This document shows, in pieces, positions 1-64,000 of a DNA stretch of 64,000 nucleotides (position 1 is its first letter; the number at the start of each line of letters is the position of its first letter). The notes under the pieces were generated by a model, which saw only the letters and a list, made by a program, of their open reading frames with translations, did no database searches and had not been told where the DNA came from. The DNA lies in assembly GCF_014171595.1 (NCBI RefSeq), contig NZ_CP050451.1:2666001-2730000 (forward strand), read 5' to 3'. The stretch is from Massilia sp. Se16.2.3 (lineage in GTDB: Bacteria > Pseudomonadota > Gammaproteobacteria > Burkholderiales > Burkholderiaceae_D). The position numbers were made by a program, and so were the translations under genes.

Positions 1-237
1 CTGGGCCACGTGGCCGCTGCGCGAGTCGAGCCGCAGGTCGTGGATGACGGCAGTGCGGGTGGCGTTCCGGAGCCACGAGTCGAGCAGGCAGGTCGCTTCC
101 CGTTCGCTGCGGATGCCGGCGCGCATCGCGCGCAGCTCCCGCTCGATCAGGGGCTGCTTGTCCGGTCCCGCCAGCTTCAGCATGCGCTCGAGGATGGCCA
201 CGACCGGTTCCTTGTTGTCGATATCCTTGTAGATCAT
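1..237 (-). CDS. NERD-domain (nuclease-related) protein, N-terminal part only
   Basis: The gene runs off the left edge and 79 N-terminal codons are present. The start ATG (235-237) follows an AGGAG ribosome site on the minus strand. The last visible residues include TRTAVIHDLRLDSRSGHVAQ, which resembles the NERD pattern 'viHDLRL...GqvAQIDHL'. NERD proteins are predicted PD-(D/E)XK-like nucleases or nucleic-acid-linked proteins of mostly unknown role. The catalytic part lies outside the window, so the family call rests on this one motif. Confidence 0.6.
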   Translation of the reverse strand, partial: MIYKDIDNKEPVVAILERMLKLAGPDKQPLIERELRAMRAGIRSEREATCLLDSWLRNATRTAVIHDLRLDSRSGHVAQ

Positions 238-437
238 CCTCGGCTCCTGGCTAGATCGAGTGTTCAAGTCTAGGGCTGCGTCAACTATCCGCCACCGGAT
301 TTCTTGCATCAAAGCAAAATTACCCTTCCCGCATGAATTTTGTTGCGCGGCGGACGCATGCGAATCCGCGTAGACTGCGCGTTGCCGTTCAAACACGAGC
401 TGGGCCCGCGAGAGGCAGCCGAACACGAGGAGAGAAG

Positions 438-2379
438 ATGAGAATGCAAAGAACAGCGGCAGGGGTCACGCTGGCCATGCTGGCATTGGCCGCGCCTGGC
501 GCGCAGGCGGCGCAGATGCGCGAATACCGCGCGCTCGCCATCAGCGCCGGTGGCGAGCGCATTGCCGCAGTCGAGGCCGTCGACCCGGGCGTGCCCGGCC
601 AGCGTGCCCACGGCCGGGTGGTGGTGCGCGATGCCGCCAGCGGGCGCATCGTGTCCGAATACGATCCCTGCGCCACCTGTTCTTACGATTTCCCCAGCTT
701 CTCGCCCGACCGCAGCGCGCTGGCCTTCATCGCCTCCGACGCCCGGGGCGGCGTCGCCACCTTGTGGGTGGCACGCGGCGGCAAGACCGTGCCGGTGGGT
801 GCGGTCAAGGGCGTGGCCAACACGGCGCGCTGGTCGCCGGACGGCGCCAGCATCGCCGTGCTGGCCACGGTCGGCGCCACCAAGCAGACCGGCGCCGTCG
901 AAGCCGGCGCGCGCCTGGTCGGCGAGATCGGCAGCAGCGAGGATGCCCAGCGCATCGCGGTGGTGCCGACCGCGGGCGGCACGCTGCGCCTGGTCTCGCC
1001 CGCCGATACCTATGTCTACGAATACGACTGGACGCCGGACGGCCGCGGTTTCGTCGCCACCAGCGCCGGGGTAATGGCGACAACAACTGGTGGGTCGCGA
1101 CGCTCGGCCACGTCGACGCGGGCAGCGGCGCGCTGCGCATCGTCGCGGCGCCGAAGATGCAGATGAGCCTCCCGCACGTCTCGCCCGACGGGCGCACGGT
1201 CGCGTTCGTCGGCGGCCTGATGAGCGACTTCGGCTCGGTGGGCGGGGACATCTTCACGGTGCCGCTGGCCGGCGGCGAGCCAGTCGACGTCACGCCGCGC
1301 TACGCCGGTTCCTTCAACGGCCTGGCGTGGAAGGGCACCCAGCTGCTCGCGTCGAGCCTGCAGGGCAGCGACATGGCCGTGGTGACGATCGACCCGGCCG
1401 CGCGCAGCGTGCGTACGGTGTGGTCCGGGCCGGTGGCGGCGAACGGCTCGCGTGACGGCCGCATCGTCTTCAGCGCCGACGGCGCAGCTGCCGTGTCGGT
1501 GATGGAAAGCTTCGAGCAGGCGCCGCGCATCGTGGCAGGCCGCCTGCCGGAGTTGAAGCCCGTCACGCACGACAATGACGGCTTCGCCCCCAGGTTACCG
1601 CACGCAGCATCAGCTGGAAGAACGAAGGACACACCAGCCAGGGCTGGCTGCTCGGGCCCCGCAATCCGAAGGCGGGCAGCAAGCATCCGATGGTGGTGCT
1701 CGTGCACGGCGGCCCGGCATCGGCCGCGATGCCGCGCTTCGTTGCCGAGGGCGAGTTCGGCAATCCTCTGGTGCGCGACCTGGTAGCGCGCGGCTACTTC
1801 GTGTTCCAGCCCAATCCGCGCGGCAGCTACGGCCGGGGCCTGGCCTTCACGATGGCCAACCGGCGCGACTTCGGCGGCGGCGACTGGCGCGACATCCTCG
1901 CCGGGGTCGACGCCGTGCTGGAGGCGGCACCCGTCGACGGCAACCGCCTCGGCCTGATGGGACACTCCTATGGCGGCTTCATGACCATGTGGGGCGTCAC
2001 CCACAGCACCCGCTTCAAGGCCGCCGTGGCCGGGGCGGGCATCGCCAACTGGATCAGCTACTACGGCCAGAACGGCATCGACCAGTGGATGGTGCCCTTT
2101 TTTGGTGCCACCATGTACGACGACCCCGCCATCTACCGGGCCGCCTCGCCGATCGAATCGATCAGGAAGGCGAAGACACCGACCCTGCTGTACGTGGGCG
2201 AGCGCGATGTCGAGACGCCGGCGGTGCAGTCGATGGAATTCTGGCACGGCCTGCGCGCGATGGGCACGCCGACGGCGCTCGTGATCTACGACGGCGAAGG
2301 CCACGCGATCAGGAAGCCGGAACACCAGCTGGACCAGCGCAAGCGGACGGTGGAGTGGTTCGACAGGTATTTGAAATAG
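438..2379 (+). pseudogene. S9 family (prolyl oligopeptidase/DPP IV-like) peptidase, frameshifted as sequenced
   Basis: Secreted serine peptidase. It starts at ATG 438 behind GGAGAG and has a clear Sec signal peptide ending near AQAA. The N-terminal half is a WD40/TolB-like propeller with blades such as FSPDRSALAFIAS and WSPDGASIAVLA. The C-terminal alpha/beta hydrolase carries the nucleophile in GHSYGGF (about nt 1960-1980), Asp in GERDVETP and His in GEGHAI, so the triad is complete. Three reading frames are needed: a one-base loss near 1069 (GGGG where GGGGG would give GGNGDNNWW) and another near 1585-1597. With both repaired, the protein is about 647 aa and continuous. Sequencing error or recent mutation is more likely than old decay because both halves are well conserved. 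Confidence 0.85.
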
Positions 2380-2486
2380 GGAGCCGTGGGCACAGGGTGC
2401 CTCGGCGGCCCCGCCCACCCTGCGGTTCTTGCCAACGGTCTGCGGACAGGCATCGAGCATTCGCGGCGATCAACACCCGGGCAACC

Positions 2487-2512
2487 CAGGGTGGGCACTC
2501 CGTGCCCACGCG
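2487..2512. repeat. GTGG...CCACGCG intergenic palindrome, copy 1
   Basis: GGGTGGGCAC, a 2-bp gap, then GTGCCCACGCG forms a near-perfect hairpin in the 236-bp gap between the S9 and M16 genes. A looser GTGGGCAC...GCCCACCCTGCGG variant lies just upstream (about 2386-2435). It shares the pattern TAGGGTGG-X-loop-X'-CCACGCG with copies near 29314, 29451, 35277 and 60899. All lie outside genes. Confidence 0.6.
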
Positions 2513-2615
2513 CTACAGGCTTCGCCTTGCACCCGCGGCAGCGAAATCGCCGCTCGCGACGTTTCCGTGAGCCGCCATACGCCGGCGGTTCAGGCAATAG
2601 CGTACTACCCCAGGG

Positions 2616-5525
2616 TCAGTTTGCCTGGGCGGCGGCCGCTTCCTTCATGGCAGGCGCGGGCTGCTGCGACGGCTGCGCCGCTTTCGCTTTCTTCTCCGGA
2701 TACAGCACCACCTGCACGTAGTTGTTCGTGTCCAGGTAGCGCCGCGCCGCCTGCTGCACGTCGGCCACGCTCAGCGCTTCCACGCGGGCCTCGTGGGTGA
2801 GGAGGGTGGCCGGGTCGGTGCCGTCCATCAGCGCCGACTGGATGCGTCCCAGCCAGTAGCCGTTCTCGCGCAGCGCCTTGCGGTAGTTCTGGATCCAGTT
2901 CTGCTTGACCTTGGCCAGGTCGGCCGCGCTCGGACCCTCGCGTTTGAGGCGGTCGAATTCCTCGAACGTGGCGGCGATCACCTTGTCGACGTTTTCCGGG
3001 CCGGTCGGCAGCGTCAGCGACAGCGAATAGCTGCCGTAAGGGATGCGGCCGAGCGAACCGCCGGCGCTGCCGCCGTAGATCAGCGACATCTTCTCGCGCA
3101 GCACCTCGATGATGCGGATGTTGAGCACTTCGCTCAGTGCCTGCAGGCGCATCTGCTCGTCTTCCGAGAACGGCGCTTCGCCGGTGAAGGTCAGCGAAAT
3201 CGTGCTCTTCGGTTCGGTGCCGCTATGGACCGCGCGCTTGACCACGCCGCGCACGGGGCGCAGGCCGACGTCGCGCCAGCCGATCGGAAGCTCGGGCGTG
3301 GGCAGGCTGCCGAGGTAGGTTGCCAGCAGCGGTTTCACCCGCTCCAGGTCGAAGCTGCCGACCATCACGAAGGTCAGGTCCTTCGCGCTCGCGAAGCGCT
3401 CGCGGTAGATCGCGATGCTGCGGTCCAGGTCGATCTGCGCATACTCTTCCGGACGCAGCGGCCGTGGCGCGCGCGGGTGGTTGTTGTAGAGGGTGGCGAC
3501 GAGCGCGTCGCCGAAGCGCGCGCCTGGCTGCGCATCGCGGTTGCGCGCGGCTTCGACCTGCTTGCCGATGAAGGACTTGAACAGGTCCTCGTCGCGGCGC
3601 ACGGTATCGAAGCGCAGCCACAGGAGCTGCAGCATGGTCTCGATGTCGGTCGCGCCCGACGAGGCCCCGATCACCTCGCTGTAGCCGGACAGGCCGACGG
3701 TGACGGCGGCCGCTTTGCCGGCCAACACCTTCGACAGGTCGAGCGGCGAATAATCCTTCAGGCCCATGCTGGCGACGATCGCGCTGGCGTAGCGGGCGTT
3801 GAGGATGTCGCCGTCGCCGTACAGGCTCTGGCCACCATAGCGGGCCGCGCTCAGCAGCACCTGGTCGTTGCGGAAGTCGGTGGCTTTCAGGATCACCTTG
3901 ACGCCGTTCGACAGCGTCAGGTGCGTCAGGCCCAGGGCCTTGTCCTGGCGCTCGGCGACGATCTTGCCGGGCTGCGGCGGCTCTGCCATCAGCTTGCCCA
4001 GGGATTTCTCGACATAGGGCGCGACTTCGGCCTGCTCGGCGCCGGCCACCGCCGCCAGCAGCGACTCGCCGCTCGGGGGCGGCAGGTCGGCGCGCTCGAT
4101 GCCGCTGTAGATCACCAGCTTGCCGGAATTGGCGGGGATGGTGCGGCGCGCGTAGGCGTTCATTTCCTCGAGCGAGATCGTCGGCAGCATCTGGCGCGCG
4201 TAGCCGAATTCGGCGACGATGCCGGGAATCGGTTCCTGCTGCAGGAAGTTGCGCATGTATTCGGCCACGTAGGCGCCGGAATCGGTCTTCTCGCGTTCGT
4301 TGTAGGTGCGTTCGAAGCTGCGCATCATGTCCTTCTTCGCCCGCTCCAGTTCGGCGGCGCCGAAGCCGTGGCGGCGCGCGCGTTCGTTCTCGCGCACCAG
4401 GGCGTCGATGGCCTTGTTTGCGCCGCCGGGTTTCACGACGGCGCTGGCATTGAAGGATTTATGGAAAGGTGTGAGCTTGCCGAAGGCGCTCGAGCCTCCC
4501 AGGAAGGGCGGGTCCGGCAGCTGCGTCAGTTCCTGCAGCCGGCCATTGAGCATGCCGGTGAACAGGCTCTCGACCAGGCCCTCGCGGTAGCCGCGCACCG
4601 TGCTTGGCTCGCGCACCGGCTGCACCGGATAGCGGATCAGGAGGCCGTTACCCGTCGCTTCGCGGTCGGTGACGATGACGGCCTCGGTCTCTTCGCGGCG
4701 CCCAATCTCGGCATAGGGGCGCAGGCGGGCAGGGCGAGGATTGGTCAGCTTCGAAAAATGCGTGCGGATCAGCTTTTCGGCCGCCGCCGGCTCGATGTCG
4801 CCGACCACTACCACGGCCATCAGGTCGGGCCGGTACCAGTCGCGGTAGAAGCGGCGCAGTGCTTCGGGCGGGAAGCTGCGCAGCACTTCTTCCTTCCCGA
4901 TCGGCAGGCGCTCGGCATAGCGCGAGCCGTTGTAGATCTTCGGGTAGAGTTTCTTGCCGATGCGGTCGCCCGCACCCTTGCCGAGGCGGAGTTCCTCGAG
5001 CACGATGCCGCGCTCCTTTTCGATGACCGCTTCGTCGAAAGCGATACCGTGGGCCCAGTCTTCCAGCACCTGGAAGGCGCGCTTGACGTTCTCGGGCCGG
5101 TCGGTCGGAATCGGCAGGACGTAGACCGTTTCGTCGAAGGACGTGTAGGCATTCAGGTCCGCACCGAACTTCACGCCAATCGACTGCAGGTAGTCCACCA
5201 GCTCATGCTTCTGGAAGTGGGTCGAGCCATTGAAGGCCATGTGCTCCACAAAATGGGCCAGGCCCTGCTGGTCCTCGTCTTCCAGGATCGAGCCGGCCTT
5301 GATCACCAGGCGCAGTTCGAGCTTGCGCTCGGGGCGGGCGTTCTTCTGGATATACCAGGTCAGGCCGTTGGCGAGCTTGCCGACCTTGACCTGGGGGCCG
5401 ACGGGAATCGGCGCGTCCAGTTTCAGGGCGGCCCCGGCCCCGGCGGGCAGCAGGAGGGCGGCGGCGAATACGAAGCCTGGAACCAGGCGAAGGAGGGACG
5501 AGAAGCGTGAAAACATGGCGGTCAT
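2616..5525 (-). CDS. M16 family zinc metallopeptidase (PqqL/pitrilysin-like)
   Basis: Large exported zinc protease, about 969 aa, similar in size to E. coli PqqL (about 930). The N-terminus MTAMFSRF leads into a signal peptide ending near GAGA. The inverted zinc motif HFVEHMAF (HxxEH) lies about 90 residues in, followed by ERGIVLEELR with the downstream Glu. A second, inactive M16-type half follows (for example VDKVIAATFEEF near the C-terminus). The start could be ATG 5525 or ATG 5516, and neither has a strong ribosome site. It lies 67 bp downstream of the response-regulator gene on the same strand. It probably degrades peptides in the periplasm; the substrate is unknown. Confidence 0.9.
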   Translation of the reverse strand: MTAMFSRFSSLLRLVPGFVFAAALLLPAGAGAALKLDAPIPVGPQVKVGKLANGLTWYIQKNARPERKLELRLVIKAGSILEDEDQQGLAHFVEHMAFNGSTHFQKHELVDYLQSIGVKFGADLNAYTSFDETVYVLPIPTDRPENVKRAFQVLEDWAHGIAFDEAVIEKERGIVLEELRLGKGAGDRIGKKLYPKIYNGSRYAERLPIGKEEVLRSFPPEALRRFYRDWYRPDLMAVVVVGDIEPAAAEKLIRTHFSKLTNPRPARLRPYAEIGRREETEAVIVTDREATGNGLLIRYPVQPVREPSTVRGYREGLVESLFTGMLNGRLQELTQLPDPPFLGGSSAFGKLTPFHKSFNASAVVKPGGANKAIDALVRENERARRHGFGAAELERAKKDMMRSFERTYNEREKTDSGAYVAEYMRNFLQQEPIPGIVAEFGYARQMLPTISLEEMNAYARRTIPANSGKLVIYSGIERADLPPPSGESLLAAVAGAEQAEVAPYVEKSLGKLMAEPPQPGKIVAERQDKALGLTHLTLSNGVKVILKATDFRNDQVLLSAARYGGQSLYGDGDILNARYASAIVASMGLKDYSPLDLSKVLAGKAAAVTVGLSGYSEVIGASSGATDIETMLQLLWLRFDTVRRDEDLFKSFIGKQVEAARNRDAQPGARFGDALVATLYNNHPRAPRPLRPEEYAQIDLDRSIAIYRERFASAKDLTFVMVGSFDLERVKPLLATYLGSLPTPELPIGWRDVGLRPVRGVVKRAVHSGTEPKSTISLTFTGEAPFSEDEQMRLQALSEVLNIRIIEVLREKMSLIYGGSAGGSLGRIPYGSYSLSLTLPTGPENVDKVIAATFEEFDRLKREGPSAADLAKVKQNWIQNYRKALRENGYWLGRIQSALMDGTDPATLLTHEARVEALSVADVQQAARRYLDTNNYVQVVLYPEKKAKAAQPSQQPAPAMKEAAAAQAN

Positions 5526-5592
5526 CGGCGAATCCGTGGCAAAGGCGGCGAGCCGCCATTGTAACGGTCGCCGCGCCGCCACGCGGGGCAAG

Positions 5593-8286
5593 TCAAACCT
5601 TAACGTAGCCGGCCCGCAGCAGGCTTTCCATTTCGCGCGCGGGGAGGGGCTGGCTGTACAGGTAGCCCTGCAGCACATCGCAGCCGATGCGGCCGAGGAA
5701 ATCGCGCTGGGCCAGCGTCTCGACGCCTTCGGCCACCACGCGCAGCGACAGGCCGTCGGCCAGGGCGATGGTGGCCTGGGCGATGGCCGCGCTGCGCGTA
5801 TCGGTGGTGATGTTGCGGACAAAAGCCTGGTCGATCTTGAGCTTGTCGAGCGAGAAGCGCGACAGGTAGCCGAGCGAGGAATAGCCGGTGCCGAAGTCGT
5901 CGAGCGAGAGCGACACGCCCATCGCGCGCAGCTCGGCCAGCTGGGCCTCGGCCGCGCTGGTATCGCCCAGCATCACGCTTTCGGTCAGCTCGATCTCGAG
6001 GTAGCGCGCTTCCAGGCCCGATTCGAGCAGCGAGGCGCGCACCACGGCAGGCACAGTGCCGGCCTTGAACTGGTGCGCCGAGACGTTCACCGCCAGCGGC
6101 ACGCGCGGCAGGCCCGCGTCCTGCCAGGCCTTGTTCTGCAGGCAGGCCTGGCGGATCACCCAGTCGCCGATCGGCAGGATCAGGCCGGTGTCCTCGGCCA
6201 GCGGAATGAAGTCGGCCGGCGAGACCCGCCCCAGTTCGGAGCTCTGCCAGCGCAGCAGCGCCTCCATGCCAAGCACGCGGCCGTCCGCGCGCGCCACCTG
6301 CGGCTGGAAGTGCAGTGCCAGCTCGGCGCGGCCGATGGCGCGCCGCAGCCGCGTTTCCAGCGCCAGCCAGCGCATCGCCTCGTCGTTCATCTCGCCCTTG
6401 AAGAAGCGGAAGCCGTTGCGGCCGGCGTCCTTCTGGTGCGCCAGCGCGGCGTCGGCCGCTTTCAGCAGGTCGCCCGGGGCATTGCCGTCGCGCGGGAAGA
6501 CGCTGATGCCGACGCTGGCGGTGACGACGACGTCGTGGCCCCCGATCGAATGTGGCTGGGCGACCGCTTCGATCAGGCGCTGCGCCGCGAGGATGATGTC
6601 CTCGGTGTCCTCGCAGCTGGTGAGCAGCACGAACTCATCGCCGGACAGGCGCGCCACCGTGTCGGCGGGGCCGGCGATCTCGCTGGCGCGGCGCGCCACT
6701 TCGCGCAGCAGGGCGTCCCCGGCCGAGTGGCCCAGGCTGTCGTTGATGCGCGAGAGGCGGTCGACGTTCACCAGCAGGAGTGCCAGCTGGCTGCCGTCGC
6801 GGCGCGCGGCGGCGATCGCCTGCTGCAGGCGGTCGTGGAACAGCGAGCGGTTCGGCAGCAGGGTGAGAGCGTCGTGATTCGACAGGAAGTCGAGCTGGTT
6901 GTGGGCGGCCTTCAGGGCCGACAGGTCGGTGGAGACCGAGACATAGGCGGTGAGCTTGCCGTCGTCGTCGCGCACCGCGCTGATGCTGGTGCGCTCGGGG
7001 TAGACCTCGCCGTTCTTGCGCCGGTTCCAGATCTCGCCGCGCCACTGGCCGTGCTCTTCCAGGCAGCTCCACATCTTGCCGTAGAAGGGCGTTTCGTGCC
7101 GGCCCGAGCGCAGGATGCGCGGGTTCTTGCCGATGACCTCGAACTCGCGGTAGCCCGTGATCTGCTCGAAGGCGGGGTTGACGGCGACGATGTTGGCGCA
7201 GGCGTCGGTCATCATGATGCTTTCCTGGGTGCTGTCGAATACCTGGCGCGCCAGCTCGAGCCGGTGTTCGCTCTCGCGCAGGGCGGCGTCGGCCTGGGCA
7301 CGCGCGGTCGCTTCCAGCTGCAGCTGGGCGGCGTGGCGCTGCACGACGCCGTACAGGTTCAGGTTCTCGTAGGCCAGCGCCAGGTGCGCCGCCAGCGCCG
7401 CGGCCCAGCGCTCGTCCTCGCGCGTGAAGGGCGCCGCACCGGGGCAGCGCAGGAAGTAGATCCAGCCATGCAGCTGGCGCAGGTCGCGCACGGCCAGGCC
7501 AAGGAAGGAGCCGCAGCGCGGGTGGCCGGGCGGCAGGGCGGCCAGCATCGGGTCGCCCGGCCCGAGCAGCAGGGGCTGGCGCGCGTGCAGCAGCGCGCCC
7601 GGCAGGCGGGTGGCGGTGCCGGCGTGCGGCGCGATCAGGTCGCGCTCGAAGCCTTCGGTACACAGGTGGCGTACGCTGCGCTCGTCGCTGTCGAGCAGGC
7701 ACAGGGCGAAGCCGTCGGCGCCGAGCAGGGGCGCGGCCGCCTTGCGGAAGGCCTCGACGAGGCCCTCGACCTTGCGCTCGCCCACCGGGTGCAGCAGCAT
7801 CTCCTCGAGCGCGGCCAGGCGCACCGAGACGCGGCTGTCCTCGGGCACGGGCGGCGTCGGCAGGAAGGGAGCGAGCTCGCGCGCGGCCGCGGCGGCGGCC
7901 GGCGCGGTGGCGCTGTCGGTCATGCCCAGTTCGGCGTTCACGGCGTCGAGGATGTCCTGCGGATCGGAAGGTTTACTCAGCACCGTACGCACGCCGCAGC
8001 TGCGCGCCATCGCTATCGTCTCGCGTTCGGCATACACGGCAGAATAGAAAATGATGCGGGTGGCGGCAAGGTTGCGGTCGGCGCGCAGGCGCTGGACGAA
8101 CTCGTAGCCGTCCATGGTCGGCATCAGGATGTCGGTAATGATCAGCTCGGGACGCTCGGCGCGTACCAGCGCGAGGGCGGCGGCGCCGTCCTCGGCTTCG
8201 AGCAGCCGATGTTCGGTAAAGCCGAGCAGCGCGAGCAGGTAGGCGCGGTTGCTCGGCCGGTCATCGACGATGAGGATGGTTGCCAT
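5593..8286 (-). CDS. Response regulator with GAF, PAS, GGDEF and EAL domains
   Basis: Cytosolic c-di-GMP enzyme, 897 aa. The receiver domain covers residues 1-120 with phosphoacceptor Asp52 in LIITDILMPTMDGYEF. A GAF-like region spans about 150-330, and PAS near 350-470 carries MTDACANIVAVNPAFEQITGY. The GGDEF domain has the variant signature LSGDEF. The EAL domain has GMEALLRW, ELTESVML and [13 protein letters not shown], so the phosphodiesterase residues look intact. No transmembrane segment is visible. The partner kinase is not adjacent. The start ATG 8286 is chosen because MATILIVDDR is the normal receiver N-terminus; the open frame upstream of it is not receiver-like. Confidence 0.92.
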   Translation of the reverse strand: MATILIVDDRPSNRAYLLALLGFTEHRLLEAEDGAAALALVRAERPELIITDILMPTMDGYEFVQRLRADRNLAATRIIFYSAVYAERETIAMARSCGVRTVLSKPSDPQDILDAVNAELGMTDSATAPAAAAAARELAPFLPTPPVPEDSRVSVRLAALEEMLLHPVGERKVEGLVEAFRKAAAPLLGADGFALCLLDSDERSVRHLCTEGFERDLIAPHAGTATRLPGALLHARQPLLLGPGDPMLAALPPGHPRCGSFLGLAVRDLRQLHGWIYFLRCPGAAPFTREDERWAAALAAHLALAYENLNLYGVVQRHAAQLQLEATARAQADAALRESEHRLELARQVFDSTQESIMMTDACANIVAVNPAFEQITGYREFEVIGKNPRILRSGRHETPFYGKMWSCLEEHGQWRGEIWNRRKNGEVYPERTSISAVRDDDGKLTAYVSVSTDLSALKAAHNQLDFLSNHDALTLLPNRSLFHDRLQQAIAAARRDGSQLALLLVNVDRLSRINDSLGHSAGDALLREVARRASEIAGPADTVARLSGDEFVLLTSCEDTEDIILAAQRLIEAVAQPHSIGGHDVVVTASVGISVFPRDGNAPGDLLKAADAALAHQKDAGRNGFRFFKGEMNDEAMRWLALETRLRRAIGRAELALHFQPQVARADGRVLGMEALLRWQSSELGRVSPADFIPLAEDTGLILPIGDWVIRQACLQNKAWQDAGLPRVPLAVNVSAHQFKAGTVPAVVRASLLESGLEARYLEIELTESVMLGDTSAAEAQLAELRAMGVSLSLDDFGTGYSSLGYLSRFSLDKLKIDQAFVRNITTDTRSAAIAQATIALADGLSLRVVAEGVETLAQRDFLGRIGCDVLQGYLYSQPLPAREMESLLRAGYVKV

Positions 8287-8662
8287 CAGCACGTCTCCCG
8301 GGCTGCGGCGGTGGACTGAGGCGCGAATATCGGTACCAACATGACAACTCCAGGAATGCGCCGACGGCAGCACGCGGCGCGTTAGACCAGATCGCTGCAT
8401 CATAATCCAGCCAATGTCGCGAGACACGAGAAAGTTGCATTGCAAAACGTGAAAATTAACAATTGTTCTTGAACAAATCCAATTGCGTTGCACTACTGCA
8501 ACGTTTGCGGCGCGATCCGCATTTCCGTATGTGGCGAGTTGCGCCGTCTGCCCGCTGGAGGGAAATTCTGCTGCCGAGCTCCTCGCCAGGGCCGGTTGAA
8601 AGCTGGTAAATCCTTTAAAATAGCGGATTACGCACGATGCGTCACTGTTTCAAGGAAATCAC
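8287..8662. other. Divergent intergenic region between response regulator and ribBA
   Basis: 376 bp without a gene. The middle (about 8440-8490) is AT-richer and should hold the promoter of the minus-strand regulator. The ribBA side has an AT-rich TAAAAT (8615-8620) and the ribosome site AAGGAA before ATG 8663. I looked for the conserved blocks of an FMN riboswitch and did not find them. Confidence 0.5.
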
Positions 8663-9775
8663 ATGTCTATCTCCAGCACCCAGGAAATCGTTGCCGAACT
8701 GCGCGCAGGGCGCATGGTCATTCTCGTGGACGAGGAAGACCGCGAGAACGAAGGCGACCTGGTGCTGGCCGCCGACTTCGTTACCCCGGAGGCGATCAAC
8801 TTCATGATCCGCCATGCCCGTGGCCTGGTCTGCCTGACGCTCTCGGAAGAGATCTGCGACCGCCTGGCGCTGCCGATGATGACGACCCGTAACGGCACCT
8901 CCTTCGGCACCAATTTCACCGTCTCGATCGAGGCGGCAGAAGGTGTCACCACCGGCATCTCGGCGGCGGACCGTGCCCGCACGATCCAGGTGGCCGTGAA
9001 CAAGGGCGCCCGTCCCGACGACCTGGTGCAGCCGGGCCACATCTTCCCGCTGCGTGCGGTCAAGGGCGGTGTGCTGATGCGCGCCGGCCACACCGAAGCC
9101 GGCTGCGACCTGACCGAAATGGGCGGACTGACCCCGGCCTCGGTGATCTGCGAGATCATCAAGGAAGACGGCACGATGGCGCGCCTGCCGGACCTGATCG
9201 AGTTCGCGAAAGAACACAACCTGAAGATCGGCACGATCGCCGACCTGATCCACTACCGCAGCCAGAACGAGAGCCTGGTCGAGCGCGTTGCCGAGCGTAC
9301 CCTGAACACCGCCCACGGCGAGTTCAAGCTGATCGCCTACCGCGACAAGCCGAGCGGCAGCGCCCACCTGGCGATGGTGCATGGCGAGCTCAAACGCGAG
9401 GATGAAACCCTGGTGCGCGTGCACCAGCCGGTCTCGATCCTGGACGTGCTGGAACACCGCGCCACCACCCACTCCTGGACCATGGCCTCGGCCATGGACG
9501 CGATCAAGGCCGCCGACAGCGGCGTGCTGGTGCTGCTCAACTGCGGCGAGACCGCCGAGCAGCTCTTCGCCCAGTTCGCCTCGATCGACGCGCCCGGCGC
9601 TCGCCCGAGCGGCCGCGCGGCGACGATGGACCTGCGCACCTATGGCATCGGCGCCCAGATCCTGAAGGAACTGGGCGTGGGCAAGATGAAGCTGCTGGCC
9701 AATCCGCGCAAGATGCCCTCGATGACCGGTTTCGATCTCGAGGTGACCGGATACATCGCCTGTCCGGCGGCTTGA
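8663..9775 (+). CDS. ribB: RibBA-like 3,4-dihydroxy-2-butanone-4-phosphate synthase with degenerate GTP cyclohydrolase II domain
   Basis: 370 aa riboflavin enzyme that converts ribulose 5-phosphate to the four-carbon precursor of lumazine. The N-terminal RibB domain (about 1-205) has DEEDRENEGDL, the acidic metal-binding loop, and RAGHTEAGCDL. The C-terminal part (about 210-370) has RibA shape (FKLIAYRD, RTYGIGAQILKELGVGKMKLLANPRKM). It lacks the Cys cluster that binds zinc in GTP cyclohydrolase II, so that activity is probably absent. The start ATG 8663 follows AAGGAA. It is followed after 169 bp by ribH and then nusB, the usual proteobacterial order. Confidence 0.95.
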   Translation: MSISSTQEIVAELRAGRMVILVDEEDRENEGDLVLAADFVTPEAINFMIRHARGLVCLTLSEEICDRLALPMMTTRNGTSFGTNFTVSIEAAEGVTTGISAADRARTIQVAVNKGARPDDLVQPGHIFPLRAVKGGVLMRAGHTEAGCDLTEMGGLTPASVICEIIKEDGTMARLPDLIEFAKEHNLKIGTIADLIHYRSQNESLVERVAERTLNTAHGEFKLIAYRDKPSGSAHLAMVHGELKREDETLVRVHQPVSILDVLEHRATTHSWTMASAMDAIKAADSGVLVLLNCGETAEQLFAQFASIDAPGARPSGRAATMDLRTYGIGAQILKELGVGKMKLLANPRKMPSMTGFDLEVTGYIACPAA

Positions 9776-9944
9776 GCCTCGATAAACCTGCTGCGCGTCG
9801 GATTGTCGGCCTGCGATGCTCGCTGTGCGTTTGTACAGCTGCGCTTCTTGGCCAACACTCCTTCCGCTCGCTACGGTTTCCCGAGGCTTCGAGACAGGGT
9901 AGGATCACATTATTGAAACGAACAAATCACAGAAGAGGGTAGCC

Positions 9945-10427
9945 ATGACGGTAGGAACTTATGAAAGCAATATGACGGGCGAAGACCTGCGCATCGGGAT
10001 CGTGCAGGCGCGCTTCAACGCCGACGTCGGGCATGGCCTGCTGTCGTCGTGCCTGGCCGAACTGAAGCACCTGGGCGTGGCCGACGAGGACATCCTGCAC
10101 GTGACCGTTCCGGGTGCACTGGAAATCCCGCTGGCGCTGCAGAAGATGGCCGAGACCCAGCAGTTCGACGCCCTGATTGCGCTGGGCGCCGTCATCCGCG
10201 GCGAAACCTACCACTTCGAGCTGGTCTCGAACGAGTCCGGCGCCGGCATCACCCGCATCGGCCTGGATTACGGCATCCCGATCGCCAACGCCGTGCTGAC
10301 CACCGAGACCGACGAGCAGGCCGAAGCGCGCATGGCCGAGAAGGGCACCGACGCCGCACGGGTCGCGGTCGAGATGGCCAACCTCCTGATGGCGCTCGAA
10401 GAGCTGCATCCGGAAGAAGAAGAGTAA
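9945..10427 (+). CDS. ribH: 6,7-dimethyl-8-ribityllumazine synthase
   Basis: 160 aa, the normal length for lumazine synthase, which joins the RibB product to the pyrimidine intermediate to make 6,7-dimethyl-8-ribityllumazine. Diagnostic segments are [22 protein letters not shown] (substrate loop) and [14 protein letters not shown] with the catalytic His. The acidic tail ends HPEEEE. It starts at ATG 9945 after GAAGAGGG and is followed 26 bp later by nusB, so the two are probably co-transcribed. Confidence 0.97.
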
Positions 10428-10453
10428 GCAGCAGAAAGCAGAGAAGGACGCAT

Positions 10454-10924
10454 ATGAACGACAAGACCACCCACGCCAACCCGAGCAAGAACCGCACCCC
10501 GCGCCACCGCGCGCGCGAGTTCGCGCTGCAGGGCCTGTACCAATGGCTGCTCAACAACGAGCCGTCGAGCACCGTGACGAACAACATCCGCGGCGCCCAC
10601 GGCTTCGACAAGGCCGATGGCGAATATTTCGCGGCACTGCTCAACGGCACCATCAGCACCTCGATCGAGCTGCGCGAAGCGATTGCCCCCCTGATCGACC
10701 GTACGATCACGGAACTGTCCCCGATCGAGCACGGCGTGCTGCTGCTGGGCGCCTACGAGCTGAAGAACCATCCGGAGATTCCGTACCGCGTCGTCATCAA
10801 CGAAGCGGTCGAGCTGACCAAGTCCTTCGGCGGCATTGACGGCCACAAGTATGTGAACGGCGTGCTCGACAAGCTGGCGGGCAGGCTGCGTCCGGAGGAA
10901 GTCGCGGCCGACGTGCGCCGCTGA
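10454..10924 (+). CDS. nusB: Transcription antitermination factor NusB
   Basis: 156 aa RNA-binding protein of rRNA antitermination. The basic N-terminus has RTPRHRAREFALQGLYQWL, the standard NusB opening. ELSPIEHGVLLLGAYEL and PYRVVINEAVELTKSFG match the C-terminal helical core. The ATG at 10454 follows GAAGGACG. A strong hairpin terminator follows about 45 bp after the stop, closing the ribBA-ribH-nusB block. Confidence 0.97.
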   Translation: MNDKTTHANPSKNRTPRHRAREFALQGLYQWLLNNEPSSTVTNNIRGAHGFDKADGEYFAALLNGTISTSIELREAIAPLIDRTITELSPIEHGVLLLGAYELKNHPEIPYRVVINEAVELTKSFGGIDGHKYVNGVLDKLAGRLRPEEVAADVRR

Positions 10925-10967
10925 GATTCGCCACGCGCTCTATATATATTAGTAGGGCCGGCTCGTA

Positions 10968-11001
10968 AGCCACCGATGCCTCGCGGCGCGGTGGCTTTTT
11001 T
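10968..11001 (+). terminator. Rho-independent terminator after nusB
   Basis: AGCCACCG pairs with CGGTGGCT across a GC-rich loop and runs straight into TTTTTT on the + strand. Confidence 0.88.
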
Positions 11002-11132
11002 GTTGGGTGATGCGGGCAGGCGTGTACCCGTGGGGCGCGTGGGTGCCGACGTGGGTTGATCGCGTGGGCGGCGCGAAGGGCGCGGGCTCGGCCTGCGACG
11101 GCGTGGAGCCGCACACCCTGCGTCCGCGCCAT

Positions 11133-11155
11133 AAAAAAGCCACCGCGAGCGGTGG
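11133..11155 (-). terminator. Rho-independent terminator of the lytic transglycosylase gene
   Basis: On the minus strand CCACCG-loop-CGGTGG is followed by GC and a T run (AAAAAA at 11133-11138 on +). It lies 27 bp past the transglycosylase stop and faces the nusB terminator, so the two operons converge here. Confidence 0.85.
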
Positions 11156-11182
11156 ACCATGAGGAGTGAAGGTTAATAGCGC

Positions 11183-12115
11183 TTACAGGTTGGCCAGCGC
11201 ATCGGTGTGGGCTTCGGCCGCCGGGGCTTCCTCGGCTTTCGGCGCGGGGGCGCTGTCCGGGGCGGGCGTGGCCGGTGCCGCTGGCGCCGCCTTGTTGACG
11301 ACCATCTGGCTCGGTGCGGCAGGAGCGTTGGTGGTCGGCACGTGCTTGCCGCCGGCGACCGCCTTCAGGCGGTGGTATTCGGCCAGGACCTTGGCACCGT
11401 AGCCGGAGTCGCTTTCCATGTCGGCCGCGCCGACGTAGGTCTTCAGGGCGCCTTCGACCGAGCCGGTGCGCTTGACGTAGTCCTTGAGGATCTGGGCGCC
11501 GACACGGATGTTGGCGACCGGGTTCAGGGCTGCCTGGGTGCCGCCGACTTCCTCGAACTTGTCGTGGTGGACCTTGGCCATGACCTGCATCAGGCCCTTG
11601 GCGCCCATCGGGCTTTCCGCAAAGGGATTCAGGCCCGATTCGATCGCCATGACCGCAAGGATCAGGAGCGGGTCGAGTTTCATCTCGTGCGCCGTCGTGT
11701 AGGCGGTCGAGACGAGCATGTTGGCGGCGTCGCCGGCCACGCGGTAGCGCTTGGCCAGCCACGAGGTCACGTTCTTTTGCTGCCTGCTGTTGCCGAGCAC
11801 CTTGGGCTCGGCGGGTTCCGGCGCGGCCTCGGCCACGACAGGCTGGGCGGCAGGCGCCGGTGCACGGACGACGGTCACGCCGGCAGGCGCGCTGTCGGCT
11901 TCGGGAGACAACAGTTCGGACACCTTCCTGGCGGCATCCGGGTTCGTGTAGAGCAGGGCCAGTACCGCCACTGCCGAGAGACCGAACACGGTCAGTGTGT
12001 GCTGCATGGTGGTCAACAGACCACGTGCCGTCTTGCTCACTTGCGAAAACGTGATTGGCTGGCTGGCCATGGATTGGACGAGCCTTGCGCTCGTACCGAA
12101 CAAACGATTGATCAT
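11183..12115 (-). CDS. Membrane-anchored lytic transglycosylase (SLT domain)
   Basis: 310 aa peptidoglycan lytic enzyme. One transmembrane segment lies near residues 38-58 (TVFGLSAVAVLALLY), followed by a Pro/Ala-rich linker. The SLT core (about 125-250) holds the catalytic Glu in AIESGLNPFAESP and the GAKGLMQVM motif typical of Slt70/MltE-like enzymes. The C-terminal 45 residues are low-complexity Ala/Pro. It would cut glycan strands at the outer face of the inner membrane. It is a single-gene unit with its own terminator. Confidence 0.9.
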   Translation of the reverse strand: MINRLFGTSARLVQSMASQPITFSQVSKTARGLLTTMQHTLTVFGLSAVAVLALLYTNPDAARKVSELLSPEADSAPAGVTVVRAPAPAAQPVVAEAAPEPAEPKVLGNSRQQKNVTSWLAKRYRVAGDAANMLVSTAYTTAHEMKLDPLLILAVMAIESGLNPFAESPMGAKGLMQVMAKVHHDKFEEVGGTQAALNPVANIRVGAQILKDYVKRTGSVEGALKTYVGAADMESDSGYGAKVLAEYHRLKAVAGGKHVPTTNAPAAPSQMVVNKAAPAAPATPAPDSAPAPKAEEAPAAEAHTDALANL

Positions 12116-12587
12116 CGAAGTCCCCTTTGTCGCGGCAAAAATGATCCCGTCGCTGCGCTATGGGCGCTGCGGAGGTCGGATGCCGTGCATCAGAAAAATC
12201 GTCAGGGCTTCCTGTGTGGAAGACCGAAACGCCGTCATTGCTTTGCTTCAGCTGGTCGCGCTTCCCAGTGGGGAATGGTCCAGTGGCTCAACAACTGTCT
12301 CGGGGAGGGTAGGCAGACGCCTAAAGAAAACACTCCTTAAAATGTCATATGGGGCCCCGACCCCGTGAATGTATGAGAACGGCTAGAATCTCGTCTACAT
12401 GTGGCCGTCTCATCAAGTAGGGTGGATTCTAGGCGGTCGTTTATACCAAGTCAATACTAGCACGACTGCCCTTTATTACTTTTGAATCTTACTTATCTTG
12501 GGTGAGCTCAGCAATACCTTGCCAAATCAAATACTTGGCGGCGCAATTTGATTAACCGCAAGCAATCGAAAAAACAAGCAAAACTTG
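12116..12587. other. AT-richer intergenic region between transglycosylase and ubiD
   Basis: 472 bp with noticeably lower GC than its surroundings, especially 12400-12587. It should contain the promoters of both divergent genes. An imperfect hairpin (TGAGAaCGGC...GCCGtCTCA, about 12371-12415) and a GGGGCCCC palindrome near 12352 are visible. I see no convincing coding frame. Confidence 0.4.
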
Positions 12588-14087
12588 ATGAAATATTCCG
12601 ATCTCCGGGATTTTATGTCCCAGCTGCAACAAAACGGCGAATTAAAGCACGTTGGCCTCCCCATTTCCACCCATCTGGAGATGACCGAGGTCTGCGACCG
12701 CACGCTGCGCGCCGCCGGCCCGGCACTGTTGTTCGACCATGCGACGGATGCGCGCGGCGGCAGGCATGCGATGCCGGTGCTGGCCAACCTGTTCGGCACG
12801 CCGCAGCGCGTGGCCCTGGGCATGGGTGCCAGCGACGTAAGCGAACTGCGCCGCATCGGTCACGTGCTGGCGCGCCTGAAGGAACCGGAACCGCCGCGCG
12901 GCTTCAAGGACATCATGGGACTCGGGTCCCTCGTGAAAGCCGTATGGGACATGGCGCCGAAGGAAGTGAAGGGCGCCGCCTGCCAGGAAATCGTCTGGGA
13001 AGGGCAGGACGTGGACCTTGCCCGCCTGCCGATCCAGCATTGCTGGCCGGGCGACGTCGCGCCTCTCATCACCTGGGGACTGGTGGTCACCAAGGGGCCG
13101 AACAAGAAGCGCCAGAACCTGGGCATCTACCGCCAGCAGGTGCTGGGGCCGAACAAGGTGATCATGCGCTGGCTGGCGCACCGCGGCGGCGCGCTCGACT
13201 TCCGCGAGCACGCGATCGCCAACCCGGGCCAGCCCTATCCGGTGGCGGTGGCCCTCGGGGCCGACCCCGCCACCATTCTCGGCGCGGTGACGCCGGTGCC
13301 GGACAGTCTGTCGGAATACCAGTTCGCAGGCCTGCTGCGGGGCCAGCGCACGGTGCTGACGAAAGCCATCGGCAGCGAACTGCGCGTTCCGGCGTCGAGC
13401 GAAATCGTGCTGGAAGGGCATATCTACCCGGATGCGAACCACCCGTCCGGCTTCGAGCATGCGCTGGAAGGGCCGTACGGCGACCATACCGGCTATTACA
13501 ACGAGCAGGACAGCTTCCCCGTGTTCACGATCGACCGCATCACGATGCGGCGCGACCCCATCTATCACTCCACCTACACCGGCAAGCCGCCCGACGAGCC
13601 GGCCGTGCTGGGCGTGGCGCTCAATGAAGTCTTCATCCCGCTCCTGCAGAAGCAGTTCAGCGAGATCACCGACTTCTACCTGCCGCCGGAAGGCTGCAGC
13701 TACCGCATGGCCGTGGTGCAGATGAAGAAGCAGTACGCCGGCCACGCCAAGCGCGTGATGTTCGGGGTCTGGAGTTTCTTGCGCCAGTTCATGTATACGA
13801 AGTTCATCGTCGTGGTGGACGAGGATGTCGACGTGCGCGACTGGAAGGAAGTGATCTGGGCCATCACGACCCGGGTCGATCCGACGCGCGACACGGTCCT
13901 GGTCGACAACACGCCGATCGACTACCTCGACTTCGCCTCGCCTATCAGCGGGCTGGGCAGCAAGATGGGCATCGACGCCACCAACAAGTGGCCAGGCGAA
14001 ACGAATCGCGAATGGGGTACGCCGATCGTGATGGCGCCAGACGTGAAAACACGCGTCGATGCGATCTGGCAGCAACTGGGCCTGTAG
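12588..14087 (+). CDS. ubiD: 4-hydroxy-3-polyprenylbenzoate decarboxylase UbiD
   Basis: 499 aa, matching E. coli UbiD (497). It decarboxylates the polyprenylated ring intermediate of ubiquinone synthesis using prenylated FMN made by UbiX. Family segments include [34 protein letters not shown], the acidic [11 protein letters not shown] active-site stretch, and DATNKWPGE near the end. The start is taken as ATG 12588; the preceding TTG is in frame, but MKYSDLR is the family N-terminus. The ribosome site is weak. The SRP RNA follows on the same strand. Confidence 0.96.
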
Positions 14088-14163
14088 CGAGGGGCGGGCA
14101 GGGCTGCGGATGGCGGCCCTGCCCACCCATTGAAATCGCTGCCCACAAAGCCGCGCGCTGGGT

Positions 14164-14169
14164 TATAAT
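14164..14169 (+). promoter_or_regulatory. -10 element (TATAAT) of the SRP RNA gene
   Basis: A perfect TATAAT sits 8 bp before the 5' end of the SRP RNA stem, the correct distance for a start site at about 14176. No good -35 hexamer at 17 bp was found. Confidence 0.7.
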
Positions 14170-14176
14170 GCGCGCT

Positions 14177-14273
14177 GGCGGGCCCCTGCGCATTGTGGCA
14201 TGGTTTACCTGGTCAGGTCGGGAACGAAGCAGCCAAAGCCGTTCACCGCAAGTGCCGCAGATCAGGCTCGCCT
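14177..14273 (+). ncRNA. ffs: Signal recognition particle RNA (4.5S, small bacterial type)
   Basis: Contains the conserved domain IV block GGTCAGGTCGGGAACGAAGC followed by AGCC, the Ffh-binding hairpin. The terminal arms GGCGGGCC (14177-14184) and GGCTCGCC (14266-14273) pair over 8 bp with one G-U. The length, about 97 nt, is right for a gammaproteobacterial or betaproteobacterial 4.5S RNA. It guides nascent membrane proteins to the translocon with Ffh and FtsY. A TATAAT lies just upstream. Confidence 0.95.
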
Positions 14274-14455
14274 CCTTCGTTTTCCTCGTTGTACCTTCCC
14301 CTCTGCATTCTCTGTTCGGCATCTCGTGCCGGCGCTTCTATCTGCTCGACAATTGTTTGCCTGTCAAGACAGAAGTTGCACATTTGCATGCAATCTTCAT
14401 CCCGGCCTCAGCCGGTAATGTTCGCGGCATGGCCCAACTGCGGTAAAATCGTGGC

Positions 14456-16640
14456 ATGTCCTATCAAGTCCTCGCCCGCAAATACCGCCCCAAGAACTTC
14501 GAAACGCTGGTCGGCCAGGAGCACGTCGTGCGCGCGCTCACGCACGCGCTCGGCTCGGGCCGCCTGCACCATGCCTACCTGTTTACGGGGACGCGCGGGG
14601 TCGGCAAGACCACGCTGTCGCGCATTCTTGCCAAGTCGCTCAACTGTACCGGTCCGGACGGGCAGGGCGGCATCACCGCCGCGCCTTGTGGGCAATGCGA
14701 GGCTTGCCGCGCGATCGATGCCGGCCGCTTCGTCGACTATATAGAGATGGACGCCGCGTCGAACCGCGGCGTCGACGAAATGGCGCAGCTGCTCGAGCAG
14801 GCCGTCTACGCGCCCAGCAATGCACGCTTCAAGGTCTACATGATCGACGAGGTGCACATGCTGACCAACCACGCCTTCAACTCGATGCTGAAGACGCTGG
14901 AAGAGCCGCCCGAGCACGTCAAATTCATCCTCGCGACCACCGATCCGCAGAAGATCCCGGTGACGGTGCTGTCACGCTGCCTCCAGTTCAACCTCAAGCA
15001 AATGCCGCCCGGTCACATCGTCGGCCACCTCGAGAACATCCTCGGCCAGGAAGGCGTGAGCTTCGAACAACCCGCGCTGCGCCTCCTGGCGCAGGGCGCC
15101 CACGGCTCGATGCGCGACGCGCTGTCGCTGACCGACCAGGCCATTGCCTATGCCGCCGGCGCCGTCACCCGGAAGCCGTGCAGGGCATGCTCGGCGCGCT
15201 CGACCAGTCCTACCTCGTGCGCCTGCTCGACGCGCTGGCTGCCCAGAACGGCGCCGACCTGCTGGCCGTGGCCGACGAAATGGCCAGCCGCAGCCTGTCG
15301 TACAACGGCGCGCTGCAAGACACGGGCACGCTGCTGCACCGCATCGCGCTGGCGCAATCGGTGCCGAACGCGGTGCCGCAGGATTTGCCTGAACTGGCCG
15401 ACATCCTGCGCCTGGCGCAGCGCTTCGATGCGCAGGAAGTGCAGCTGTATTACCAGATCGCCGTGCACGGGCGTAACGAGATCGGCCTGGCGCCGGACGA
15501 GTATGCGGGCTTCACGATGACCTTGCTGCGCATGCTGGCTTTCCGTCCGGGGCAGGGCGGTGCCGACAGCCTGCCAGCCGCGCCTGTGGCAAGCGCGCCG
15601 CGTGCGGCACCGGGCGCGCCACGTGCCGCGGCAGCGGCGGCAGCACCAGCACAGGCGAGCGCGCCGGCGGCGCCGGCAGCCGCAGCGCCACGTCCAGCGC
15701 CACCGAGCGCACCCGCGGCGGCCGCCAACCCGGCGCCGGCCATGAATTCGGCGCGTGCCGCCATCAATGCCGCGCTGGAAGCGGCGCGTGCGGCTTCTGG
15801 CCAGCGCGCGCCGGCCAAGCGTCCAGGCGCCGATGCGCCGCCGCCAGCACCTTCGGCACCAGCCGCCGAACCGGCAGCGCCGGCGCGGCCGATCCAGGTC
15901 GGCCCGTCCGCGCCTCCGGGCGGCACCGGTGCGCGGATGGCGCCGCCGCCTGCGCCCACGGCCGGCATGTCCCCAGCGCAAGGCGGCGGTACGCCGCCCC
16001 GGGACCGTCCGCAAGGCCAGGCCCGGGCACAGGCGCACGCCCAGGCCGACATGCGCCAGCAACCGCAGGCGCGCGCAGCTTACGATGCGGGCGCCGGCGA
16101 AGACGGTCCGCCCTCGTGGGTGACCGAATTTTCCGACGACACCGCCGTCGCCTCCGAAGCGCCGGCCGTCGTGACCGCGCCGGCGCCGGTGCGCGCACCG
16201 AGCGCGCCGCCGCATGCCTATGTCGTCACACCGGTGCCGCAGATCGATTGGGACGGCAACTGGCCGGCCCTGGACCGCCTCGCTGGCACTGCGCGGCGTG
16301 TCGCAGCAGCTGGCGCTGCAGACTGAATTGATTGGCTGCCACGCCGACGCCGGCTCGATCGTGTTCCGCCTGCGCGTGCCGGTCGACACCCTGCGCGCCA
16401 GCGGCAACAGCGAAAAAACTGCAGGCGGCCTTGCAGGAACGTTTCCCCGACAAGCGGGTCAATCTCGAGACCGAGCTTGGACCTGTCTGGTACACGGCCA
16501 GCGCCGAAGCCAAGGCCGCGCGCGAGGAGCGCCAGCGCCAGGCCGAGGCGGTCGTCGCCGGCGACGCTTTTGTCCAGGAGATGGAGCGCACCTTCAATGC
16601 CTTCGTCGTGCCCGGCTCGGTGAAGCCGCCGGCCGCCTGA
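14456..16640 (+). pseudogene. dnaX: DNA polymerase III subunits gamma/tau (DnaX), frameshifted as sequenced
   Basis: Clamp-loader ATPase. The N-terminus MSYQVLARKYRPKNFETLVG, Walker A GTRGVGKTTLSR, the zinc Cys cluster (CGQCEAC), Walker B YMIDEVHML and sensor LATTDPQKIPVTVLSRC are all present. A long Ala/Pro-rich linker (about 15580-16080) precedes the tau domain that binds DnaB and the polymerase core. Frame breaks: one base lost at CCC 15168-15170 (CCCC restores VTPEAVQGML), one gained near 16275, and one A gained in AAAAAA near 16411. The gene is essential, so sequencing error is the best explanation. None of these sites is an A-AAA-AAG slippery heptamer. The next gene is ybaB, the normal partner. 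Confidence 0.93.
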
Positions 16641-16685
16641 CCCGTTCGAACCCCATTTACTATCCGATCATTGGAGAACAGCATC

Positions 16686-17015
16686 ATGATGAAAAACCAG
16701 CTCGCAGGCTTGATGAAACAGGCGCAAGCCATGCAGGACAACATGAAGAAGGCGCAGGAGCAGCTGGCCCTCGTCGAAGTCGAAGGCCAGTCCGGCGCCG
16801 GCCTGGTGAAGGTCACGATGACCTGCAAGAACGACGTCAAGCGCGTCCAGATCGATCCATCGCTGTTGGCCGACGACAAGGACATGCTGGAAGACCTGGT
16901 CGCCGCCGCCTTCAACGACGCCGTGCGCAAGGCCGAAGCCACCGCCGCGGAAAAGATGAGCGGCCTGACCGCCGGCATGCCTGGCCTGCCGCCCGGCTTC
17001 AAGATGCCGTTCTGA
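16686..17015 (+). CDS. YbaB/EbfC family nucleoid-associated protein
   Basis: 109 aa, exactly the usual length. The N-terminus [17 protein letters not shown] and the C-terminus [11 protein letters not shown] are family hallmarks. It forms homodimers that bind DNA with weak specificity. ATG 16686 is preferred over an upstream in-frame codon at 16671 because GGAGAA lies 8-10 bp before it. The order dnaX-ybaB-recR is conserved across proteobacteria; here a YciI gene is inserted before recR. Confidence 0.95.
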
Positions 17016-17025
17016 TCCCGGATCC

Positions 17026-17328
17026 ATGTTCATCGTTTCGCTCAGCTATACCGCCCCGCTCGAGGAGGTCGATGCGCACCTTGCCGCGCACCGCGATTTC
17101 CTCGCCGCGCATTATGCGAACGGAACCTTCCTGATGTCGGGGCGCAAGGTGCCGCGCGACGGCGGCATCATCGTCGCCAATGCGCCCAGCCGCGCCGCGC
17201 TGGACGCCGTGCTGGGTGAGGATCCGTTCGCCCGTGCGGGCGTCGCGCGCTACGAGGTCACCGAGTTCGTGCCGACCATGACGACCGAGGCGCTTTCCGC
17301 CTGGCGCGTCGCACAGCGCGCCGCGTAG
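17026..17328 (+). CDS. YciI family protein
   Basis: 100 aa ferredoxin-like protein. It starts [19 protein letters not shown] and contains the YciI pattern [18 protein letters not shown] with the His-Asp pair thought to form the active-site pocket. Family functions are mostly unknown. It lies 10 bp after ybaB and 14 bp before recR, so it is probably in the same transcript. Confidence 0.9.
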
Positions 17329-17342
17329 GCTGTCCACACAAG

Positions 17343-17933
17343 ATGTCCAAATCACTCGACTTCCTCACCGAGGCCCTGCGCCGCCTGCCCGGCATCGGCC
17401 CCAAGTCGGCCCAGCGCATGGCCTTCCACCTGCTGCAGCACGACCGCGAGGGAGCGGCGATGCTCTCGCGCGCGCTCTACCAGGCCGTCGACACGGTGCA
17501 CCACTGCGCCATGTGCAATACCTTCGCCGACACCGAAATCTGCGAGATGTGCGCCGACGAGGCGCGCGACCACACGCTGCTGTGCATCGTCGAGACGCCC
17601 GCCGACCAGATGATGATCGAGCAGACCCTGACCTTCAAGGGCCTGTATTTCGTGCTGATGGGGCGGCTGTCGCCGCTCGACGGCATCGGTCCGAAAGACC
17701 TGCACCTCGACAAGCTGGTGGCACGCGCCGCCGACGGCGTGGTCGGCGAAGTGGTGCTGGCAACCAATTTCACCAACGAGGGCGAAGCCACTGCCCACTA
17801 CATCTCCGAGATGCTCAAGGCGCGCGGCCTGCGGGTCAGCCGCCTGGCGCGCGGCGTGCCTGTCGGCGGCGAGCTCGAGTACGTCGATGCCGGCACGATA
17901 GCGCGCGCCATGCTTGATCGCCGCACTGCATAA
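17343..17933 (+). CDS. recR: Recombination mediator RecR
   Basis: 196 aa. It works with RecF and RecO to load RecA at single-strand gaps. It shows the helix-hairpin-helix near [20 protein letters not shown], the C4 zinc finger [16 protein letters not shown] and the Toprim segment [16 protein letters not shown]. Length and order are standard. It is the last gene of the dnaX-ybaB-yciI-recR run. Confidence 0.97.
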
Positions 17934-18165
17934 TGGTCGCAATGACAACCCGGTAGCCCCGGAGTGGCGGGTGCCCGTTTGCGTGCGCGCAATCCATGTT
18001 GAGGGTCCGCTGCTATCGTGGGCTCCTTCGAGCGAGGGAAAAAATTGTCAGGGCAAGACCCTGAGGGCGTGGCGTCATCGTCGAAGACAGTACACTGGTA
18101 CGTCGAGACGAATGCAACGCCGCCATGGCGATTTTTTCACACGCTCTCCAAGCGGACCTGCGAGC

Positions 18166-19299
18166 ATGCATCTTGTCGACATCACCATGTTCTACGCCGC
18201 CGAAGGCAACGGCGTGAGCACCTACCTGAATGCCAAGGCGCGCTGGCTGGCGCGTAACAGCCGCGTTCGCCATACGATTCTCAGTCCCAACGTGGACAGC
18301 GGCGGCGAGGCGCCCAGGCTGGTGCGCGTGCCTGCCTTTGCCCTGCCCGGCATCAATGGTTTTCGCATGCCGGTCTCGGTACGGGCGCCGGCCCGCCTGC
18401 TGCACCAGGCCGCACCCGACCTGATCGAGGTCGGCGACGCCGGTCACAGCGCCTGGGCCGCGCTCAAGCTGCGCCGCCGCCTTGGCGTCCCGGCAATCGC
18501 CTTCTACCATTCCGACCTGCCGCGCCCGGTAAGGCCGCGCTTCGGCCAGACCGCCGAACAGGCCACCTGCAAATACCTGGCCCACCTGTACCGCCAGTTC
18601 GACCTCGTGCTGGCGCCGAGCCGTGATGGTCGAGCAGCTGCACGACATGGGCGTGCAGGGCGCGCGCCACCAGTCGCTGGGCATCGACAGCGCCGTGTTC
18701 CACCCGTCGCGCCGCGTCGAGACGCTGCGCGCCCACCTGCGCCTGCCGCCTGACGCGCGCCTGCTGGTCTACGCGGGGCGCTTCACGCCCGAAAAGAAGT
18801 TGCCGCTCCTGATCGAGGCGGTGCGCAAGCTGGGGCGGCCCTATCACCGGTCATGATCGGCGGCGGCGCCGAGCTGCCGCGCTATCCGCAGATCACCTAT
18901 CTGCCCTTCAAGCGCAACCAGCGCCAGCTGGCACGGCTGCTCGCCAGCTGCGACGTGCTGGTGCATCCGGGCGACTGCGAAACTTTCGGCCTGATCGTGC
19001 TCGAGGCCATGGCTTGCGGCCTGCCGGTCGTGGCCACCGGGGGCGGCGGCGTGGCCGAGCTCGTGGACGAGCGCACCGGCATCCTGGCGCGTCCGAACTG
19101 TGTCGACAGCCTGGCCGGCGCGATCGAGGCGATCTACGGTCGCGATCTGGCCGAGCTGGGCGCGAATGCGCGCCGCAAGGCGGCCGAATACTATGACTGG
19201 AACGAAATCCTGCCGCAGGTGATGCGGCGCTACCAGGCGGTGCTGGGTACGCGCGAGCAGGACGAACCGGGCGCGGAAGGCATCTGTGTTCCCGAATGA
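18166..19299 (+). pseudogene. Glycosyltransferase family 4 (GT-B), frameshifted as sequenced
   Basis: Sugar transferase acting on an envelope or exopolysaccharide acceptor; the substrate is unknown. The N-terminal domain begins MHLVDITMFYAAEGNGVSTY, with the Gly-rich acceptor loop. The C-terminal nucleotide-sugar half has LVYAGRFTPEKKLPLLIEAV and the E-x7-E motif ETFGLIVLEAMACGLPVVAT. Two breaks: near 18621 (two bases missing from a GTGT run would restore SRVMVEQL) and near 18850 (one base missing before VMIGGGAEL). The repaired length is about 378 aa. Its stop overlaps the start of the deacetylase gene, which suggests translational coupling. Confidence 0.88.
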
Positions 19300-20249
19300 G
19301 GGGAAGGGCGCGTGGACCCCGGCAGCCGCATCGCCGGCGGCGTTGCCAGGCGGTGGCGCGGCTGGCGCGTTGTCGGCTGCGTCGGCCTCGGTACTGAATG
19401 CAGGTTCCGGTATGGCGCCTCAGCAGATGATCCAGGCCCCGCACGATGCGCTGTCATCCCCACGCCTCGCCCGCGCTGACGGCGCACCGCTGCTATGCGT
19501 TTCCATCCACGACGTCGCCCCCGCCACCGGGAAGCCTGTGCGCAGCTGGCCGAAGCCCTGCGTGGCATCGCCGACATCGCGCTGACCTGGCTGGTGGTGC
19601 CGCGCTACCACGACCGCGCGGACGACGAGCGGGCCATGCGCGCCGGTCTGGATGCGGCCCGGCACGTGGCGACGAACTGGTCCTGCATGGCTATACCCAT
19701 CTCGACAGCGCGGCACCCGAAGGCAGCCTGCGTGCACGCTTCCTGCGCGGCGTGTACACCCAGCGCGAGGGCGAATTCGCCGCCTTGACGGCGGCCGAGG
19801 CGCGGATGCGGATCGAGCTGGGCCTGGCGTGGTTCCGGGCGCGCGGGTGGGAGCCAAGCGGCTTCGTCCCGCCGGCCTGGCTGCTGGGACAAGGTTCACG
19901 GGAAGCGCTGGCCGGCTACGGCTTCAGCTACACCACGACCTTCACGCGTTTTCACCTGCTGCCAGAGCGCGGCTCGGTGTTCGCGCCTTCGCTCGTCTAC
20001 GCGGCGCGCAACCGGGCAGGGCGCCTGTTTTCGCCACTTGCTGCCAGCATGGCCGCCCGCGCGCTGGCAGGAAGCCCGCTGATGCGCCTGAGCCTGCATC
20101 CGCCCGATCTGCGCCATCCGCGCCTGATGGCGCATGCACGCCACATCGTCGCGCGCGCACTCGAGACGCGCGCCGCCGTCACCAAAGCCGAGTGTGCACA
20201 GCGCCTGCGCCAGCTGCATCCCGGCGCAGTGCGACCCGGTGCCCGCTAG
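19286..20249 (+). pseudogene. DUF2334/NodB-like polysaccharide deacetylase family protein, frameshifted as sequenced
   Basis: Predicted carbohydrate deacetylase. SIHDVAPAT carries the metal-site Asp and HGYTHLD the His pair of the NodB-like fold. The likely start is GTG 19286 behind GGAAGG, inside the end of the glycosyltransferase gene. A later start near 19412 is possible because the first 40 residues are low-complexity Ala. One-base losses near 19527 (CC for CCC) and near 19666 break the frame. The pairing with a GT4 enzyme suggests one glycan-modifying unit. Confidence 0.78.
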
Positions 20250-20279
20250 CGCGGGAGCGTTCCGCCAGCGCGGCCAGTG

Positions 20280-20558
20280 TTACCAGCCCCGGCCCCAATA
20301 ACCGCCACCCCAATAGCCGCCGCGCCATGGCCCGGCGTATCCTGGACTGCCGTAGCGCTGCACGTCGTCCTTGGTGCTCAGGCTGATGATGCAATCGCGC
20401 CATTGGTCCGATTGCTGGGCATAGCCGAGGCGGTCGCAGGCGGGGCCGTAGACGGCGATCATCTCCGCCATTTCGGCCTGCTTGCGCGCTGCGCGCTCTT
20501 GCGGGGTGGCACAGGCGCCCAGCAACAGCGCGGCCGTCAATACGATGTAGGTACGCAT
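20280..20558 (-). CDS. Small putative lipoprotein with Gly/Trp-rich tail
   Basis: 92 aa. The signal peptide ends in a lipobox LLGAC, so it should be an outer- or inner-membrane lipoprotein. The middle (YGPACDRLGYAQQSDQWRDCI) has two further Cys that could form a disulfide. The C-terminus is Gly/Tyr/Trp-rich (RGGYWGGGYWGRGW). The start ATG 20558 follows a perfect AAGGAGT. I do not recognise a functional family. Confidence 0.75.
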   Translation of the reverse strand: MRTYIVLTAALLLGACATPQERAARKQAEMAEMIAVYGPACDRLGYAQQSDQWRDCIISLSTKDDVQRYGSPGYAGPWRGGYWGGGYWGRGW

Positions 20559-20748
20559 CGTTCACTCCTTTTTAGCGTTTGACTTGTTGGCTTCGAGCTT
20601 AGCGCAAGAATCCGAACACTGCTCGAATCCACCAATCGCGCGGTCGTAAGGGCGCGACTCGGGGCGCGCACGCAAGCGGACGCTGCTATGCGCGAACGTG
20701 GTTTTCTGGCAATATATTTAGCTTCGATAACAACAAGATGAGGGGACC

Positions 20749-23183
20749 ATGCGCAAACCTGGCGCACCATCCTGGACCTTGCGCATTGCGCTGGGCTTGC
20801 TCGGCCTCGTCCTGCTGGCGCTGCTGGGTGCCTGGCTGTTCCTGCGCGCCAGCCTGGCGCAACTCGACGGCAAGCGCGAGACGGCCGGGCTGGCCGCCGC
20901 CGTGACGGTCGAGCGCGACGCGGCCGGTGTGCCCCTGATCCGCGGGGAGAACCGCCTTGACCTGGCCTATGCCACCGGTTTCGTGCATGCCCGGGAACGC
21001 TATTTCCAGATGGACCTGCTGCGCCGCACCGCCGCCGGCGAACTGGCCGAGCTGTTCGGGCCGCGCGCCTTGCCGCTCGACCGCGCACGCCGCCTGCACC
21101 GCTTCCGCGCCCGTGCCGGCAAGGTGCTGGCCGGGCTGGCACCGCAGGACCGTGCTTTCCTCGACCGCTATGTCGCCGGCGTCAACGATGGCCTGAACGC
21201 GCTGTCGGCGCGTCCCTTCGAGTACGTGCTCGCCGGCGCGCCGCCGGTCGCCTGGCGCGCCGAGGACAGCCTGCTGGTGGTCTGGGCCATGTACCTCGAC
21301 CTGCAGGGCAACCAGGAAGCGCGCGAACTGGCGCGCGGCTGGCTGCGCGAACACAGCACCCCGGCCCAGTTGGCCTTCCTGCTGCCGGAGGCAAGCAAGC
21401 GCCTGGGATGCGCCGCTCGACGGCAGCGCATCCGCCTTGCCTGCGGGCGCGCCGCTGCCGCCGGGAGCGCCTGGCTGGTGGGGTAAACCGGCCGCGGCAC
21501 CAGCGCGCGTAGCCATGCTCGAGCGCGGCGACGCCGTTGGCAGCAACAATTATGCGATTGCCGGCAGCCGCAGCGCCAGCGGCGCGGCGATCGTTGCCGA
21601 CGACATGCACCTCGGCCTGCAATTGCCGAACATCTGGTACCGGCTGGCGCTGTCCTGGCCGTCCGCGCCAGGCGAGGCTGCCGTCAATGGGCGCAAGCGC
21701 ATCGTCGGCGTGACGCTGCCGGGCGCGCCGCCGCTCGTCATCGCCGGCAGCAACGGCAAGGTGGCCTGGGGCTTCACCAACAGCTATGGCGACTATCTGG
21801 ACCTGGTCGAAGTCGGGATGGACGCGGAGCACGCCGGCCAGGTGCGCCTGCCGGCAGGCTGGGAGCGCCCGGCCGAGCATGCGGAAACGATCGCGGTGAA
21901 GGGCGGCCCGGCCGAAACGCTGCTGGTACGCGAGACCACGCTCGGGCCCCTGCGCGTGGCAAACGGCAAGACCTACGCGGTGCACTGGATCGCCCACCAT
22001 CCGCAAGCGCTCAACCTGAACCACCTGCGCCTGGAAGGCGCGGCCACGCTCGACGCAGCGCTGGGCATCGCGGCCACGGATGGCATCCCGGCGCAGAATT
22101 TCGTCGCCGGCGACGCCGCCGGCAACATCGGCTGGACCGTCGCCGGCATGCTGCCACGCCGCGCGGCGACGGAAGGCATCAGCTTCCCGCTGGCCGCCGC
22201 CGATGGCGTGCCGACCTGGGATGGCCTGCTGGCGCCGGCCGATTATCCGCGCGTGGTCAACCCCGCCGGCGGTCAGCTGTGGACTGCGAACAGCCGCCAG
22301 TTGCTGGGAGCGGGAAGCGCGCTGCTCGGCGACGGCGGTTTCGACCTCGGTGCGCGCAGCAGCCAGCTGAAGGACCGCCTGCAGCGGCTGGGGGGCGCGC
22401 ACGGACGTAGCCGCCGCCTTCGACGCGGCGCTGGACGACCGCGCCCTGTTCATCGCGCGCTGGCGCGAACGCGCACTGAACACGCTCGACGTCGACGCCA
22501 CCCGCGACCAGCCGCGCCGCGCCGAGTTCCGTCGCCAGCTCGAAACCAGCTGGAACGGCCGTGCCGCCACCGATTCGGTGGGCTACCGGCTGGCGCGTAA
22601 CTTCATGTGGGCACTGCATGACGAGCTCTTTGGCGCGGCGAATGCGGCGATGGCCGGCCTCGATCCGAAGGCGACGTTTGCAGTGGCCAATCCACGCTGG
22701 CCGGCGAGCTTGGCGCGCCTGCTCGACGAGCAGCCGGCCGGCTGGCTGCCGCCGGGCCGGCGCGACTGGCGTGCGGTCCAGCTGGCGGCGATCGACCGCG
22801 TCATCGCGGATCTCGACAAGGAAGGCGTGCCGCTGGCGCAGGCCACCTGGGGCACGCGCAATACGGCGGCGATCGCGCATCCGATCGCGCTGGCGGTACC
22901 GGCGCTGGCGGGCGTGCTGGGGGTGCCGCCCGACCAGCTGCCGGGCGACTCGCACATGCCGCGCGTGGCGGGACCGAAGTTCGGTCAGTCGGAGCGGATG
23001 ACGGTGTCGCCGGGCCGCGAGGAGGAGGGGCTGTTCAACATGCCGGGCGGGCAGAGCGGCCACCCCTTGTCGCCGTTCTTCCTGCGCGGGCATGCCGAAT
23101 GGGTGCAGGGCAAACCGCAGCCGCTGTTGCCGGGCGCGGCGCGCCATACCCTGACGCTGGCGCCTGCGCGCTGGGACGGCGGT
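20749..23183 (+). pseudogene. Penicillin acylase family (S45 Ntn hydrolase) protein, frameshifted as sequenced
   Basis: Periplasmic self-cleaving amidase family. A membrane or signal segment spans residues 10-32. The alpha-chain motif YATGFVHARERYFQMDLLRR and the beta-chain nucleophile Ser in VGSNNYAIAG, with ADDMHLGLQLPNIWY after it, are diagnostic. Frame breaks lie near 21403 (extra C; repair gives KRWDAPLDG) and 22390-22395 (GGGGGG for GGGGG; repair gives RLGARTDVAAAFD). The 3' end is uncertain: the last frame has no stop before the convergent gene, so a third indel near 23165-23200 is likely and the end given here is approximate. Substrates in this family include acyl-homoserine lactones and beta-lactams; none can be assigned. 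Confidence 0.85.
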
Positions 23184-23978
23184 TCAGCAACCGTACTGGG
23201 TCGGGTCCCAGAAATAGAAGCGCGCCGCGGGACGCCGGGGCTTGCCGCTCGCGAGTTGGCTGGACAGGAAGAGCTGCATCTCGAGCGCGCGGCGCTCCAG
23301 CTGCGGCCGCACGACAAGGTCCGGCTTGCCGTCGCCATCGAGGTCGCCGATCCAGACGACGAAGTCGTCCGGCAGCAGCGGCGTGCCCAGTTCCGGCATC
23401 TCGCTGTCGGCAACCGCTATCGTGCGTTCGTCCTCGCCGAAGCGGACTTTCCAGTCCACTTTTACACGTGCCAGGCAAAATGTCGCATCCGAACACGGGT
23501 CTTCGAAGGTGGTCGACAGCGTGGCCGCAAGGGTGAGCGCCTGGCCATCGATGTCGTAGCGGCGCACTTCGCTGGCGCGCCATGGCTCTTCGGAGACCGG
23601 CTTCCCGCTCTGGAAGCGCTTGTTGAAATACCAGGTGCGCACCGGGCCCTCCTTCAGGCCAGGCAGGCCGCGCACCGGGAACAGCGCGGGCGCGCTGCCG
23701 GCGGTACGGGCGACTACACCCTGGGCCGGACCATCGGTCGTCGCAATCGGCTCGGCGCGGATGCGCACCTCGTCCTTCTTCAATGCACAGGTCTGCGCGC
23801 AGTGCAGGGCATGGTACTCACCGGCGGGAAACTGAATGGTATCGGCAAAGAAGGCGTAGCCCGACGGCTTGCCATGAATGAGGTGGATCTGTTCGGCGGC
23901 CTGCAGCGGGGCCGATGCGAGGATTGCGGCCATGCAGGCGAAGATGGCGATATGACGAACGACATGGATCGAAGACAT
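23184..23978 (-). CDS. Secreted protein with VCBS/FG-GAP-like calcium motif, unknown function
   Basis: 264 aa. The start ATG 23978 is chosen because it opens a clean signal peptide (MSSIHVVRHIAIFACMAAIL) cleaved near LQAA; an in-frame ATG lies further upstream without such features. The C-terminal region contains WIGDLDGDGKPDLVV, a DxDxDG calcium loop typical of FG-GAP/VCBS repeats. Several Cys suggest disulfides in the periplasm. It converges on the penicillin acylase-like gene. I do not recognise a specific family. Confidence 0.75.
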   Translation of the reverse strand: MSSIHVVRHIAIFACMAAILASAPLQAAEQIHLIHGKPSGYAFFADTIQFPAGEYHALHCAQTCALKKDEVRIRAEPIATTDGPAQGVVARTAGSAPALFPVRGLPGLKEGPVRTWYFNKRFQSGKPVSEEPWRASEVRRYDIDGQALTLAATLSTTFEDPCSDATFCLARVKVDWKVRFGEDERTIAVADSEMPELGTPLLPDDFVVWIGDLDGDGKPDLVVRPQLERRALEMQLFLSSQLASGKPRRPAARFYFWDPTQYGC

Positions 23979-24123
23979 GGGCTCTGGTCGCGAGGATGGC
24001 TGACCCCGGCAGTGTAGCACCGCGGCGGGCACGCCGGCACCGCTGGCCGCCGAGCGCTGAACGCCGGGCGCGTTCCCACGCGTCGGGCGTTCGCAAAACA
24101 TGCGTGGCGGGAAAGCCGGGCGC

Positions 24124-26361
24124 TCAGCGCGCGGGCAGCTCCAGCGGCAGCTTGCGCAGCATCTGGTCGATGGCTTCGGCGCTCGACGGCCGGCCGAGGA
24201 AGAAACCCTGAACCACGTCGCAGCCGAACTGCTCGAGCAGCACCAGCTGTTCGTCGGTCTCGACGCCTTCGGCCACCACCGCCATTTTCAGGCCGTGCGC
24301 CATGGCGATGATGGCGCGGGTGATCGCCGCGTTTTCCGAGTCCTGCGGCAGGCCGCAAATGAAGCTGCGGTCGATCTTCAGCGCGCGCACGTCGAAGCGC
24401 TTCAGGTAGTTCATCGACGAGTAGCCGGTACCGAAGTCGTCGATCGACAGGTAGACGCCGATGCCGCGCAGCTGTTCGAGCGTGGCCATGGTCGCCTTGG
24501 CGTCGTCCATCAGCGTGCCTTCGGTGAGCTCGAGTTCCAGCAGCTTCGGATCGAGTCCGGTGTCTCCCAGGGCCGAGAGCACGATCTGCGACAGGTTCTC
24601 GTCCTTGAACTGCTTGGCTGACAGGTTCACCGCCATGCGCACTGCGCGCCGTCCCATCCCCTGCCACAGGCGCGCCTGGTTGCAGGCGGTGCGCAGCACC
24701 CATTCGCCGATCGGCACGATCAGGCCCGTTTCCTCGGCAAGCGGAATGAATTCGGTGGGCGAGATGATGCCGCGTTCCGGATGGCGCCAGCGCACCAGCG
24801 CTTCGACGCCGACGACGTCGAGCGAGCGCACGTCGAGCTGCGGCTGGTAGAGCAGGTAGAGCTCATCGTTCTGCAGGGCGCGGCGCAGGCCCACTTCGAG
24901 TTTCACGTGGCTCATGATCTGCATCGTCAGCGAAGAGCTGTACAGCTTGGCGTTGTTCTTGCCGCAGTTCTTGGCGTGGTACATCGCCGTGTCGGCGTAC
25001 TTGAGCAGCGAATTGCAGTCGTCGCCGTCCTCGGGGAAGAGCGAGATGCCGATGGAGGCGGTGACGAAAATCTCGTTGCCGTCGATGAGGAAAGGGCGGC
25101 GCATCGCTTCCTTGACGCGGTGGGCCACGTTCAGCGCGTGTTCCACGCGTTCCAGGTCGGGGATCAGGATCGTGAATTCGTCGCCGCCCAGGCGCGCCAT
25201 GTGCGTCGCGCCCGCAGTGGCGGCCTGTACCTCGTGCCCTTCCGGCGTGCCTTCCTGGACTACTTCCTCGTGCGGCGTCCCGTCGGGCAGGGCTTCGCTG
25301 CGCGAGACCAGGTCGCTGGGACGGATCGTCTCGCGCAGGCGTTCGGACACGATTTTCAGCAGGTGGTCGCCGACGTTGTGGCCGAGCGTGTCGTTGATGC
25401 GCTTGAAAGCGTCGAGGTCCATGAACAGCACCGCGAACTTCTTGTTGCCGATCTTCGAGCGCTGCAGCTCGCGTTCGAGGGTTTCGAGGAAGGCCTGGCG
25501 GTTCGGGATGCCGGTCAGGCTGTCGCAGTAGGCCAGCCGGCGGATCTGCTCCTCGGTGCGTTTGCGCTCGCTGATGTCGCGCACCAGGCCGAGCACTTCC
25601 GATGGCCCGGTGGCCACCAGGCGCGCCTCGAAATGCTGGACGACGCCGAAGCGCACCAATTCGTACTCGACCGAGCGCACCTGGCGCGTGCGCAGCACTT
25701 CCTTCAGCTGGGCCAGCATGCGCGCGGAGATCTCCTTCGGCAGCACTTCGCCGATGTGGCGACCGACGCAGCGTTCGCTGGTGAAGGGGGCCGGGGTGTC
25801 GTTGTCGTCGGCGCGCTGGCCGTGCCCGCCCGGACGCAGGCGTCCGCGGCCCGGTTCGTAGTCGAGGTAGAAGCCGTCGCCGTTCATGCGGAAGAAGGTG
25901 TCGGGAATCGCGGCCAGCACGGCGCGGTTCTGGGCGTCGGCGATGCGCAGGCGCGCGATGGCGTCGCTGGCGCGCAGCACGTACAGCACCCGGTGGCCGA
26001 GGATGGGCCAGTTGATCGGCTTGGAGACGAAATCCGTGGCGCCGGCTTCGTAGGCGCTGGTGACGGCTTCGACATCGTCGCCGCCGGTGACCATCACGAT
26101 CGGCACCGAGGGACCGCCTGCTTCGGCCTGGCGAATGGCACGGCAGGCGGCGAAGCCGTCAACGTGCGGCATCTCGACATCCATCAAAATGAGGTCGGGC
26201 CGGCGTTCCCGTGCCAGGGCAATGGCCTGGCGGCCGTCCTCGGCCTCGATGCCATGCAGGCCGACGTTGTGCAGCATCTCGAGCATCAGGAGGCGCATCA
26301 CCGGATCGTCGTCGGCCACCAGCACGACACCGCGTTGAGGGGAAGGGGAGGCTGGCATCAT
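24124..26361 (-). CDS. Response regulator with PAS, GGDEF and EAL domains
   Basis: 745 aa. The receiver has Asp61 in [17 protein letters not shown] lies around 150-270. The GGDEF domain has the canonical ARLGGDEF, and the EAL domain has [15 protein letters not shown] and [13 protein letters not shown]. Both c-di-GMP activities look possible. About 35 extra residues sit between the SDLVSR segment and ARLGGDEF, a place where most GGDEF domains have none. The start ATGATG overlaps the stop of the upstream hybrid kinase, so the two are translationally coupled and the kinase is the probable phosphodonor. Confidence 0.93.
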
Positions 26362-29176
26362 GTTTCCTTCTCTAGCATGGCATTGAGCGAATGGCGGACC
26401 GCGGGGAATTGCTGTTCCAGCCCGGTCACCAGTGTGGCCGCGCCTTCGACGCTGGCGGCGCGGCCGAGTTGTTCGAGTTCCCTGCACAGGCGGGCAAAGG
26501 CGTCGGCGCCGACGTTGGCGCTGGCCGACTTCAGGCTGTGGGCGACGCGGCGCACGGTATCGGCGTCCTGGCTGGTTGCGGCCCGGCGCAGGGTGGCCAG
26601 ATGCCGCGGCGTGTCGCCGACATAGGCCGCGATGACCTTCTGTACCAGCGCGTCGCCGCCGTCGCGGCTGAGGGCGCGGATCTTCTCCAGTGCCGCCGCA
26701 TTGATGACGTCGCGCTGGATCACTTCGCGCGCTTCCGGCGGCAGGGTCGGCGTGCACTCGTCGTGGTGGACGGTAGCGGCGATCGGCAATGCGATCCAGC
26801 GCCCCATTACGCCCGCCAGTTCCTGCTGGGTGAAGGGCTTGGAGAGGTAGTCGTCCATACCGGCGGCGAGGCAGGCTTCGCGGTCGCCTGCAACGCGTTG
26901 GCGGTAATGGCGATGACCGGCAGGGTGCGCGGCCGTCCCGCCTCGCGTTCTTCGCCGCGGATGGCGGCGGTGGCGGCAAAGCCGTCCATGACCGGCATCT
27001 GGCAATCCATTAGCACGGCCGCGTAATCGTGGATGCGCACGGCCTGCAGCGCCTCCGCGCCGTTGCGGGCGACATCGGCCTGCAGGCCCAGGCTCTCGAG
27101 CATGGCCTTGGCCACCTCGACGTTGACCGGGTTGTCTTCGGCCAGCAGCACGCGGCGCATGCGCTGGCGCTCGCCGGACGCCGGCAGCGCCTGAGGCGGC
27201 GGCAGGAACTGTGGCGCCGGCGCAGTGAGGCCGCGCGGGCGCGTCGCCAGACAGGCGAACAGGTCGGCCGCCCGCGCGGGCTTGATCAGCTGGTAGGCGA
27301 CGCCGGCGCCGCGCCGCTGCACCGGATCAGCGGCGCTGCGTTCGGGGCTGATCAGGATCAGGCGGGTCGGGCGCGTCAGGGCGTGGGCGCGGATCGTGGC
27401 GGCGAGCAGCAGGCCGCTCGACTGCGGCAGCTCCATGTCGATCACGGCGGCGTCGAAGGGCGTGCCCGCGTCGGCGGCGGTGGCCAGGCGCCGCACCGCA
27501 TCGCCCGGGTCGCCGCTGCCTTCGCACGCGACCTTCCAGTCGGCCAGGTGGCGCTGCATGCCGATGCGGCTGGTCTCGTTCTCGTCGACGATCAGCACGC
27601 GCATGCCGGCCAGGGTGTGCTGCTGCCCGCCGGGTGCATCGGGATCGACGCGGCGCTTGTCGAAGCTGACCGTGAACCAGAACACGGACCCGCGCGTGGT
27701 GCCATTGTCGACGCCGATCGCCCCGCCCATCAGTTCGACCAGCTGCCTGGAGATCGCCAGGCCCAGGCCCGTGCCGCCGAACTTGCGCGTGGTCGAGTCG
27801 TCGGCCTGGGAAAACGCTTCGAACAGGCGGCTCCTCGCTTCGTGCGAGATGCCGATGCCGGTATCGATCACTTCGAAGCGCAGCACGACGGCCTGGCTGT
27901 CTTCGCTGGCGACGCGCACGCGCGCTTCGATACGGCCTTCCTCGGTGAACTTGATGGCATTGCCCAGCAGGTTGGCCATGATCTGGCGCAGCCGGTTCGG
28001 GTCGCCGCAGATGGCGACCGGGATATCGTTGGCGATGTCGAAGTCGAGCGCAATGCCCTTCGCTTGCGCCTGCGGCGTGTAGACCGTGTGGATGTCTTCC
28101 AGCAAGTCCCACAGGTTGAAGTTGATGTACTCGATGGTGAGCTTGCCGGCTTCGATCTTGGAAAAGTCGAGGATGTCGTTGATGATGACGAGCAGGTGCT
28201 CGCCCGAACGCTTCACCAGCCGCGTGTAGTTGCGCTGGGTGTCGGTGAGCTCGGTCCCGAGCAGCATTTCGGTCATGCCGAGCACGCCGTTCATGGGGGT
28301 GCGAATCTCGTGGCTCATGGTGGCAAGGAATGCGCTCTTCGCGCGGCTGGCCGCTTCGGCCGCGTTCTTGGCGCGCTCGAGCTGTTCGGTGCGCACCGAT
28401 ACCTGGCGTTCGAGTTCGTCGCGGTGGTGGGTCAGTGCCGCGCCGCGGCCCTCGATCTGCGACAGCATGTCGTTGAAGCTGTCGATCAGCGTGCCCAGTT
28501 CGTCGCTGCGGCCGTGCGCCACGCGCAGCGTGTAGTTCTGGCTTTCCGACACCTTCTGCGCGGCGCCGATCAGCTTCCTGACCGGGTCGGTGATGCTGCG
28601 CGTGAAGCGCCGCGCCAGCACCAGCGAGACCAGCAGCGCCGCGCACATGGCCGCACCGAGCACGCCCACGCTGCGCAGGATGTCGCGCCACATCGGCAGC
28701 AGGTCGGCTTCGATCACGATGACGCCGACCCGGGCGCGGTCGTTGGCGACCTGGCGGTACAGGCGCATGCGCGTCGACACCAGGCGCGCGCCGTGCAGGT
28801 TCGCTTCCACGAGTTCGACCTCGTCGGCGATCGCCAGCGTCGGCGCCGTCTTCGCGGTGCCATGGGCCGGCGCGACGTAGTCGGCGAACAGGCGGCCATG
28901 GCTGTCGTAGAGCGCCGCGAAGCTGATCTCTTCTTTCGCGGCGAGCGAGGCGAGCAGGGTGCGCGCCAGGTTGCGGTCGTTGAAGACGAGGGTATCGGCA
29001 CTGTTGGCGGCCACCACCGCGGCCAGCGAGGCCAGTGCCACGCGCTCGTCCTTGCGCCCGTTGACCACCGAGGCGCAGGCAAAGGCGATGAAGACGAACA
29101 GCAGCGCGGTACCGGTCGAGAGCAGCGACATCGACGTCAGTTTGCGGTTCAGGCTGGAGCGCTCGGATGTCGGCAT
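26358..29176 (-). pseudogene. BarA-like hybrid sensor histidine kinase (HAMP-HisKA-HATPase-REC-REC-Hpt), frameshifted as sequenced
   Basis: Inner-membrane sensor. TM1 (about residues 14-38), a periplasmic region and TM2 are followed by HAMP, HisKA with the phospho-His in FLATMSHEIRTPMNG, and HATPase boxes (NLLGNAIKFTEEG, DTGIGI, GGTGLGLAI). A first degenerate receiver (VIDMELPQSSG), a second receiver with [13 protein letters not shown], and a C-terminal Hpt domain with [15 protein letters not shown] complete it. One G is missing near 26889; restoring GGG gives [22 protein letters not shown]. The start ATG 29176 is the best of several. It is followed directly by the REC-PAS-GGDEF-EAL gene, suggesting a sensor-to-c-di-GMP pathway. 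Confidence 0.92.
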
Positions 29177-29313
29177 GGAGGCATCAATCAGGGCAGGAGC
29201 GGCGGACGGCGTGGGCCGGCGCCAACGCGCGCGTGCCCTCCTTGCAGAAGTGAAAATTCCTGCAAGAAAAAATAGTACGTGGGAGGGGGAAGGGGGACTT
29301 TGCGGTGGCGCAA

Positions 29314-29340
29314 GTAGGGTGGGCAAGCGTTGCCTACCCG
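29314..29340. repeat. TAGGGTGG intergenic palindrome, copy 2
   Basis: GTAGGGTGGGCA-loop-TGCCTACCC, an imperfect hairpin. A matching CCCACGCG follows at about 29392, so this may be one end of a longer composite element. Confidence 0.55.
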
Positions 29341-29450
29341 ACGGTTCTGGGCGATACCGCTCGTGCGTTGTCGTAGCGTGACGGCTCCGCCGCCCACGCG
29401 TTCAACAGGCAGATGCCATCCGAACCACAGTCAAAGCTGGAACGCCGAAA

Positions 29451-29475
29451 GCGTGGACGGATGGCCCGTCCACGC
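29451..29475. repeat. GTGG...CCACGC intergenic palindrome, copy 3
   Basis: GCGTGGACGG pairs perfectly with CCGTCCACGC (10-bp stem, 5-nt loop). It lies 22 bp past the stop of the ybdD-like gene and may also stop or protect its transcript, though there is no T run. Confidence 0.6.
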
Positions 29476-29497
29476 GTCCTTCAAACTACGGCCGAGC

Positions 29498-29695
29498 TCA
29501 GCAGCAACCCCCGCTGCGCCCGGACCCGTACCGCGCTTCCTGGCGCTCGCGGAAAAACTCCTCGTAGGTCATCGGGGTTTTATCCGGATGCTCGCGCTCC
29601 ATATGCGCCAGGTAAGTGTCGTACTCCGGCAAGCCGACCATCAGGCGCATGCTTTGCCCGAGGTATTTGCCGGCCTGGGCGAGGGCGGCCAGCAT
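29498..29695 (-). CDS. YbdD/YjiX family small protein (DUF466)
   Basis: 65 aa. The segment GLPEYDTYLAHMEREHPDKT followed by PMTYEEFFRERQEARYG is typical of YbdD/YjiX, which are encoded next to CstA/BtsT carbon-starvation transporters. The tail GSGRSGGCC carries two Cys. The start ATG 29695 overlaps the cstA stop (TGATG), so it is translationally coupled. The molecular role is not established. Confidence 0.92.
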   Translation of the reverse strand: MLAALAQAGKYLGQSMRLMVGLPEYDTYLAHMEREHPDKTPMTYEEFFRERQEARYGSGRSGGCC

Positions 29696-31761
29696 CACCG
29701 CACCTGCGCCGCCGGGGCCGCCACGAACGGCGATTCCTTCACCGTCGGGTTGCCGTTGTTGCGCGCATTGATGACGGTGCGGATGCCGTACACCAGCACC
29801 GCCACCACCACGACCATGAAGAAGCCGCACAGCGTGGCGTCGACATAGTCGTTGAAGACGATGCGGCTCATCTGGTCGAGCGACTTGGCCGGAGCCAGCA
29901 CGGTACCGGCGTCGAGCGCGGCCTGGAATTTCTGGGCGTGGGCGACGAAACCGACCTTCACGTTCGGGCTGAAGATCTTCTGCCAGCCGGCTGTCAGGGT
30001 GCAGATCAGGAGCCAGATGGTCGGCACGATCGTCACCCAGGCGTACTGGCCACGCTTCATCTTGAACAGCACCACGGTGCCCAGCGTCAGGGCGATACCG
30101 GCCAGCATCTGGTTGGCGATGCCGAACAGCGGCCACAGGGTGTTGATGCCGCCCAGCGGATCGACCACGCCCTGGTACAGGAAGTAGCCCCAGGCGGCCA
30201 CGCACAGGCCGGTCGCCAGCAGGTTGGCCGGCAGCGATTCCGTGCGTTTCAGCGATGGGACAAACGCGCCCAGCAAGTCCTGCAGCATGAAGCGGCCCGC
30301 GCGCGTTCCTGCGTCGACCGCGGTGAGGATGAAGAGCGCCTCGAACAGGATCGCAAAGTGGTACCAGAAGGCCATCATCGCCTTGCCGCCAACCACGTTG
30401 GCCAGGATGTTGGCCATGCCCACGGCCAGCGTCGGGGCGCCGCCCGCGCGCGAGATGATGGTGTGCTCGCCCACGTCCTTGGCCACTTGCGTGAGCGTTT
30501 CAGGCGTGACCACGAAGCCCCAGTTCGAGACCGCGGCGGCAGCCGACTGCGCGGTGGTGCCCAGCACGGCGGCCGGCGCGTTCATCGCGAAGTACACGCC
30601 CGGGTCGATGGTGGACGCGGCCACCAGCGCCATGATGGCGACGAACGATTCCATCAGCATCGCGCCGTAGCCGATGAAGCGGGCGTGGGTCTCGTTCTCG
30701 ATCATCTTCGGCGTCGTGCCCGAGGAAATCAGCGCGTGGAAGCCGGAGACGGCGCCGCAGGCGATGGTGATGAACAGGAAGGGGAACAGATTGCCCGACC
30801 AGACCGGGCCGGTGCCGTCGATGAAGCGGGTCACGGCGGGCATCTGCATGTGCGGTGCGACCAGCACGATGCCGATGGCCAGCGCCACGATGGTGCCGAT
30901 TTTCAGGAAAGTGGAGAGGTAGTCGCGCGGCGCCAGCAGCAGCCACACGGGAATGACCGAAGCGACGAAGCCGTAGCCGATCAGCATCCAGGTCAACTGG
31001 ACGCCGGTGAAGGTGAACATCGGGCCAAGCGTGGCCGAATCGTGCACGTACTGGCCGCCGATGATGGCCAGCATCAGCAGGATGAAGCCGATGAAGGAGA
31101 TTTCGCCGATGCGGCCCACGCGCACATAGCGCGAATAAATGCCCATGAAGAGCGCGATCGGGATCGTCGCCATCACGGTAAAGCTGCCCCAGGGCGAGCC
31201 GGTCAGGGCTTTCACCACGATCAGCGCCAGCACCGCCAGGATGATGACCATGATCATGAAGGTGCCGAAGAGGGCGATGATGCCGGGGATTTCCCCCATT
31301 TCGGATTTGATCAGGTCGCCCAGCGAGCGGCCGTCGCGGCGCATCGACATGAACAGCACGATAAAGTCCTGCACGGCGCCGGCGAAGACGACGCCGGCCA
31401 GGATCCACATCATGCCGGGCAGGTAGCCCATCTGCGCGGCGAGGACCGGACCGACCAGCGGCCCGGCGCCGGCAATGGCCGCGAAGTGGTGGCCGAACAG
31501 GACGTATTTATTCGTCGGCACGTAGTCGAGGCCGTCGTTGTACTTGTAGGCCGGGGTCTGGCGGCCGGGATCGAGTCCCATCACCTTCGTGGCGATGTAG
31601 AGGCTGTAAAAGCGGTAGGCGATGAGGTAGACGCAGACGGCGGCCGCCACCACCCACACGGCGTTGATCGACTCGCCGCGGCGCAGGGCCACATAAGCGA
31701 GCGCGACAGCGCCGAAGAGTGAGAGCGCCGCCCAGCCGAGTCGATTTCCGAGACTTTTCAT
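29695..31761 (-). CDS. cstA: Carbon starvation protein CstA (pyruvate/peptide transporter family)
   Basis: 688 aa polytopic inner-membrane transporter, close to E. coli CstA (701). It shows the conserved YNDGLDYVPTNKYVLFGHHF motif after TM2, then GAGPLVGPVLAAQMGYLPG and many hydrophobic segments. CstA and its paralogue BtsT take up pyruvate and possibly peptides during nutrient limitation. The start ATG 31761 follows AAGGAG. It forms a two-gene unit with the DUF466 gene. Confidence 0.96.
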   Translation of the reverse strand: MKSLGNRLGWAALSLFGAVALAYVALRRGESINAVWVVAAAVCVYLIAYRFYSLYIATKVMGLDPGRQTPAYKYNDGLDYVPTNKYVLFGHHFAAIAGAGPLVGPVLAAQMGYLPGMMWILAGVVFAGAVQDFIVLFMSMRRDGRSLGDLIKSEMGEIPGIIALFGTFMIMVIILAVLALIVVKALTGSPWGSFTVMATIPIALFMGIYSRYVRVGRIGEISFIGFILLMLAIIGGQYVHDSATLGPMFTFTGVQLTWMLIGYGFVASVIPVWLLLAPRDYLSTFLKIGTIVALAIGIVLVAPHMQMPAVTRFIDGTGPVWSGNLFPFLFITIACGAVSGFHALISSGTTPKMIENETHARFIGYGAMLMESFVAIMALVAASTIDPGVYFAMNAPAAVLGTTAQSAAAAVSNWGFVVTPETLTQVAKDVGEHTIISRAGGAPTLAVGMANILANVVGGKAMMAFWYHFAILFEALFILTAVDAGTRAGRFMLQDLLGAFVPSLKRTESLPANLLATGLCVAAWGYFLYQGVVDPLGGINTLWPLFGIANQMLAGIALTLGTVVLFKMKRGQYAWVTIVPTIWLLICTLTAGWQKIFSPNVKVGFVAHAQKFQAALDAGTVLAPAKSLDQMSRIVFNDYVDATLCGFFMVVVVAVLVYGIRTVINARNNGNPTVKESPFVAAPAAQVR

Positions 31762-32017
31762 GGGTGGCTCCTTAGGTTTTTTTCTCATGGGGGTACGGCG
31801 CAGCCGGGACATGCCCTCGAACATGCCGAAGCGTGCACGGACAGCGGCAGGCGGACGGCGTGTCGCCCCCATCTTGCCCCATTATGGAAATGGCAAGCGC
31901 ATGATTCTAACCCGTCAAGCTTGCCATTCAGGCTACGTAGAATCACGTATGCACGCACGTTGGAATATGTCCACGTGGAAACATTTTTAGTTGCGTTTAG
32001 TTAAGCCGTCGACTAAG

Positions 32018-33217
32018 ATGACCCGACCGATCACTCTGAAGATGCCGATGTCTGTGCAGGACTCCCAAGCGTTCCCGCTGGTGCGGCTGCACCCCGTCGC
32101 CAATGGCCAGAACGAGTGGGTTGCACTGCTGATCGACCCGGTGCCGGGACCGGCGCTGCACGAGATGCTGGCGGCGCTTTTCGGTACGCCCGACCTCCTG
32201 AGCGCGGTCGCGCCGCTCGACTGCGTGCTGCGCATTCCCGATCCCGCCGAACTCACCCCGAACCTGCTGTCGCTGCTGCCGCCGCAACGCGTGGTGCTGG
32301 CCGTCGATGCCTTGTCCGCCATTCTCGATGGCCGTGCCGAGCAGACGGCGGCGCTGCGGGAAGGTGGCTACCGCGTGCTGCTCGAGCGCGTGCCAGGCCC
32401 CGGCGCGGGGCTTTCGGCACCTCCGCAGAGCGTGGCGCGCGACTGCTCGGGGGATCGCTGCCGCCCGGCAGCCTGCCGCCCCTGTTCGCTCCGCACCTGG
32501 CCTCACCACGTCGACAGCGCGCCGCGCCTGCTGGACTGCGCGCGCGCCGGCTTCACCTGGTTCAGCGGCGCCTATCCGCTCGACCCGGCAGGCGCCCCCG
32601 GGAACCCGACGGGCCCTCGCGCCGGCGCGTACTGGGCCTCTTGGCGCTGCTCGCGCGCGACGCCGATTCACGCGAGCTCGAGCTCCTGCTCAAGCAGGAC
32701 CCGGTCCTGTCCTTCCACCTGCTCAAGCTGGTCAATTCCGCGGCCTTCGCCGTCAACACCCAGATCACGAGCTATGCCCAGGCGATCGCCGTCCTCGGAC
32801 GACGCCAGCTGCAGCGCTGGCTGCAGTTGCTCCCTGTACGCACGCGCCGCCGCCGACGGCGCGCCGAACCTGCTGCTGCCGCTGGCGGCGCTGCGCGCAG
32901 GGCAGCTCGAGATCCTGTGCAAGGCAGACGGCGGCGAGCGCGACGACCAGGACCTGGCCTTCATGACCGGCGCCTTTTCCCTGCTCGACCGCCTGCTCGG
33001 CATGCCGATGGCCGCCATCCTGGCGGACCTGCAGCTGCCGGCCCACGTCGAGGCGGCGCTGCTTTGGCGCGAGGGGGAGCTCGGACGGCGCCTGGCGATG
33101 GTTGAAGGCGGAGCCGACCCGGCGCAGCTGGCCCGCGCCGGCATCGATCCACAACGCTGGTGGGCCAGCCAGCTGCACGCCCATCACTGGGCGATCCAGG
33201 TAGGCCGCAATGTCTGA
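32018..33217 (+). pseudogene. EAL-HDOD (YuxH-like) signalling protein, frameshifted as sequenced
   Basis: The N-terminal part ([22 protein letters not shown] and later [12 protein letters not shown]) fits a degenerate EAL domain lacking catalytic residues. The C-terminal HDOD domain has [21 protein letters not shown] and [20 protein letters not shown]. Four breaks are needed: near 32440 (-1), 32505 (+1), 32595-32599 (C run, -1) and 32841 (C run, +1). The start may be ATG 32018 or ATG 32048; neither has a strong ribosome site. The 3' end overlaps the next GGDEF-EAL gene by 8 bp. HDOD proteins act as scaffolds in c-di-GMP and motility control. Confidence 0.8.
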
Positions 33218-35274
33218 GCTGCTGGCGGTGCGCTGCCACGACTTCGTCGCCTCCAGCGCGGCCCTTTCCGCCGCCGTGCTGCGCCTGCGCGGCGAAGCCC
33301 CTGGCCGAGGAACTCGGACGCATCGCGCGCGAGCTGCTGACCAGTCCGGCAGGGCGCTTCGTGGCATCCGATCCGCTCGACCTCGCCGCCTCCGTTCCGC
33401 GCGCCGCTGCGCCCGGCACCCTGCTGCAGGAAATCCACACCGAGGCCGGCTACCATGGCTATTACGAAGTCGGCGGACGCACCGACTACAGCGCGGAGGA
33501 CCGCCGCCACCTGGCCGCGCTGGGAGCGCTCACCGGCACGCTGCTGCAAGTCCATTCGCTGGCCCAGCGCGCTACCCACGCCTATGCCGGCCTCGAAGCG
33601 CAGGCGGCGCGCCAGACGCAGATCCTCGAGCAGATCCACGAATCGGTCCTGACGCTCGACCAGATGGGCTATATCACGGGTTGGAACCGCGGCGCCGAGG
33701 AGCTGTTCGGCTATTCGGCGCTGGAAGCGGTGGGCCGCAACATCCTGTTCCTCTACGCCGACCAGGACGAGGAAGCCAGCGCGCTGCCCGACGCGTTCGC
33801 GGAAGAGGGCGGACGCATGATGGAAGTGCGGCGCCGTAAGAAATCGGGAGAGGTGTTCTGGGCCAGCCTGTCGCTGTCGCCGCTGCGCGACCTCGACGAG
33901 CGCCCGGTCGGCCTGATCGCCTACCTCACCGACATCACCGAGCGCAAGCTGGCCGAAGAGCGCCTGTACCATCTGGCTTATTACAACGAATTGACCGGGC
34001 TGCCGAACCGTTCGCTGTTCGCGCGCCTGGTCGACCAGGCCCTGACGGTCGCGCAGCGCAACGAGCTGTCCGGCTGCCTGCTCTTCATCGACCTGAACCG
34101 CTTCAAGCTGGTCAACGACACCCTCGGACGCAGTATCGGCGACGAATTGCTGCGCCAGGTGGCCGCGCGCTTTCGCCAGGCGCTGCGCGAGGAAGACGTG
34201 GTCGCGCATTTGTCGGGCGACGAATTCGCGGTCGGCCTGTTCGACGTGCGCCAGCATTTCGAAGCGACCACCGTCGCGCGCAAACTGCAGGCGGCACTGG
34301 ACGCGCCCTTCCTGATCGAAGGTCACGACCTGCGCGTGGGCGCCAGCGTCGGCATCAGCGTCTATCCCCAAAACGGCATGGATGCCGATACCTTGCTGCG
34401 CATGGCCGACATCGCCATGGCGCGCGCCAAGGAAGGCCACGCCAACCCCGACCACAGCGTCGCCTTCTACAGCCTCGACATGAACAAGGGCATGCACGAG
34501 CGCATGCGCATCGAATCAGGCCTGCGCCACGCGCTCGGCCACGACGAGCTGCTACTGTATTACCAGCCCAAGTTCGAGATCGGCAGCGACCGCATCGTCG
34601 GCGCCGAAGCGCTGGTGCGCTGGCTGCACCCCGAGCGCGGCCTGGTACCCCCGGGCGAATTCATTCCGATGGCCGAGACCACCGGCCTGATCGTGCAGGT
34701 GGGCGAATGGGTGCTGGAGCAGGCCTGCGCCCAGGCGGCCAGCTGGCAGCGCGCGGGCTTGCCGCCGCTGCGCCTGGCGGTGAACGTCTCGGCGCGCGAA
34801 TTCACCGAATCGCTGCCCGACCGCGTCGCCGACACGCTCGCGCGCCACGGGCTCGACCCGTGCTGGCTCGAACTCGAGATCACCGAAAGCACCCTGATGC
34901 ACGACATCGACCGCGTGATCGGCATCATGGACCGCATCAACGCGCTCGGCGTCGCGCTCTCGCTGGACGACTTCGGCACCGGCTACTCGAGCCTGTCCTA
35001 CCTGAAGCGCTTCCCGATCCAGACCCTGAAGATCGACCGCTCCTTCACGACCGGCATCCCGCTTGACGCGAGCGACTGCGCGATCGCCAGCACCATCATC
35101 AGCATCGGCCGCCAGCTCGGCCACCGCGTGATCGCCGAAGGTGTGGAGACGCTCGAGCAGTTGTCCTTCCTGCGCGACTCGGGCTGCGACGAGGTGCAGG
35201 GCTACCTGTACGCGGCGCCGCTGCCGGCAGGGCGCTTCGAGCAGGGGCTGCGGGAGAACTGGCTGCTGGTGTGA
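33210..35274 (+). pseudogene. PAS-GGDEF-EAL c-di-GMP signalling protein (one frameshift near the 5' end)
   Basis: About 688 aa after repair. Residues 1-140 look GAF-like (EIHTEAGYHGYYEVGGRTDY...SAEDRRHLAALGAL). PAS has LTLDQMGYITGWNRGAEELFGY and a PAC-like tail ending ITERKLAEERL. The GGDEF domain carries the variant AHLSGDEF, so cyclase activity is doubtful. The EAL domain has [34 protein letters not shown] and EGVETLEQL, and looks active. An extra C at 33298-33301 breaks the frame; CCC restores GEALAEELGRIA. It starts inside the end of the EAL-HDOD gene, so the two are probably coupled. Confidence 0.9.
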
Positions 35275-35276
35275 TG

Positions 35277-35321
35277 CGTAGGGTGGACGCGGTCGGCGAG
35301 GCGGGTTCCCCGTCCACGCGG
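35277..35321. repeat. TAGGGTGG...CCACGCG intergenic repeat, copy 4
   Basis: CGTAGGGTGGACG is followed by a GC-rich loop and CGTCCACGCG. It lies directly after the GGDEF-EAL stop. A run of nine C residues follows at about 35404-35412, before the tRNA promoter. Confidence 0.6.
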
Positions 35322-35427
35322 TGATAGGCTGACGATGATCTATCGCGCCCGCTCCGCCCTGACCGCACTATCTTGGCCGGCGCTTCTACTTCCACCACCA
35401 CTGCCCCCCCCCGCAGAGTGATTTATG

Positions 35428-35433
35428 TATAAT
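35428..35433 (+). promoter_or_regulatory. -10 element (TATAAT) of tRNA-Ser
   Basis: A perfect TATAAT lies 14 bp before the mature tRNA 5' end, the normal distance for a tRNA promoter. Confidence 0.7.
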
Positions 35434-35447
35434 GCCGGTTCCTCAAA

Positions 35448-35537
35448 GGAAGCGTGGCCGAGTGGTTGAAGGCAGCAGTCTTGAAAACTGCCGACGGGGG
35501 AACCCGTTCGTGAGTTCGAATCTCACCGCTTCCGCCA
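35448..35537 (+). tRNA. tRNA-Ser (anticodon TGA)
   Basis: 90-nt class II tRNA with a long variable arm. The acceptor stem GGAAGCG/CGCTTCC is perfect, the anticodon loop is CTTGAAA (anticodon TGA at 35482-35484), the T loop has GTTCGAATC, and CCA is encoded at 35535-35537. It reads UCA and other UCN codons. Confidence 0.97.
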
Positions 35538-35551
35538 GCATGCCGAACAAG

Positions 35552-35576
35552 AGCCCCACGACGTGGGGCTTTTTTC
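35552..35576 (+). terminator. Rho-independent terminator after tRNA-Ser
   Basis: GCCCCAC-GAC-GTGGGGC followed by TTTTTT, 15 bp past the tRNA. Confidence 0.93.
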
Positions 35577-35609
35577 TACGGTCTCAGCGCGGCCTGGCTT
35601 CACCCTTTC

Positions 35610-35631
35610 TCACTCACTCACTCACTCACTC
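35610..35631. repeat. TCAC tetranucleotide repeat (5.5 units)
   Basis: Five and a half copies of TCAC at the 3' end of the OsmC gene. The OsmC stop codon (TGA on minus, 35626-35628) lies inside the array, within its first two units on the coding strand, so copy-number changes downstream of it would not alter the protein. Confidence 0.8.
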
Positions 35632-36036
35632 GGGTAACTGCCAGGCCATTGTCACCGCTACCCCGGCACGCAGCGTGTTGTGCACCTCGGCCACCGCATC
35701 GGTCTCGCTCAGGAGACGCGCGATGCCGGCGGCGGGAGCGGATGTGCGAACGGTCGCGTGGTAGCGGATGTTGGTGGCCGCCAGGCCGATTCCGGGGAAC
35801 TCGGCAGTGGCCGTGACCTCGACCACGTCGATGGGAATCCCTAGTCGCCTGGCTTCCCGATACAGGTCATTGCAATAACATGTAGCGAGCGCCAGCATCA
35901 GGAATTCGCCGCCATTGAGCGCCGATCCGCCACCACCCGTCTTGCCTGGTACAGGAAAGGGGCGGCTGGCCCCATCGCTGCCGACCGTCACCTCATGGGT
36001 GGTTGGCGAACTGCATACCCGTGCCACGATCTCCAT
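35626..36036 (-). CDS. OsmC family peroxiredoxin-like protein
   Basis: 136 aa. The OsmC fold is indicated by GGSALNGGEFLMLALATCYCNDLYREA, with a CxC in place of the usual single peroxidatic Cys, and by EVTATAEF. These proteins reduce organic hydroperoxides or are of unknown role. The second Cys of classical OsmC/Ohr is not seen, so peroxidase activity is uncertain. It is monocistronic and convergent with tRNA-Ser. Confidence 0.9.
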   Translation of the reverse strand: MEIVARVCSSPTTHEVTVGSDGASRPFPVPGKTGGGGSALNGGEFLMLALATCYCNDLYREARRLGIPIDVVEVTATAEFPGIGLAATNIRYHATVRTSAPAAGIARLLSETDAVAEVHNTLRAGVAVTMAWQLPE

Positions 36037-36282
36037 GACGTTCTCCTCGAATGGTCTTTCGGCGAGTCTTTGTCCATGACGCGCGGCTCGATGGCACTCG
36101 CACCGGTATTGGACAAATCCAGACCCGTTTCGGCTGCGGCGCCTCCGTGCCGGCCGACTCCTGGATCAATCCGGCAGCGCCGCGCGCCGCCGACCCAACG
36201 TAACTGCTAGCTTCCCACCGAAATTGCTTGTCGGTATGATTGCGCTAACTCAATAACAATCAAGAAAAAGGGGGGAGCTCCG

Positions 36283-36762
36283 ATGAAACGACCAGGCACC
36301 GTCACACTGCGTTTTACCTCGCGTTGGCCTTATAACCCGATGAGCCTCTTGATCGCCACCTTTACCGGCTCGCGCTTCTTCAGCCATGTGGTGACCATCA
36401 TCGGCGAACGCGCTTACGAAGCCTCGATGACCCATGGCTGCCGCGGGGGTGCGGTCGCGGAAATCATGCAGGGCGTGGTGCGCTATCGCGACATGCAGGT
36501 CGAGGTGCCCGACATCGATGCGGCAATCGCCTTTGCCGAGGCCCAGAACGGCAAGCCCTACGATTTCGGCGGGGCCTTCGCGCTGCCGCTGCTCACGTCC
36601 GATAACTGGAACGACGACAGCAAATGGTGGTGCAGCGAACTCGTGTTTGCGACCGTGATGGCCGGCGGCGTGACGCTGCTCGATCCGGACGAAATGCACC
36701 GCGTGACGCCGAACGACCTGTACCAGTGCTTCTATCCGAAGGGCGACATGATCCGCGCCTGA
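36283..36762 (+). CDS. Permuted NlpC/P60 (YiiX-like) papain-fold protein
   Basis: 159 aa without signal peptide. The pattern is that of circularly permuted NlpC/P60 proteins: His early (FFSHVVTIIGERAYEASM), then AIAFAEAQNGKPYDFGGAFALPL, and the Cys late in KWWCSELVFATVMAGG. Members are putative amidases or thioesterases. The start ATG 36283 follows GGGGGAGC. It stands alone, divergent from OsmC. The substrate is unknown. Confidence 0.72.
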   Translation: MKRPGTVTLRFTSRWPYNPMSLLIATFTGSRFFSHVVTIIGERAYEASMTHGCRGGAVAEIMQGVVRYRDMQVEVPDIDAAIAFAEAQNGKPYDFGGAFALPLLTSDNWNDDSKWWCSELVFATVMAGGVTLLDPDEMHRVTPNDLYQCFYPKGDMIRA

Positions 36763-37003
36763 GCCCGCACACTGCAATGCAGCCCTCCAGGCCGGCTCGC
36801 TCTCGGGCTGTCCAGGCTTGGCGGCTTGCAGAGGGACGACGGCTCGTCCGCAATCCGCGCCCGCACCTGGGCCGCCCGCTATTCTGCTATTGACGTAGAT
36901 CTATTGCCCTCAATACATGCATTGGTGTATTTACATTGCGCTAATTTTGATGCTACCTTAGCCACATTGCCTACAAAACAATGCGCCCAGCGCACACATC
37001 CTC

Positions 37004-37486
37004 ATGAACCAGCGCCCCGCTTCGTTCTCCAGAGTGATCCTGCTTCTGTGCGCGTCGCTGTGCTTCAGCGCGGCACAGGCCGCCATTCCTCCTGAACAAG
37101 CCGCCTGCAGCGCCCGCCTCCAGGCCATCCGGCCCGACGATCCCAGCTTCAAGCGTCTCGACAAGATCTACCGCCAGAGCCTGCGTTTTGGCGGCACCGT
37201 GCACCGCATCCTTCCCAGCTTCCATGCCACCCACGACGACCTGGTCGCGGCGAAGAGCAGGATGTCCGCGCAGGACATTCCCTACATGGTCTACGAACTG
37301 GCGCAAGCCGAGGAACCGAACGCACGCCAGCGCGTCGCCGTCGGCGTGCTTGGACTGTTCGGCCCGCAGGCCCTGCCTTGCATCGCCGCGGCCATGCTCG
37401 ATGCGCGCATCCCGGGGCGCTTCACGCTCAACCAGATAAGAATCGGTATCGAGGCCGAAAGGGTTTCGACAACCCGTGCGCAGTAG
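37004..37486 (+). CDS. Secreted protein of unknown function upstream of the dockerin protein
   Basis: 160 aa with a good signal peptide ending AAQAA. The mature part is helical, with segments (QDIPYMVYELAQAEEPNARQ, then RVAVGVLGLFGPQALPCIAA) that resemble HEAT-type helical hairpins, and three Cys. It ends 41 bp before the Het-C/VWA/dockerin gene on the same strand, so it may be the first gene of that operon. The AT-rich stretch 36890-36960 upstream is the likely promoter region. I do not recognise a family. Confidence 0.7.
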   Translation: MNQRPASFSRVILLLCASLCFSAAQAAIPPEQAACSARLQAIRPDDPSFKRLDKIYRQSLRFGGTVHRILPSFHATHDDLVAAKSRMSAQDIPYMVYELAQAEEPNARQRVAVGVLGLFGPQALPCIAAAMLDARIPGRFTLNQIRIGIEAERVSTTRAQ

Positions 37487-37527
37487 CAGTCCGTCCACGC
37501 TGTTTTGTCCAAAACAAGGGAGGGTTC

Positions 37528-40047
37528 ATGTCACGCAAATTCAACTCCGCGCTTCGCACGGCGGCGCTCGTCGCCGCGCTGGGCGCGGTCGGCAGCTCGT
37601 ACGCCTTTGTCCCGTCGGTGGGGCTGGGGGCGATCACGCCCGGCGAGTCGCACGCGGCCATTACCAAGACCGGCTTGACGACCATCTACGGGGAGCTGGG
37701 CATCACCTCGGTGTCGCGCACGATGGAGCAGGCGCGCGATACCATGCTCGAGGCCAATGCCCAGGTCGACAAGACCTTCGAGACTTCGACCGCCCACCAT
37801 TGCGATGCCGAGAACATCAACCGCTGCAACGAGGTGGTGGTTGCCGCCTTCGATTCGGCGGTGCGCTCGGTGCAGGCGAATAACCTCGACGACGCGCGCA
37901 AGAACTTCGGCGCGGCGCTGCACACGCTCCAGGATTTTTATTCGCACAGTAACTGGATCGAACTCGGCAACAACAGCCTGCATCCGCAGATGGGCCGGCC
38001 GGGACGGGTAACCGGCATCTCGCCGAGCACCTTCAACGGCGACACCACCAATGCGCCCACCTGCATCGAGTCGCCCACCGGCGCCTGCATGCGCAACAAC
38101 CTGATCACGCCGCTGCTGACCAGCGGCTACTACGGCGGCCAGAACCGTGATCGTCCGCCCGGCAAGTGCCGCCACGGCGGCTTCTTCGACAAGTCGCCGG
38201 GTGTCGGCGGCATCAACAAGGACATGGCGGCTTGCCTCGGCACCACCGGCAACGGCCTCTTCGACTCGCCGCACAGCGACCGCCATCCGGAAGCGGCAGC
38301 CCTGGCGGCGCAAGCCACCGCCGACCTGCTGCGCCAGATGAAGGCGAAGGTCACGCTGCGCCAGTTCAAGTCCTTCCTCGGCATCGGCGCGCCGTTTGCG
38401 TTCGCCATCGATACGACCGGCAGCATGGGCTCGGTCATCGAGGGTGTGAAGAGCCAGGTCAACGTGATCATCGACTCGCGTGCGAACACACCGGAAGAAG
38501 CCAGCCAGTACGTGCTGGCGCCGTTCAACGATCCGGGCGTGCCCACCGCGATCGTGACCGAGAACCCGGCAGCCTTCAAGAGCGCCCTGGCCGGATTGTT
38601 CGCCAGCGGCGGCGGCGACTGCCCCGAGCTGTCGATGGCCGGTGCCTACAATGCGGTGGCCGCGGCCGACAAGGGTGCGCAGGTCTACCTGTTCACCGAC
38701 GCCAGTGCCAAGGATTTCTCGACCTACGGTTCGGTGCTCGACCTGGCCAGTACCAAGAAGTCGCGCCTGTTCTTCGCCCTGTTCGGCAACTGCTCGCCCT
38801 ACGACCCCGTGTATTTCGCGCTGGCGCGCAACACCGGCGGCCAGGTGTTCATCCTGAACCGTCCGGAAGCGGCCCAGGTCTCGCGCCTGGCGGATGCCTT
38901 CTCGCGCACCGACACCGTCGACATCCTGACGATTTCCGGCACGCTCACACCCACGCCGCGCACCTACCAGTTCCCGGTCGACAGCCATATCAGCCGCATG
39001 AACCTGTCGGTGGCGCGCACGGCGCCCGGCACGGTCGTGGTCAGGCGCCCGGACGGCTCGACGCTGACACCGACGACGCCAGGCGCCACCGAAATCCCGC
39101 TCAGCAACACCACTGCCTATGCCATCACCACGCCGCAGCGCGGGGTCTGGTCGATCACCGTCAGTGGTTCCGACACCTTCTCGATCCTTGTCAACGGCGA
39201 GAGCGACTTCGCGTTCTCGCAGTTCCAGTTCGTCGAGCCGGGCGGACGTCCGGGCCACAGCGGCGCTTTCCCGCTGACGGGTTCGCCCGCACCCGGCAAG
39301 CAGGTATATGCGCTGGCCAACGTCGGCAGGTTCGCGGTGACCAAGTCGTACGAGTTCCGCAGCCCCGAGGGAAGCGTGCTGGCCCGCTTCGACCTGAGCA
39401 ACAACGACGCCGCCGACCCGACCTCGGAGACCGGGCAGGTCACGATCCCCACGGGTCCCTTCAAGGTGTATGCGCTCGGCCAGGACAACAACCGCAACGC
39501 CTACCAGCGCGTGGTCGGCAACGTCGTCAATCCGCAGACGGTATCGGTCAGCGCGCCAACCGCCGTCGGCCTGCCGCAGGGCCAGGTCACGACCTACATC
39601 TTCTCGGTCAGGAACGACGGCCCGGCCGCGACCTTCCGCTTCAGCGCCATCGACGACAAACGCTTCGTCAGCGGCCTGGCGCCGCAGACCGCGACCATCC
39701 CGACGGGCGGCAGCGCGCTGGTGACGGTGCGCATGACGCCGCCGGCAGGCACCCCGGTGGGCACGGTCTCCACCCTGACCTTCAGCGCCGAGGATGCGAG
39801 CAACCCGGATGCGCGCAACTACGCCAGCCTGTCGAGCAGCGTGATCGCGCCGCCACTGGTGGGCGATGTCAACCGCGACGGCCGCGTCGATTGCGACGAC
39901 CTCGGCATCGTGCGCGCCTCCTTCGGCTCGCGCCCGGGCTCCGGCAAGTTCAATCCGAACGTGGACCTGGACGTCAACGGCGTGATCGACGTGCGCGACC
40001 TCGCCATCATCACCCGCCTGATCCCGGCGGGCACCGTGTGCAAATAA
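37528..40047 (+). CDS. Secreted Het-C-like/VWA protein with C-terminal dockerin
   Basis: 839 aa. Signal peptide (residues 1-27, ending SSYA). An N-terminal Het-C/VWA7-like helical domain (about 35-280) has AALHTLQDFYSHSNWIELGN, an HxxxDxxxH pattern like zinc-dependent phospholipase C. The VWA domain (about 290-460) has a full MIDAS signature DTTGS. Beta-rich regions follow, including a NEW3-like module (QVTTYIFSVRNDGPAATFRF). The C-terminus has two dockerin F-hand repeats: GDVNRDGRVDCDDLGIV and DLDVNGVIDVRDLAII. ATG 37528 follows AAGGGAGGG. The next gene, 20 bp away, encodes a cohesin. Inferred role: a surface adhesin or enzyme held by cohesin-dockerin binding. Confidence 0.9.
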   Translation: MSRKFNSALRTAALVAALGAVGSSYAFVPSVGLGAITPGESHAAITKTGLTTIYGELGITSVSRTMEQARDTMLEANAQVDKTFETSTAHHCDAENINRCNEVVVAAFDSAVRSVQANNLDDARKNFGAALHTLQDFYSHSNWIELGNNSLHPQMGRPGRVTGISPSTFNGDTTNAPTCIESPTGACMRNNLITPLLTSGYYGGQNRDRPPGKCRHGGFFDKSPGVGGINKDMAACLGTTGNGLFDSPHSDRHPEAAALAAQATADLLRQMKAKVTLRQFKSFLGIGAPFAFAIDTTGSMGSVIEGVKSQVNVIIDSRANTPEEASQYVLAPFNDPGVPTAIVTENPAAFKSALAGLFASGGGDCPELSMAGAYNAVAAADKGAQVYLFTDASAKDFSTYGSVLDLASTKKSRLFFALFGNCSPYDPVYFALARNTGGQVFILNRPEAAQVSRLADAFSRTDTVDILTISGTLTPTPRTYQFPVDSHISRMNLSVARTAPGTVVVRRPDGSTLTPTTPGATEIPLSNTTAYAITTPQRGVWSITVSGSDTFSILVNGESDFAFSQFQFVEPGGRPGHSGAFPLTGSPAPGKQVYALANVGRFAVTKSYEFRSPEGSVLARFDLSNNDAADPTSETGQVTIPTGPFKVYALGQDNNRNAYQRVVGNVVNPQTVSVSAPTAVGLPQGQVTTYIFSVRNDGPAATFRFSAIDDKRFVSGLAPQTATIPTGGSALVTVRMTPPAGTPVGTVSTLTFSAEDASNPDARNYASLSSSVIAPPLVGDVNRDGRVDCDDLGIVRASFGSRPGSGKFNPNVDLDVNGVIDVRDLAIITRLIPAGTVCK

Positions 40048-40067
40048 GCTTCACGAAAGGAACCATC

Positions 40068-40656
40068 ATGAAAGCATTCACCAAACTGCTGTTACTGGCG
40101 CTGTCGCTGCTGCTCCTGGCATCGCACCCCGCGCAGGCCGTGCCGATCCTGACCTTGACCACCGATAGCACCAGCGTGGAGCAGGGCGCCGAGTTCAGCA
40201 TCGCCCTCGATGTCGCCGACATCGCCGACCTGTTCGGCTATAACGTGACCATCAACTACGATCCCGCGAAGATCCGCTTCGTCTCCGTCAGCGAAGGAGG
40301 CTTCCTGGGCAGCGCGGGCACGAGCTTCTTCGTTCCAGGCGTCGACGACGGCGCCGGCTCGGTCGCCTTTTCCGGCGCCGCGCTCATCGGAGCGATCGGC
40401 GGCGCGAACGGCGGCGGCAACCTGCTGAACTTCGTGTTTGCCGGCAGGGGGGCGGGCGCGGCCCTGTTCACGCTGTCGGACCTGCTGTTCATCGACTCGA
40501 CCCCCGGCATCGATCGAGGTCGGCGGCGCCTCGCTCGGCGTGGTCGTGCGCGGCACACCGTCCGAGGTACCGGAGCCGGCTTCGCTGGCGCTGATTCTGG
40601 GCGGTGCGCTGGCGCTGGCTGCGCGCCGTCGCGCCGGGTGGCCGCGCCGAAAATGA
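40068..40656 (+). pseudogene. Cohesin-domain PEP-CTERM anchored protein (one frameshift as sequenced)
   Basis: About 195 aa after repair. The signal peptide ends at AQA. The cohesin fold is indicated by TTDSTSVEQGAEFSIALDVA, then DLFGYNVTINYDPAKIRFVSVSEGGFLG and the GSVAFSGAAL strand. The C-terminus is a textbook PEP-CTERM signal: VPEP, a hydrophobic helix (ASLALILGGALALAA) and RRR, which is processed by an exosortase. The break is near 40510-40517; after it the frame reads IEVGGASLGVVV. It is co-directional with the dockerin gene (20-bp gap) and is followed by a terminator. It would sit at the cell surface and bind the dockerin. Confidence 0.88.
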
Positions 40657-40673
40657 GGAACTGAGCTTCCCGC

Positions 40674-40698
40674 AAAAGCCCCGCAGGCCGGGGCTTTT
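40674..40698 (+). terminator. Rho-independent terminator after the cohesin gene
   Basis: AAAAGCCCCG-loop-CGGGGCTTTT, a symmetrical hairpin that can work in both directions. It closes the dockerin-cohesin unit. Confidence 0.85.
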
Positions 40699-40889
40699 GT
40701 GCGCCTGGAGCACGCGAAAGCGAAAACCTGCTTTCATGGAAGGCTGCGGGAGGGGCGGGTTAGCAAAACGATGTGTATTGGAAATATTTTGCATATAATC
40801 TTGGCAATTTTTGTTGACGGTCGATATTTCCTTTGCCGCTGAGCAGCAGGGGGAGGAAGTGTGTCCGTTCCTGATTCCCAAGGATATCC

Positions 40890-43213
40890 ATGCTCAAGTT
40901 GTTGCCGGCAGTCGTAGTGATGTTTGCTCTCTCCGGATGCGGAGGCGGCGGCGCCGACACTCCGGCCCCGGGGAAGGGGGGTGAGGGCCCGCCGTCTCCA
41001 CCGCTTCCAACGTTCTCGGTCGGCGGCTCGGTTAGGGGCCTGGCTGCCAACGCCAGCCTGACGATTCAGAGCGGCACTGGCGCGTCCACGACGGTACCGC
41101 GGACGGCGACTTCACCTTCCCCCAGAAGCTCGTTGCTGGAGGCAGCTATCAGGTTTCGCTCGGTGCAAGCCCGCCGGGCCAGGTCTGCACGGTAGGCGGC
41201 GCGAGCGGAACCGTCGCCGCGGCGGACGTGCGCGGTATCGAGATCCTGTGCAATCCCGCGAGCGCAAGCGTGGTCCAGAGCGGAATGGCGGTGACCACCT
41301 TCGCGGGCTACCCCGGTTCGCAAGGCGAAGGCGACGGCAAGCTGACCGATGCGACCTTCGCTTGCCCTTTCGGGGTCGCGCTTGACGATGCCGACAACGT
41401 GTATGTCACCGATGCCCAGGGCGAATCGGTAAGGAAGATTTCGCCAGCGGGCATCGTGAGTACGCTGGCCAATCCCCTGGACTCGCCCGGCGGTATTGCA
41501 CGCGATGCATCCGGCAACCTGTACGTCGCCAGCACACGTACCGACAAGATTTTCCAGATCAGTCCGTCGGGCGCGCTGTCGTCCACCGCCGTACGGGAGT
41601 GGGGCGGCGCCACGGTCTTGCCGGTTGGCGTCGCCATCGATGGGGCAGGCAATACCTATGTGGTCGGCCGGGGCACGCATGCCATCTACAAATTCAGTCC
41701 CGGGGGTGCTGCGAGCGTATTCGCCGGCGGCGAGAAAGTGGAAGGTTCAGCCGATGGCACCGGTGCTGCGGCACGCTTCAAGCTGCCATTTGGCGTGGCG
41801 ATCGACCCGGACGGGAATGTGTTCGTCTCCGACGAAGGGAACCATACGATTCGCAAGATCACGCCGGCAGAGGTGGTGACGACGGTCGCCGGCGCGGCCG
41901 GGGTAGAAGGTGCCTCCGACGGTAGCGCGGCTACCGCCAGGTTCAGCCATCCCGCTGGCGTGACGATCGGGCCGGGCGGCAACCTGTACGTCGTCGATAA
42001 CGGAAACCGCACAATTCGCATGATCACGCCCGATGGCGTCGTCAGCACGGTGGCCGGTACCGCCCTGGCAACGGGCGCTGCCGACGGATATGGCGCCGCG
42101 GCCAGCTTCAGCGATCCCTACGGTATCGTTGCCGACAAGGCGGGCGCCCTGTATGTGACCGACTGCGGCAACCATACGATACGAAAGCTGATTCCTTCGA
42201 TCGGCACCAGGACCGTCAGCGTGACGCCGCCGCCGATGGTCTTTGCCGAGACGGGGACCGTGACGACGCTTGCCGGCAAACTCGGCGAAGGGGGTTCTGT
42301 GGATGGCACAGGAGAGTTCGCTCGTATATGGAGCGACACCATGCGTGCCATGGACCCGGACGGATATCTCCTGCTCGCCGAGGGCTATCCCACGCATGCT
42401 TTGCGCAAGGTGTCGAAGACCGGCGTGGTCTCGACGATAACGAGAGAAAACAACGCAAACGACACCTTGGCTTATCCGGCGTTCACCTTCGATCCAGCAG
42501 GAAATATGTACACTGCCAAGCGGCGGCCCGGCGGGTCGGTCGAAGGGCTGACGCGGCGTGACACGTCCGGCAATGTGACGACGATTTACGCTGAAGTATA
42601 TGGCGCTCCAGGACTTGGCAGGATCGTCGCCGATGGTTTCGGCAACGTCTATGGCATCGATGGCGACCAGATCGACAGGATCACGGTTTCCCCGGTCAGC
42701 GCGACGGTCTTCGCCGGTACGACTGCCTCGTTCGCGCCACGCTACCATTTCGATGGCCCCGGACCTGTTGCACGTTTCCAGAGCCCGAGTGGCATCGTGG
42801 TCGATACCGAAGGGAATGTGTTTGTCACCGATGCGGCGAATCTGGTCATCCGTAAAATCAGTCCGGATGGGGTCGTCAGCACCTTTGCCGGCAAGGTGGG
42901 GCGCTCGGGTACGGCACCAGGTTATCACTCGGCAGTTGTCGATGGAACCGCAGACGCTGCACGGTTCTATTACCCGCAGGGGCTGGCTATCGACGGCCAG
43001 AATAACCTGTACGTCATCGACAACCATACCATTCGCAAGATCACGCCGAATCGTGAGGTGCGGACGATTGCCGGACTGGCGGGCGTAAAAGGATTCGCCG
43101 ACGGCATGGGCGCGGCGGCCAGGTTCAGCCGGCTGGACTCGATCGTCGTCGACAAGGAGGGAACCATCTACGTCGGCGACAACAATACGATTCGCAAGAT
43201 CGTGCAGAAATAG
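40890..43213 (+). pseudogene. NHL-repeat beta-propeller lipoprotein (one frameshift as sequenced)
   Basis: About 774 aa after repair. The lipoprotein signal ends LSGC followed by a Gly-rich spacer. A small beta domain follows, then many NHL repeats with the pattern GVAIDPDGNVFVSDEGNHTIRK alternating with VVSTVAGTALATGAADGYG. The tandem blades suggest one or two six-bladed propellers. One base is missing near 41092; repair gives the segment around DGDFTFPQKLVAGGSYQVSL. The start follows AAGGATA. Such proteins bind ligands or serve as surface scaffolds; the function here is unknown. Confidence 0.85.
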
Positions 43214-43655
43214 CCGGGGAAACGTGTGCTTGCGGATAAGGCCTGGGCAGCTGCCCAGCCCGGCGGACCCGCATGCGGTTCTACGCGCACCTGGTCGGTT
43301 CCGCGCCCATGTCGGTCGATGTCCCCAGGGTAACGCCGCCCACTGAAGGCAACAGTCCTGCTGGTCGGGGCTTTTGTTAATTCCGAAATGTTGCAGCGTA
43401 ACAAACAGACGGCGCCTGGTTTGCGAAGCCCTTCTGTTTGCCCATGGGAAATGTATAATGCCCCACCTAAGCTGCCAAACGGCAGGGCAGGGACCGCGTG
43501 GTTGTTGCGTCGGAGGCAAGGTAGCTGGCATGGACGACAAGATTGTCGGAGTCCGCCTACGTCAAGACGAGCGGAACTGGTCAGCCGTATGTGTGATATT
43601 CGACAGATGAACTCGCTTGAGAGGGGTAAGGTAGAGGCGTAAAGAGGATACGCCG
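43214..43655. other. Intergenic region upstream of the porin gene
   Basis: 442 bp. A perfect palindrome CTGGGCAGCTGCCCAG (43243-43258) follows the NHL gene but lacks a T run. A perfect TATAAT (43454-43459) lies 197 bp before the porin start, so the porin mRNA may have a long leader, or a small RNA may start here. No protein frame is convincing. Confidence 0.5.
43454..43459 (+). promoter_or_regulatory. Candidate -10 element (TATAAT) of the porin leader
   Basis: TATAAT in an AT-rich patch (GGGAAATGTATAATGCC). No convincing -35 hexamer at 16-18 bp, so confidence is limited. Confidence 0.4.
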
Positions 43656-44732
43656 ATGCTCAAGTCGTTAATCACATTCGCAGTGTTGGGAGGAAGCGCC
43701 GCCGTCGCGTGCGCCCAGAGCGGTGTCACCACGTATGGCGTAATCGATGCCGGCGTGGTCGGGCAGGGCGGCTGTGCGGGAAACTGCGCTACCAGGGTCG
43801 GTGGCGGCGTCGCCTCCGAATCGCATATCGGCATCCACGGCAGCGAGCCGGTGGGTGGCGGTGCGACGGCGATCTTCGCGGCCGAAACCGTGGTGCGTGC
43901 CGACACCGGGCGCGCCGACCAGGGCGAGCGTCCCTTCGGACGCCAGGTCTGGGTCGGCCTTGCCGGCGAATTCGGGGCAATCACGATCGGTCGCCAGTAC
44001 AACCTCCAGTACCTTGCCCTGACCAACGTGGCCGACCCGTTCAAGGGCGGCATGGCCGGCAGCGCGGGCAACCTGATCGGTGGTGGGCAGCGCGTCGACA
44101 ACAGCATCCAGTACTACGGCGCCCTGGCGCGCGGCATCTCGGCCGGCGCGTCCTATGCCTTCAGGGAAAAAGTCGATACCTCGCCGGCCGGGCGGGCCTG
44201 GGGCATGACGGTCGGCTTCGAGCACGGTCCGCTGACCCTGCGCGCCGCCCACCAGAACCTGAACGCCGTGCGCGTCCAGTTCAACAGCAAGACCAGCAAC
44301 GACACCGCCGCCAGGAATTCGATCCTGGCCGCCAACCTGCGCCTGGGCTGGGGAACGGCCTACGCCGCCTACAGCCTGAGCCGCGGCTGGGCCAGCTCGC
44401 CCCTGTTCAACCCCGACAATCCCTACAGTGCCGGCCTGGCTCGCACGCCATCGAACAACAGCCGCGACGTGCTCGTCGGGCTGGCGGTCCCGGTCTCGCA
44501 GCGTACGACCCTCCTGACCTCGTACATCCAGAAGGACGACCGCGACCTGGCCAACCAGGACGCCAACCAGATGGCCATCGGCGCCAGCCACGCGGTATCG
44601 CGGCGCACCGATTTCTATGCCGCCTATTCGCACATCCGCAACCGCAACGGCGCCGGCTATACGGTCGGCAATGCCAGCTCGCGCGGCAACGGAAACTCCG
44701 CCTTCAACGTCGGCATGCGCCACGCTTTCTGA
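43656..44732 (+). CDS. Gram-negative outer-membrane porin (Burkholderiales type)
   Basis: 358 aa 16-strand general porin. The signal peptide ends ACAQ. Strand one, SGVTTYGVIDAGVVGQG, is the family opening. The loop segment ESHIGIHGSEPVGGGATAIFAAE, the region FGRQVWVGLAGEFGAITIGRQYN and the C-terminal FNVGMRHAF with terminal Phe are diagnostic. It lets small solutes cross the outer membrane as a trimer. The long leader suggests post-transcriptional control. A long inverted repeat begins 2 bp after the stop. Confidence 0.95.
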   Translation: MLKSLITFAVLGGSAAVACAQSGVTTYGVIDAGVVGQGGCAGNCATRVGGGVASESHIGIHGSEPVGGGATAIFAAETVVRADTGRADQGERPFGRQVWVGLAGEFGAITIGRQYNLQYLALTNVADPFKGGMAGSAGNLIGGGQRVDNSIQYYGALARGISAGASYAFREKVDTSPAGRAWGMTVGFEHGPLTLRAAHQNLNAVRVQFNSKTSNDTAARNSILAANLRLGWGTAYAAYSLSRGWASSPLFNPDNPYSAGLARTPSNNSRDVLVGLAVPVSQRTTLLTSYIQKDDRDLANQDANQMAIGASHAVSRRTDFYAAYSHIRNRNGAGYTVGNASSRGNGNSAFNVGMRHAF

Positions 44733-44733
44733 T

Positions 44734-44805
44734 GAGCATCCGGCAAAGCTTTCAAGGCCCTCGAGAGCCGCGCACTCGAGGCCCCTGAAGCTTTGCCGAA
44801 TGCTC
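44734..44805 (+). repeat. Long imperfect inverted repeat directly after the porin stop
   Basis: Two arms of about 31 nt pair with a few mismatches around a 9-nt loop. The left arm runs GAGCAT, GGCAAAGCTT, GGCC, CTCGAG (44734-44765) and the right arm CTCGAG, GCCCC, GAAGCTTTGCC, ATGCTC (44775-44805). There is no T run, so it is more likely an mRNA-stabilising or processing structure than a classical terminator. Confidence 0.75.
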
Positions 44806-44911
44806 GAGCCCGAATTGGCTGATCGGAGGCGTGCGCTGCGACGCCGGCTGGGAAATTTCGGTAGCCTGAACCTATTCCATTATCTTCATTCACCATCTTC
44901 ACGGAGGCATC

Positions 44912-45349
44912 ATGACTGGCAGCAGCACTCTTGATCCGGACAACTTTCCGGAAGGCCCAGACCGTAGCCTGGGCAAGGGCCACGGCACCGACGCCCTCGG
45001 TCCCAGCGATTTGTCCGACACCGGCAGCGATGTGATGGGCGGCCCCGGCTTCGCGGCCAACCTCGATGACGACCAGTTGGTCCATCTCGACGGCGGCACC
45101 AACGAAGACCAGGAAGCGAGCTTCGCCGGCGACACCGCCGGCCCGGACGTCGGCGACGCCAATTTCTCGGGTGACAGCGATGTCGGCGGCACCGGCGAAC
45201 GCGCCGCGGCGGGGCGCGACACCATCGTCAAGGATGGTGCCGACATCGATACCGACCAGGTGGTATCGATTCCCGACCTGCCGCTGACGGAAGAAGATAC
45301 CGACTTCCTAGCGAGCAAACCGCCGACGGGCGAGTCCGGTTCCCGTTAA
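44912..45349 (+). CDS. Acidic, probably disordered protein of unknown function
   Basis: 145 aa, rich in Asp, Gly and Ser (for example LDPDNFPEGPDRSLGKGHGT and FSGDSDVGGTGE), with no hydrophobic segment or Cys. The start ATG 44912 follows CGGAGG. Its last 42 bp overlap the convergent SDR gene. The composition suggests a soluble, flexible or calcium-binding protein; I do not recognise a family. Confidence 0.65.
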   Translation: MTGSSTLDPDNFPEGPDRSLGKGHGTDALGPSDLSDTGSDVMGGPGFAANLDDDQLVHLDGGTNEDQEASFAGDTAGPDVGDANFSGDSDVGGTGERAAAGRDTIVKDGADIDTDQVVSIPDLPLTEEDTDFLASKPPTGESGSR

Positions 45350-46393
45350 ATCGGCCAGCGCCTGGCGCCGACCTGTTGCGGGGCGCGCCAGGCCCCAGGC
45401 CGCCAGCAAGGCGCCCCCACCCAGCAGGATGGCCATCAAGGGCTTTGAGCGCAGGGCGGTGGCCGTATAGGCCGAGCGCTCGAACACGTGGCGCTCGGTC
45501 ATGCCCTGGCGTTCGCGCAGGGTCTGGGCCGGGTCGGGCGCGTGCAGGGCGTCGGGCCGGCCGGGCAGCTTGTCGAACTTCGACTTTTGCTGGCGCCACA
45601 TCGATGCGTTCATGAATTTGTCGAGCATGCGCGGCATGTAGGCGTTGCCGGCCGAGATCATCTTGGACGCGCCGCCGACGAAAATGTCGCGTTTCGGATG
45701 CTGGGCGCAATACAGGATGGCCTTGGCGACCACTTCCGGCGCATACACCGGAGGTGGCAGGGCCGCTTCCTTGTCCATGTAGTTCTTGGCGTGCACGGCG
45801 AACAGGGTGTCGATGCCGGCCGGCTTGACCAGGGTCACCGAGATCGGCGCCGCTTCCTTTTCCAGCTCCATGCGCAGCGAGTCGGTGAAGGCTTTCACCG
45901 CGTGCTTGGACGCCGAGTACATGCCCTGCAGCGGCGCCGCGCGGTCCGACACTTCGCTGCCGACATTGATGAGGGCACCGCCGCCGCGCCCCTTCATGCG
46001 CTTCACCGCTTCCAGCGATCCATTGACGACGCCCCAGAAATTGGTCTGGAACAGGCGCATGTGGTCTTCCAGCGCCACTTCTTCCAGGCGGCCGAAGGTG
46101 CCCACGCCGGCATTGTTGACCCAGGTGTCGATGCGGCCGAAGCGCTCGAGCGCCGTCTGGCCGACGCGTTCGATGTCGCCGGCATTGCCGACGTCGGCAG
46201 CGACCGTGGCGACCTGGCTGCCGTGGCGGCGCAGTTCGCTTGCAAGCTGGTCGAGGGCGTCGCCGTTGCGGGCTACCAATACCAGTTTGGCGCCGGCCTC
46301 GGCGGCCATGCGCGCGGTGGTGAGGCCAATGCCGCTGGTGGCACCGGTGATGACGATCACCTGTTCGTTGATCTTGCGAAGTTTCACTGACAT
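45308..46393 (-). CDS. SDR family oxidoreductase with C-terminal membrane segment
   Basis: 361 aa. Classical SDR residues are TGATSGIG (cofactor loop), NNAG, Ser in INVGSEVSD, and YSASKHA with catalytic Tyr and Lys. After the Rossmann core (about 1-240) there is an extra tail with ALRSKPLMAILLGGGALLAA, a likely membrane anchor. The start ATG 46393 follows AAAGGAA. The substrate is unknown. Convergent 42-bp overlap with the acidic protein gene. Confidence 0.9.
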   Translation of the reverse strand: MSVKLRKINEQVIVITGATSGIGLTTARMAAEAGAKLVLVARNGDALDQLASELRRHGSQVATVAADVGNAGDIERVGQTALERFGRIDTWVNNAGVGTFGRLEEVALEDHMRLFQTNFWGVVNGSLEAVKRMKGRGGGALINVGSEVSDRAAPLQGMYSASKHAVKAFTDSLRMELEKEAAPISVTLVKPAGIDTLFAVHAKNYMDKEAALPPPVYAPEVVAKAILYCAQHPKRDIFVGGASKMISAGNAYMPRMLDKFMNASMWRQQKSKFDKLPGRPDALHAPDPAQTLRERQGMTERHVFERSAYTATALRSKPLMAILLGGGALLAAWGLARPATGRRQALADLTGTGLARRRFAR

Positions 46394-46486
46394 GACGGTT
46401 TCCTTTATCTGATCGATACGGGAAGGACCGCTTGGCGGGCGCAAGTTCGCTGCGCCCGGCAGGCAGCCACGATGGGAGATGACGGA

Positions 46487-46518
46487 CGAAAACCCGAGGG
46501 GCCGTACAGCTCCTCGGG
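46487..46518 (-). terminator. Rho-independent terminator of the sulfate-binding protein gene
   Basis: On the minus strand CCCGAGG-loop-CCTCGGG is followed by TTTTCGTC, 58 bp past the sbp stop. Confidence 0.78.
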
Positions 46519-46575
46519 CCCGGCCGTACAGTCTTAGCGAACTAACACTGTCGTGGCCATCTGCGCGATTTCAAG

Positions 46576-47583
46576 TCATTTTTTGCCGGGCTGGTAAATC
46601 TGGTCGAACACGCCGCCATCGGCGAAGTGGGCTTTCTGGGCTTGCGTCCAGTTGCCGGCAACCTGGTCCAGCGTGAACAACTTGATGTTCGGGAACTGCG
46701 GAGCATACTTGCGCGAGAATTTCTCGACCGTCGGGCGGTAGTAGTTCTTCGCGATGATGTCCTGGCCTTCGTCGCTGTACAGGTACTCGAGGTAAGCCTG
46801 CGCCACCTGGCGGGTGCCGCGCTTGTCGACGACCTTGTCGACCACGGCAACCGGCGGCTCGGCCAGGATGCTGACGGACGGTGCGACGATCTCGAACTTG
46901 CCCGGGCCGAGTTCGCGCAGCGCCAGCAGGGCTTCGTTTTCCCAGGCCAGCAGCACGTCGCCGATACCGCGTTCGACAAACGTCGTGGTGGCGCCGCGCG
47001 CGCCCGAATCGAGCACCGGCACGTTTTTGTACAGGCGCGCGATGAAGTCGCGCGCGCTCGCTTCGTTGCCGCCGGGCTGGCGCAGGGCATAACCCCAGGC
47101 TGCAAGATGGTTCCAGCGCGCGCCGCCCGAGGTCTTCGGGTTCGGGGTGATCACGGACACGCCAGGCTTGACCAGGTCGCCCCAGTCGCGGATGCCTTTC
47201 GGGTTGCCCTTGCGCACCAGGAAGACGATGGTCGAGGTGTAGGGGGCGCTGCGCGACTTCAGGCGGTCCTGCCAGTTGTGCGCGATAAGGCCGCGTTCAC
47301 TGATAGCATCGATATCGTAGGCCAGGGCCAGCGTGACGACGTCGGCCGACAGGCCATCGATCACCGCGCGCGCCTGCTTGCCCGAGCCGCCATGCGACTG
47401 GCGAATCGTGAGGTTGTCGCCCGTCCTGGCTTTCCACTGCTTGGTGAAGGCGGCGTCGACGTCCTGGTAGAGCTCGCGCGTCGGGTCGTAGGAAACGTTC
47501 AGCAGGGTGATGTCGGCTGCGAAGGCGCCTGCATGGGCCAGCAACGCGGCGGCGGCGAGCGAATGGGCGATTTTTTTCAACAT
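46576..47583 (-). CDS. Sulfate ABC transporter substrate-binding protein
   Basis: 335 aa periplasmic protein, the normal length for Sbp/CysP. The signal peptide ends AFAAD. Family motifs are [27 protein letters not shown], and [11 protein letters not shown], which lines the sulfate site. The transport permease and ATPase genes are not adjacent, so this copy is an orphan with its own terminator. CysB-type sulfur control is expected but no site was proved. Confidence 0.95.
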
Positions 47584-47684
47584 GGTGTTTCTTCCGGATG
47601 AGTTGGGGGGAGTTAGCGCCAGCTTATGGCCCGGCCCTCCGGAAGAGAACGAATGAATTCAGTTATCGATATGCGATTTTCAAC

Positions 47685-47765
47685 GCATGCCGGACGCTGC
47701 CGCATGGGAAGGCATGCGGAAAGGCATGCGGCAGGCATGTGGGTAGAGCTTGCGGCAGGGCATGC
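47685..47765. repeat. Array of GCATGC palindromes upstream of sbp
   Basis: GCATGC at 47685, 47712, 47724 and 47760 and GCATGT at 47735. The middle three are 12 and 11 bp apart within near-identical GGCATGCGG units. The array lies about 100-180 bp before the sbp start. Confidence 0.6.
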
Positions 47766-47796
47766 AGTCAGACGCCCATGCAGAAGCGGCAGACCC

Positions 47797-47824
47797 AAAA
47801 ACAAAAGCCCACGAATAGGTGGGC
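47797..47824 (-). terminator. Rho-independent terminator (minus strand)
   Basis: GCCCAC-loop-GTGGGC followed on the minus strand by TTTTGTTTTT. The nearest upstream minus-strand gene is the 70-aa gene 233 bp away. Confidence 0.75.
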
Positions 47825-48057
47825 TCGGGAGAAATGCTGGTGCAGGGAAGACCGGTCGACCGTGAACTACCGCCTTCGGGCCAGGCATGGAAGGGCGCGA
47901 GAAACTGCAGCGAACGTGGCGTGAAGCGGGCCGGCGGATCACCCCGGCCGATCAGGGCCGTGGGAGACACGCGGGGCGCTCATGCACAAGCCGCGTCGCG
48001 GGCAGGGCACCCGCGGCCACGTACCCGGTGCGCAGCAGGCTCATCGAGCGCCAGGCC

Positions 48058-48270
48058 TCAGTGGGCTTTGGACAGGATGAGAAGCCAGCGGCCGAAGAGC
48101 AGTACTTCCACGTGACCTGCTTCGACACCGGTATCGCACTCGATGATCGGGTTGATCGGATAAAAACGCTTGCGGAAATCGCGGGTGATCAGGATTTCAC
48201 GGCGGCCAAAGCGCATGAGGAAAGGTGCAGGAGCGTATTCCAGGCCGAAGGCATTGTTCAGAGTGGTCAT
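48058..48270 (-). CDS. 70-aa protein of unknown function behind LexA-like operators
   Basis: 70 aa (MTTLNNAFGLEYAPAPFLMR...), basic in the middle (RFGRREILITRDFRKRFYP) and hydrophobic at the end (EVLLFGRWLLILSKAH). No signal peptide or known motif. The start ATG 48270 follows AAGGGA. Two LexA-like boxes lie 54-92 bp upstream in the promoter position, so SOS control is likely. I do not recognise a family. Confidence 0.7.
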   Translation of the reverse strand: MTTLNNAFGLEYAPAPFLMRFGRREILITRDFRKRFYPINPIIECDTGVEAGHVEVLLFGRWLLILSKAH

Positions 48271-48323
48271 TGACGGATCCCTTTGTTTGAATTGTGTTGT
48301 CAGTGAAAACAGGATAGCACAAC

Positions 48324-48362
48324 TACTGTATAAATCCACAGCTACTGTACAAAACACCAGTA
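48324..48362. promoter_or_regulatory. Tandem LexA-like SOS boxes
   Basis: Box 1, TACTGTATAAATCCACAG (48324-48341), fits CTGT-N8-ACAG exactly. Box 2, TACTGTACAAAACACCAGTA (48343-48362), fits CTGT-N8-CCAG with one mismatch. They abut with 19-bp spacing in the intergenic region between the 70-aa gene and the PAP2 gene. Known betaproteobacterial and gammaproteobacterial LexA proteins bind CTGT-N8-ACAG. Confidence 0.72.
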
Positions 48363-48410
48363 AAATTTTTTAAGTGTAGTTTTTTTGCCATCGAGCCCCA
48401 ATTGATCCGC

Positions 48411-49187
48411 ATGGACAGCTCCCACACCGACAGCTCGCCCTTTGCACGCCTGCACCGCTTTGCCGCCGCGCGTTTCTCGCCGGCCGAAGCGTTCGGGCTG
48501 CACCTGACGCTCGGCGTGCTGGCGCTGCTCCTGGCCATGACCGGCTTCGCCCGCCTTGCCGGGGCGGTGGTGGCGGGCGCGCCGATCACGCTGGTGGACG
48601 TGCAGCTGGCGAACTGGCTGCACGCGCACGCACACGACAACCCGCTGCTGAGAACTGCCATGCTGGCGCTCACCCAATTGCACAGCACCCCGGGCATGCT
48701 GGGCCTGACGGCGCTTGCCGGCTGGTGGCTGGTGCGGCGCGGGGCGCGCCACTGGGTACCGGCCCTGGTCGCCGCAGTGCCGGGGGCATGCTGCTGAACG
48801 TGGCGATGAAGCACACCTTCGAGCGCGCGCGGCCGCATTTCCTCGAGCCCATCGTCAGTCTCGACACCTACAGTTTTCCCAGCGGCCACACGGTGGCGGC
48901 CACCCTGCTGTATGGCTTCCTGGCCTGCTACCCGGTGCGCCACGTGCACGGGCGCGCGCGCCAGATGGCGATCGTGCTGGCGGCCTGTGCGATGGTGGCA
49001 CTGGTGGCCGGCTCCCGCCTCTACACGGGGGCCCATTACCTGACCGACGTGCTCGCGGCCACCCTCGAGGGGCTGCGCCTGGCTGGCGGTATGCGTCACC
49101 GCGACGGCGACACTGCGCCGCCGGCGCGCCCGTCGCACCCGCGCGGCCGGCACCACTCCCCATTCAATCGACAACGAGGAATCCTGA
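48411..49187 (+). pseudogene. PAP2 family phosphatase, frameshifted as sequenced
   Basis: About 258 aa polytopic lipid phosphatase. The three-part PAP2 signature is present: KHTFERARPHF, YSFPSGHT and SRLYTGAHYLTDVLA, with the catalytic His residues. Breaks lie near 48786 (GGGGG for GGGGGG; repair gives VAGGMLLNVAMK or similar) and near 49081 (extra C; repair gives RWLAVCVTATATLRRRR, ending in NEES). The stop TGA abuts the ATG of the next gene. It likely dephosphorylates undecaprenyl pyrophosphate or phosphatidic acid. LexA-like boxes lie 49-87 bp upstream. Confidence 0.87.
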
Positions 49188-50024
49188 ATGCGCACACTCA
49201 TCCACCTGTCCGACCTGCATTTCGGCCGCGTCGACGAAGCCCTGCTGGGGCCCTTGCGCGACCTGGTCCACAGCATCGCTCCCGACGTCGTGGTGGTGTC
49301 GGGCGACCTGACCCAGCGCGCGCGCAGCGAGCAGTTCGAAGAGGCGCGTGCCTTCCTCGACACCTTGCCCGGGCCGCAGATCGTGGTGCCCGGTAATCAC
49401 GACATCTCGCTCTACAACGTGTTCCGCCGTTTCGTCAAACCGCTGGCACGCTACAAGCGCTACATCACGGACGACCTCGACCCGGTCTATGTCGACGACG
49501 AAATTGCCGTGGTCGGCGTGAACACCGCGCGTTCGCTGACGATCAAGGATGGCCGCGTCAACAAGGAGCAGGTGGCGAAGATCCGCGAGCAGCTCGATGG
49601 CCTGGACCCGAAGCTCACGCGCATCGTCGTCACCCACCATCCCTTCGACCTGCCGACCAGCTTCGAGGAGGACGACCTGGTCGACCGCGCGCCGATGGCG
49701 ATGGAAGTGTTCGCCGAGTGCGGCGTGGACGTGCTGCTGGCCGGGCACATGCACGTCAGCCATGCGGCCAGCACGGCAATGCGCTACCGGATCGATGCCT
49801 ATGCGGCGCTGGTGGTGCAGGCGGGGACGGCGACGTCGACGCGGGGCCGCGGCGAAGTCAACTCCTTCAACGTGCTGCGTGTCGAGCACGAGCGGGTGGA
49901 AGTGGACCGCTATGGCTGGGACATGCTGACAAACACCTTCCGCGTGATCGTCACCGAGAAATTCCTGCGCAGCGGAAATGTATGGTCGCCGGCCTCGGAA
50001 GGCATGCTCGCCGCCGGCATCTGA
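49188..50024 (+). CDS. Metallophosphoesterase (calcineurin-like)
   Basis: 278 aa. All metal motifs are present in order: LSDLHFG (DxH), VVSGDLTQRA (GD), VPGNHDI (GNHD), VVTHHPF and GHMHVSH (GHxH). It hydrolyses phosphomonoesters or diesters; 3',5'-cAMP phosphodiesterase (CpdA-like) or lipid-linked substrates are possible. The ATG starts directly after the PAP2 stop, so the two are one operon. Confidence 0.93.
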   Translation: MRTLIHLSDLHFGRVDEALLGPLRDLVHSIAPDVVVVSGDLTQRARSEQFEEARAFLDTLPGPQIVVPGNHDISLYNVFRRFVKPLARYKRYITDDLDPVYVDDEIAVVGVNTARSLTIKDGRVNKEQVAKIREQLDGLDPKLTRIVVTHHPFDLPTSFEEDDLVDRAPMAMEVFAECGVDVLLAGHMHVSHAASTAMRYRIDAYAALVVQAGTATSTRGRGEVNSFNVLRVEHERVEVDRYGWDMLTNTFRVIVTEKFLRSGNVWSPASEGMLAAGI

Positions 50025-50064
50025 GCAACGCGGGCCGGACGCGTGCCGCCTGGCCCTTTGCCCA

Positions 50065-51456
50065 CTAGATCCAGTACTCGGTCAATCGGGCCATCCATTC
50101 CTTGACGCGGTCCGACCAGGGCCGGCTGCGCCAGGCCTCGCGCGTGACCTCCTTCGAGTCGCGCAAGTCTTCAATGAAGGCGGCCTCCATGTCGCGCCCG
50201 AAAGCGGGGTCGATCACCACCACGTTCAATTCATAGTTATGGATGAAGCTGCGGCGGTCGATATTGGCCGAGCCGATGGTCGACCAGGCTTCGTCGATCA
50301 CCGCGGTCTTGGCATGCAGCACCGCCACCTGCAGCTGGAAGATGCGCACGCCGCCGGCCAGCAGCGGCTCGTAGAAGGCGCGGCCCGCATGCATCACCAG
50401 GCCATGGTCCGACACCCCCGGCAGCACCAGTTTCACGTCCACGCCGCGCTTGGCCGCCGCCACCAGGGCATCGACGATTTGCGGGTCCGGCACGAAATAG
50501 GCCGAGGTGATATGCACCGATTTCTTCGCCTCGTTGATCGCCACCAGGAGCGACTTGTAGATTTCGGAGTGGCCGTCCGGCTCGGTCGCCAGCACGCGCA
50601 CGAACTTGTCGCCGACGGGCGCCAGGCGAGGGAAGTAATCGCCCGGAGGCAATTCGCCCGCTTCCTGGCGTACCCAGTTGTTGACGAAACTCCACTGCAG
50701 GGCAGCGACAGCCGGGCCCTCGATCTTGACGTGGGTATCGCGCCAGCCAACCTTGTCCTTGTCGACATTGTCCGGCTTGCTGCGCGAGCGGAACAGCGAG
50801 CTGTTGGCATAGTCGCTGCTGATGTTGATGCCGCCGGTGAAGGCAACCGAGCCGTCGACCACCATCAGCTTGCGGTGGTCGCGGTTGTTGACCGACCAGT
50901 TGCCCTTGGCCTTGGCCGGGTTCACGGGATTGAAGGCGAGCATGTTGATACCGGCTTCACGCATGCGCCCGAAAAACGCGTCGGGCGTGCCGATGGTGCC
51001 GACGCTGTCGTACATCACGTTGACGATCACGCCCTGGCGCCGCTTTTCCATCAGCAGTTCGGCGAACTGCAGGCCGATCGGGTCCTGGTCGAAAATATAG
51101 GTTTCCAGGTTGATGCTGTGGGTGGCGGCGCGCGCGGCCGCCATCATCTCGCGCATCGTCGCCGGGCCGTCGAAGAGCAACTGGACGCGGTTGCCGGCGA
51201 TGAGCGGAATCCCCGTCGCCTGCTCCTCCAGCACGGCCAGGCCCTTCAGGTCGGGCGTGGCGTTCGCCCAGCGCCGCGCCAGCAACTGCGCCGCCCGGGC
51301 CTTGGGCAGGGGGTGCCGCGCGCGGTGGCGACCGTCGGGTTGGCCTTGGCGGGCGTGTCGGGCAGGGTCCCGGCGTCGGGCAGGGGTGCGGCAGGCCGCG
51401 ACCGTGCACAGGAGCAGCAGCGCGGCAAGCCAGGTATGGAGGCGGTTCTTGTTCAT
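50065..51456 (-). CDS. Phospholipase D/cardiolipin synthase family lipoprotein
   Basis: 463 aa. The signal peptide ends at a lipobox-like VAAC. Two HKD motifs are seen: HRKLMVVDGSVAFTGG and VLHAKTAVIDEAWSTIGS, the catalytic pair of cardiolipin synthases such as ClsC. The frame is open, but residues about 27-52 appear shifted: an extra C near 51390 and a missing C near 51311 cancel. The corrected linker reads LPDAGTLPDTPAKANP. The ATG overlaps the stop of the upstream SpecificRecomb gene (ATGA). Confidence 0.9.
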   Translation of the reverse strand: MNKNRLHTWLAALLLLCTVAACRTPARRRDPARHARQGQPDGRHRARHPLPKARAAQLLARRWANATPDLKGLAVLEEQATGIPLIAGNRVQLLFDGPATMREMMAAARAATHSINLETYIFDQDPIGLQFAELLMEKRRQGVIVNVMYDSVGTIGTPDAFFGRMREAGINMLAFNPVNPAKAKGNWSVNNRDHRKLMVVDGSVAFTGGINISSDYANSSLFRSRSKPDNVDKDKVGWRDTHVKIEGPAVAALQWSFVNNWVRQEAGELPPGDYFPRLAPVGDKFVRVLATEPDGHSEIYKSLLVAINEAKKSVHITSAYFVPDPQIVDALVAAAKRGVDVKLVLPGVSDHGLVMHAGRAFYEPLLAGGVRIFQLQVAVLHAKTAVIDEAWSTIGSANIDRRSFIHNYELNVVVIDPAFGRDMEAAFIEDLRDSKEVTREAWRSRPWSDRVKEWMARLTEYWI

Positions 51457-53614
51457 TTCGTTCCCCTTGAGGAGGCCGGACCGGCCTCGTACACGTCGGC
51501 GTCCTTCGGGCCGATGAAGAAGTCGAGCGGCGCATGCAGGAAGCGCCGGCCGAGTGCGCGTAGCAGCAGCAGGACGCTGCGCGTGAAGCGGATCTTGCGG
51601 GCGCGCAGGGCTACCCACAGCGCCAGGTTGAAGCTGACCAGCAGGTTGACGGCGCCGATCAGTCCCACCCCGAGCGCGGCATTCGCGGCTTCCTGCGGCG
51701 TGATCATGTAGTCGAGCCCCACCAGGGCGGTGGCGAAGTTCGCCGTCGAGAAGGTGACGTGGCGGATGTCGAGCGGCAAGCCGAGCAGGTAGCCGACCGT
51801 GCCCGTGGTGCCGAGCAGGATGCCGAAGAAGAAGTTACCCATCAGGCCGCCCAGGTTGTCCTCGATGTATTGCGACACCCGCGCGCAGCGCGCGCCGGCC
51901 CGAGCAGCCGGCACATCGGGCGCAGCTGGCGCACGCGCTGGCCCATGCGCGTGTACAGGGCCTTGTTGTCGTAGTAGCCGGAAATCAGGCCGGCGACGAA
52001 CAGCCACACCCCGGCAACCGCCGCGTAGAACAGCGCCGGCGTGCCGAGCGGGTCGATGTCGTGCAGCAGGTGGCGCGCCTTGTCGGGCGTGACCAGGTGG
52101 GCACCGGTGGCTTGCTGCCAGCCGATGGCGATCAGCAGCGCCGTCGGGAAGGCGACGATCACGTTGCCGAGCACGGCGACGATCTGGGTGCGGAATACCT
52201 TGTTGACGAGCTCGGCCATGCTGTCGAAGTCGATGCGCCCGCCGTCGCGGCTATGCAGCCCGGCGGCGATGCGCTGGGCCGTCATCGCCGGCTGCTTGGT
52301 GGCGATGGTCCAGTGCAGCATGTGCACGAGCATGAAGCCGAGCGAGTAGTTCATGCTGAAGAGGAAAGCCTCGACCAGGGGCGCGGCGCGCAAATACGAC
52401 AGCAGTATCTTGAAAGTGGCCATGAAGCCAACGATGAAGCCTGCGCCGGAGGCCGCCTTGAACATGTGCCGCAGCTGGGCGCGGCTTTCGGCGATGTAGT
52501 GCTCGCCGGTGCGGCTGGCGTTCTCGGTGACGTTGCGTGCCAGCAGGTCGATATTGTCGTGCACCAGGCCGCGCACGCGGTATTTGGTGTTGTGCGCTTC
52601 CACCAGCTCACGGGCCAGCGCCAGCGCGGCCGCGCGGCGCGCCGTGAGCGGGCGCGGCGGCTGGGGTGTGGCTGCGGCGGCAACCAGCGCGCCGGGTTCA
52701 GCCGCCTGGGTGCTTGGGACGGCCGATGCCGCCGGCAAGGCCAGCGGCGTGCTGTTTTCCTGGCCCGCTTCGCTCAGGTCGACAAGGAACAGGAGTTTGC
52801 GCAGCCGGTCGATACTCTGGGTAATGGCCACCAGCACATAGGTCAGCGCGACGCTGGTACCGAAGGAGAGCGCATTGCGCCGGATCCTGCCCACCACTTC
52901 TTCGCACTGGTCGAGCATCACCAGCAGGTGGCTGGGATCGTCCGGGCGCGGGCGCGCGCCTTCCAGGAAGCGTCCGTACTCGTCGAGGTAATGGTTGACC
53001 TCGATGTTCTGCATCAGGAAAGGCGAATCGAATTCCTCGATCTGGCTATGGCTGTGCACCAGGCGCGGCTCCAGTCCCAGCGCGCAGATGCGGCAGGACA
53101 GGGTGCGGATGGCGTCGAGGATGCCCAGTACCGTGACCTCGCGTGCGCGGTCGGGCGCGGCGTCCATGGGCGGCGGCGCTTCGGCAACGACGTCGAACAG
53201 CGCCAGCCATTCGGCGTCCGGCACCGAACGTACCCACTCGTAGTCGTCATCCTTGTACAGCACCTGGTCGAGCGCGTCCGACAGGTAGAGATCGTCCAGC
53301 GCCGGCGGCAGCACGCGGTAGGAAATCCTGCGCTTGAGTTCGGTGAAGAAGCCGTCGTTGGAGAGGATGCCGATCTCGCTGTAGAGGCTGGTGTGGCGGC
53401 GCTTCTCGAGCAGGGTGACGATGTAGCTGCGCAGCGCCCAGGCCTGCTCGGGATTGCCGCGCAGCAGCTGGGTGAGCGTGCGGACGGCATCGCGCGCCTG
53501 CCCGGCGTCCGGAGCGCGCAGCAGGCGCCGGCGCGGACGCAGGCTGTCGACCAGCTCGACCAGCAGGTCGATGCGGTCGCTGTGCGGGTCGATCCGTTCA
53601 AGAATGGCAAGCAT
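51453..53614 (-). pseudogene. SpecificRecomb (Gcr-like) family membrane protein annotated as 'site-specific recombinase', frameshifted as sequenced
   Basis: About 720 aa. A soluble helical N-terminal half (LAILERIDPHSDRIDLLVEL, LLEKRRHTSLYSEIGILSN) precedes a multi-pass membrane half (LFYAAVAGVWLFVAGLISGY, MGNFFFGILLGTTGTVGYLL). This matches the betaproteobacterial family named after Gcr, for which recombinase activity is poorly supported; no Ser or Tyr recombinase motif is visible. One base is missing near 51895. The stop overlaps the PLD gene start, so the two are coupled. Confidence 0.78.
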
Positions 53615-53708
53615 GCATTATCCGTTTCCCAGAAGCGTACAGTGTACGCGCTGGGGCCGCCGGAACTTGGTACGCCAACGAACAGATGCGGCGCCGCTCG
53701 ACAGCGAT

Positions 53709-54296
53709 TCAAACGGAACGATCGGCCACCTGCAACTGTAAATACTGCAGCAGCACCACCGTCTTGGCATCCTCGATCTCACCGCGGGCGAGCATGGCGA
53801 AAGCCTCGTCGAAGCCGATCTCGAGCACGTCGATGTCCTCCCCTTCGTCCTCCTTGCCGCCGCCTTCGCTGCAGCGCTGGCCAGGCTCGTATTCGCCGAC
53901 GAAATAGTGCACGCGCTCGGTCAGCGTGCCGGGGCTGGCGAAGAGGGTCATCACGTGGCGCAGGTCGTCGACGGCGTAGCCGAGTTCCTCGCGGATCTCG
54001 GCGCGCATGCGTTCCTTCGGGTCGGCGCCTTCGAGCATGCCGGCGGCCGTTTCGATGAGAAAGCCCTGGTGGCCCGACAAACGCGCGCCGATGCGGAACT
54101 GGCGCGTCAGCAGTACGGTGCGGCGGGCGCGGTTGTAGAGCAGGGCGGTCACGCCGCTGTCGCTGGCATAGACTTCGCGCGTTTCCTCCTGCCGCTCCCC
54201 GCTGGCGCGGCGCTGCGCGTACTTCACTTCCTTGAGCGGGAAGTAAGCGTCGGAGAGGAGTTTTTCGTCGAGAATCTGGATCGGGTCGTCTCCCAT
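53709..54296 (-). CDS. Nudix hydrolase, NudK/ADP-ribose pyrophosphatase-like
   Basis: 195 aa. The Nudix box region GMLEGADPKERMRAEIREEL is one residue shorter than the consensus, as in GDP-mannose pyrophosphatase NudK, and keeps the metal-binding REEL. VLLTRQFRIGARL upstream and FASPGTLTERVHYFVGEY downstream also fit. It cleaves nucleoside diphosphate sugars. The start ATG 54296 follows CAGGAG. A TonB-receptor terminator lies just upstream of it. Confidence 0.87.
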   Translation of the reverse strand: MGDDPIQILDEKLLSDAYFPLKEVKYAQRRASGERQEETREVYASDSGVTALLYNRARRTVLLTRQFRIGARLSGHQGFLIETAAGMLEGADPKERMRAEIREELGYAVDDLRHVMTLFASPGTLTERVHYFVGEYEPGQRCSEGGGKEDEGEDIDVLEIGFDEAFAMLARGEIEDAKTVVLLQYLQLQVADRSV

Positions 54297-54368
54297 GCTC
54301 GGCTCCTGGAAAGGGATGGTGCCAGCATACATGAGGCAGCCCGGGCGCCCGCGCACCGGACCGGGCGG

Positions 54369-54399
54369 AAAAAAAGCCGCCCGGCTTGCGCGGGGCGGC
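54369..54399 (-). terminator. Rho-independent terminator of the TonB-dependent receptor gene
   Basis: On the minus strand GCCGCCC-loop-GGGCGGC is followed by TTTTTTT, 21 bp past the receptor stop. Confidence 0.9.
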
Positions 54400-54420
54400 T
54401 CCGTTCAGGCTACAGGTCGA

Positions 54421-57282
54421 TCAGAACTTGTAGCTGGCGGTGAGGCGGAAGTTGCGGCCCATCGCATTGTGCAGCTGCGGGTTGAAACCTTCGATGCCGT
54501 ACGACGCATCGTAAGGTGCCGCGGTATCGAACACGTTGCGGATGTTCGCCGACAGGGTCCAGTTCTTGAAGCCCGTGTACGAGTACGACAGGTTCACCGT
54601 GGTCCACTCCGGCACCGAGCAATCGTTCACCCAGTTGCTGTACTTCGGCAGGCCGCCCAGCGAGTAGGCGGTCGACGGCTGGCCGCTGCCGTAGTAGCAG
54701 TAGATCTCCGGATAGGTCTCATAGTTGTCGGTACGGCGGTACTGCGAGACCGGGCCCACGTAGTCGATCGAACCGGTCAGCGCGTGCACGCCGCGGGTCC
54801 AGGTCGAGGACAGGGTGGCACGGTGGCGCGGGATGTCGTCGACCGAGGTGTTCCAGTCGGAGATGCCGCCGCTGGTGCCGACCAGGTTCACGGCGCGGTC
54901 GCCCTTGTGCTCTTCACGCTTGTAGGTCAGCGCGTAGTTCCAGTCCAGCCTGGTGGACAGGCGGCCCTGCTCGCCCAGCGACAGGCGGTGCGTCACTTCG
55001 AAGTCCAGGCCCGACACTTCGGTCGAACCCTGGTTCACGTAGTAACGGTTGACCGCGCTGATCGGACCGGTGCCTGGAACCGGGTTGCCGTTGGCGTCGA
55101 GGACGAAGTTCGCCGGGTTGGTGTCGCGCACGATCAGGCCCGGGTAGTCGGCGGCGTGGGTGGCCACGTGCGATGCCGACAGCAGCACGGTCTCGTCTTC
55201 CTTGCGGATCCGGTAGTAGTCGATCAGGATGTCGAGGTTGCGGGTCGGATTGAGGATCGCGCCGAACGAGAAGCTCTTCGAGGTTTCGGGCTTCAGGTCC
55301 GGGTTCGGTGCCGAGAAGCTCGACACGCGGCGCGGGCAGTCCGACGAATCGGCGCCCGGCAGCGGATTGACGCCGTCCGGGCAGCGCAGCGGGTCCTTGA
55401 TCGAGGTGAAGGACTGCACGCCGCCTTCGGCGATCTGCGACAGGGCTGGCGCGCGGAAGCCTTCGGCATAGGTCGAACGCAGGGTCAGCTTGTCGTTCAC
55501 GGCCCACTTGGCGCCCACCTTCGGCACGAAGCTCGATTCAGTCGGGTACTTGTCGTAGCGGCCGGCGAAGTCCATCTCGAAGTTCCTGGTGAACGGGGTG
55601 CGCAGTTCGACGAAGGCCGACTTGACGACGCGGCTGGCGTCCATCATCGAGTTCGCCAGGCCCAGGATGGTGCCGGTCTGGGTCGCCATGTCCGGGGTCA
55701 TCGACAGCTTTTCCTGGCGGATTTCGCCGCCGAAGGCCAGGCCGATGTCGCCGCCGGCCAGGTGGCCGACCGTGGTCGATGCCTTGGCATCGAACTGGGC
55801 CACGTGCGCGTAGCCTTCGTTGACGACGTCGCGCACGGCGCTCGGGTCGGCAGCGGTCTGGGCCAGCGTGCGGTTCTCGGTCAGGATGCGGCGGATGACC
55901 GGCAAGTAGAGGAAGCCGCGCGCGGTCTCGGTGCGCTCGCTACGGTTGAGCAGCAGGCCGGTTTCCCAGTCCCAGGTACCGGTGGTGCCCTTGACGCCGG
56001 CCAGCAGGCGGCCGGCCTCGTTGACGTTGCGCGAACCTCCCGGGGTGTTCACGAAACGGTAGGCCACGGCGGAGCGCGAGTCGGCCCATGGATTGTCCGG
56101 ATGGCCGGCCGGCAGGATCAGCTGGAAGTCGCTCGGCGCGCCGTTCGTGCGGAAGACGGTGGTCGGCGAGGTCGAGGAGATGGTCGGCGAATTGCCGGTG
56201 TACTCGCGTTCGACGCGGCTGTAGCCGAATTCGGCGAAGGCGGTGATGTCCGGTGTGACCTGGAAGGTCAGCTTGCCCAGCAGGTTGGCGTCCGTACCCT
56301 TGCTTTGCGCCTCCTGGTTGTTCCAGGTGTCGTAGTTGCAGAAGGTGCGGCCGATCAGGATCGAGCTGGCCGACAGGTTGTGCTCTGCGCGGCTGCCGGT
56401 GAGCTGCTGCGACGGGTCGCAACCGGTGCGGTTGACGATGCCGGCGGCGTCCTTCTGGGTAGTCGAGAAGTCGCGTGCGCCCGGGGTCTTCTCGCGGAAG
56501 AAGAAAGGCTGGTCGGACACATAGCTGCCGTACGGATTCAGGCGCGCGTTGATGTCGCCGTACATGTTCTGCTTGATGTCTTTGACATCGCGCGCGGCGG
56601 TGCGGTCGCGCCTGGCCAGGTCGACGCTGAAGAAGGCGTTGTAGCGGTCCTGTTCCAGGTCGCCGAAGCCGAACACGCCGTTGACGTTCCTGCGGGCGAA
56701 TTCGCCGTCGTCGTTGGCGCTGGCCGAGGCCTTGATTTCGGCGCCGCGGTAGTTGCTCCTGGTGATGAAGTTGATCACGCCGGCGATCGCGTCCGAGCCG
56801 TAGACGGCCGAGGCGCCGTCCTTGAAGATCTCCACGCGTTCGATGGCCGAGACCGGAATGCTGTTGAGGTCATAGACGGCCGACTTGCCCTGGTTCGGGT
56901 CGGCATAGGCGGACGAGGTGATGCGGCGGCCGTTGAGCAGGATCAGGGTCGCGGACGAGCCCATGCCGCGCAGCGATGCCGTCGAGGTGCCTTTCGAGAA
57001 GCCGCCTTCGATGATGTCGTTCGAGGAACCCGAGCCGAAGGCCGGGATGTTGTGCAGCAGTTCGGCGACCGTGTTGGCACCGGTTGCTTCGATCTGCCTG
57101 GAGGTCAGGACGCCGACGGGCGAGGAGCCCTCCTTGTCGGCGCGCTTGATGTTGGAGCCGGTCACGTACACCTTCTGGACCGGTGCGGCAGCTTCCTGCT
57201 GCGCGAAAACGACGCCTGACGAAGCCAGGGTCAGGGCGACAGCGAGAACGCTGCGCTTTACTACGGGGTGCTGCTTGGTCAA
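54421..57282 (-). CDS. TonB-dependent outer-membrane receptor
   Basis: 953 aa. The signal peptide ends VVFAQQ. The plug starts KVYVTGSNIKRADKEGSSPV and has TVAELLHNIPAFG, LRGMGSSATLILLNGRRI and IERVEIFKDGASAVYGSDAI. The 22-strand barrel ends NFRLTASYKF with terminal Phe. The start is best read as TTG 57282, because GGAG lies 7 bp before it and TKQHPVVKRSVLAVAL gives a proper signal peptide; no in-frame ATG fits. Its substrate is unknown, though this N-terminal style is common in receptors for large sugars or peptides. Confidence 0.92.
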   Translation of the reverse strand: MTKQHPVVKRSVLAVALTLASSGVVFAQQEAAAPVQKVYVTGSNIKRADKEGSSPVGVLTSRQIEATGANTVAELLHNIPAFGSGSSNDIIEGGFSKGTSTASLRGMGSSATLILLNGRRITSSAYADPNQGKSAVYDLNSIPVSAIERVEIFKDGASAVYGSDAIAGVINFITRSNYRGAEIKASASANDDGEFARRNVNGVFGFGDLEQDRYNAFFSVDLARRDRTAARDVKDIKQNMYGDINARLNPYGSYVSDQPFFFREKTPGARDFSTTQKDAAGIVNRTGCDPSQQLTGSRAEHNLSASSILIGRTFCNYDTWNNQEAQSKGTDANLLGKLTFQVTPDITAFAEFGYSRVEREYTGNSPTISSTSPTTVFRTNGAPSDFQLILPAGHPDNPWADSRSAVAYRFVNTPGGSRNVNEAGRLLAGVKGTTGTWDWETGLLLNRSERTETARGFLYLPVIRRILTENRTLAQTAADPSAVRDVVNEGYAHVAQFDAKASTTVGHLAGGDIGLAFGGEIRQEKLSMTPDMATQTGTILGLANSMMDASRVVKSAFVELRTPFTRNFEMDFAGRYDKYPTESSFVPKVGAKWAVNDKLTLRSTYAEGFRAPALSQIAEGGVQSFTSIKDPLRCPDGVNPLPGADSSDCPRRVSSFSAPNPDLKPETSKSFSFGAILNPTRNLDILIDYYRIRKEDETVLLSASHVATHAADYPGLIVRDTNPANFVLDANGNPVPGTGPISAVNRYYVNQGSTEVSGLDFEVTHRLSLGEQGRLSTRLDWNYALTYKREEHKGDRAVNLVGTSGGISDWNTSVDDIPRHRATLSSTWTRGVHALTGSIDYVGPVSQYRRTDNYETYPEIYCYYGSGQPSTAYSLGGLPKYSNWVNDCSVPEWTTVNLSYSYTGFKNWTLSANIRNVFDTAAPYDASYGIEGFNPQLHNAMGRNFRLTASYKF

Positions 57283-57528
57283 AGAAATCTCCGATACATC
57301 TGAAACACGAACCGTCCTGGCTGGCCGACGGTCGGGCGACCTGGGCCGCCTTGACGCTTCGTACTTGTTGCCGTTACTTGGGATGCTCAGGCAGCGGGGT
57401 GCGCCTGAGGGCAACATAAAAGCATTTCAGCCAAACAAAAGTCAAATCGACGTGGATTTTTGTTTGTCACTTACAACACGTATAAGCTCAGGTGATGGGA
57501 GGATGCGCGTTTGCTAAGGCAAGCGCAT

Positions 57529-57570
57529 AAAAAAACTTGCCCATGCATAAGTAAAACTGATGCATGGGCA
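57529..57570 (-). terminator. Rho-independent terminator of the OmpA-family gene
   Basis: TGCCCATGCAT (57538-57548) pairs perfectly with ATGCATGGGCA (57560-57570), with AGTTTTTTT following on the minus strand, 20 bp past the OmpA stop. Confidence 0.9.
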
Positions 57571-57590
57571 GTGGGGGGAGGGAGACGGGA

Positions 57591-58259
57591 TCAGCCGCGT
57601 GCCGGTTCGGCGACGTAGATTTCGACGCGGCGGTTGCGTGCGCGACCGGCGTTGTCGTTGTTCGAAGCGATCGGCTCGCGTTCGCCGCGGCCTTCGATGC
57701 TGATGCGGCTCGGGTTCACACCGCGCCCTGCGAGGTAGTCGCGGGTGCGGGCGGCGCGGTCGACCGACAGCGGCTGGTTGACCGCATCGGTACCGGTGTT
57801 GTCGGTATGGCCGATGATGACGACGTTGGTGGCCGGGTTTTCGTTCAGCGTGGCGGCAAAGCGCTCGAGGACAGGCTGGAAGTTCGACTTGATGTCGGCG
57901 CGGCCGGTGTCGAACGAGATGTCGCTCGGGATCTCCAGTTTCAGGCGGTTGTCCGAGGTCTGGCTGACCTGCACGCCGGTACCCTGGGTGGCCTGTTCCA
58001 TGGCCTGCTTCTGCTGTTCCATGCGCTTGGACCAGATGTTGCCGATGACTGCGCCGGCGGCACCGCCGATGACGGCGCCCTTGGCCGCGCGGCTGCCGCC
58101 ACCGCCGTGGGTGGTGCCGCCGATCAGCGCGCCGAGTGCCGCGCCGGCCCCGGCGCCGGTGGCGGTGCCTTTCTGGGTGGCGCTCATGTCGGCGCAGCCG
58201 CTCACGCCCAGGGCGAGGATGGTGGCGGCGATGGCGGATTTGGTCAGATTGCTATGCAT
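57591..58259 (-). CDS. OmpA family lipoprotein with glycine-zipper region
   Basis: 222 aa. The lipobox is LGVSGC. A Gly-zipper (TGAGAGAALGALIGG, KGAVIGGAAGAVIGN) spans about 35-75. The OmpA-like peptidoglycan-binding domain (about 110-222) has DISFDTGRADIKSNF, GHTDNTGTDAVNQPLS and RGEREPIASNNDNAGRARNR. It should tie the outer membrane to peptidoglycan. It heads a run of small envelope genes on the same strand. Confidence 0.94.
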   Translation of the reverse strand: MHSNLTKSAIAATILALGVSGCADMSATQKGTATGAGAGAALGALIGGTTHGGGGSRAAKGAVIGGAAGAVIGNIWSKRMEQQKQAMEQATQGTGVQVSQTSDNRLKLEIPSDISFDTGRADIKSNFQPVLERFAATLNENPATNVVIIGHTDNTGTDAVNQPLSVDRAARTRDYLAGRGVNPSRISIEGRGEREPIASNNDNAGRARNRRVEIYVAEPARG

Positions 58260-58401
58260 AGTGCTCTCCTAGAAAAAAATCCGTTTCGGAGGCGCGCCCG
58301 TGGGGCGCGTCCGCGAAACGGATTGGTCAAACAACTTCGGTACTGCGGGTACCACGCCGCGGCATTGCGGCGCAGACCAGGTCAGGTACTGCATGGCCTG
58401 T

Positions 58402-58548
58402 CTATATTCCTCGACCGCTGATCAGGCGTACCAGGATCATGATGACGGCAACCACCAGCAGGATGTGGATGAAGCCACCGATCGTGTACGAGGTGACCAG
58501 GCCGAGCAGCCACAGGACGATCAGGACAATGGCAATGGTGTAGAGCAT
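58402..58548 (-). CDS. Small membrane protein, lmo0937 family
   Basis: 48 aa with two hydrophobic helices: MLYTIAIVLIVLWLLGLVTS and, after SYTIGG, FIHILLVVAVIMILVRLISG. This two-helix pattern is typical of lmo0937-family (DUF5670) proteins, often induced by envelope or general stress. The ribosome site AGGAGACAC precedes ATG 58548. Function unknown. Confidence 0.88.
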   Translation of the reverse strand: MLYTIAIVLIVLWLLGLVTSYTIGGFIHILLVVAVIMILVRLISGRGI

Positions 58549-58655
58549 GATGTGTCTCCTCATTCAACCGGCGCCGCAAGTGGCGCCGTGAAATCAGTAT
58601 CGCTCTCCCTGCTCAGCATCACCGTTCGATGGCGTACATTTCGCGCAATTTTTTT

Positions 58656-58895
58656 TCAGGCGCGCGATTTCATGCGCGATCCGTCGTCGCCGCGCAGGCC
58701 GGGAATCCAGCCCATGAAGCCGAGCAGGCCAACGATGCCGATCAGGCAGGTCAGCAGTCCACCGCTGACCAGGAAGACGACGTCGTGCGCGGCCAGTTCG
58801 GGTCCTGCTTCGGCCGGTGGCCCGACGGACACGAGCCCGAAGCCAGTAACCACCAAACCCCAGACGATGATGCCGATCCATGCAAGGCTGTTCAT
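58656..58895 (-). CDS. Small two-helix membrane protein of unknown function
   Basis: 79 aa. Two membrane helices (SLAWIGIIVWGLVVTGFGLV and VFLVSGGLLTCLIGIVGLLG) flank an acidic, probably periplasmic loop (GPPAEAGPELAAHD). The C-terminus is basic. The start ATG 58895 follows AAAGGGGAA. It lies in the stress-like small-gene cluster. No family recognised. Confidence 0.75.
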   Translation of the reverse strand: MNSLAWIGIIVWGLVVTGFGLVSVGPPAEAGPELAAHDVVFLVSGGLLTCLIGIVGLLGFMGWIPGLRGDDGSRMKSRA

Positions 58896-59099
58896 GCTGT
58901 TCCCCTTTCGACGTTGTGTGGCGCGGCCGATCCGCACGCGGCGGCCGCGTTGAACGCGTAACAAGCGTAGGAATCCATTGTCGGGGTAGCTCAGCAGTAT
59001 TTCCGTGCGATGGCGCACATTGCGCTGTGGAAAATGCTAAAAAAGTCGAGGCCGGCGATCCTTGCGGAAGGCCGGCCTCGGGATGGAAGGGGGCAGGGC

Positions 59100-59884
59100 T
59101 CAGGCGCTGCGCAGGTGCCCCTTGACGATGCGCACGCGGTCGCCGCTGCGCCATTGCGGCTCACTGCTCTGGCGGAAGGTACGCAGGCTGCCGTCGTCCA
59201 GGCGCACCCGGATTTCATAGGTGGTGGTGGCCTTCATGTTGCCCTCGACCCGGTTGCCGACCACCGCGCCGCCGACCGCACCGGCGACCGTGGCCAGTTG
59301 ACGGCCGTGGCCGCCGCCGACCTGGTTGCCCAGCAGGCCGCCGATCACCGCGCCCCAGCCGCACCCAGGCCGCTGCCCCGGGCACGCTGCTTGATGGCGC
59401 GCACCGATTCGATGTTGCCGCAGTTGCCGCACCATTTCGGTTCGGCGGCCGCGACCTGGACCGGCTTGGACCTCACCACGGTGTGCGGTGCCGGTTCCGG
59501 TTCCGATTCGCGCACGGGGGCATGGGCCGGGGCGCTCGGCGCCGGCGCATAGGCTTGCGCCACCTGCTGCGCGGGATAGGCGGGAGCAGCTGGAACGGCC
59601 GGGTAGGCGGGAGAGGCCGGATAGGCACCGCCCACGGGCTGCCGGACCATGCCGACATCGGGCGCGACCGGGGCGACTGCCGCCTGGGCGCCCGGCATGC
59701 TCGCGGCCAGGGCGGCGCGGTCGGCTTCATTGAGCTGGCGGCTGGCATTGCCGCCGATCGAAGACGGGATCCAGCCCATGATGGCCGCGGTGCCGATCAG
59801 GCAAAACAGCACGACGGCCAGCGCCGCCAGCAGCAGCAAGGGGTGGTGCTGGGCACGCCCTGGAGGGTTCGGAATATTGTTCAT
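59100..59884 (-). pseudogene. Glycine-zipper 2TM domain protein (frameshifted as sequenced)
   Basis: About 261 aa after repair. The N-terminal membrane helix is LLLLAALAVVLFCLIGTAAI. A Pro/Ala-rich linker follows, then WCGNCGNIESVRAIKQRARG (a CxxC) and the zipper GAVIGGLLGNQVGGGHGRQL with VAGAVGGAVVGNRVEGN. The C-terminus is a small beta domain (YEIRVRLDDGSLRTFRQSSE). One base is missing in CCCC at 59353-59356. This architecture matches SlyB/YcfJ-like envelope proteins. The start ATG 59884 is in frame with the helix. Confidence 0.85.
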
Positions 59885-60077
59885 GACGGTCCTTGTAGAA
59901 GGTGTGGGGGCATGCGCCCGCCGATGTAAAGATTGTCCCGAGGAACAACAGAGTATTCCGTGCGTCACCGAACATACTTCCCCTATCAGAGCCTTTACGC
60001 TGACTGAAATTGTTTGCAAATGTATCCGTCGCCGTTTTTTGCCCTCGTGGCGGGCGGCGGCCAACTGCGAGGGTCCG

Positions 60078-60808
60078 ATGAACTTTGCTGTTTCTCCCGG
60101 CGTCGCCGAGCACAATGCCAATCAGCTGCTGGCCGCGCTCCCGCCGCAGGAGCTGGCCCAGGTGCTGCCGATGCTCGACCAGGTAAGGGTCGAGGCCGGC
60201 GAGGTACTGTCCGAGGCGGGTGAACCTTTTCGATATATCTATTTTCCGCACGACTGCCTGATCTCCCTGCTCGGGGTGGCGGGCGGGCGCATGACGCTCG
60301 AAGTGGGGCTGGTCGGCCGCGAGGGCATGCTGGGCGCCACCGTCGCGCTCGGCCACGAAACGGCCCGGTGCGCGCCGTCGTGCAGCGGCCGGGCAGTGCC
60401 AGCCGCATGGACAGCGCGGCCTTCCGCGCCGAGTTTGCGCGCAACGGGGCGCTCCAGCGCGTGCTGTACCGCTATACCGACACCCAGCTGGCGCAGGCGA
60501 TCCAGATCGCCGTCTGCAGCCGCTTCCACGTGCTCGAGGCGCGCCTGGCACGTTCGCTCCTGATCACGCGCGACCGCCTGCAATCGGACAAATTCCACCT
60601 CACCCACGAATTCCTGGCGCACGCACTGGGGGTGCGCCGGGTTGGCGTGACGAAGGCCGCCAGCGCGCTGCAGCAGCAGGGCCTGATCATCTATAGCCGT
60701 GGCAATATCGAGATCCTCGATGCCGACGGGTTGGCGGCGGCGGCCTGCACCTGCTACGAGATCGTCAAGGACGCGGGCGTGGGGGCGCTGTCGAGTGCGT
60801 TCGTGTAG
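60078..60808 (+). pseudogene. Crp/Fnr family transcriptional regulator (frameshifted as sequenced)
   Basis: About 243 aa after repair. The cyclic-nucleotide-binding-like domain has VRVEAGEVLSEAGEPFRYIY and LVGREGMLGATVALG. The C-terminal winged helix has LTHEFLAHALGVRRVGVTKA followed by LQQQGLIIYSRGNIEILD. No Cys cluster typical of Fnr is seen, and the allosteric ligand is unknown. A C is missing near 60365; restoring it gives APVRAVVQRPGSASRMD. The ATG follows GAGGGTCC. It lies divergent from the Gly-zipper gene, which it may control. Confidence 0.88.
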
Positions 60809-60898
60809 GCTTCGAGCCCGTGCGGATGATGAGGGCGCAGGTCCCTCGGCGGTGAGGCCGCGTGGACTCAGGAGTTCACCCTGCGATTGTTTCGGGCC

Positions 60899-60940
60899 GT
60901 AGGGTGGAGTTCGTAGGGTGGAGTCCCGACTCCACGCGGT
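60899..60940. repeat. TAGGGTGG...CCACGCG intergenic repeat, copy 5
   Basis: CGTAGGGTGGAGTT is directly repeated as CGTAGGGTGGAGTC, followed by CGACTCCACGCGG, which pairs with the second copy. It lies between the Crp gene and the Gly-zipper lipoprotein. Confidence 0.6.
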
Positions 60941-60992
60941 ATCACGCACGCGCGTCGAGACCCCGAACCATTCCAGCATGCCTTCAAACGCA

Positions 60993-61025
60993 ACGCCCCG
61001 CCTGCACGATTGCAAGGCGGGGCGT
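60993..61025. terminator. Hairpin between convergent Crp and Gly-zipper lipoprotein genes
   Basis: ACGCCCCGCCT and AGGCGGGGCGT form a perfect 11-bp stem with an 11-nt loop. The T tract is weak on both strands. Its position 39 bp after the minus-strand lipoprotein stop suggests it ends that transcript. Confidence 0.7.
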
Positions 61026-61063
61026 CCCGTGTGTTTGCCTGGTACTACAAGCTTGACTGCAAA

Positions 61064-61285
61064 TTAGTGGGTTTTGCCGGTCTGGTTGCCGATGACACCG
61101 CCAACCGCTGCGCCGCCGACCGTGCCCGCTGCGCTGCCGCCGGTCAGGGCGCCGCCGATGACCGCACCGGCACCTGCGCCGATCGCGGTGTTCTTGTCCT
61201 GTTGCGACATGTTCGAGCAACCGGTCAGGCCCAGTGCCAGGGTAGCCAGGGTAGCGCTCACTGCCAGGTGTTTGATGGTTTTCAT
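61064..61285 (-). CDS. Glycine-zipper lipoprotein (OsmB-like)
   Basis: 73 aa. The lipobox is LGLTGC. The mature part is a Gly-zipper (NTAIGAGAGAVIGGALTGG, AAVGGVIGNQTG) like OsmB/YMGG family lipoproteins, which rise under osmotic or stationary stress. The start ATG 61285 follows AAGGAGAT. It lies 100 bp from the BON-domain lipoprotein gene. Confidence 0.9.
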   Translation of the reverse strand: MKTIKHLAVSATLATLALGLTGCSNMSQQDKNTAIGAGAGAVIGGALTGGSAAGTVGGAAVGGVIGNQTGKTH

Positions 61286-61386
61286 GATGGATCTCCTTTG
61301 GTGGGTTAAGCGAACCTCAATCGCTGCGGTGCCTGAGCGGCGTCGCGGACGCCATCCCTTGCACGCGCAACGGTTTGACGAGGTCC

Positions 61387-61698
61387 TTACTTCAGGCGCA
61401 GGTCGTTCTTGACCGACTTCACGCCTTTCACGGTGCGCGCAACCGACGCTGCGGTTGCCACGCTGTCCGCCGAGCTGACAAAACCGCTCAGCTGCACAAT
61501 GCCTTCCCGGGTCGCGACATCGATATCGGCCGCCGTCAACTCCTTACTGCTTCCCAGCGCCGCCTTCACGCCGCTGGTAATGGCACCGTCGTCGACCGGC
61601 ACGCTGGCGGCCACCATGGTGTTGCTGCCGCATCCGGCCAGGGTCAGTCCGAAAGCCAGGCTTGCCAGCAGCGCCAGGGCAGGTAGTGAATGCGTCAT
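61387..61698 (-). CDS. BON domain lipoprotein (OsmY-like)
   Basis: 103 aa. The lipobox is LTLAGC. One BON domain has GVKAALGSSKELTAADIDVA, then TREGIVQLSGFVSS and KGVKSVKNDLRLK, the full domain length. BON domains bind phospholipid or envelope partners. It lies in the same small envelope-gene run. Confidence 0.92.
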   Translation of the reverse strand: MTHSLPALALLASLAFGLTLAGCGSNTMVAASVPVDDGAITSGVKAALGSSKELTAADIDVATREGIVQLSGFVSSADSVATAASVARTVKGVKSVKNDLRLK

Positions 61699-61791
61699 GC
61701 GAGTTCCTCGATGCCCGAACCGGTGGGCGATGGTTACAGGCTACGCAGGCTGCATGGTCGAGTCTGTTCGAGAACGCACACAGGCAGCTCG

Positions 61792-63863
61792 TCAGCGCGT
61801 CCGGGTCTTGCCCGGCGGCGGCGCGGTCGGCTTCTCCCTGGCCAGCGCCACCAGGCGCCCGCACTCGCTGTTCTCGCCCGGACCGGTGTTAATCAGGGGC
61901 AGCAGCGCCGCTACCGGTGCCGCCACCGCGGCCAGCGCCGCAGCACCGCCCGCCTTCAGGGCCAGCACCTTCTTGTCGACCGAGACGTCAGGCTTGCTGA
62001 ACGGGCCGCGCACGTACAGCGGGGCGCGCAGGGTGAACAGGCGCAGTGCCTTGGTTTCCGGCTTGATCGTCAGGTCCATCTGCTCGTTGGCCAGGCTGAT
62101 GCTGCCGTTGACGTTGATGAGCGCTTCCTCGGTGTCGACAACGAACACGTTCGACTGCATCAGGCCCTTGTTGACGTCGAAGTCGGCCGCCATGCAATTG
62201 AGCTGCACCGGCTTGTCGCCGAACAGCTTGGTGACGACGATGTTGCCCACGTTCAGGCCCATCATCTCGAGCAGCATCTTGCTGATCGTGCCCTGGTTGA
62301 CCAGTGCCTTGACTTCGCCGTTCGAGGTGGCCAGCAGCGAGGCGACCGAGGTGCCCGTCGCCGACAGCTGGGCGTCGCCGTTGATCGTGCCGACCGTTGC
62401 CTGCATCTTCTCGATGGTCGGGAACAGCTGCTTGATCTCGATTTTGCGCGCGCTGACCTTGGCCGTGGCCGCGATCGTGTTCTTGCCCTTGGCGCCGCTG
62501 CCGTCCAGCCGGATCGTCGAACGCAGGGTACCGCCGGCCACGCCGAAGTCGAGCGGCGCCAGCGTGATCACGCCGTCCTTCATGACCAGGTGGGTCGAGA
62601 GCTTGCTGATCGGCAGTGTCTTCTCGCGGCGGATGCTCTCGGCGGTGTAGCGCACGTCGGCATCGATCGCCTTCCAGCGCTCGGTGCGGAACTCTTCCAC
62701 CGGCAGCACCTTGCCGCCCGGCTGCACGGCATCGACGCCGCGCGCCTTCTTGCTCTCGTTCGAATCGCCGCCGACCAGCGGGCCGAGGTCGGAGAACAGC
62801 AGCTTTTGCGTCGCCACGTTGCCGCTGAGTTTGCCGCGGGGCTTGCCGCCTTCGTAGACCAGCTTGCCGCTGATGTCGCTGCTGCCGACCTTGCCCTTGA
62901 AATTCTCGTAGGTCCAGCGCCCGTATTCACGGTCGAGTTCGCCGCGCAGGCGGCCCGAGGTCGAGAAGGCCGGCGTTTCCGGCAGCGTGATCCTGGTGAA
63001 GTTGTACAGGCGCGCCATGCTGCGGCCGGCCAGTTGCAGCTGCAGGTCGACGGCTTTCAGCTTGGCCGGGCTGGTGACGGTGCCCTCGATGGCGATGCGG
63101 CTGGGGCCGCTGCGCATGTCGGCCTTGACCGGGTAGGGTACGTTCTGGTCCTTCAGCGACAGCACCTGGCCCACCTTGCCCCCCCGCCGGTGACGGGCGC
63201 GCCGTTGTAGCTGCCGGTCACTTCGAATCCGACGCCGTACCTCGGGTCGTTCGCCAGCGTGCGCACGTGCGCGGTGATGTCGGCGTCGGTGACGGCATCG
63301 ACCACGCGCACGACCCCGTCGGTCAGCACCACGCGCTCGAGGTCGAGCTCCCACTTCGATTCCTTCTTTTCCTTTTTGTAGACCCAGTTGTAGTGGGTGC
63401 TGTCGGTGCGCTGCAGTTCCACGCGCGGCGAGTCGAAGCGCAGCACGGGGATGCCGATGGTGTGGTGCAGAAGCCCGAAGGGGTTGAGCGAGAACGAGAA
63501 CTGGCGCACGCTGGCCATGTCCATCTGCTTCATGTTCGCCGGGTTACCGACGTGCACGTCGTTGGCGATCAGGTGCGGCCAGGGCAGCCAGTCGCGCAGG
63601 TGGCGGTCGCTCGGGGCCATGCTGCGCGCGGGTACTTCCCATTGCACGGCCAGGTTGCCGCGGATGGCGAAGGGCCGCTCGATCGCTTCGCTGACCTTGG
63701 CGTTGAGCCAGGGCCGGGCCCGGTTCCAGTCGAAGGTCAGGATGAAAATGACGGCGATGACGGGAATCGCGATCAGGGTGGCGAGGACGCCGAAGAGGAT
63801 TTTCTTCTTCTTGTGCCCGCCGTGCTGCTTGGCGGTGCCGGGTGGGGAGGTGGTGTCGGGCAT
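61792..63863 (-). pseudogene. AsmA family protein (one frameshift as sequenced)
   Basis: About 690 aa after repair. It has a basic N-terminus and one membrane helix (ILFGVLATLIAIPVIAVIFI). The AsmA N-terminal segment FDWNRARPWLNAKVSEAI follows, with a long beta-rich periplasmic body and the C-terminal domain near LFGDKPVQLNCMAADFDVNK, followed by GLMQSNVFVVDTEEALINVN. AsmA-like proteins form bridge-like structures that move phospholipid to the outer membrane. One base is missing in the C7 run at 63179-63185; repair gives VTGGGGKVGQVLSLKDQ. It lies beside the small envelope-stress genes. Confidence 0.92.
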
Positions 63864-64000
63864 GACGATCCTTTGCGTGGGAGTCTGTCTTGGGGCCAGA
63901 TTAGCGCAAAGGGTATGGTCATCAATGTGCGGTGTCGCACCGTGTGGCAGTCGAGCTTTCGGGAAGTGCCCTCTATGTGCGGCAGCGAACCGAACTCGGC

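Follow-up and report, generated by a model that had tools for sequence, protein, structure and literature searches.

Cellulosomes are anchored through SLH modules or by sortase. In the NagJ/hyaluronidase pair the cohesin is carried by an enzyme and there is no PEP-CTERM anchor; we take this pair, the clostridial NagJ cohesin with a hyaluronidase dockerin, to be that of PDB 2ozn and presumably to join secreted proteins that are not cellulosomal, and profiles of the cohesins and dockerins studied here match that entry. Such modules outside cellulosomes are reportedly treated in a 2009 paper by Peer. The pair of adjacent genes described here draws on the same cohesin and dockerin families as the cellulosome (PDB 3l8q, 2y3n) and likewise has a secreted protein that ends in its dockerin, but a single cohesin in each anchor gene stands next to a single cargo gene in a scaffoldin-free genome, and the module as a whole has mostly protease cargo, Gram-negative hosts and a PEP-CTERM signal.

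The same modules occur outside cellulosomes in ANME archaea (PMC5244752, PMC9012536), where a passage of a review calls their non-cellulosomal function unknown (PMC5244752) and a passage of a second paper proposes dockerin–cohesin attachment to an outer layer (PMC9012536). Whereas partners and role are, in those passages, not known, the partners here are adjacent, matched in type and linked to an exosortase signal. That signal, described for PEP-CTERM/exosortase (EpsH) sorting in the main text of Haft (2006; PMC1569441), is found on the anchors of the relatives, and exosortase genes are present in our genome; the same main text mentions neither dockerin nor cohesin, and in contrast to the EpsH-type sorting presented there, what is sorted here seems to serve another protein as its receptor. 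Cohesin, dockerin and PEP-CTERM are established families; among the titles and abstract openings listed by keyword searches of an open-access library, no description of a system uniting the three was seen, and the preliminary description of this DNA knew of none with this make-up; an earlier mention in Peer 2009 is possible.

The window, a 64,000-nucleotide stretch of the Massilia sp. Se16.2.3 genome (a single contig of 5,351,291 bases, 98.77% complete), contains the features listed in Table 1. Gene 1 had been described as a Het-C-like/VWA protein ending in two dockerin F-hand repeats, and the domain matches bear this out: VWA7_N (6.4e-48), VWA_4 (6.2e-41) and Ig_VWA7 all match, placing the protein among the VWA7/Het-C-like proteins, and Het-C (5.1e-5, 22.5 bits against a cut-off of 21) and Dockerin_1 (1.6e-6, 28.6 bits against 22.9) also exceed their thresholds. 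The VWA domain contains DTTGS, spotted by eye, which we take to be a MIDAS-like motif. Both dockerin loops have D or N at what we assume to be the calcium-ligand positions, and an AlphaFold model of the dockerin (39856–40044) has two helices and a pLDDT of 95.7. The upstream 160-aa ORF, which matched none of the Pfam and NCBIfam families against which it was scanned, may share an operon with gene 1. As to the role of the VWA7 cargo, adhesion or matrix contact would be our guess.

Table 1. Features of the dockerin–cohesin locus, in window coordinates
Feature	Position	Strand	Basis or remark
160-aa ORF upstream of gene 1, signal-peptide-like start	37004..37486	+	ends 41 nt before gene 1
Gene 1 (P0001), 839-aa secreted VWA7-like protein with C-terminal dockerin	37528..40047	+	Pfam scan
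Sec-type signal peptide of gene 1, about residues 1–26	37528..37605	+	judged by eye
VWA7_N domain (PF25107), overlapping the Het-C match	37699..38367	+	Pfam
VWA domain (PF25106) of gene 1	38395..38856	+	Pfam
Hemicentin galactose-binding-like domain (PF23560) of gene 1	38956..39204	+	Pfam
VWA7 Ig-like domain (PF23619) of gene 1	39577..39846	+	Pfam
Dockerin type I match (PF00404), alpha type, two F-hand loops	39862..40020	+	
Gene 2 cohesin frame (P0003), signal peptide and cohesin; off-frame past about 40502	40068..40664	+	signal peptide by eye
Cohesin domain (PF00963)	40152..40439	+	Pfam and predicted fold
Anchor-profile tail in second frame, including PEP-CTERM (PF07589 at 40567–40632)	40552..40632	+	
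Terminator-like hairpin closing the unit	40671..40701	+	-22.2 kcal/mol, z -3.77

Gene 2 follows after 20 bp, the spacing originally given. Its cohesin matches PF00963 at 2.7e-8 (34.5 bits, cut-off 24.1), and the AlphaFold model of 40068–40499 has eight strands and a pLDDT of 89.1. The cohesin and the PEP-CTERM signal (PF07589, 9.9e-6) that had been assigned to this one gene are both present, but not in one frame: an anchor profile built from the relatives matches the cohesin frame at 40077–40502 (4.6e-36) and the tail in the second frame (6.5e-6), and the cohesin frame runs to a stop at 40662–40664 without a PEP-CTERM motif, so that the window's gene 2 has no C-terminal sorting signal in the frame of its cohesin. 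The terminator said to close the unit is represented by the hairpin of Table 1, although this is absent from the output of a simple terminator scan. RpoN-type promoter patterns occur 3 times in the window, where 6.7 would be expected, and the one closest to the pair (41755) lies downstream of it.

Profile matches to PF00963, PF00404 and PF07589, proposed at the outset as a check on the reading, thus all occur at this pair, and elsewhere the genome holds little of the kind: the cohesin of gene 2 is its one cohesin match, and the dockerin of gene 1 is its one dockerin over the cut-off, a second match reaching an E-value of only 0.556. This is not the multi-cohesin scaffoldin with several dockerin-bearing glycoside hydrolases of a cellulosome, and the pair indeed lies outside any such complex, as had been stated. 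A genome search for exosortases, likewise suggested beforehand, gave family matches over the cut-off (TIGR02602) at two loci.

The same pairing recurs in relatives, where it was suggested that it be sought. Among 294 genomes of the family, cohesins match in 68 (84 matches) and dockerins in 38 (45 matches); 28 genomes have both, and in 21 of these the two lie within about 1 kb of each other, whereas by our arithmetic the chance expectation is far below one such genome, since the copies are few and the genomes several Mb long. Of these 21 Pfam-paired genomes, 18 have no other dockerin match. Twenty further pairs from this sample consist of a dockerin-ended protein of about 1000 aa and then a small gene whose product joins a cohesin to a PEP-CTERM-type tail, at distances of -4 to 147 bp. 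A search with P0001 matched 16 of 62 genomes of the genus, all 16 with an anchor adjacent (the window, five of the 20 family-sample pairs and 10 others). Six loci belong to Massilia frigida, M. aquatica, M. mucilaginosa, M. rubra, M. atriviolacea and Massilia sp. Leaf139, and three more with a dockerin neighbour to a Roseateles MAG and two Pseudorhodoferax.

In all, 43 adjacent dockerin/anchor pairs were gathered, mostly from Oxalobacteraceae: the window, the 20 family-sample pairs, L096 and L098 (both GDSL), nine same-genus loci (L216–L224), L138–L140, L215, L255, L257, L106, L107, L112 and L113 make up the first 42, and that of G231 was added later. Set aside were dockerins without an adjacent cohesin anchor (L115 of G212, with a beta-type dockerin; L114 of G235; L105 of G006), giant ORFs (L124–L130), GDPD-like rows (L116–L123), secretins, a lone cohesin-PEP gene (L095), a Poribacteria ORF with both domains (L141) and L256 of G962, where a weak cohesin-PEP match was found and a dockerin was not matched. 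By a lenient motif test, 42 of the 43 anchors run in frame into a sorting-type tail, the window's being the exception. Beyond the family, cohesins match in 52 and dockerins in 26 of 330 genomes of an order-level sample, in which, among the matches listed, two separate adjacent genes occur only in the window and G018; neighbouring matches in G481, G540 and G597 share one long frame. A beta-type pair (see below) is found in G307. Across the phylum at least 35 of 388 genomes match the anchor alignment A1, mostly by the PEP-CTERM tail only (with at most eight candidates scored per genome). The module looks concentrated in Oxalobacteraceae, most sampled genomes of the family being without it.

The cargo is varied. 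M12B-like proteases account for 29 of the 43 pairs (20 by Pfam, nine by our own profile), with M12B reprolysin-like metallopeptidase matches in all 20 family-sample cargo proteins; in the cargo alignment, read against what we take to be the HExxH motif, its two His and Glu and the third His are invariant, while the Gly usually seen in the longer motif varies. Other cargo comprises GDSL hydrolases (G005, G210, G307), a C39-like peptidase (G089), an S8 subtilase (G231), a PD40 beta-propeller (G618), a PKD-repeat protein (G716, of another family of the class), VWA7 proteins (the window and G646 of the same genus) and three proteins with only the dockerin or generic domains (two in G136, one in G144). 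A GH10 domain occurs in the cargo of Pseudorhodoferax aquiterrae (L140), of which L139 is a near copy by sequence (the domain scan being of L140 alone); the earlier claim that no carbohydrate-active domain is present therefore holds for the window's pair but fails for the module. Four dockerins (L096, L098, L112 and L215) fall under the Pfam cut-off when scanned by themselves. Cargo precedes anchor in most pairs; the order is reversed in G646, G307, Pseudorhodoferax and G231, and the Roseateles MAG has the two genes in divergent orientation. One open frame holds both anchor and subtilase in G231, so that the two proteins may be fused or the gene boundary may have been lost; its subtilase dockerin, at one point a candidate stand-alone, was rejected as such because a beta cohesin with a sorting-type tail opens the same frame.

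Dockerin tails and cohesin parts, clustered separately over 42 pairs, each fall into groups of 35 and 7 with identical membership, and with G231 there are 35 alpha and 8 beta pairs on both sides. The types agree in 43 of 43 pairs, a count to be read with the kinship of the pairs by descent, the small and diverse beta group and selection by adjacency in mind. The match cuts across cargo: VWA7 proteins belong to an alpha pair in the window but to a beta pair in G646, and GDSL hydrolases to alpha pairs at L096 and L098 but to a beta pair at L255; one alpha and one beta pair occur together in G144, and likewise in G231. This match of types is our best evidence that a dockerin is read by the adjacent cohesin. 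Mirror-tree partial correlations are 0.65 for cohesin and dockerin given the catalytic domain and 0.60 for cohesin and catalytic domain given the dockerin, a signal that is positive and correlated but unspecific, and it was rejected as proof of binding.

All 24 rows of A1 match PF00963 and 20 match PF07589 at E ≤ 0.001, one row being the window's tail-less cohesin piece. Against PF00963 the beta anchors score too weakly for the Pfam family (4/7 at E ≤ 0.1, best 0.0042), but PF07589 matches 7/7 at E ≤ 0.1, the top PDB hit for these anchors is the cohesin of a scaffoldin (0.0061), and hhalign aligns them with the alpha anchors at 99.5% and 1e-22 over 188 columns, the tail lying within the match; judged by these profiles, they are divergent cohesins. 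Chance domain hits are excluded by the confident models of both domains and by PDB profile searches, in which solved cellulosomal cohesins and dockerins match at best at 1.4e-13 and 5.7e-13.

Neither domain is confined to such pairs. Dockerins without a neighbouring cohesin anchor occur in G212, G235, G006 and the giant ORFs, and G125 has a cohesin-PEP gene without a dockerin neighbour. Cohesin domains also occur at the C-terminus of secretins: 30 cohesin loci drawn from the 84 family-sample matches comprise 16 secretins (<1e-80), 13 with a dockerin adjacent and one with neither, weak secretin-profile hits in paired loci being discounted because the cohesin part had been left in the secretin profile. 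We also rejected eight dockerin hits, each in a frame about 400 aa long (L116–L123); L118 encodes a GDPD enzyme that has an internal loop, and by eye the other seven look like L118.

We propose, with a probability of about 0.8, that the two genes encode a tether in which an exosortase-processed cohesin socket holds the dockerin protein of its neighbour. Gene 1 would export a VWA7-like protein with a calcium-loop dockerin at its end, and gene 2, in its working form, a single cohesin bearing a PEP-CTERM signal; an exosortase would process this signal, leaving the cohesin on the cell surface or within the exopolysaccharide layer, where it would capture the exported dockerin protein non-covalently. 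Cohesin–dockerin binding, its calcium dependence, anchor processing and final location are all inferred. In favour of the tether are the adjacency of the genome's sole cohesin match and sole dockerin over the cut-off, the exosortase loci, the recurrence of the pair and the matching of types, all of which support the original proposal of an exosortase-placed cohesin holding the VWA protein; the same-frame PEP-CTERM that it presupposed at this locus is not supported by the present sequence. Against the tether count that out-of-frame signal, the unspecific mirror-tree, the unpaired dockerins and cohesin, and the presence of the pair, by Pfam, in just 21 of 294 genomes of the family. To our knowledge the final location of Gram-negative exosortase substrates is not settled, which also counts against it. 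The comparison nevertheless suggests that couplings of the cellulosomal type hold single proteins at a Gram-negative cell surface.

The frame break might be genuine in this strain, in which case the cohesin would be made without a sorting signal, the local pair would be decaying and the VWA7 protein would leave the cell either free or in complex with a soluble cohesin. The sequence does read in two frames, and the window is the sole exception to a rule kept by 41 of 42 anchors, which continue in one frame into a sorting-type tail. Yet the anchor profile still matches both parts of gene 2, and a coding-frame scan and direct reading reveal like breaks in three ordinary neighbours: an HDOD gene (about 32.0–33.2 kb; HDOD match of 5.9e-13 on one piece), a PAS-GGDEF-EAL gene at its start (near 33.3 kb) and, near 41.1 kb, an NHL-repeat protein. 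Since ordinary neighbours break similarly, an assembly indel is the likelier cause; the break in gene 2 is likely an assembly error, and a true break seems to us unlikely.

It is improbable that the partners do not bind each other, the cohesin being a generic surface domain and the dockerin binding some other target or stabilising the C-terminus. The secretins that also end in cohesin domains and the dockerins that stand alone would fit such a view, but the two domains here are the sole partners in their genome, their adjacency is repeated, and their types match in every pair independently of cargo. Still more remote is the idea of a cellulosome in decay or in the making, with one cohesin left of a complex that degrades carbohydrates: the domain families are those of cellulosomes, and a GH10 pair is present in one Pseudorhodoferax genome with a near copy in a second, yet the commonest cargo is an M12B-like protease (20/20 of the family-sample pairs) rather than a glycosidase, and the single cohesin match means that the genome has no multi-cohesin scaffoldin.

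Returning to the tether, we would give even odds to a broader reading, in which Burkholderiales and at least one other lineage of the class share a modular surface display with a single-cohesin socket per cargo, installed by an exosortase and encoded next to that cargo, at least two mutually exclusive codes (alpha and beta), and tail and socket swapped together when a cargo changes code. If true, Gram-negative bacteria would have a counterpart of the cellulosome with a single socket, into which unrelated secreted proteins (proteases, lipases, a xylanase-family enzyme and VWA proteins) plug as cargo. With this module, installing a surface receptor becomes a possible role for the exosortase system, and the alpha and beta pairs could be put to use as orthogonal parts for surface display. 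Because the partners are adjacent, fall into two matched types and mostly include the sole dockerin, binding and specificity are testable on small domains.

The VWA7 cargo itself provides a case of alternative attachment. In VWA7 relatives of G235, G201 and G248 the match ends before the dockerin and is followed by a different C-terminal domain, and the neighbouring small gene has a signal-peptide-like start and a PEP-CTERM-like tail but aligns to the cohesin anchors over the tail only. These loci thus resemble the window's in homologous cargo and a small PEP-CTERM-like neighbour, and differ in having no dockerin and a non-cohesin partner; since tail and partner gene differ together, the cargo appears to switch both at once.

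The dockerin carries a cysteine in its first loop that is invariant in the alignment that includes the window's own dockerin (A3), as well as a near-invariant C-terminal cysteine (columns 13 and 62, respectively); the two residues could form a disulfide clasp.

Cohesins and VWA7-like proteins also occur in other arrangements. In three genomes (loci L092, L093 and L094) the small gene that comes after a VWA7-like protein is PEP-CTERM-like but of another kind (about 198 aa), and the two possibly make up a second kind of cargo and anchor pair. Secretins of the type II/III secretion kind in Oxalobacteraceae end in a C-terminal cohesin domain at L100, L102 and 16 of the 30 cohesin loci sampled from the family (L004–L033), and a search beside these 16 for a dockerin match found none. 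Elsewhere, cohesin and dockerin matches share one frame (see table): the frame in genome G231, whose cohesin and dockerin are of the beta type (the smaller of the two groups), may have arisen by gene fusion or by loss of the boundary between two genes, and another, with dockerin-like and cohesin-like matches, lies in a Candidatus Poribacteria ORF. Internal dockerin matches were seen in very large open frames of 3866 to 15 898 codons (L124–L127, L130) and in a glycerophosphodiester phosphodiesterase, to which seven further rows appear similar by eye.

Within the window, the frame changes inside ordinary genes (HDOD, PAS-GGDEF-EAL and NHL-repeat) suggest indel errors in its assembly.

Coordinates of frame changes and of unusual cohesin or dockerin matches
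Location	Position	Feature
Window	32000–33300 region	HDOD gene, internal frame change
Window	32000–33300 region	PAS-GGDEF-EAL gene, frame change at gene start
Window	41000–41130	NHL-repeat protein, internal frame change
G231, L110	2191–5820	Single open frame: S8 subtilase and beta dockerin, with a beta cohesin and its sorting-type tail at the start
L141	579–3401	Candidatus Poribacteria ORF, dockerin-like and cohesin-like matches within one protein
L118	3283–4524	Glycerophosphodiester phosphodiesterase, internal dockerin-like loop
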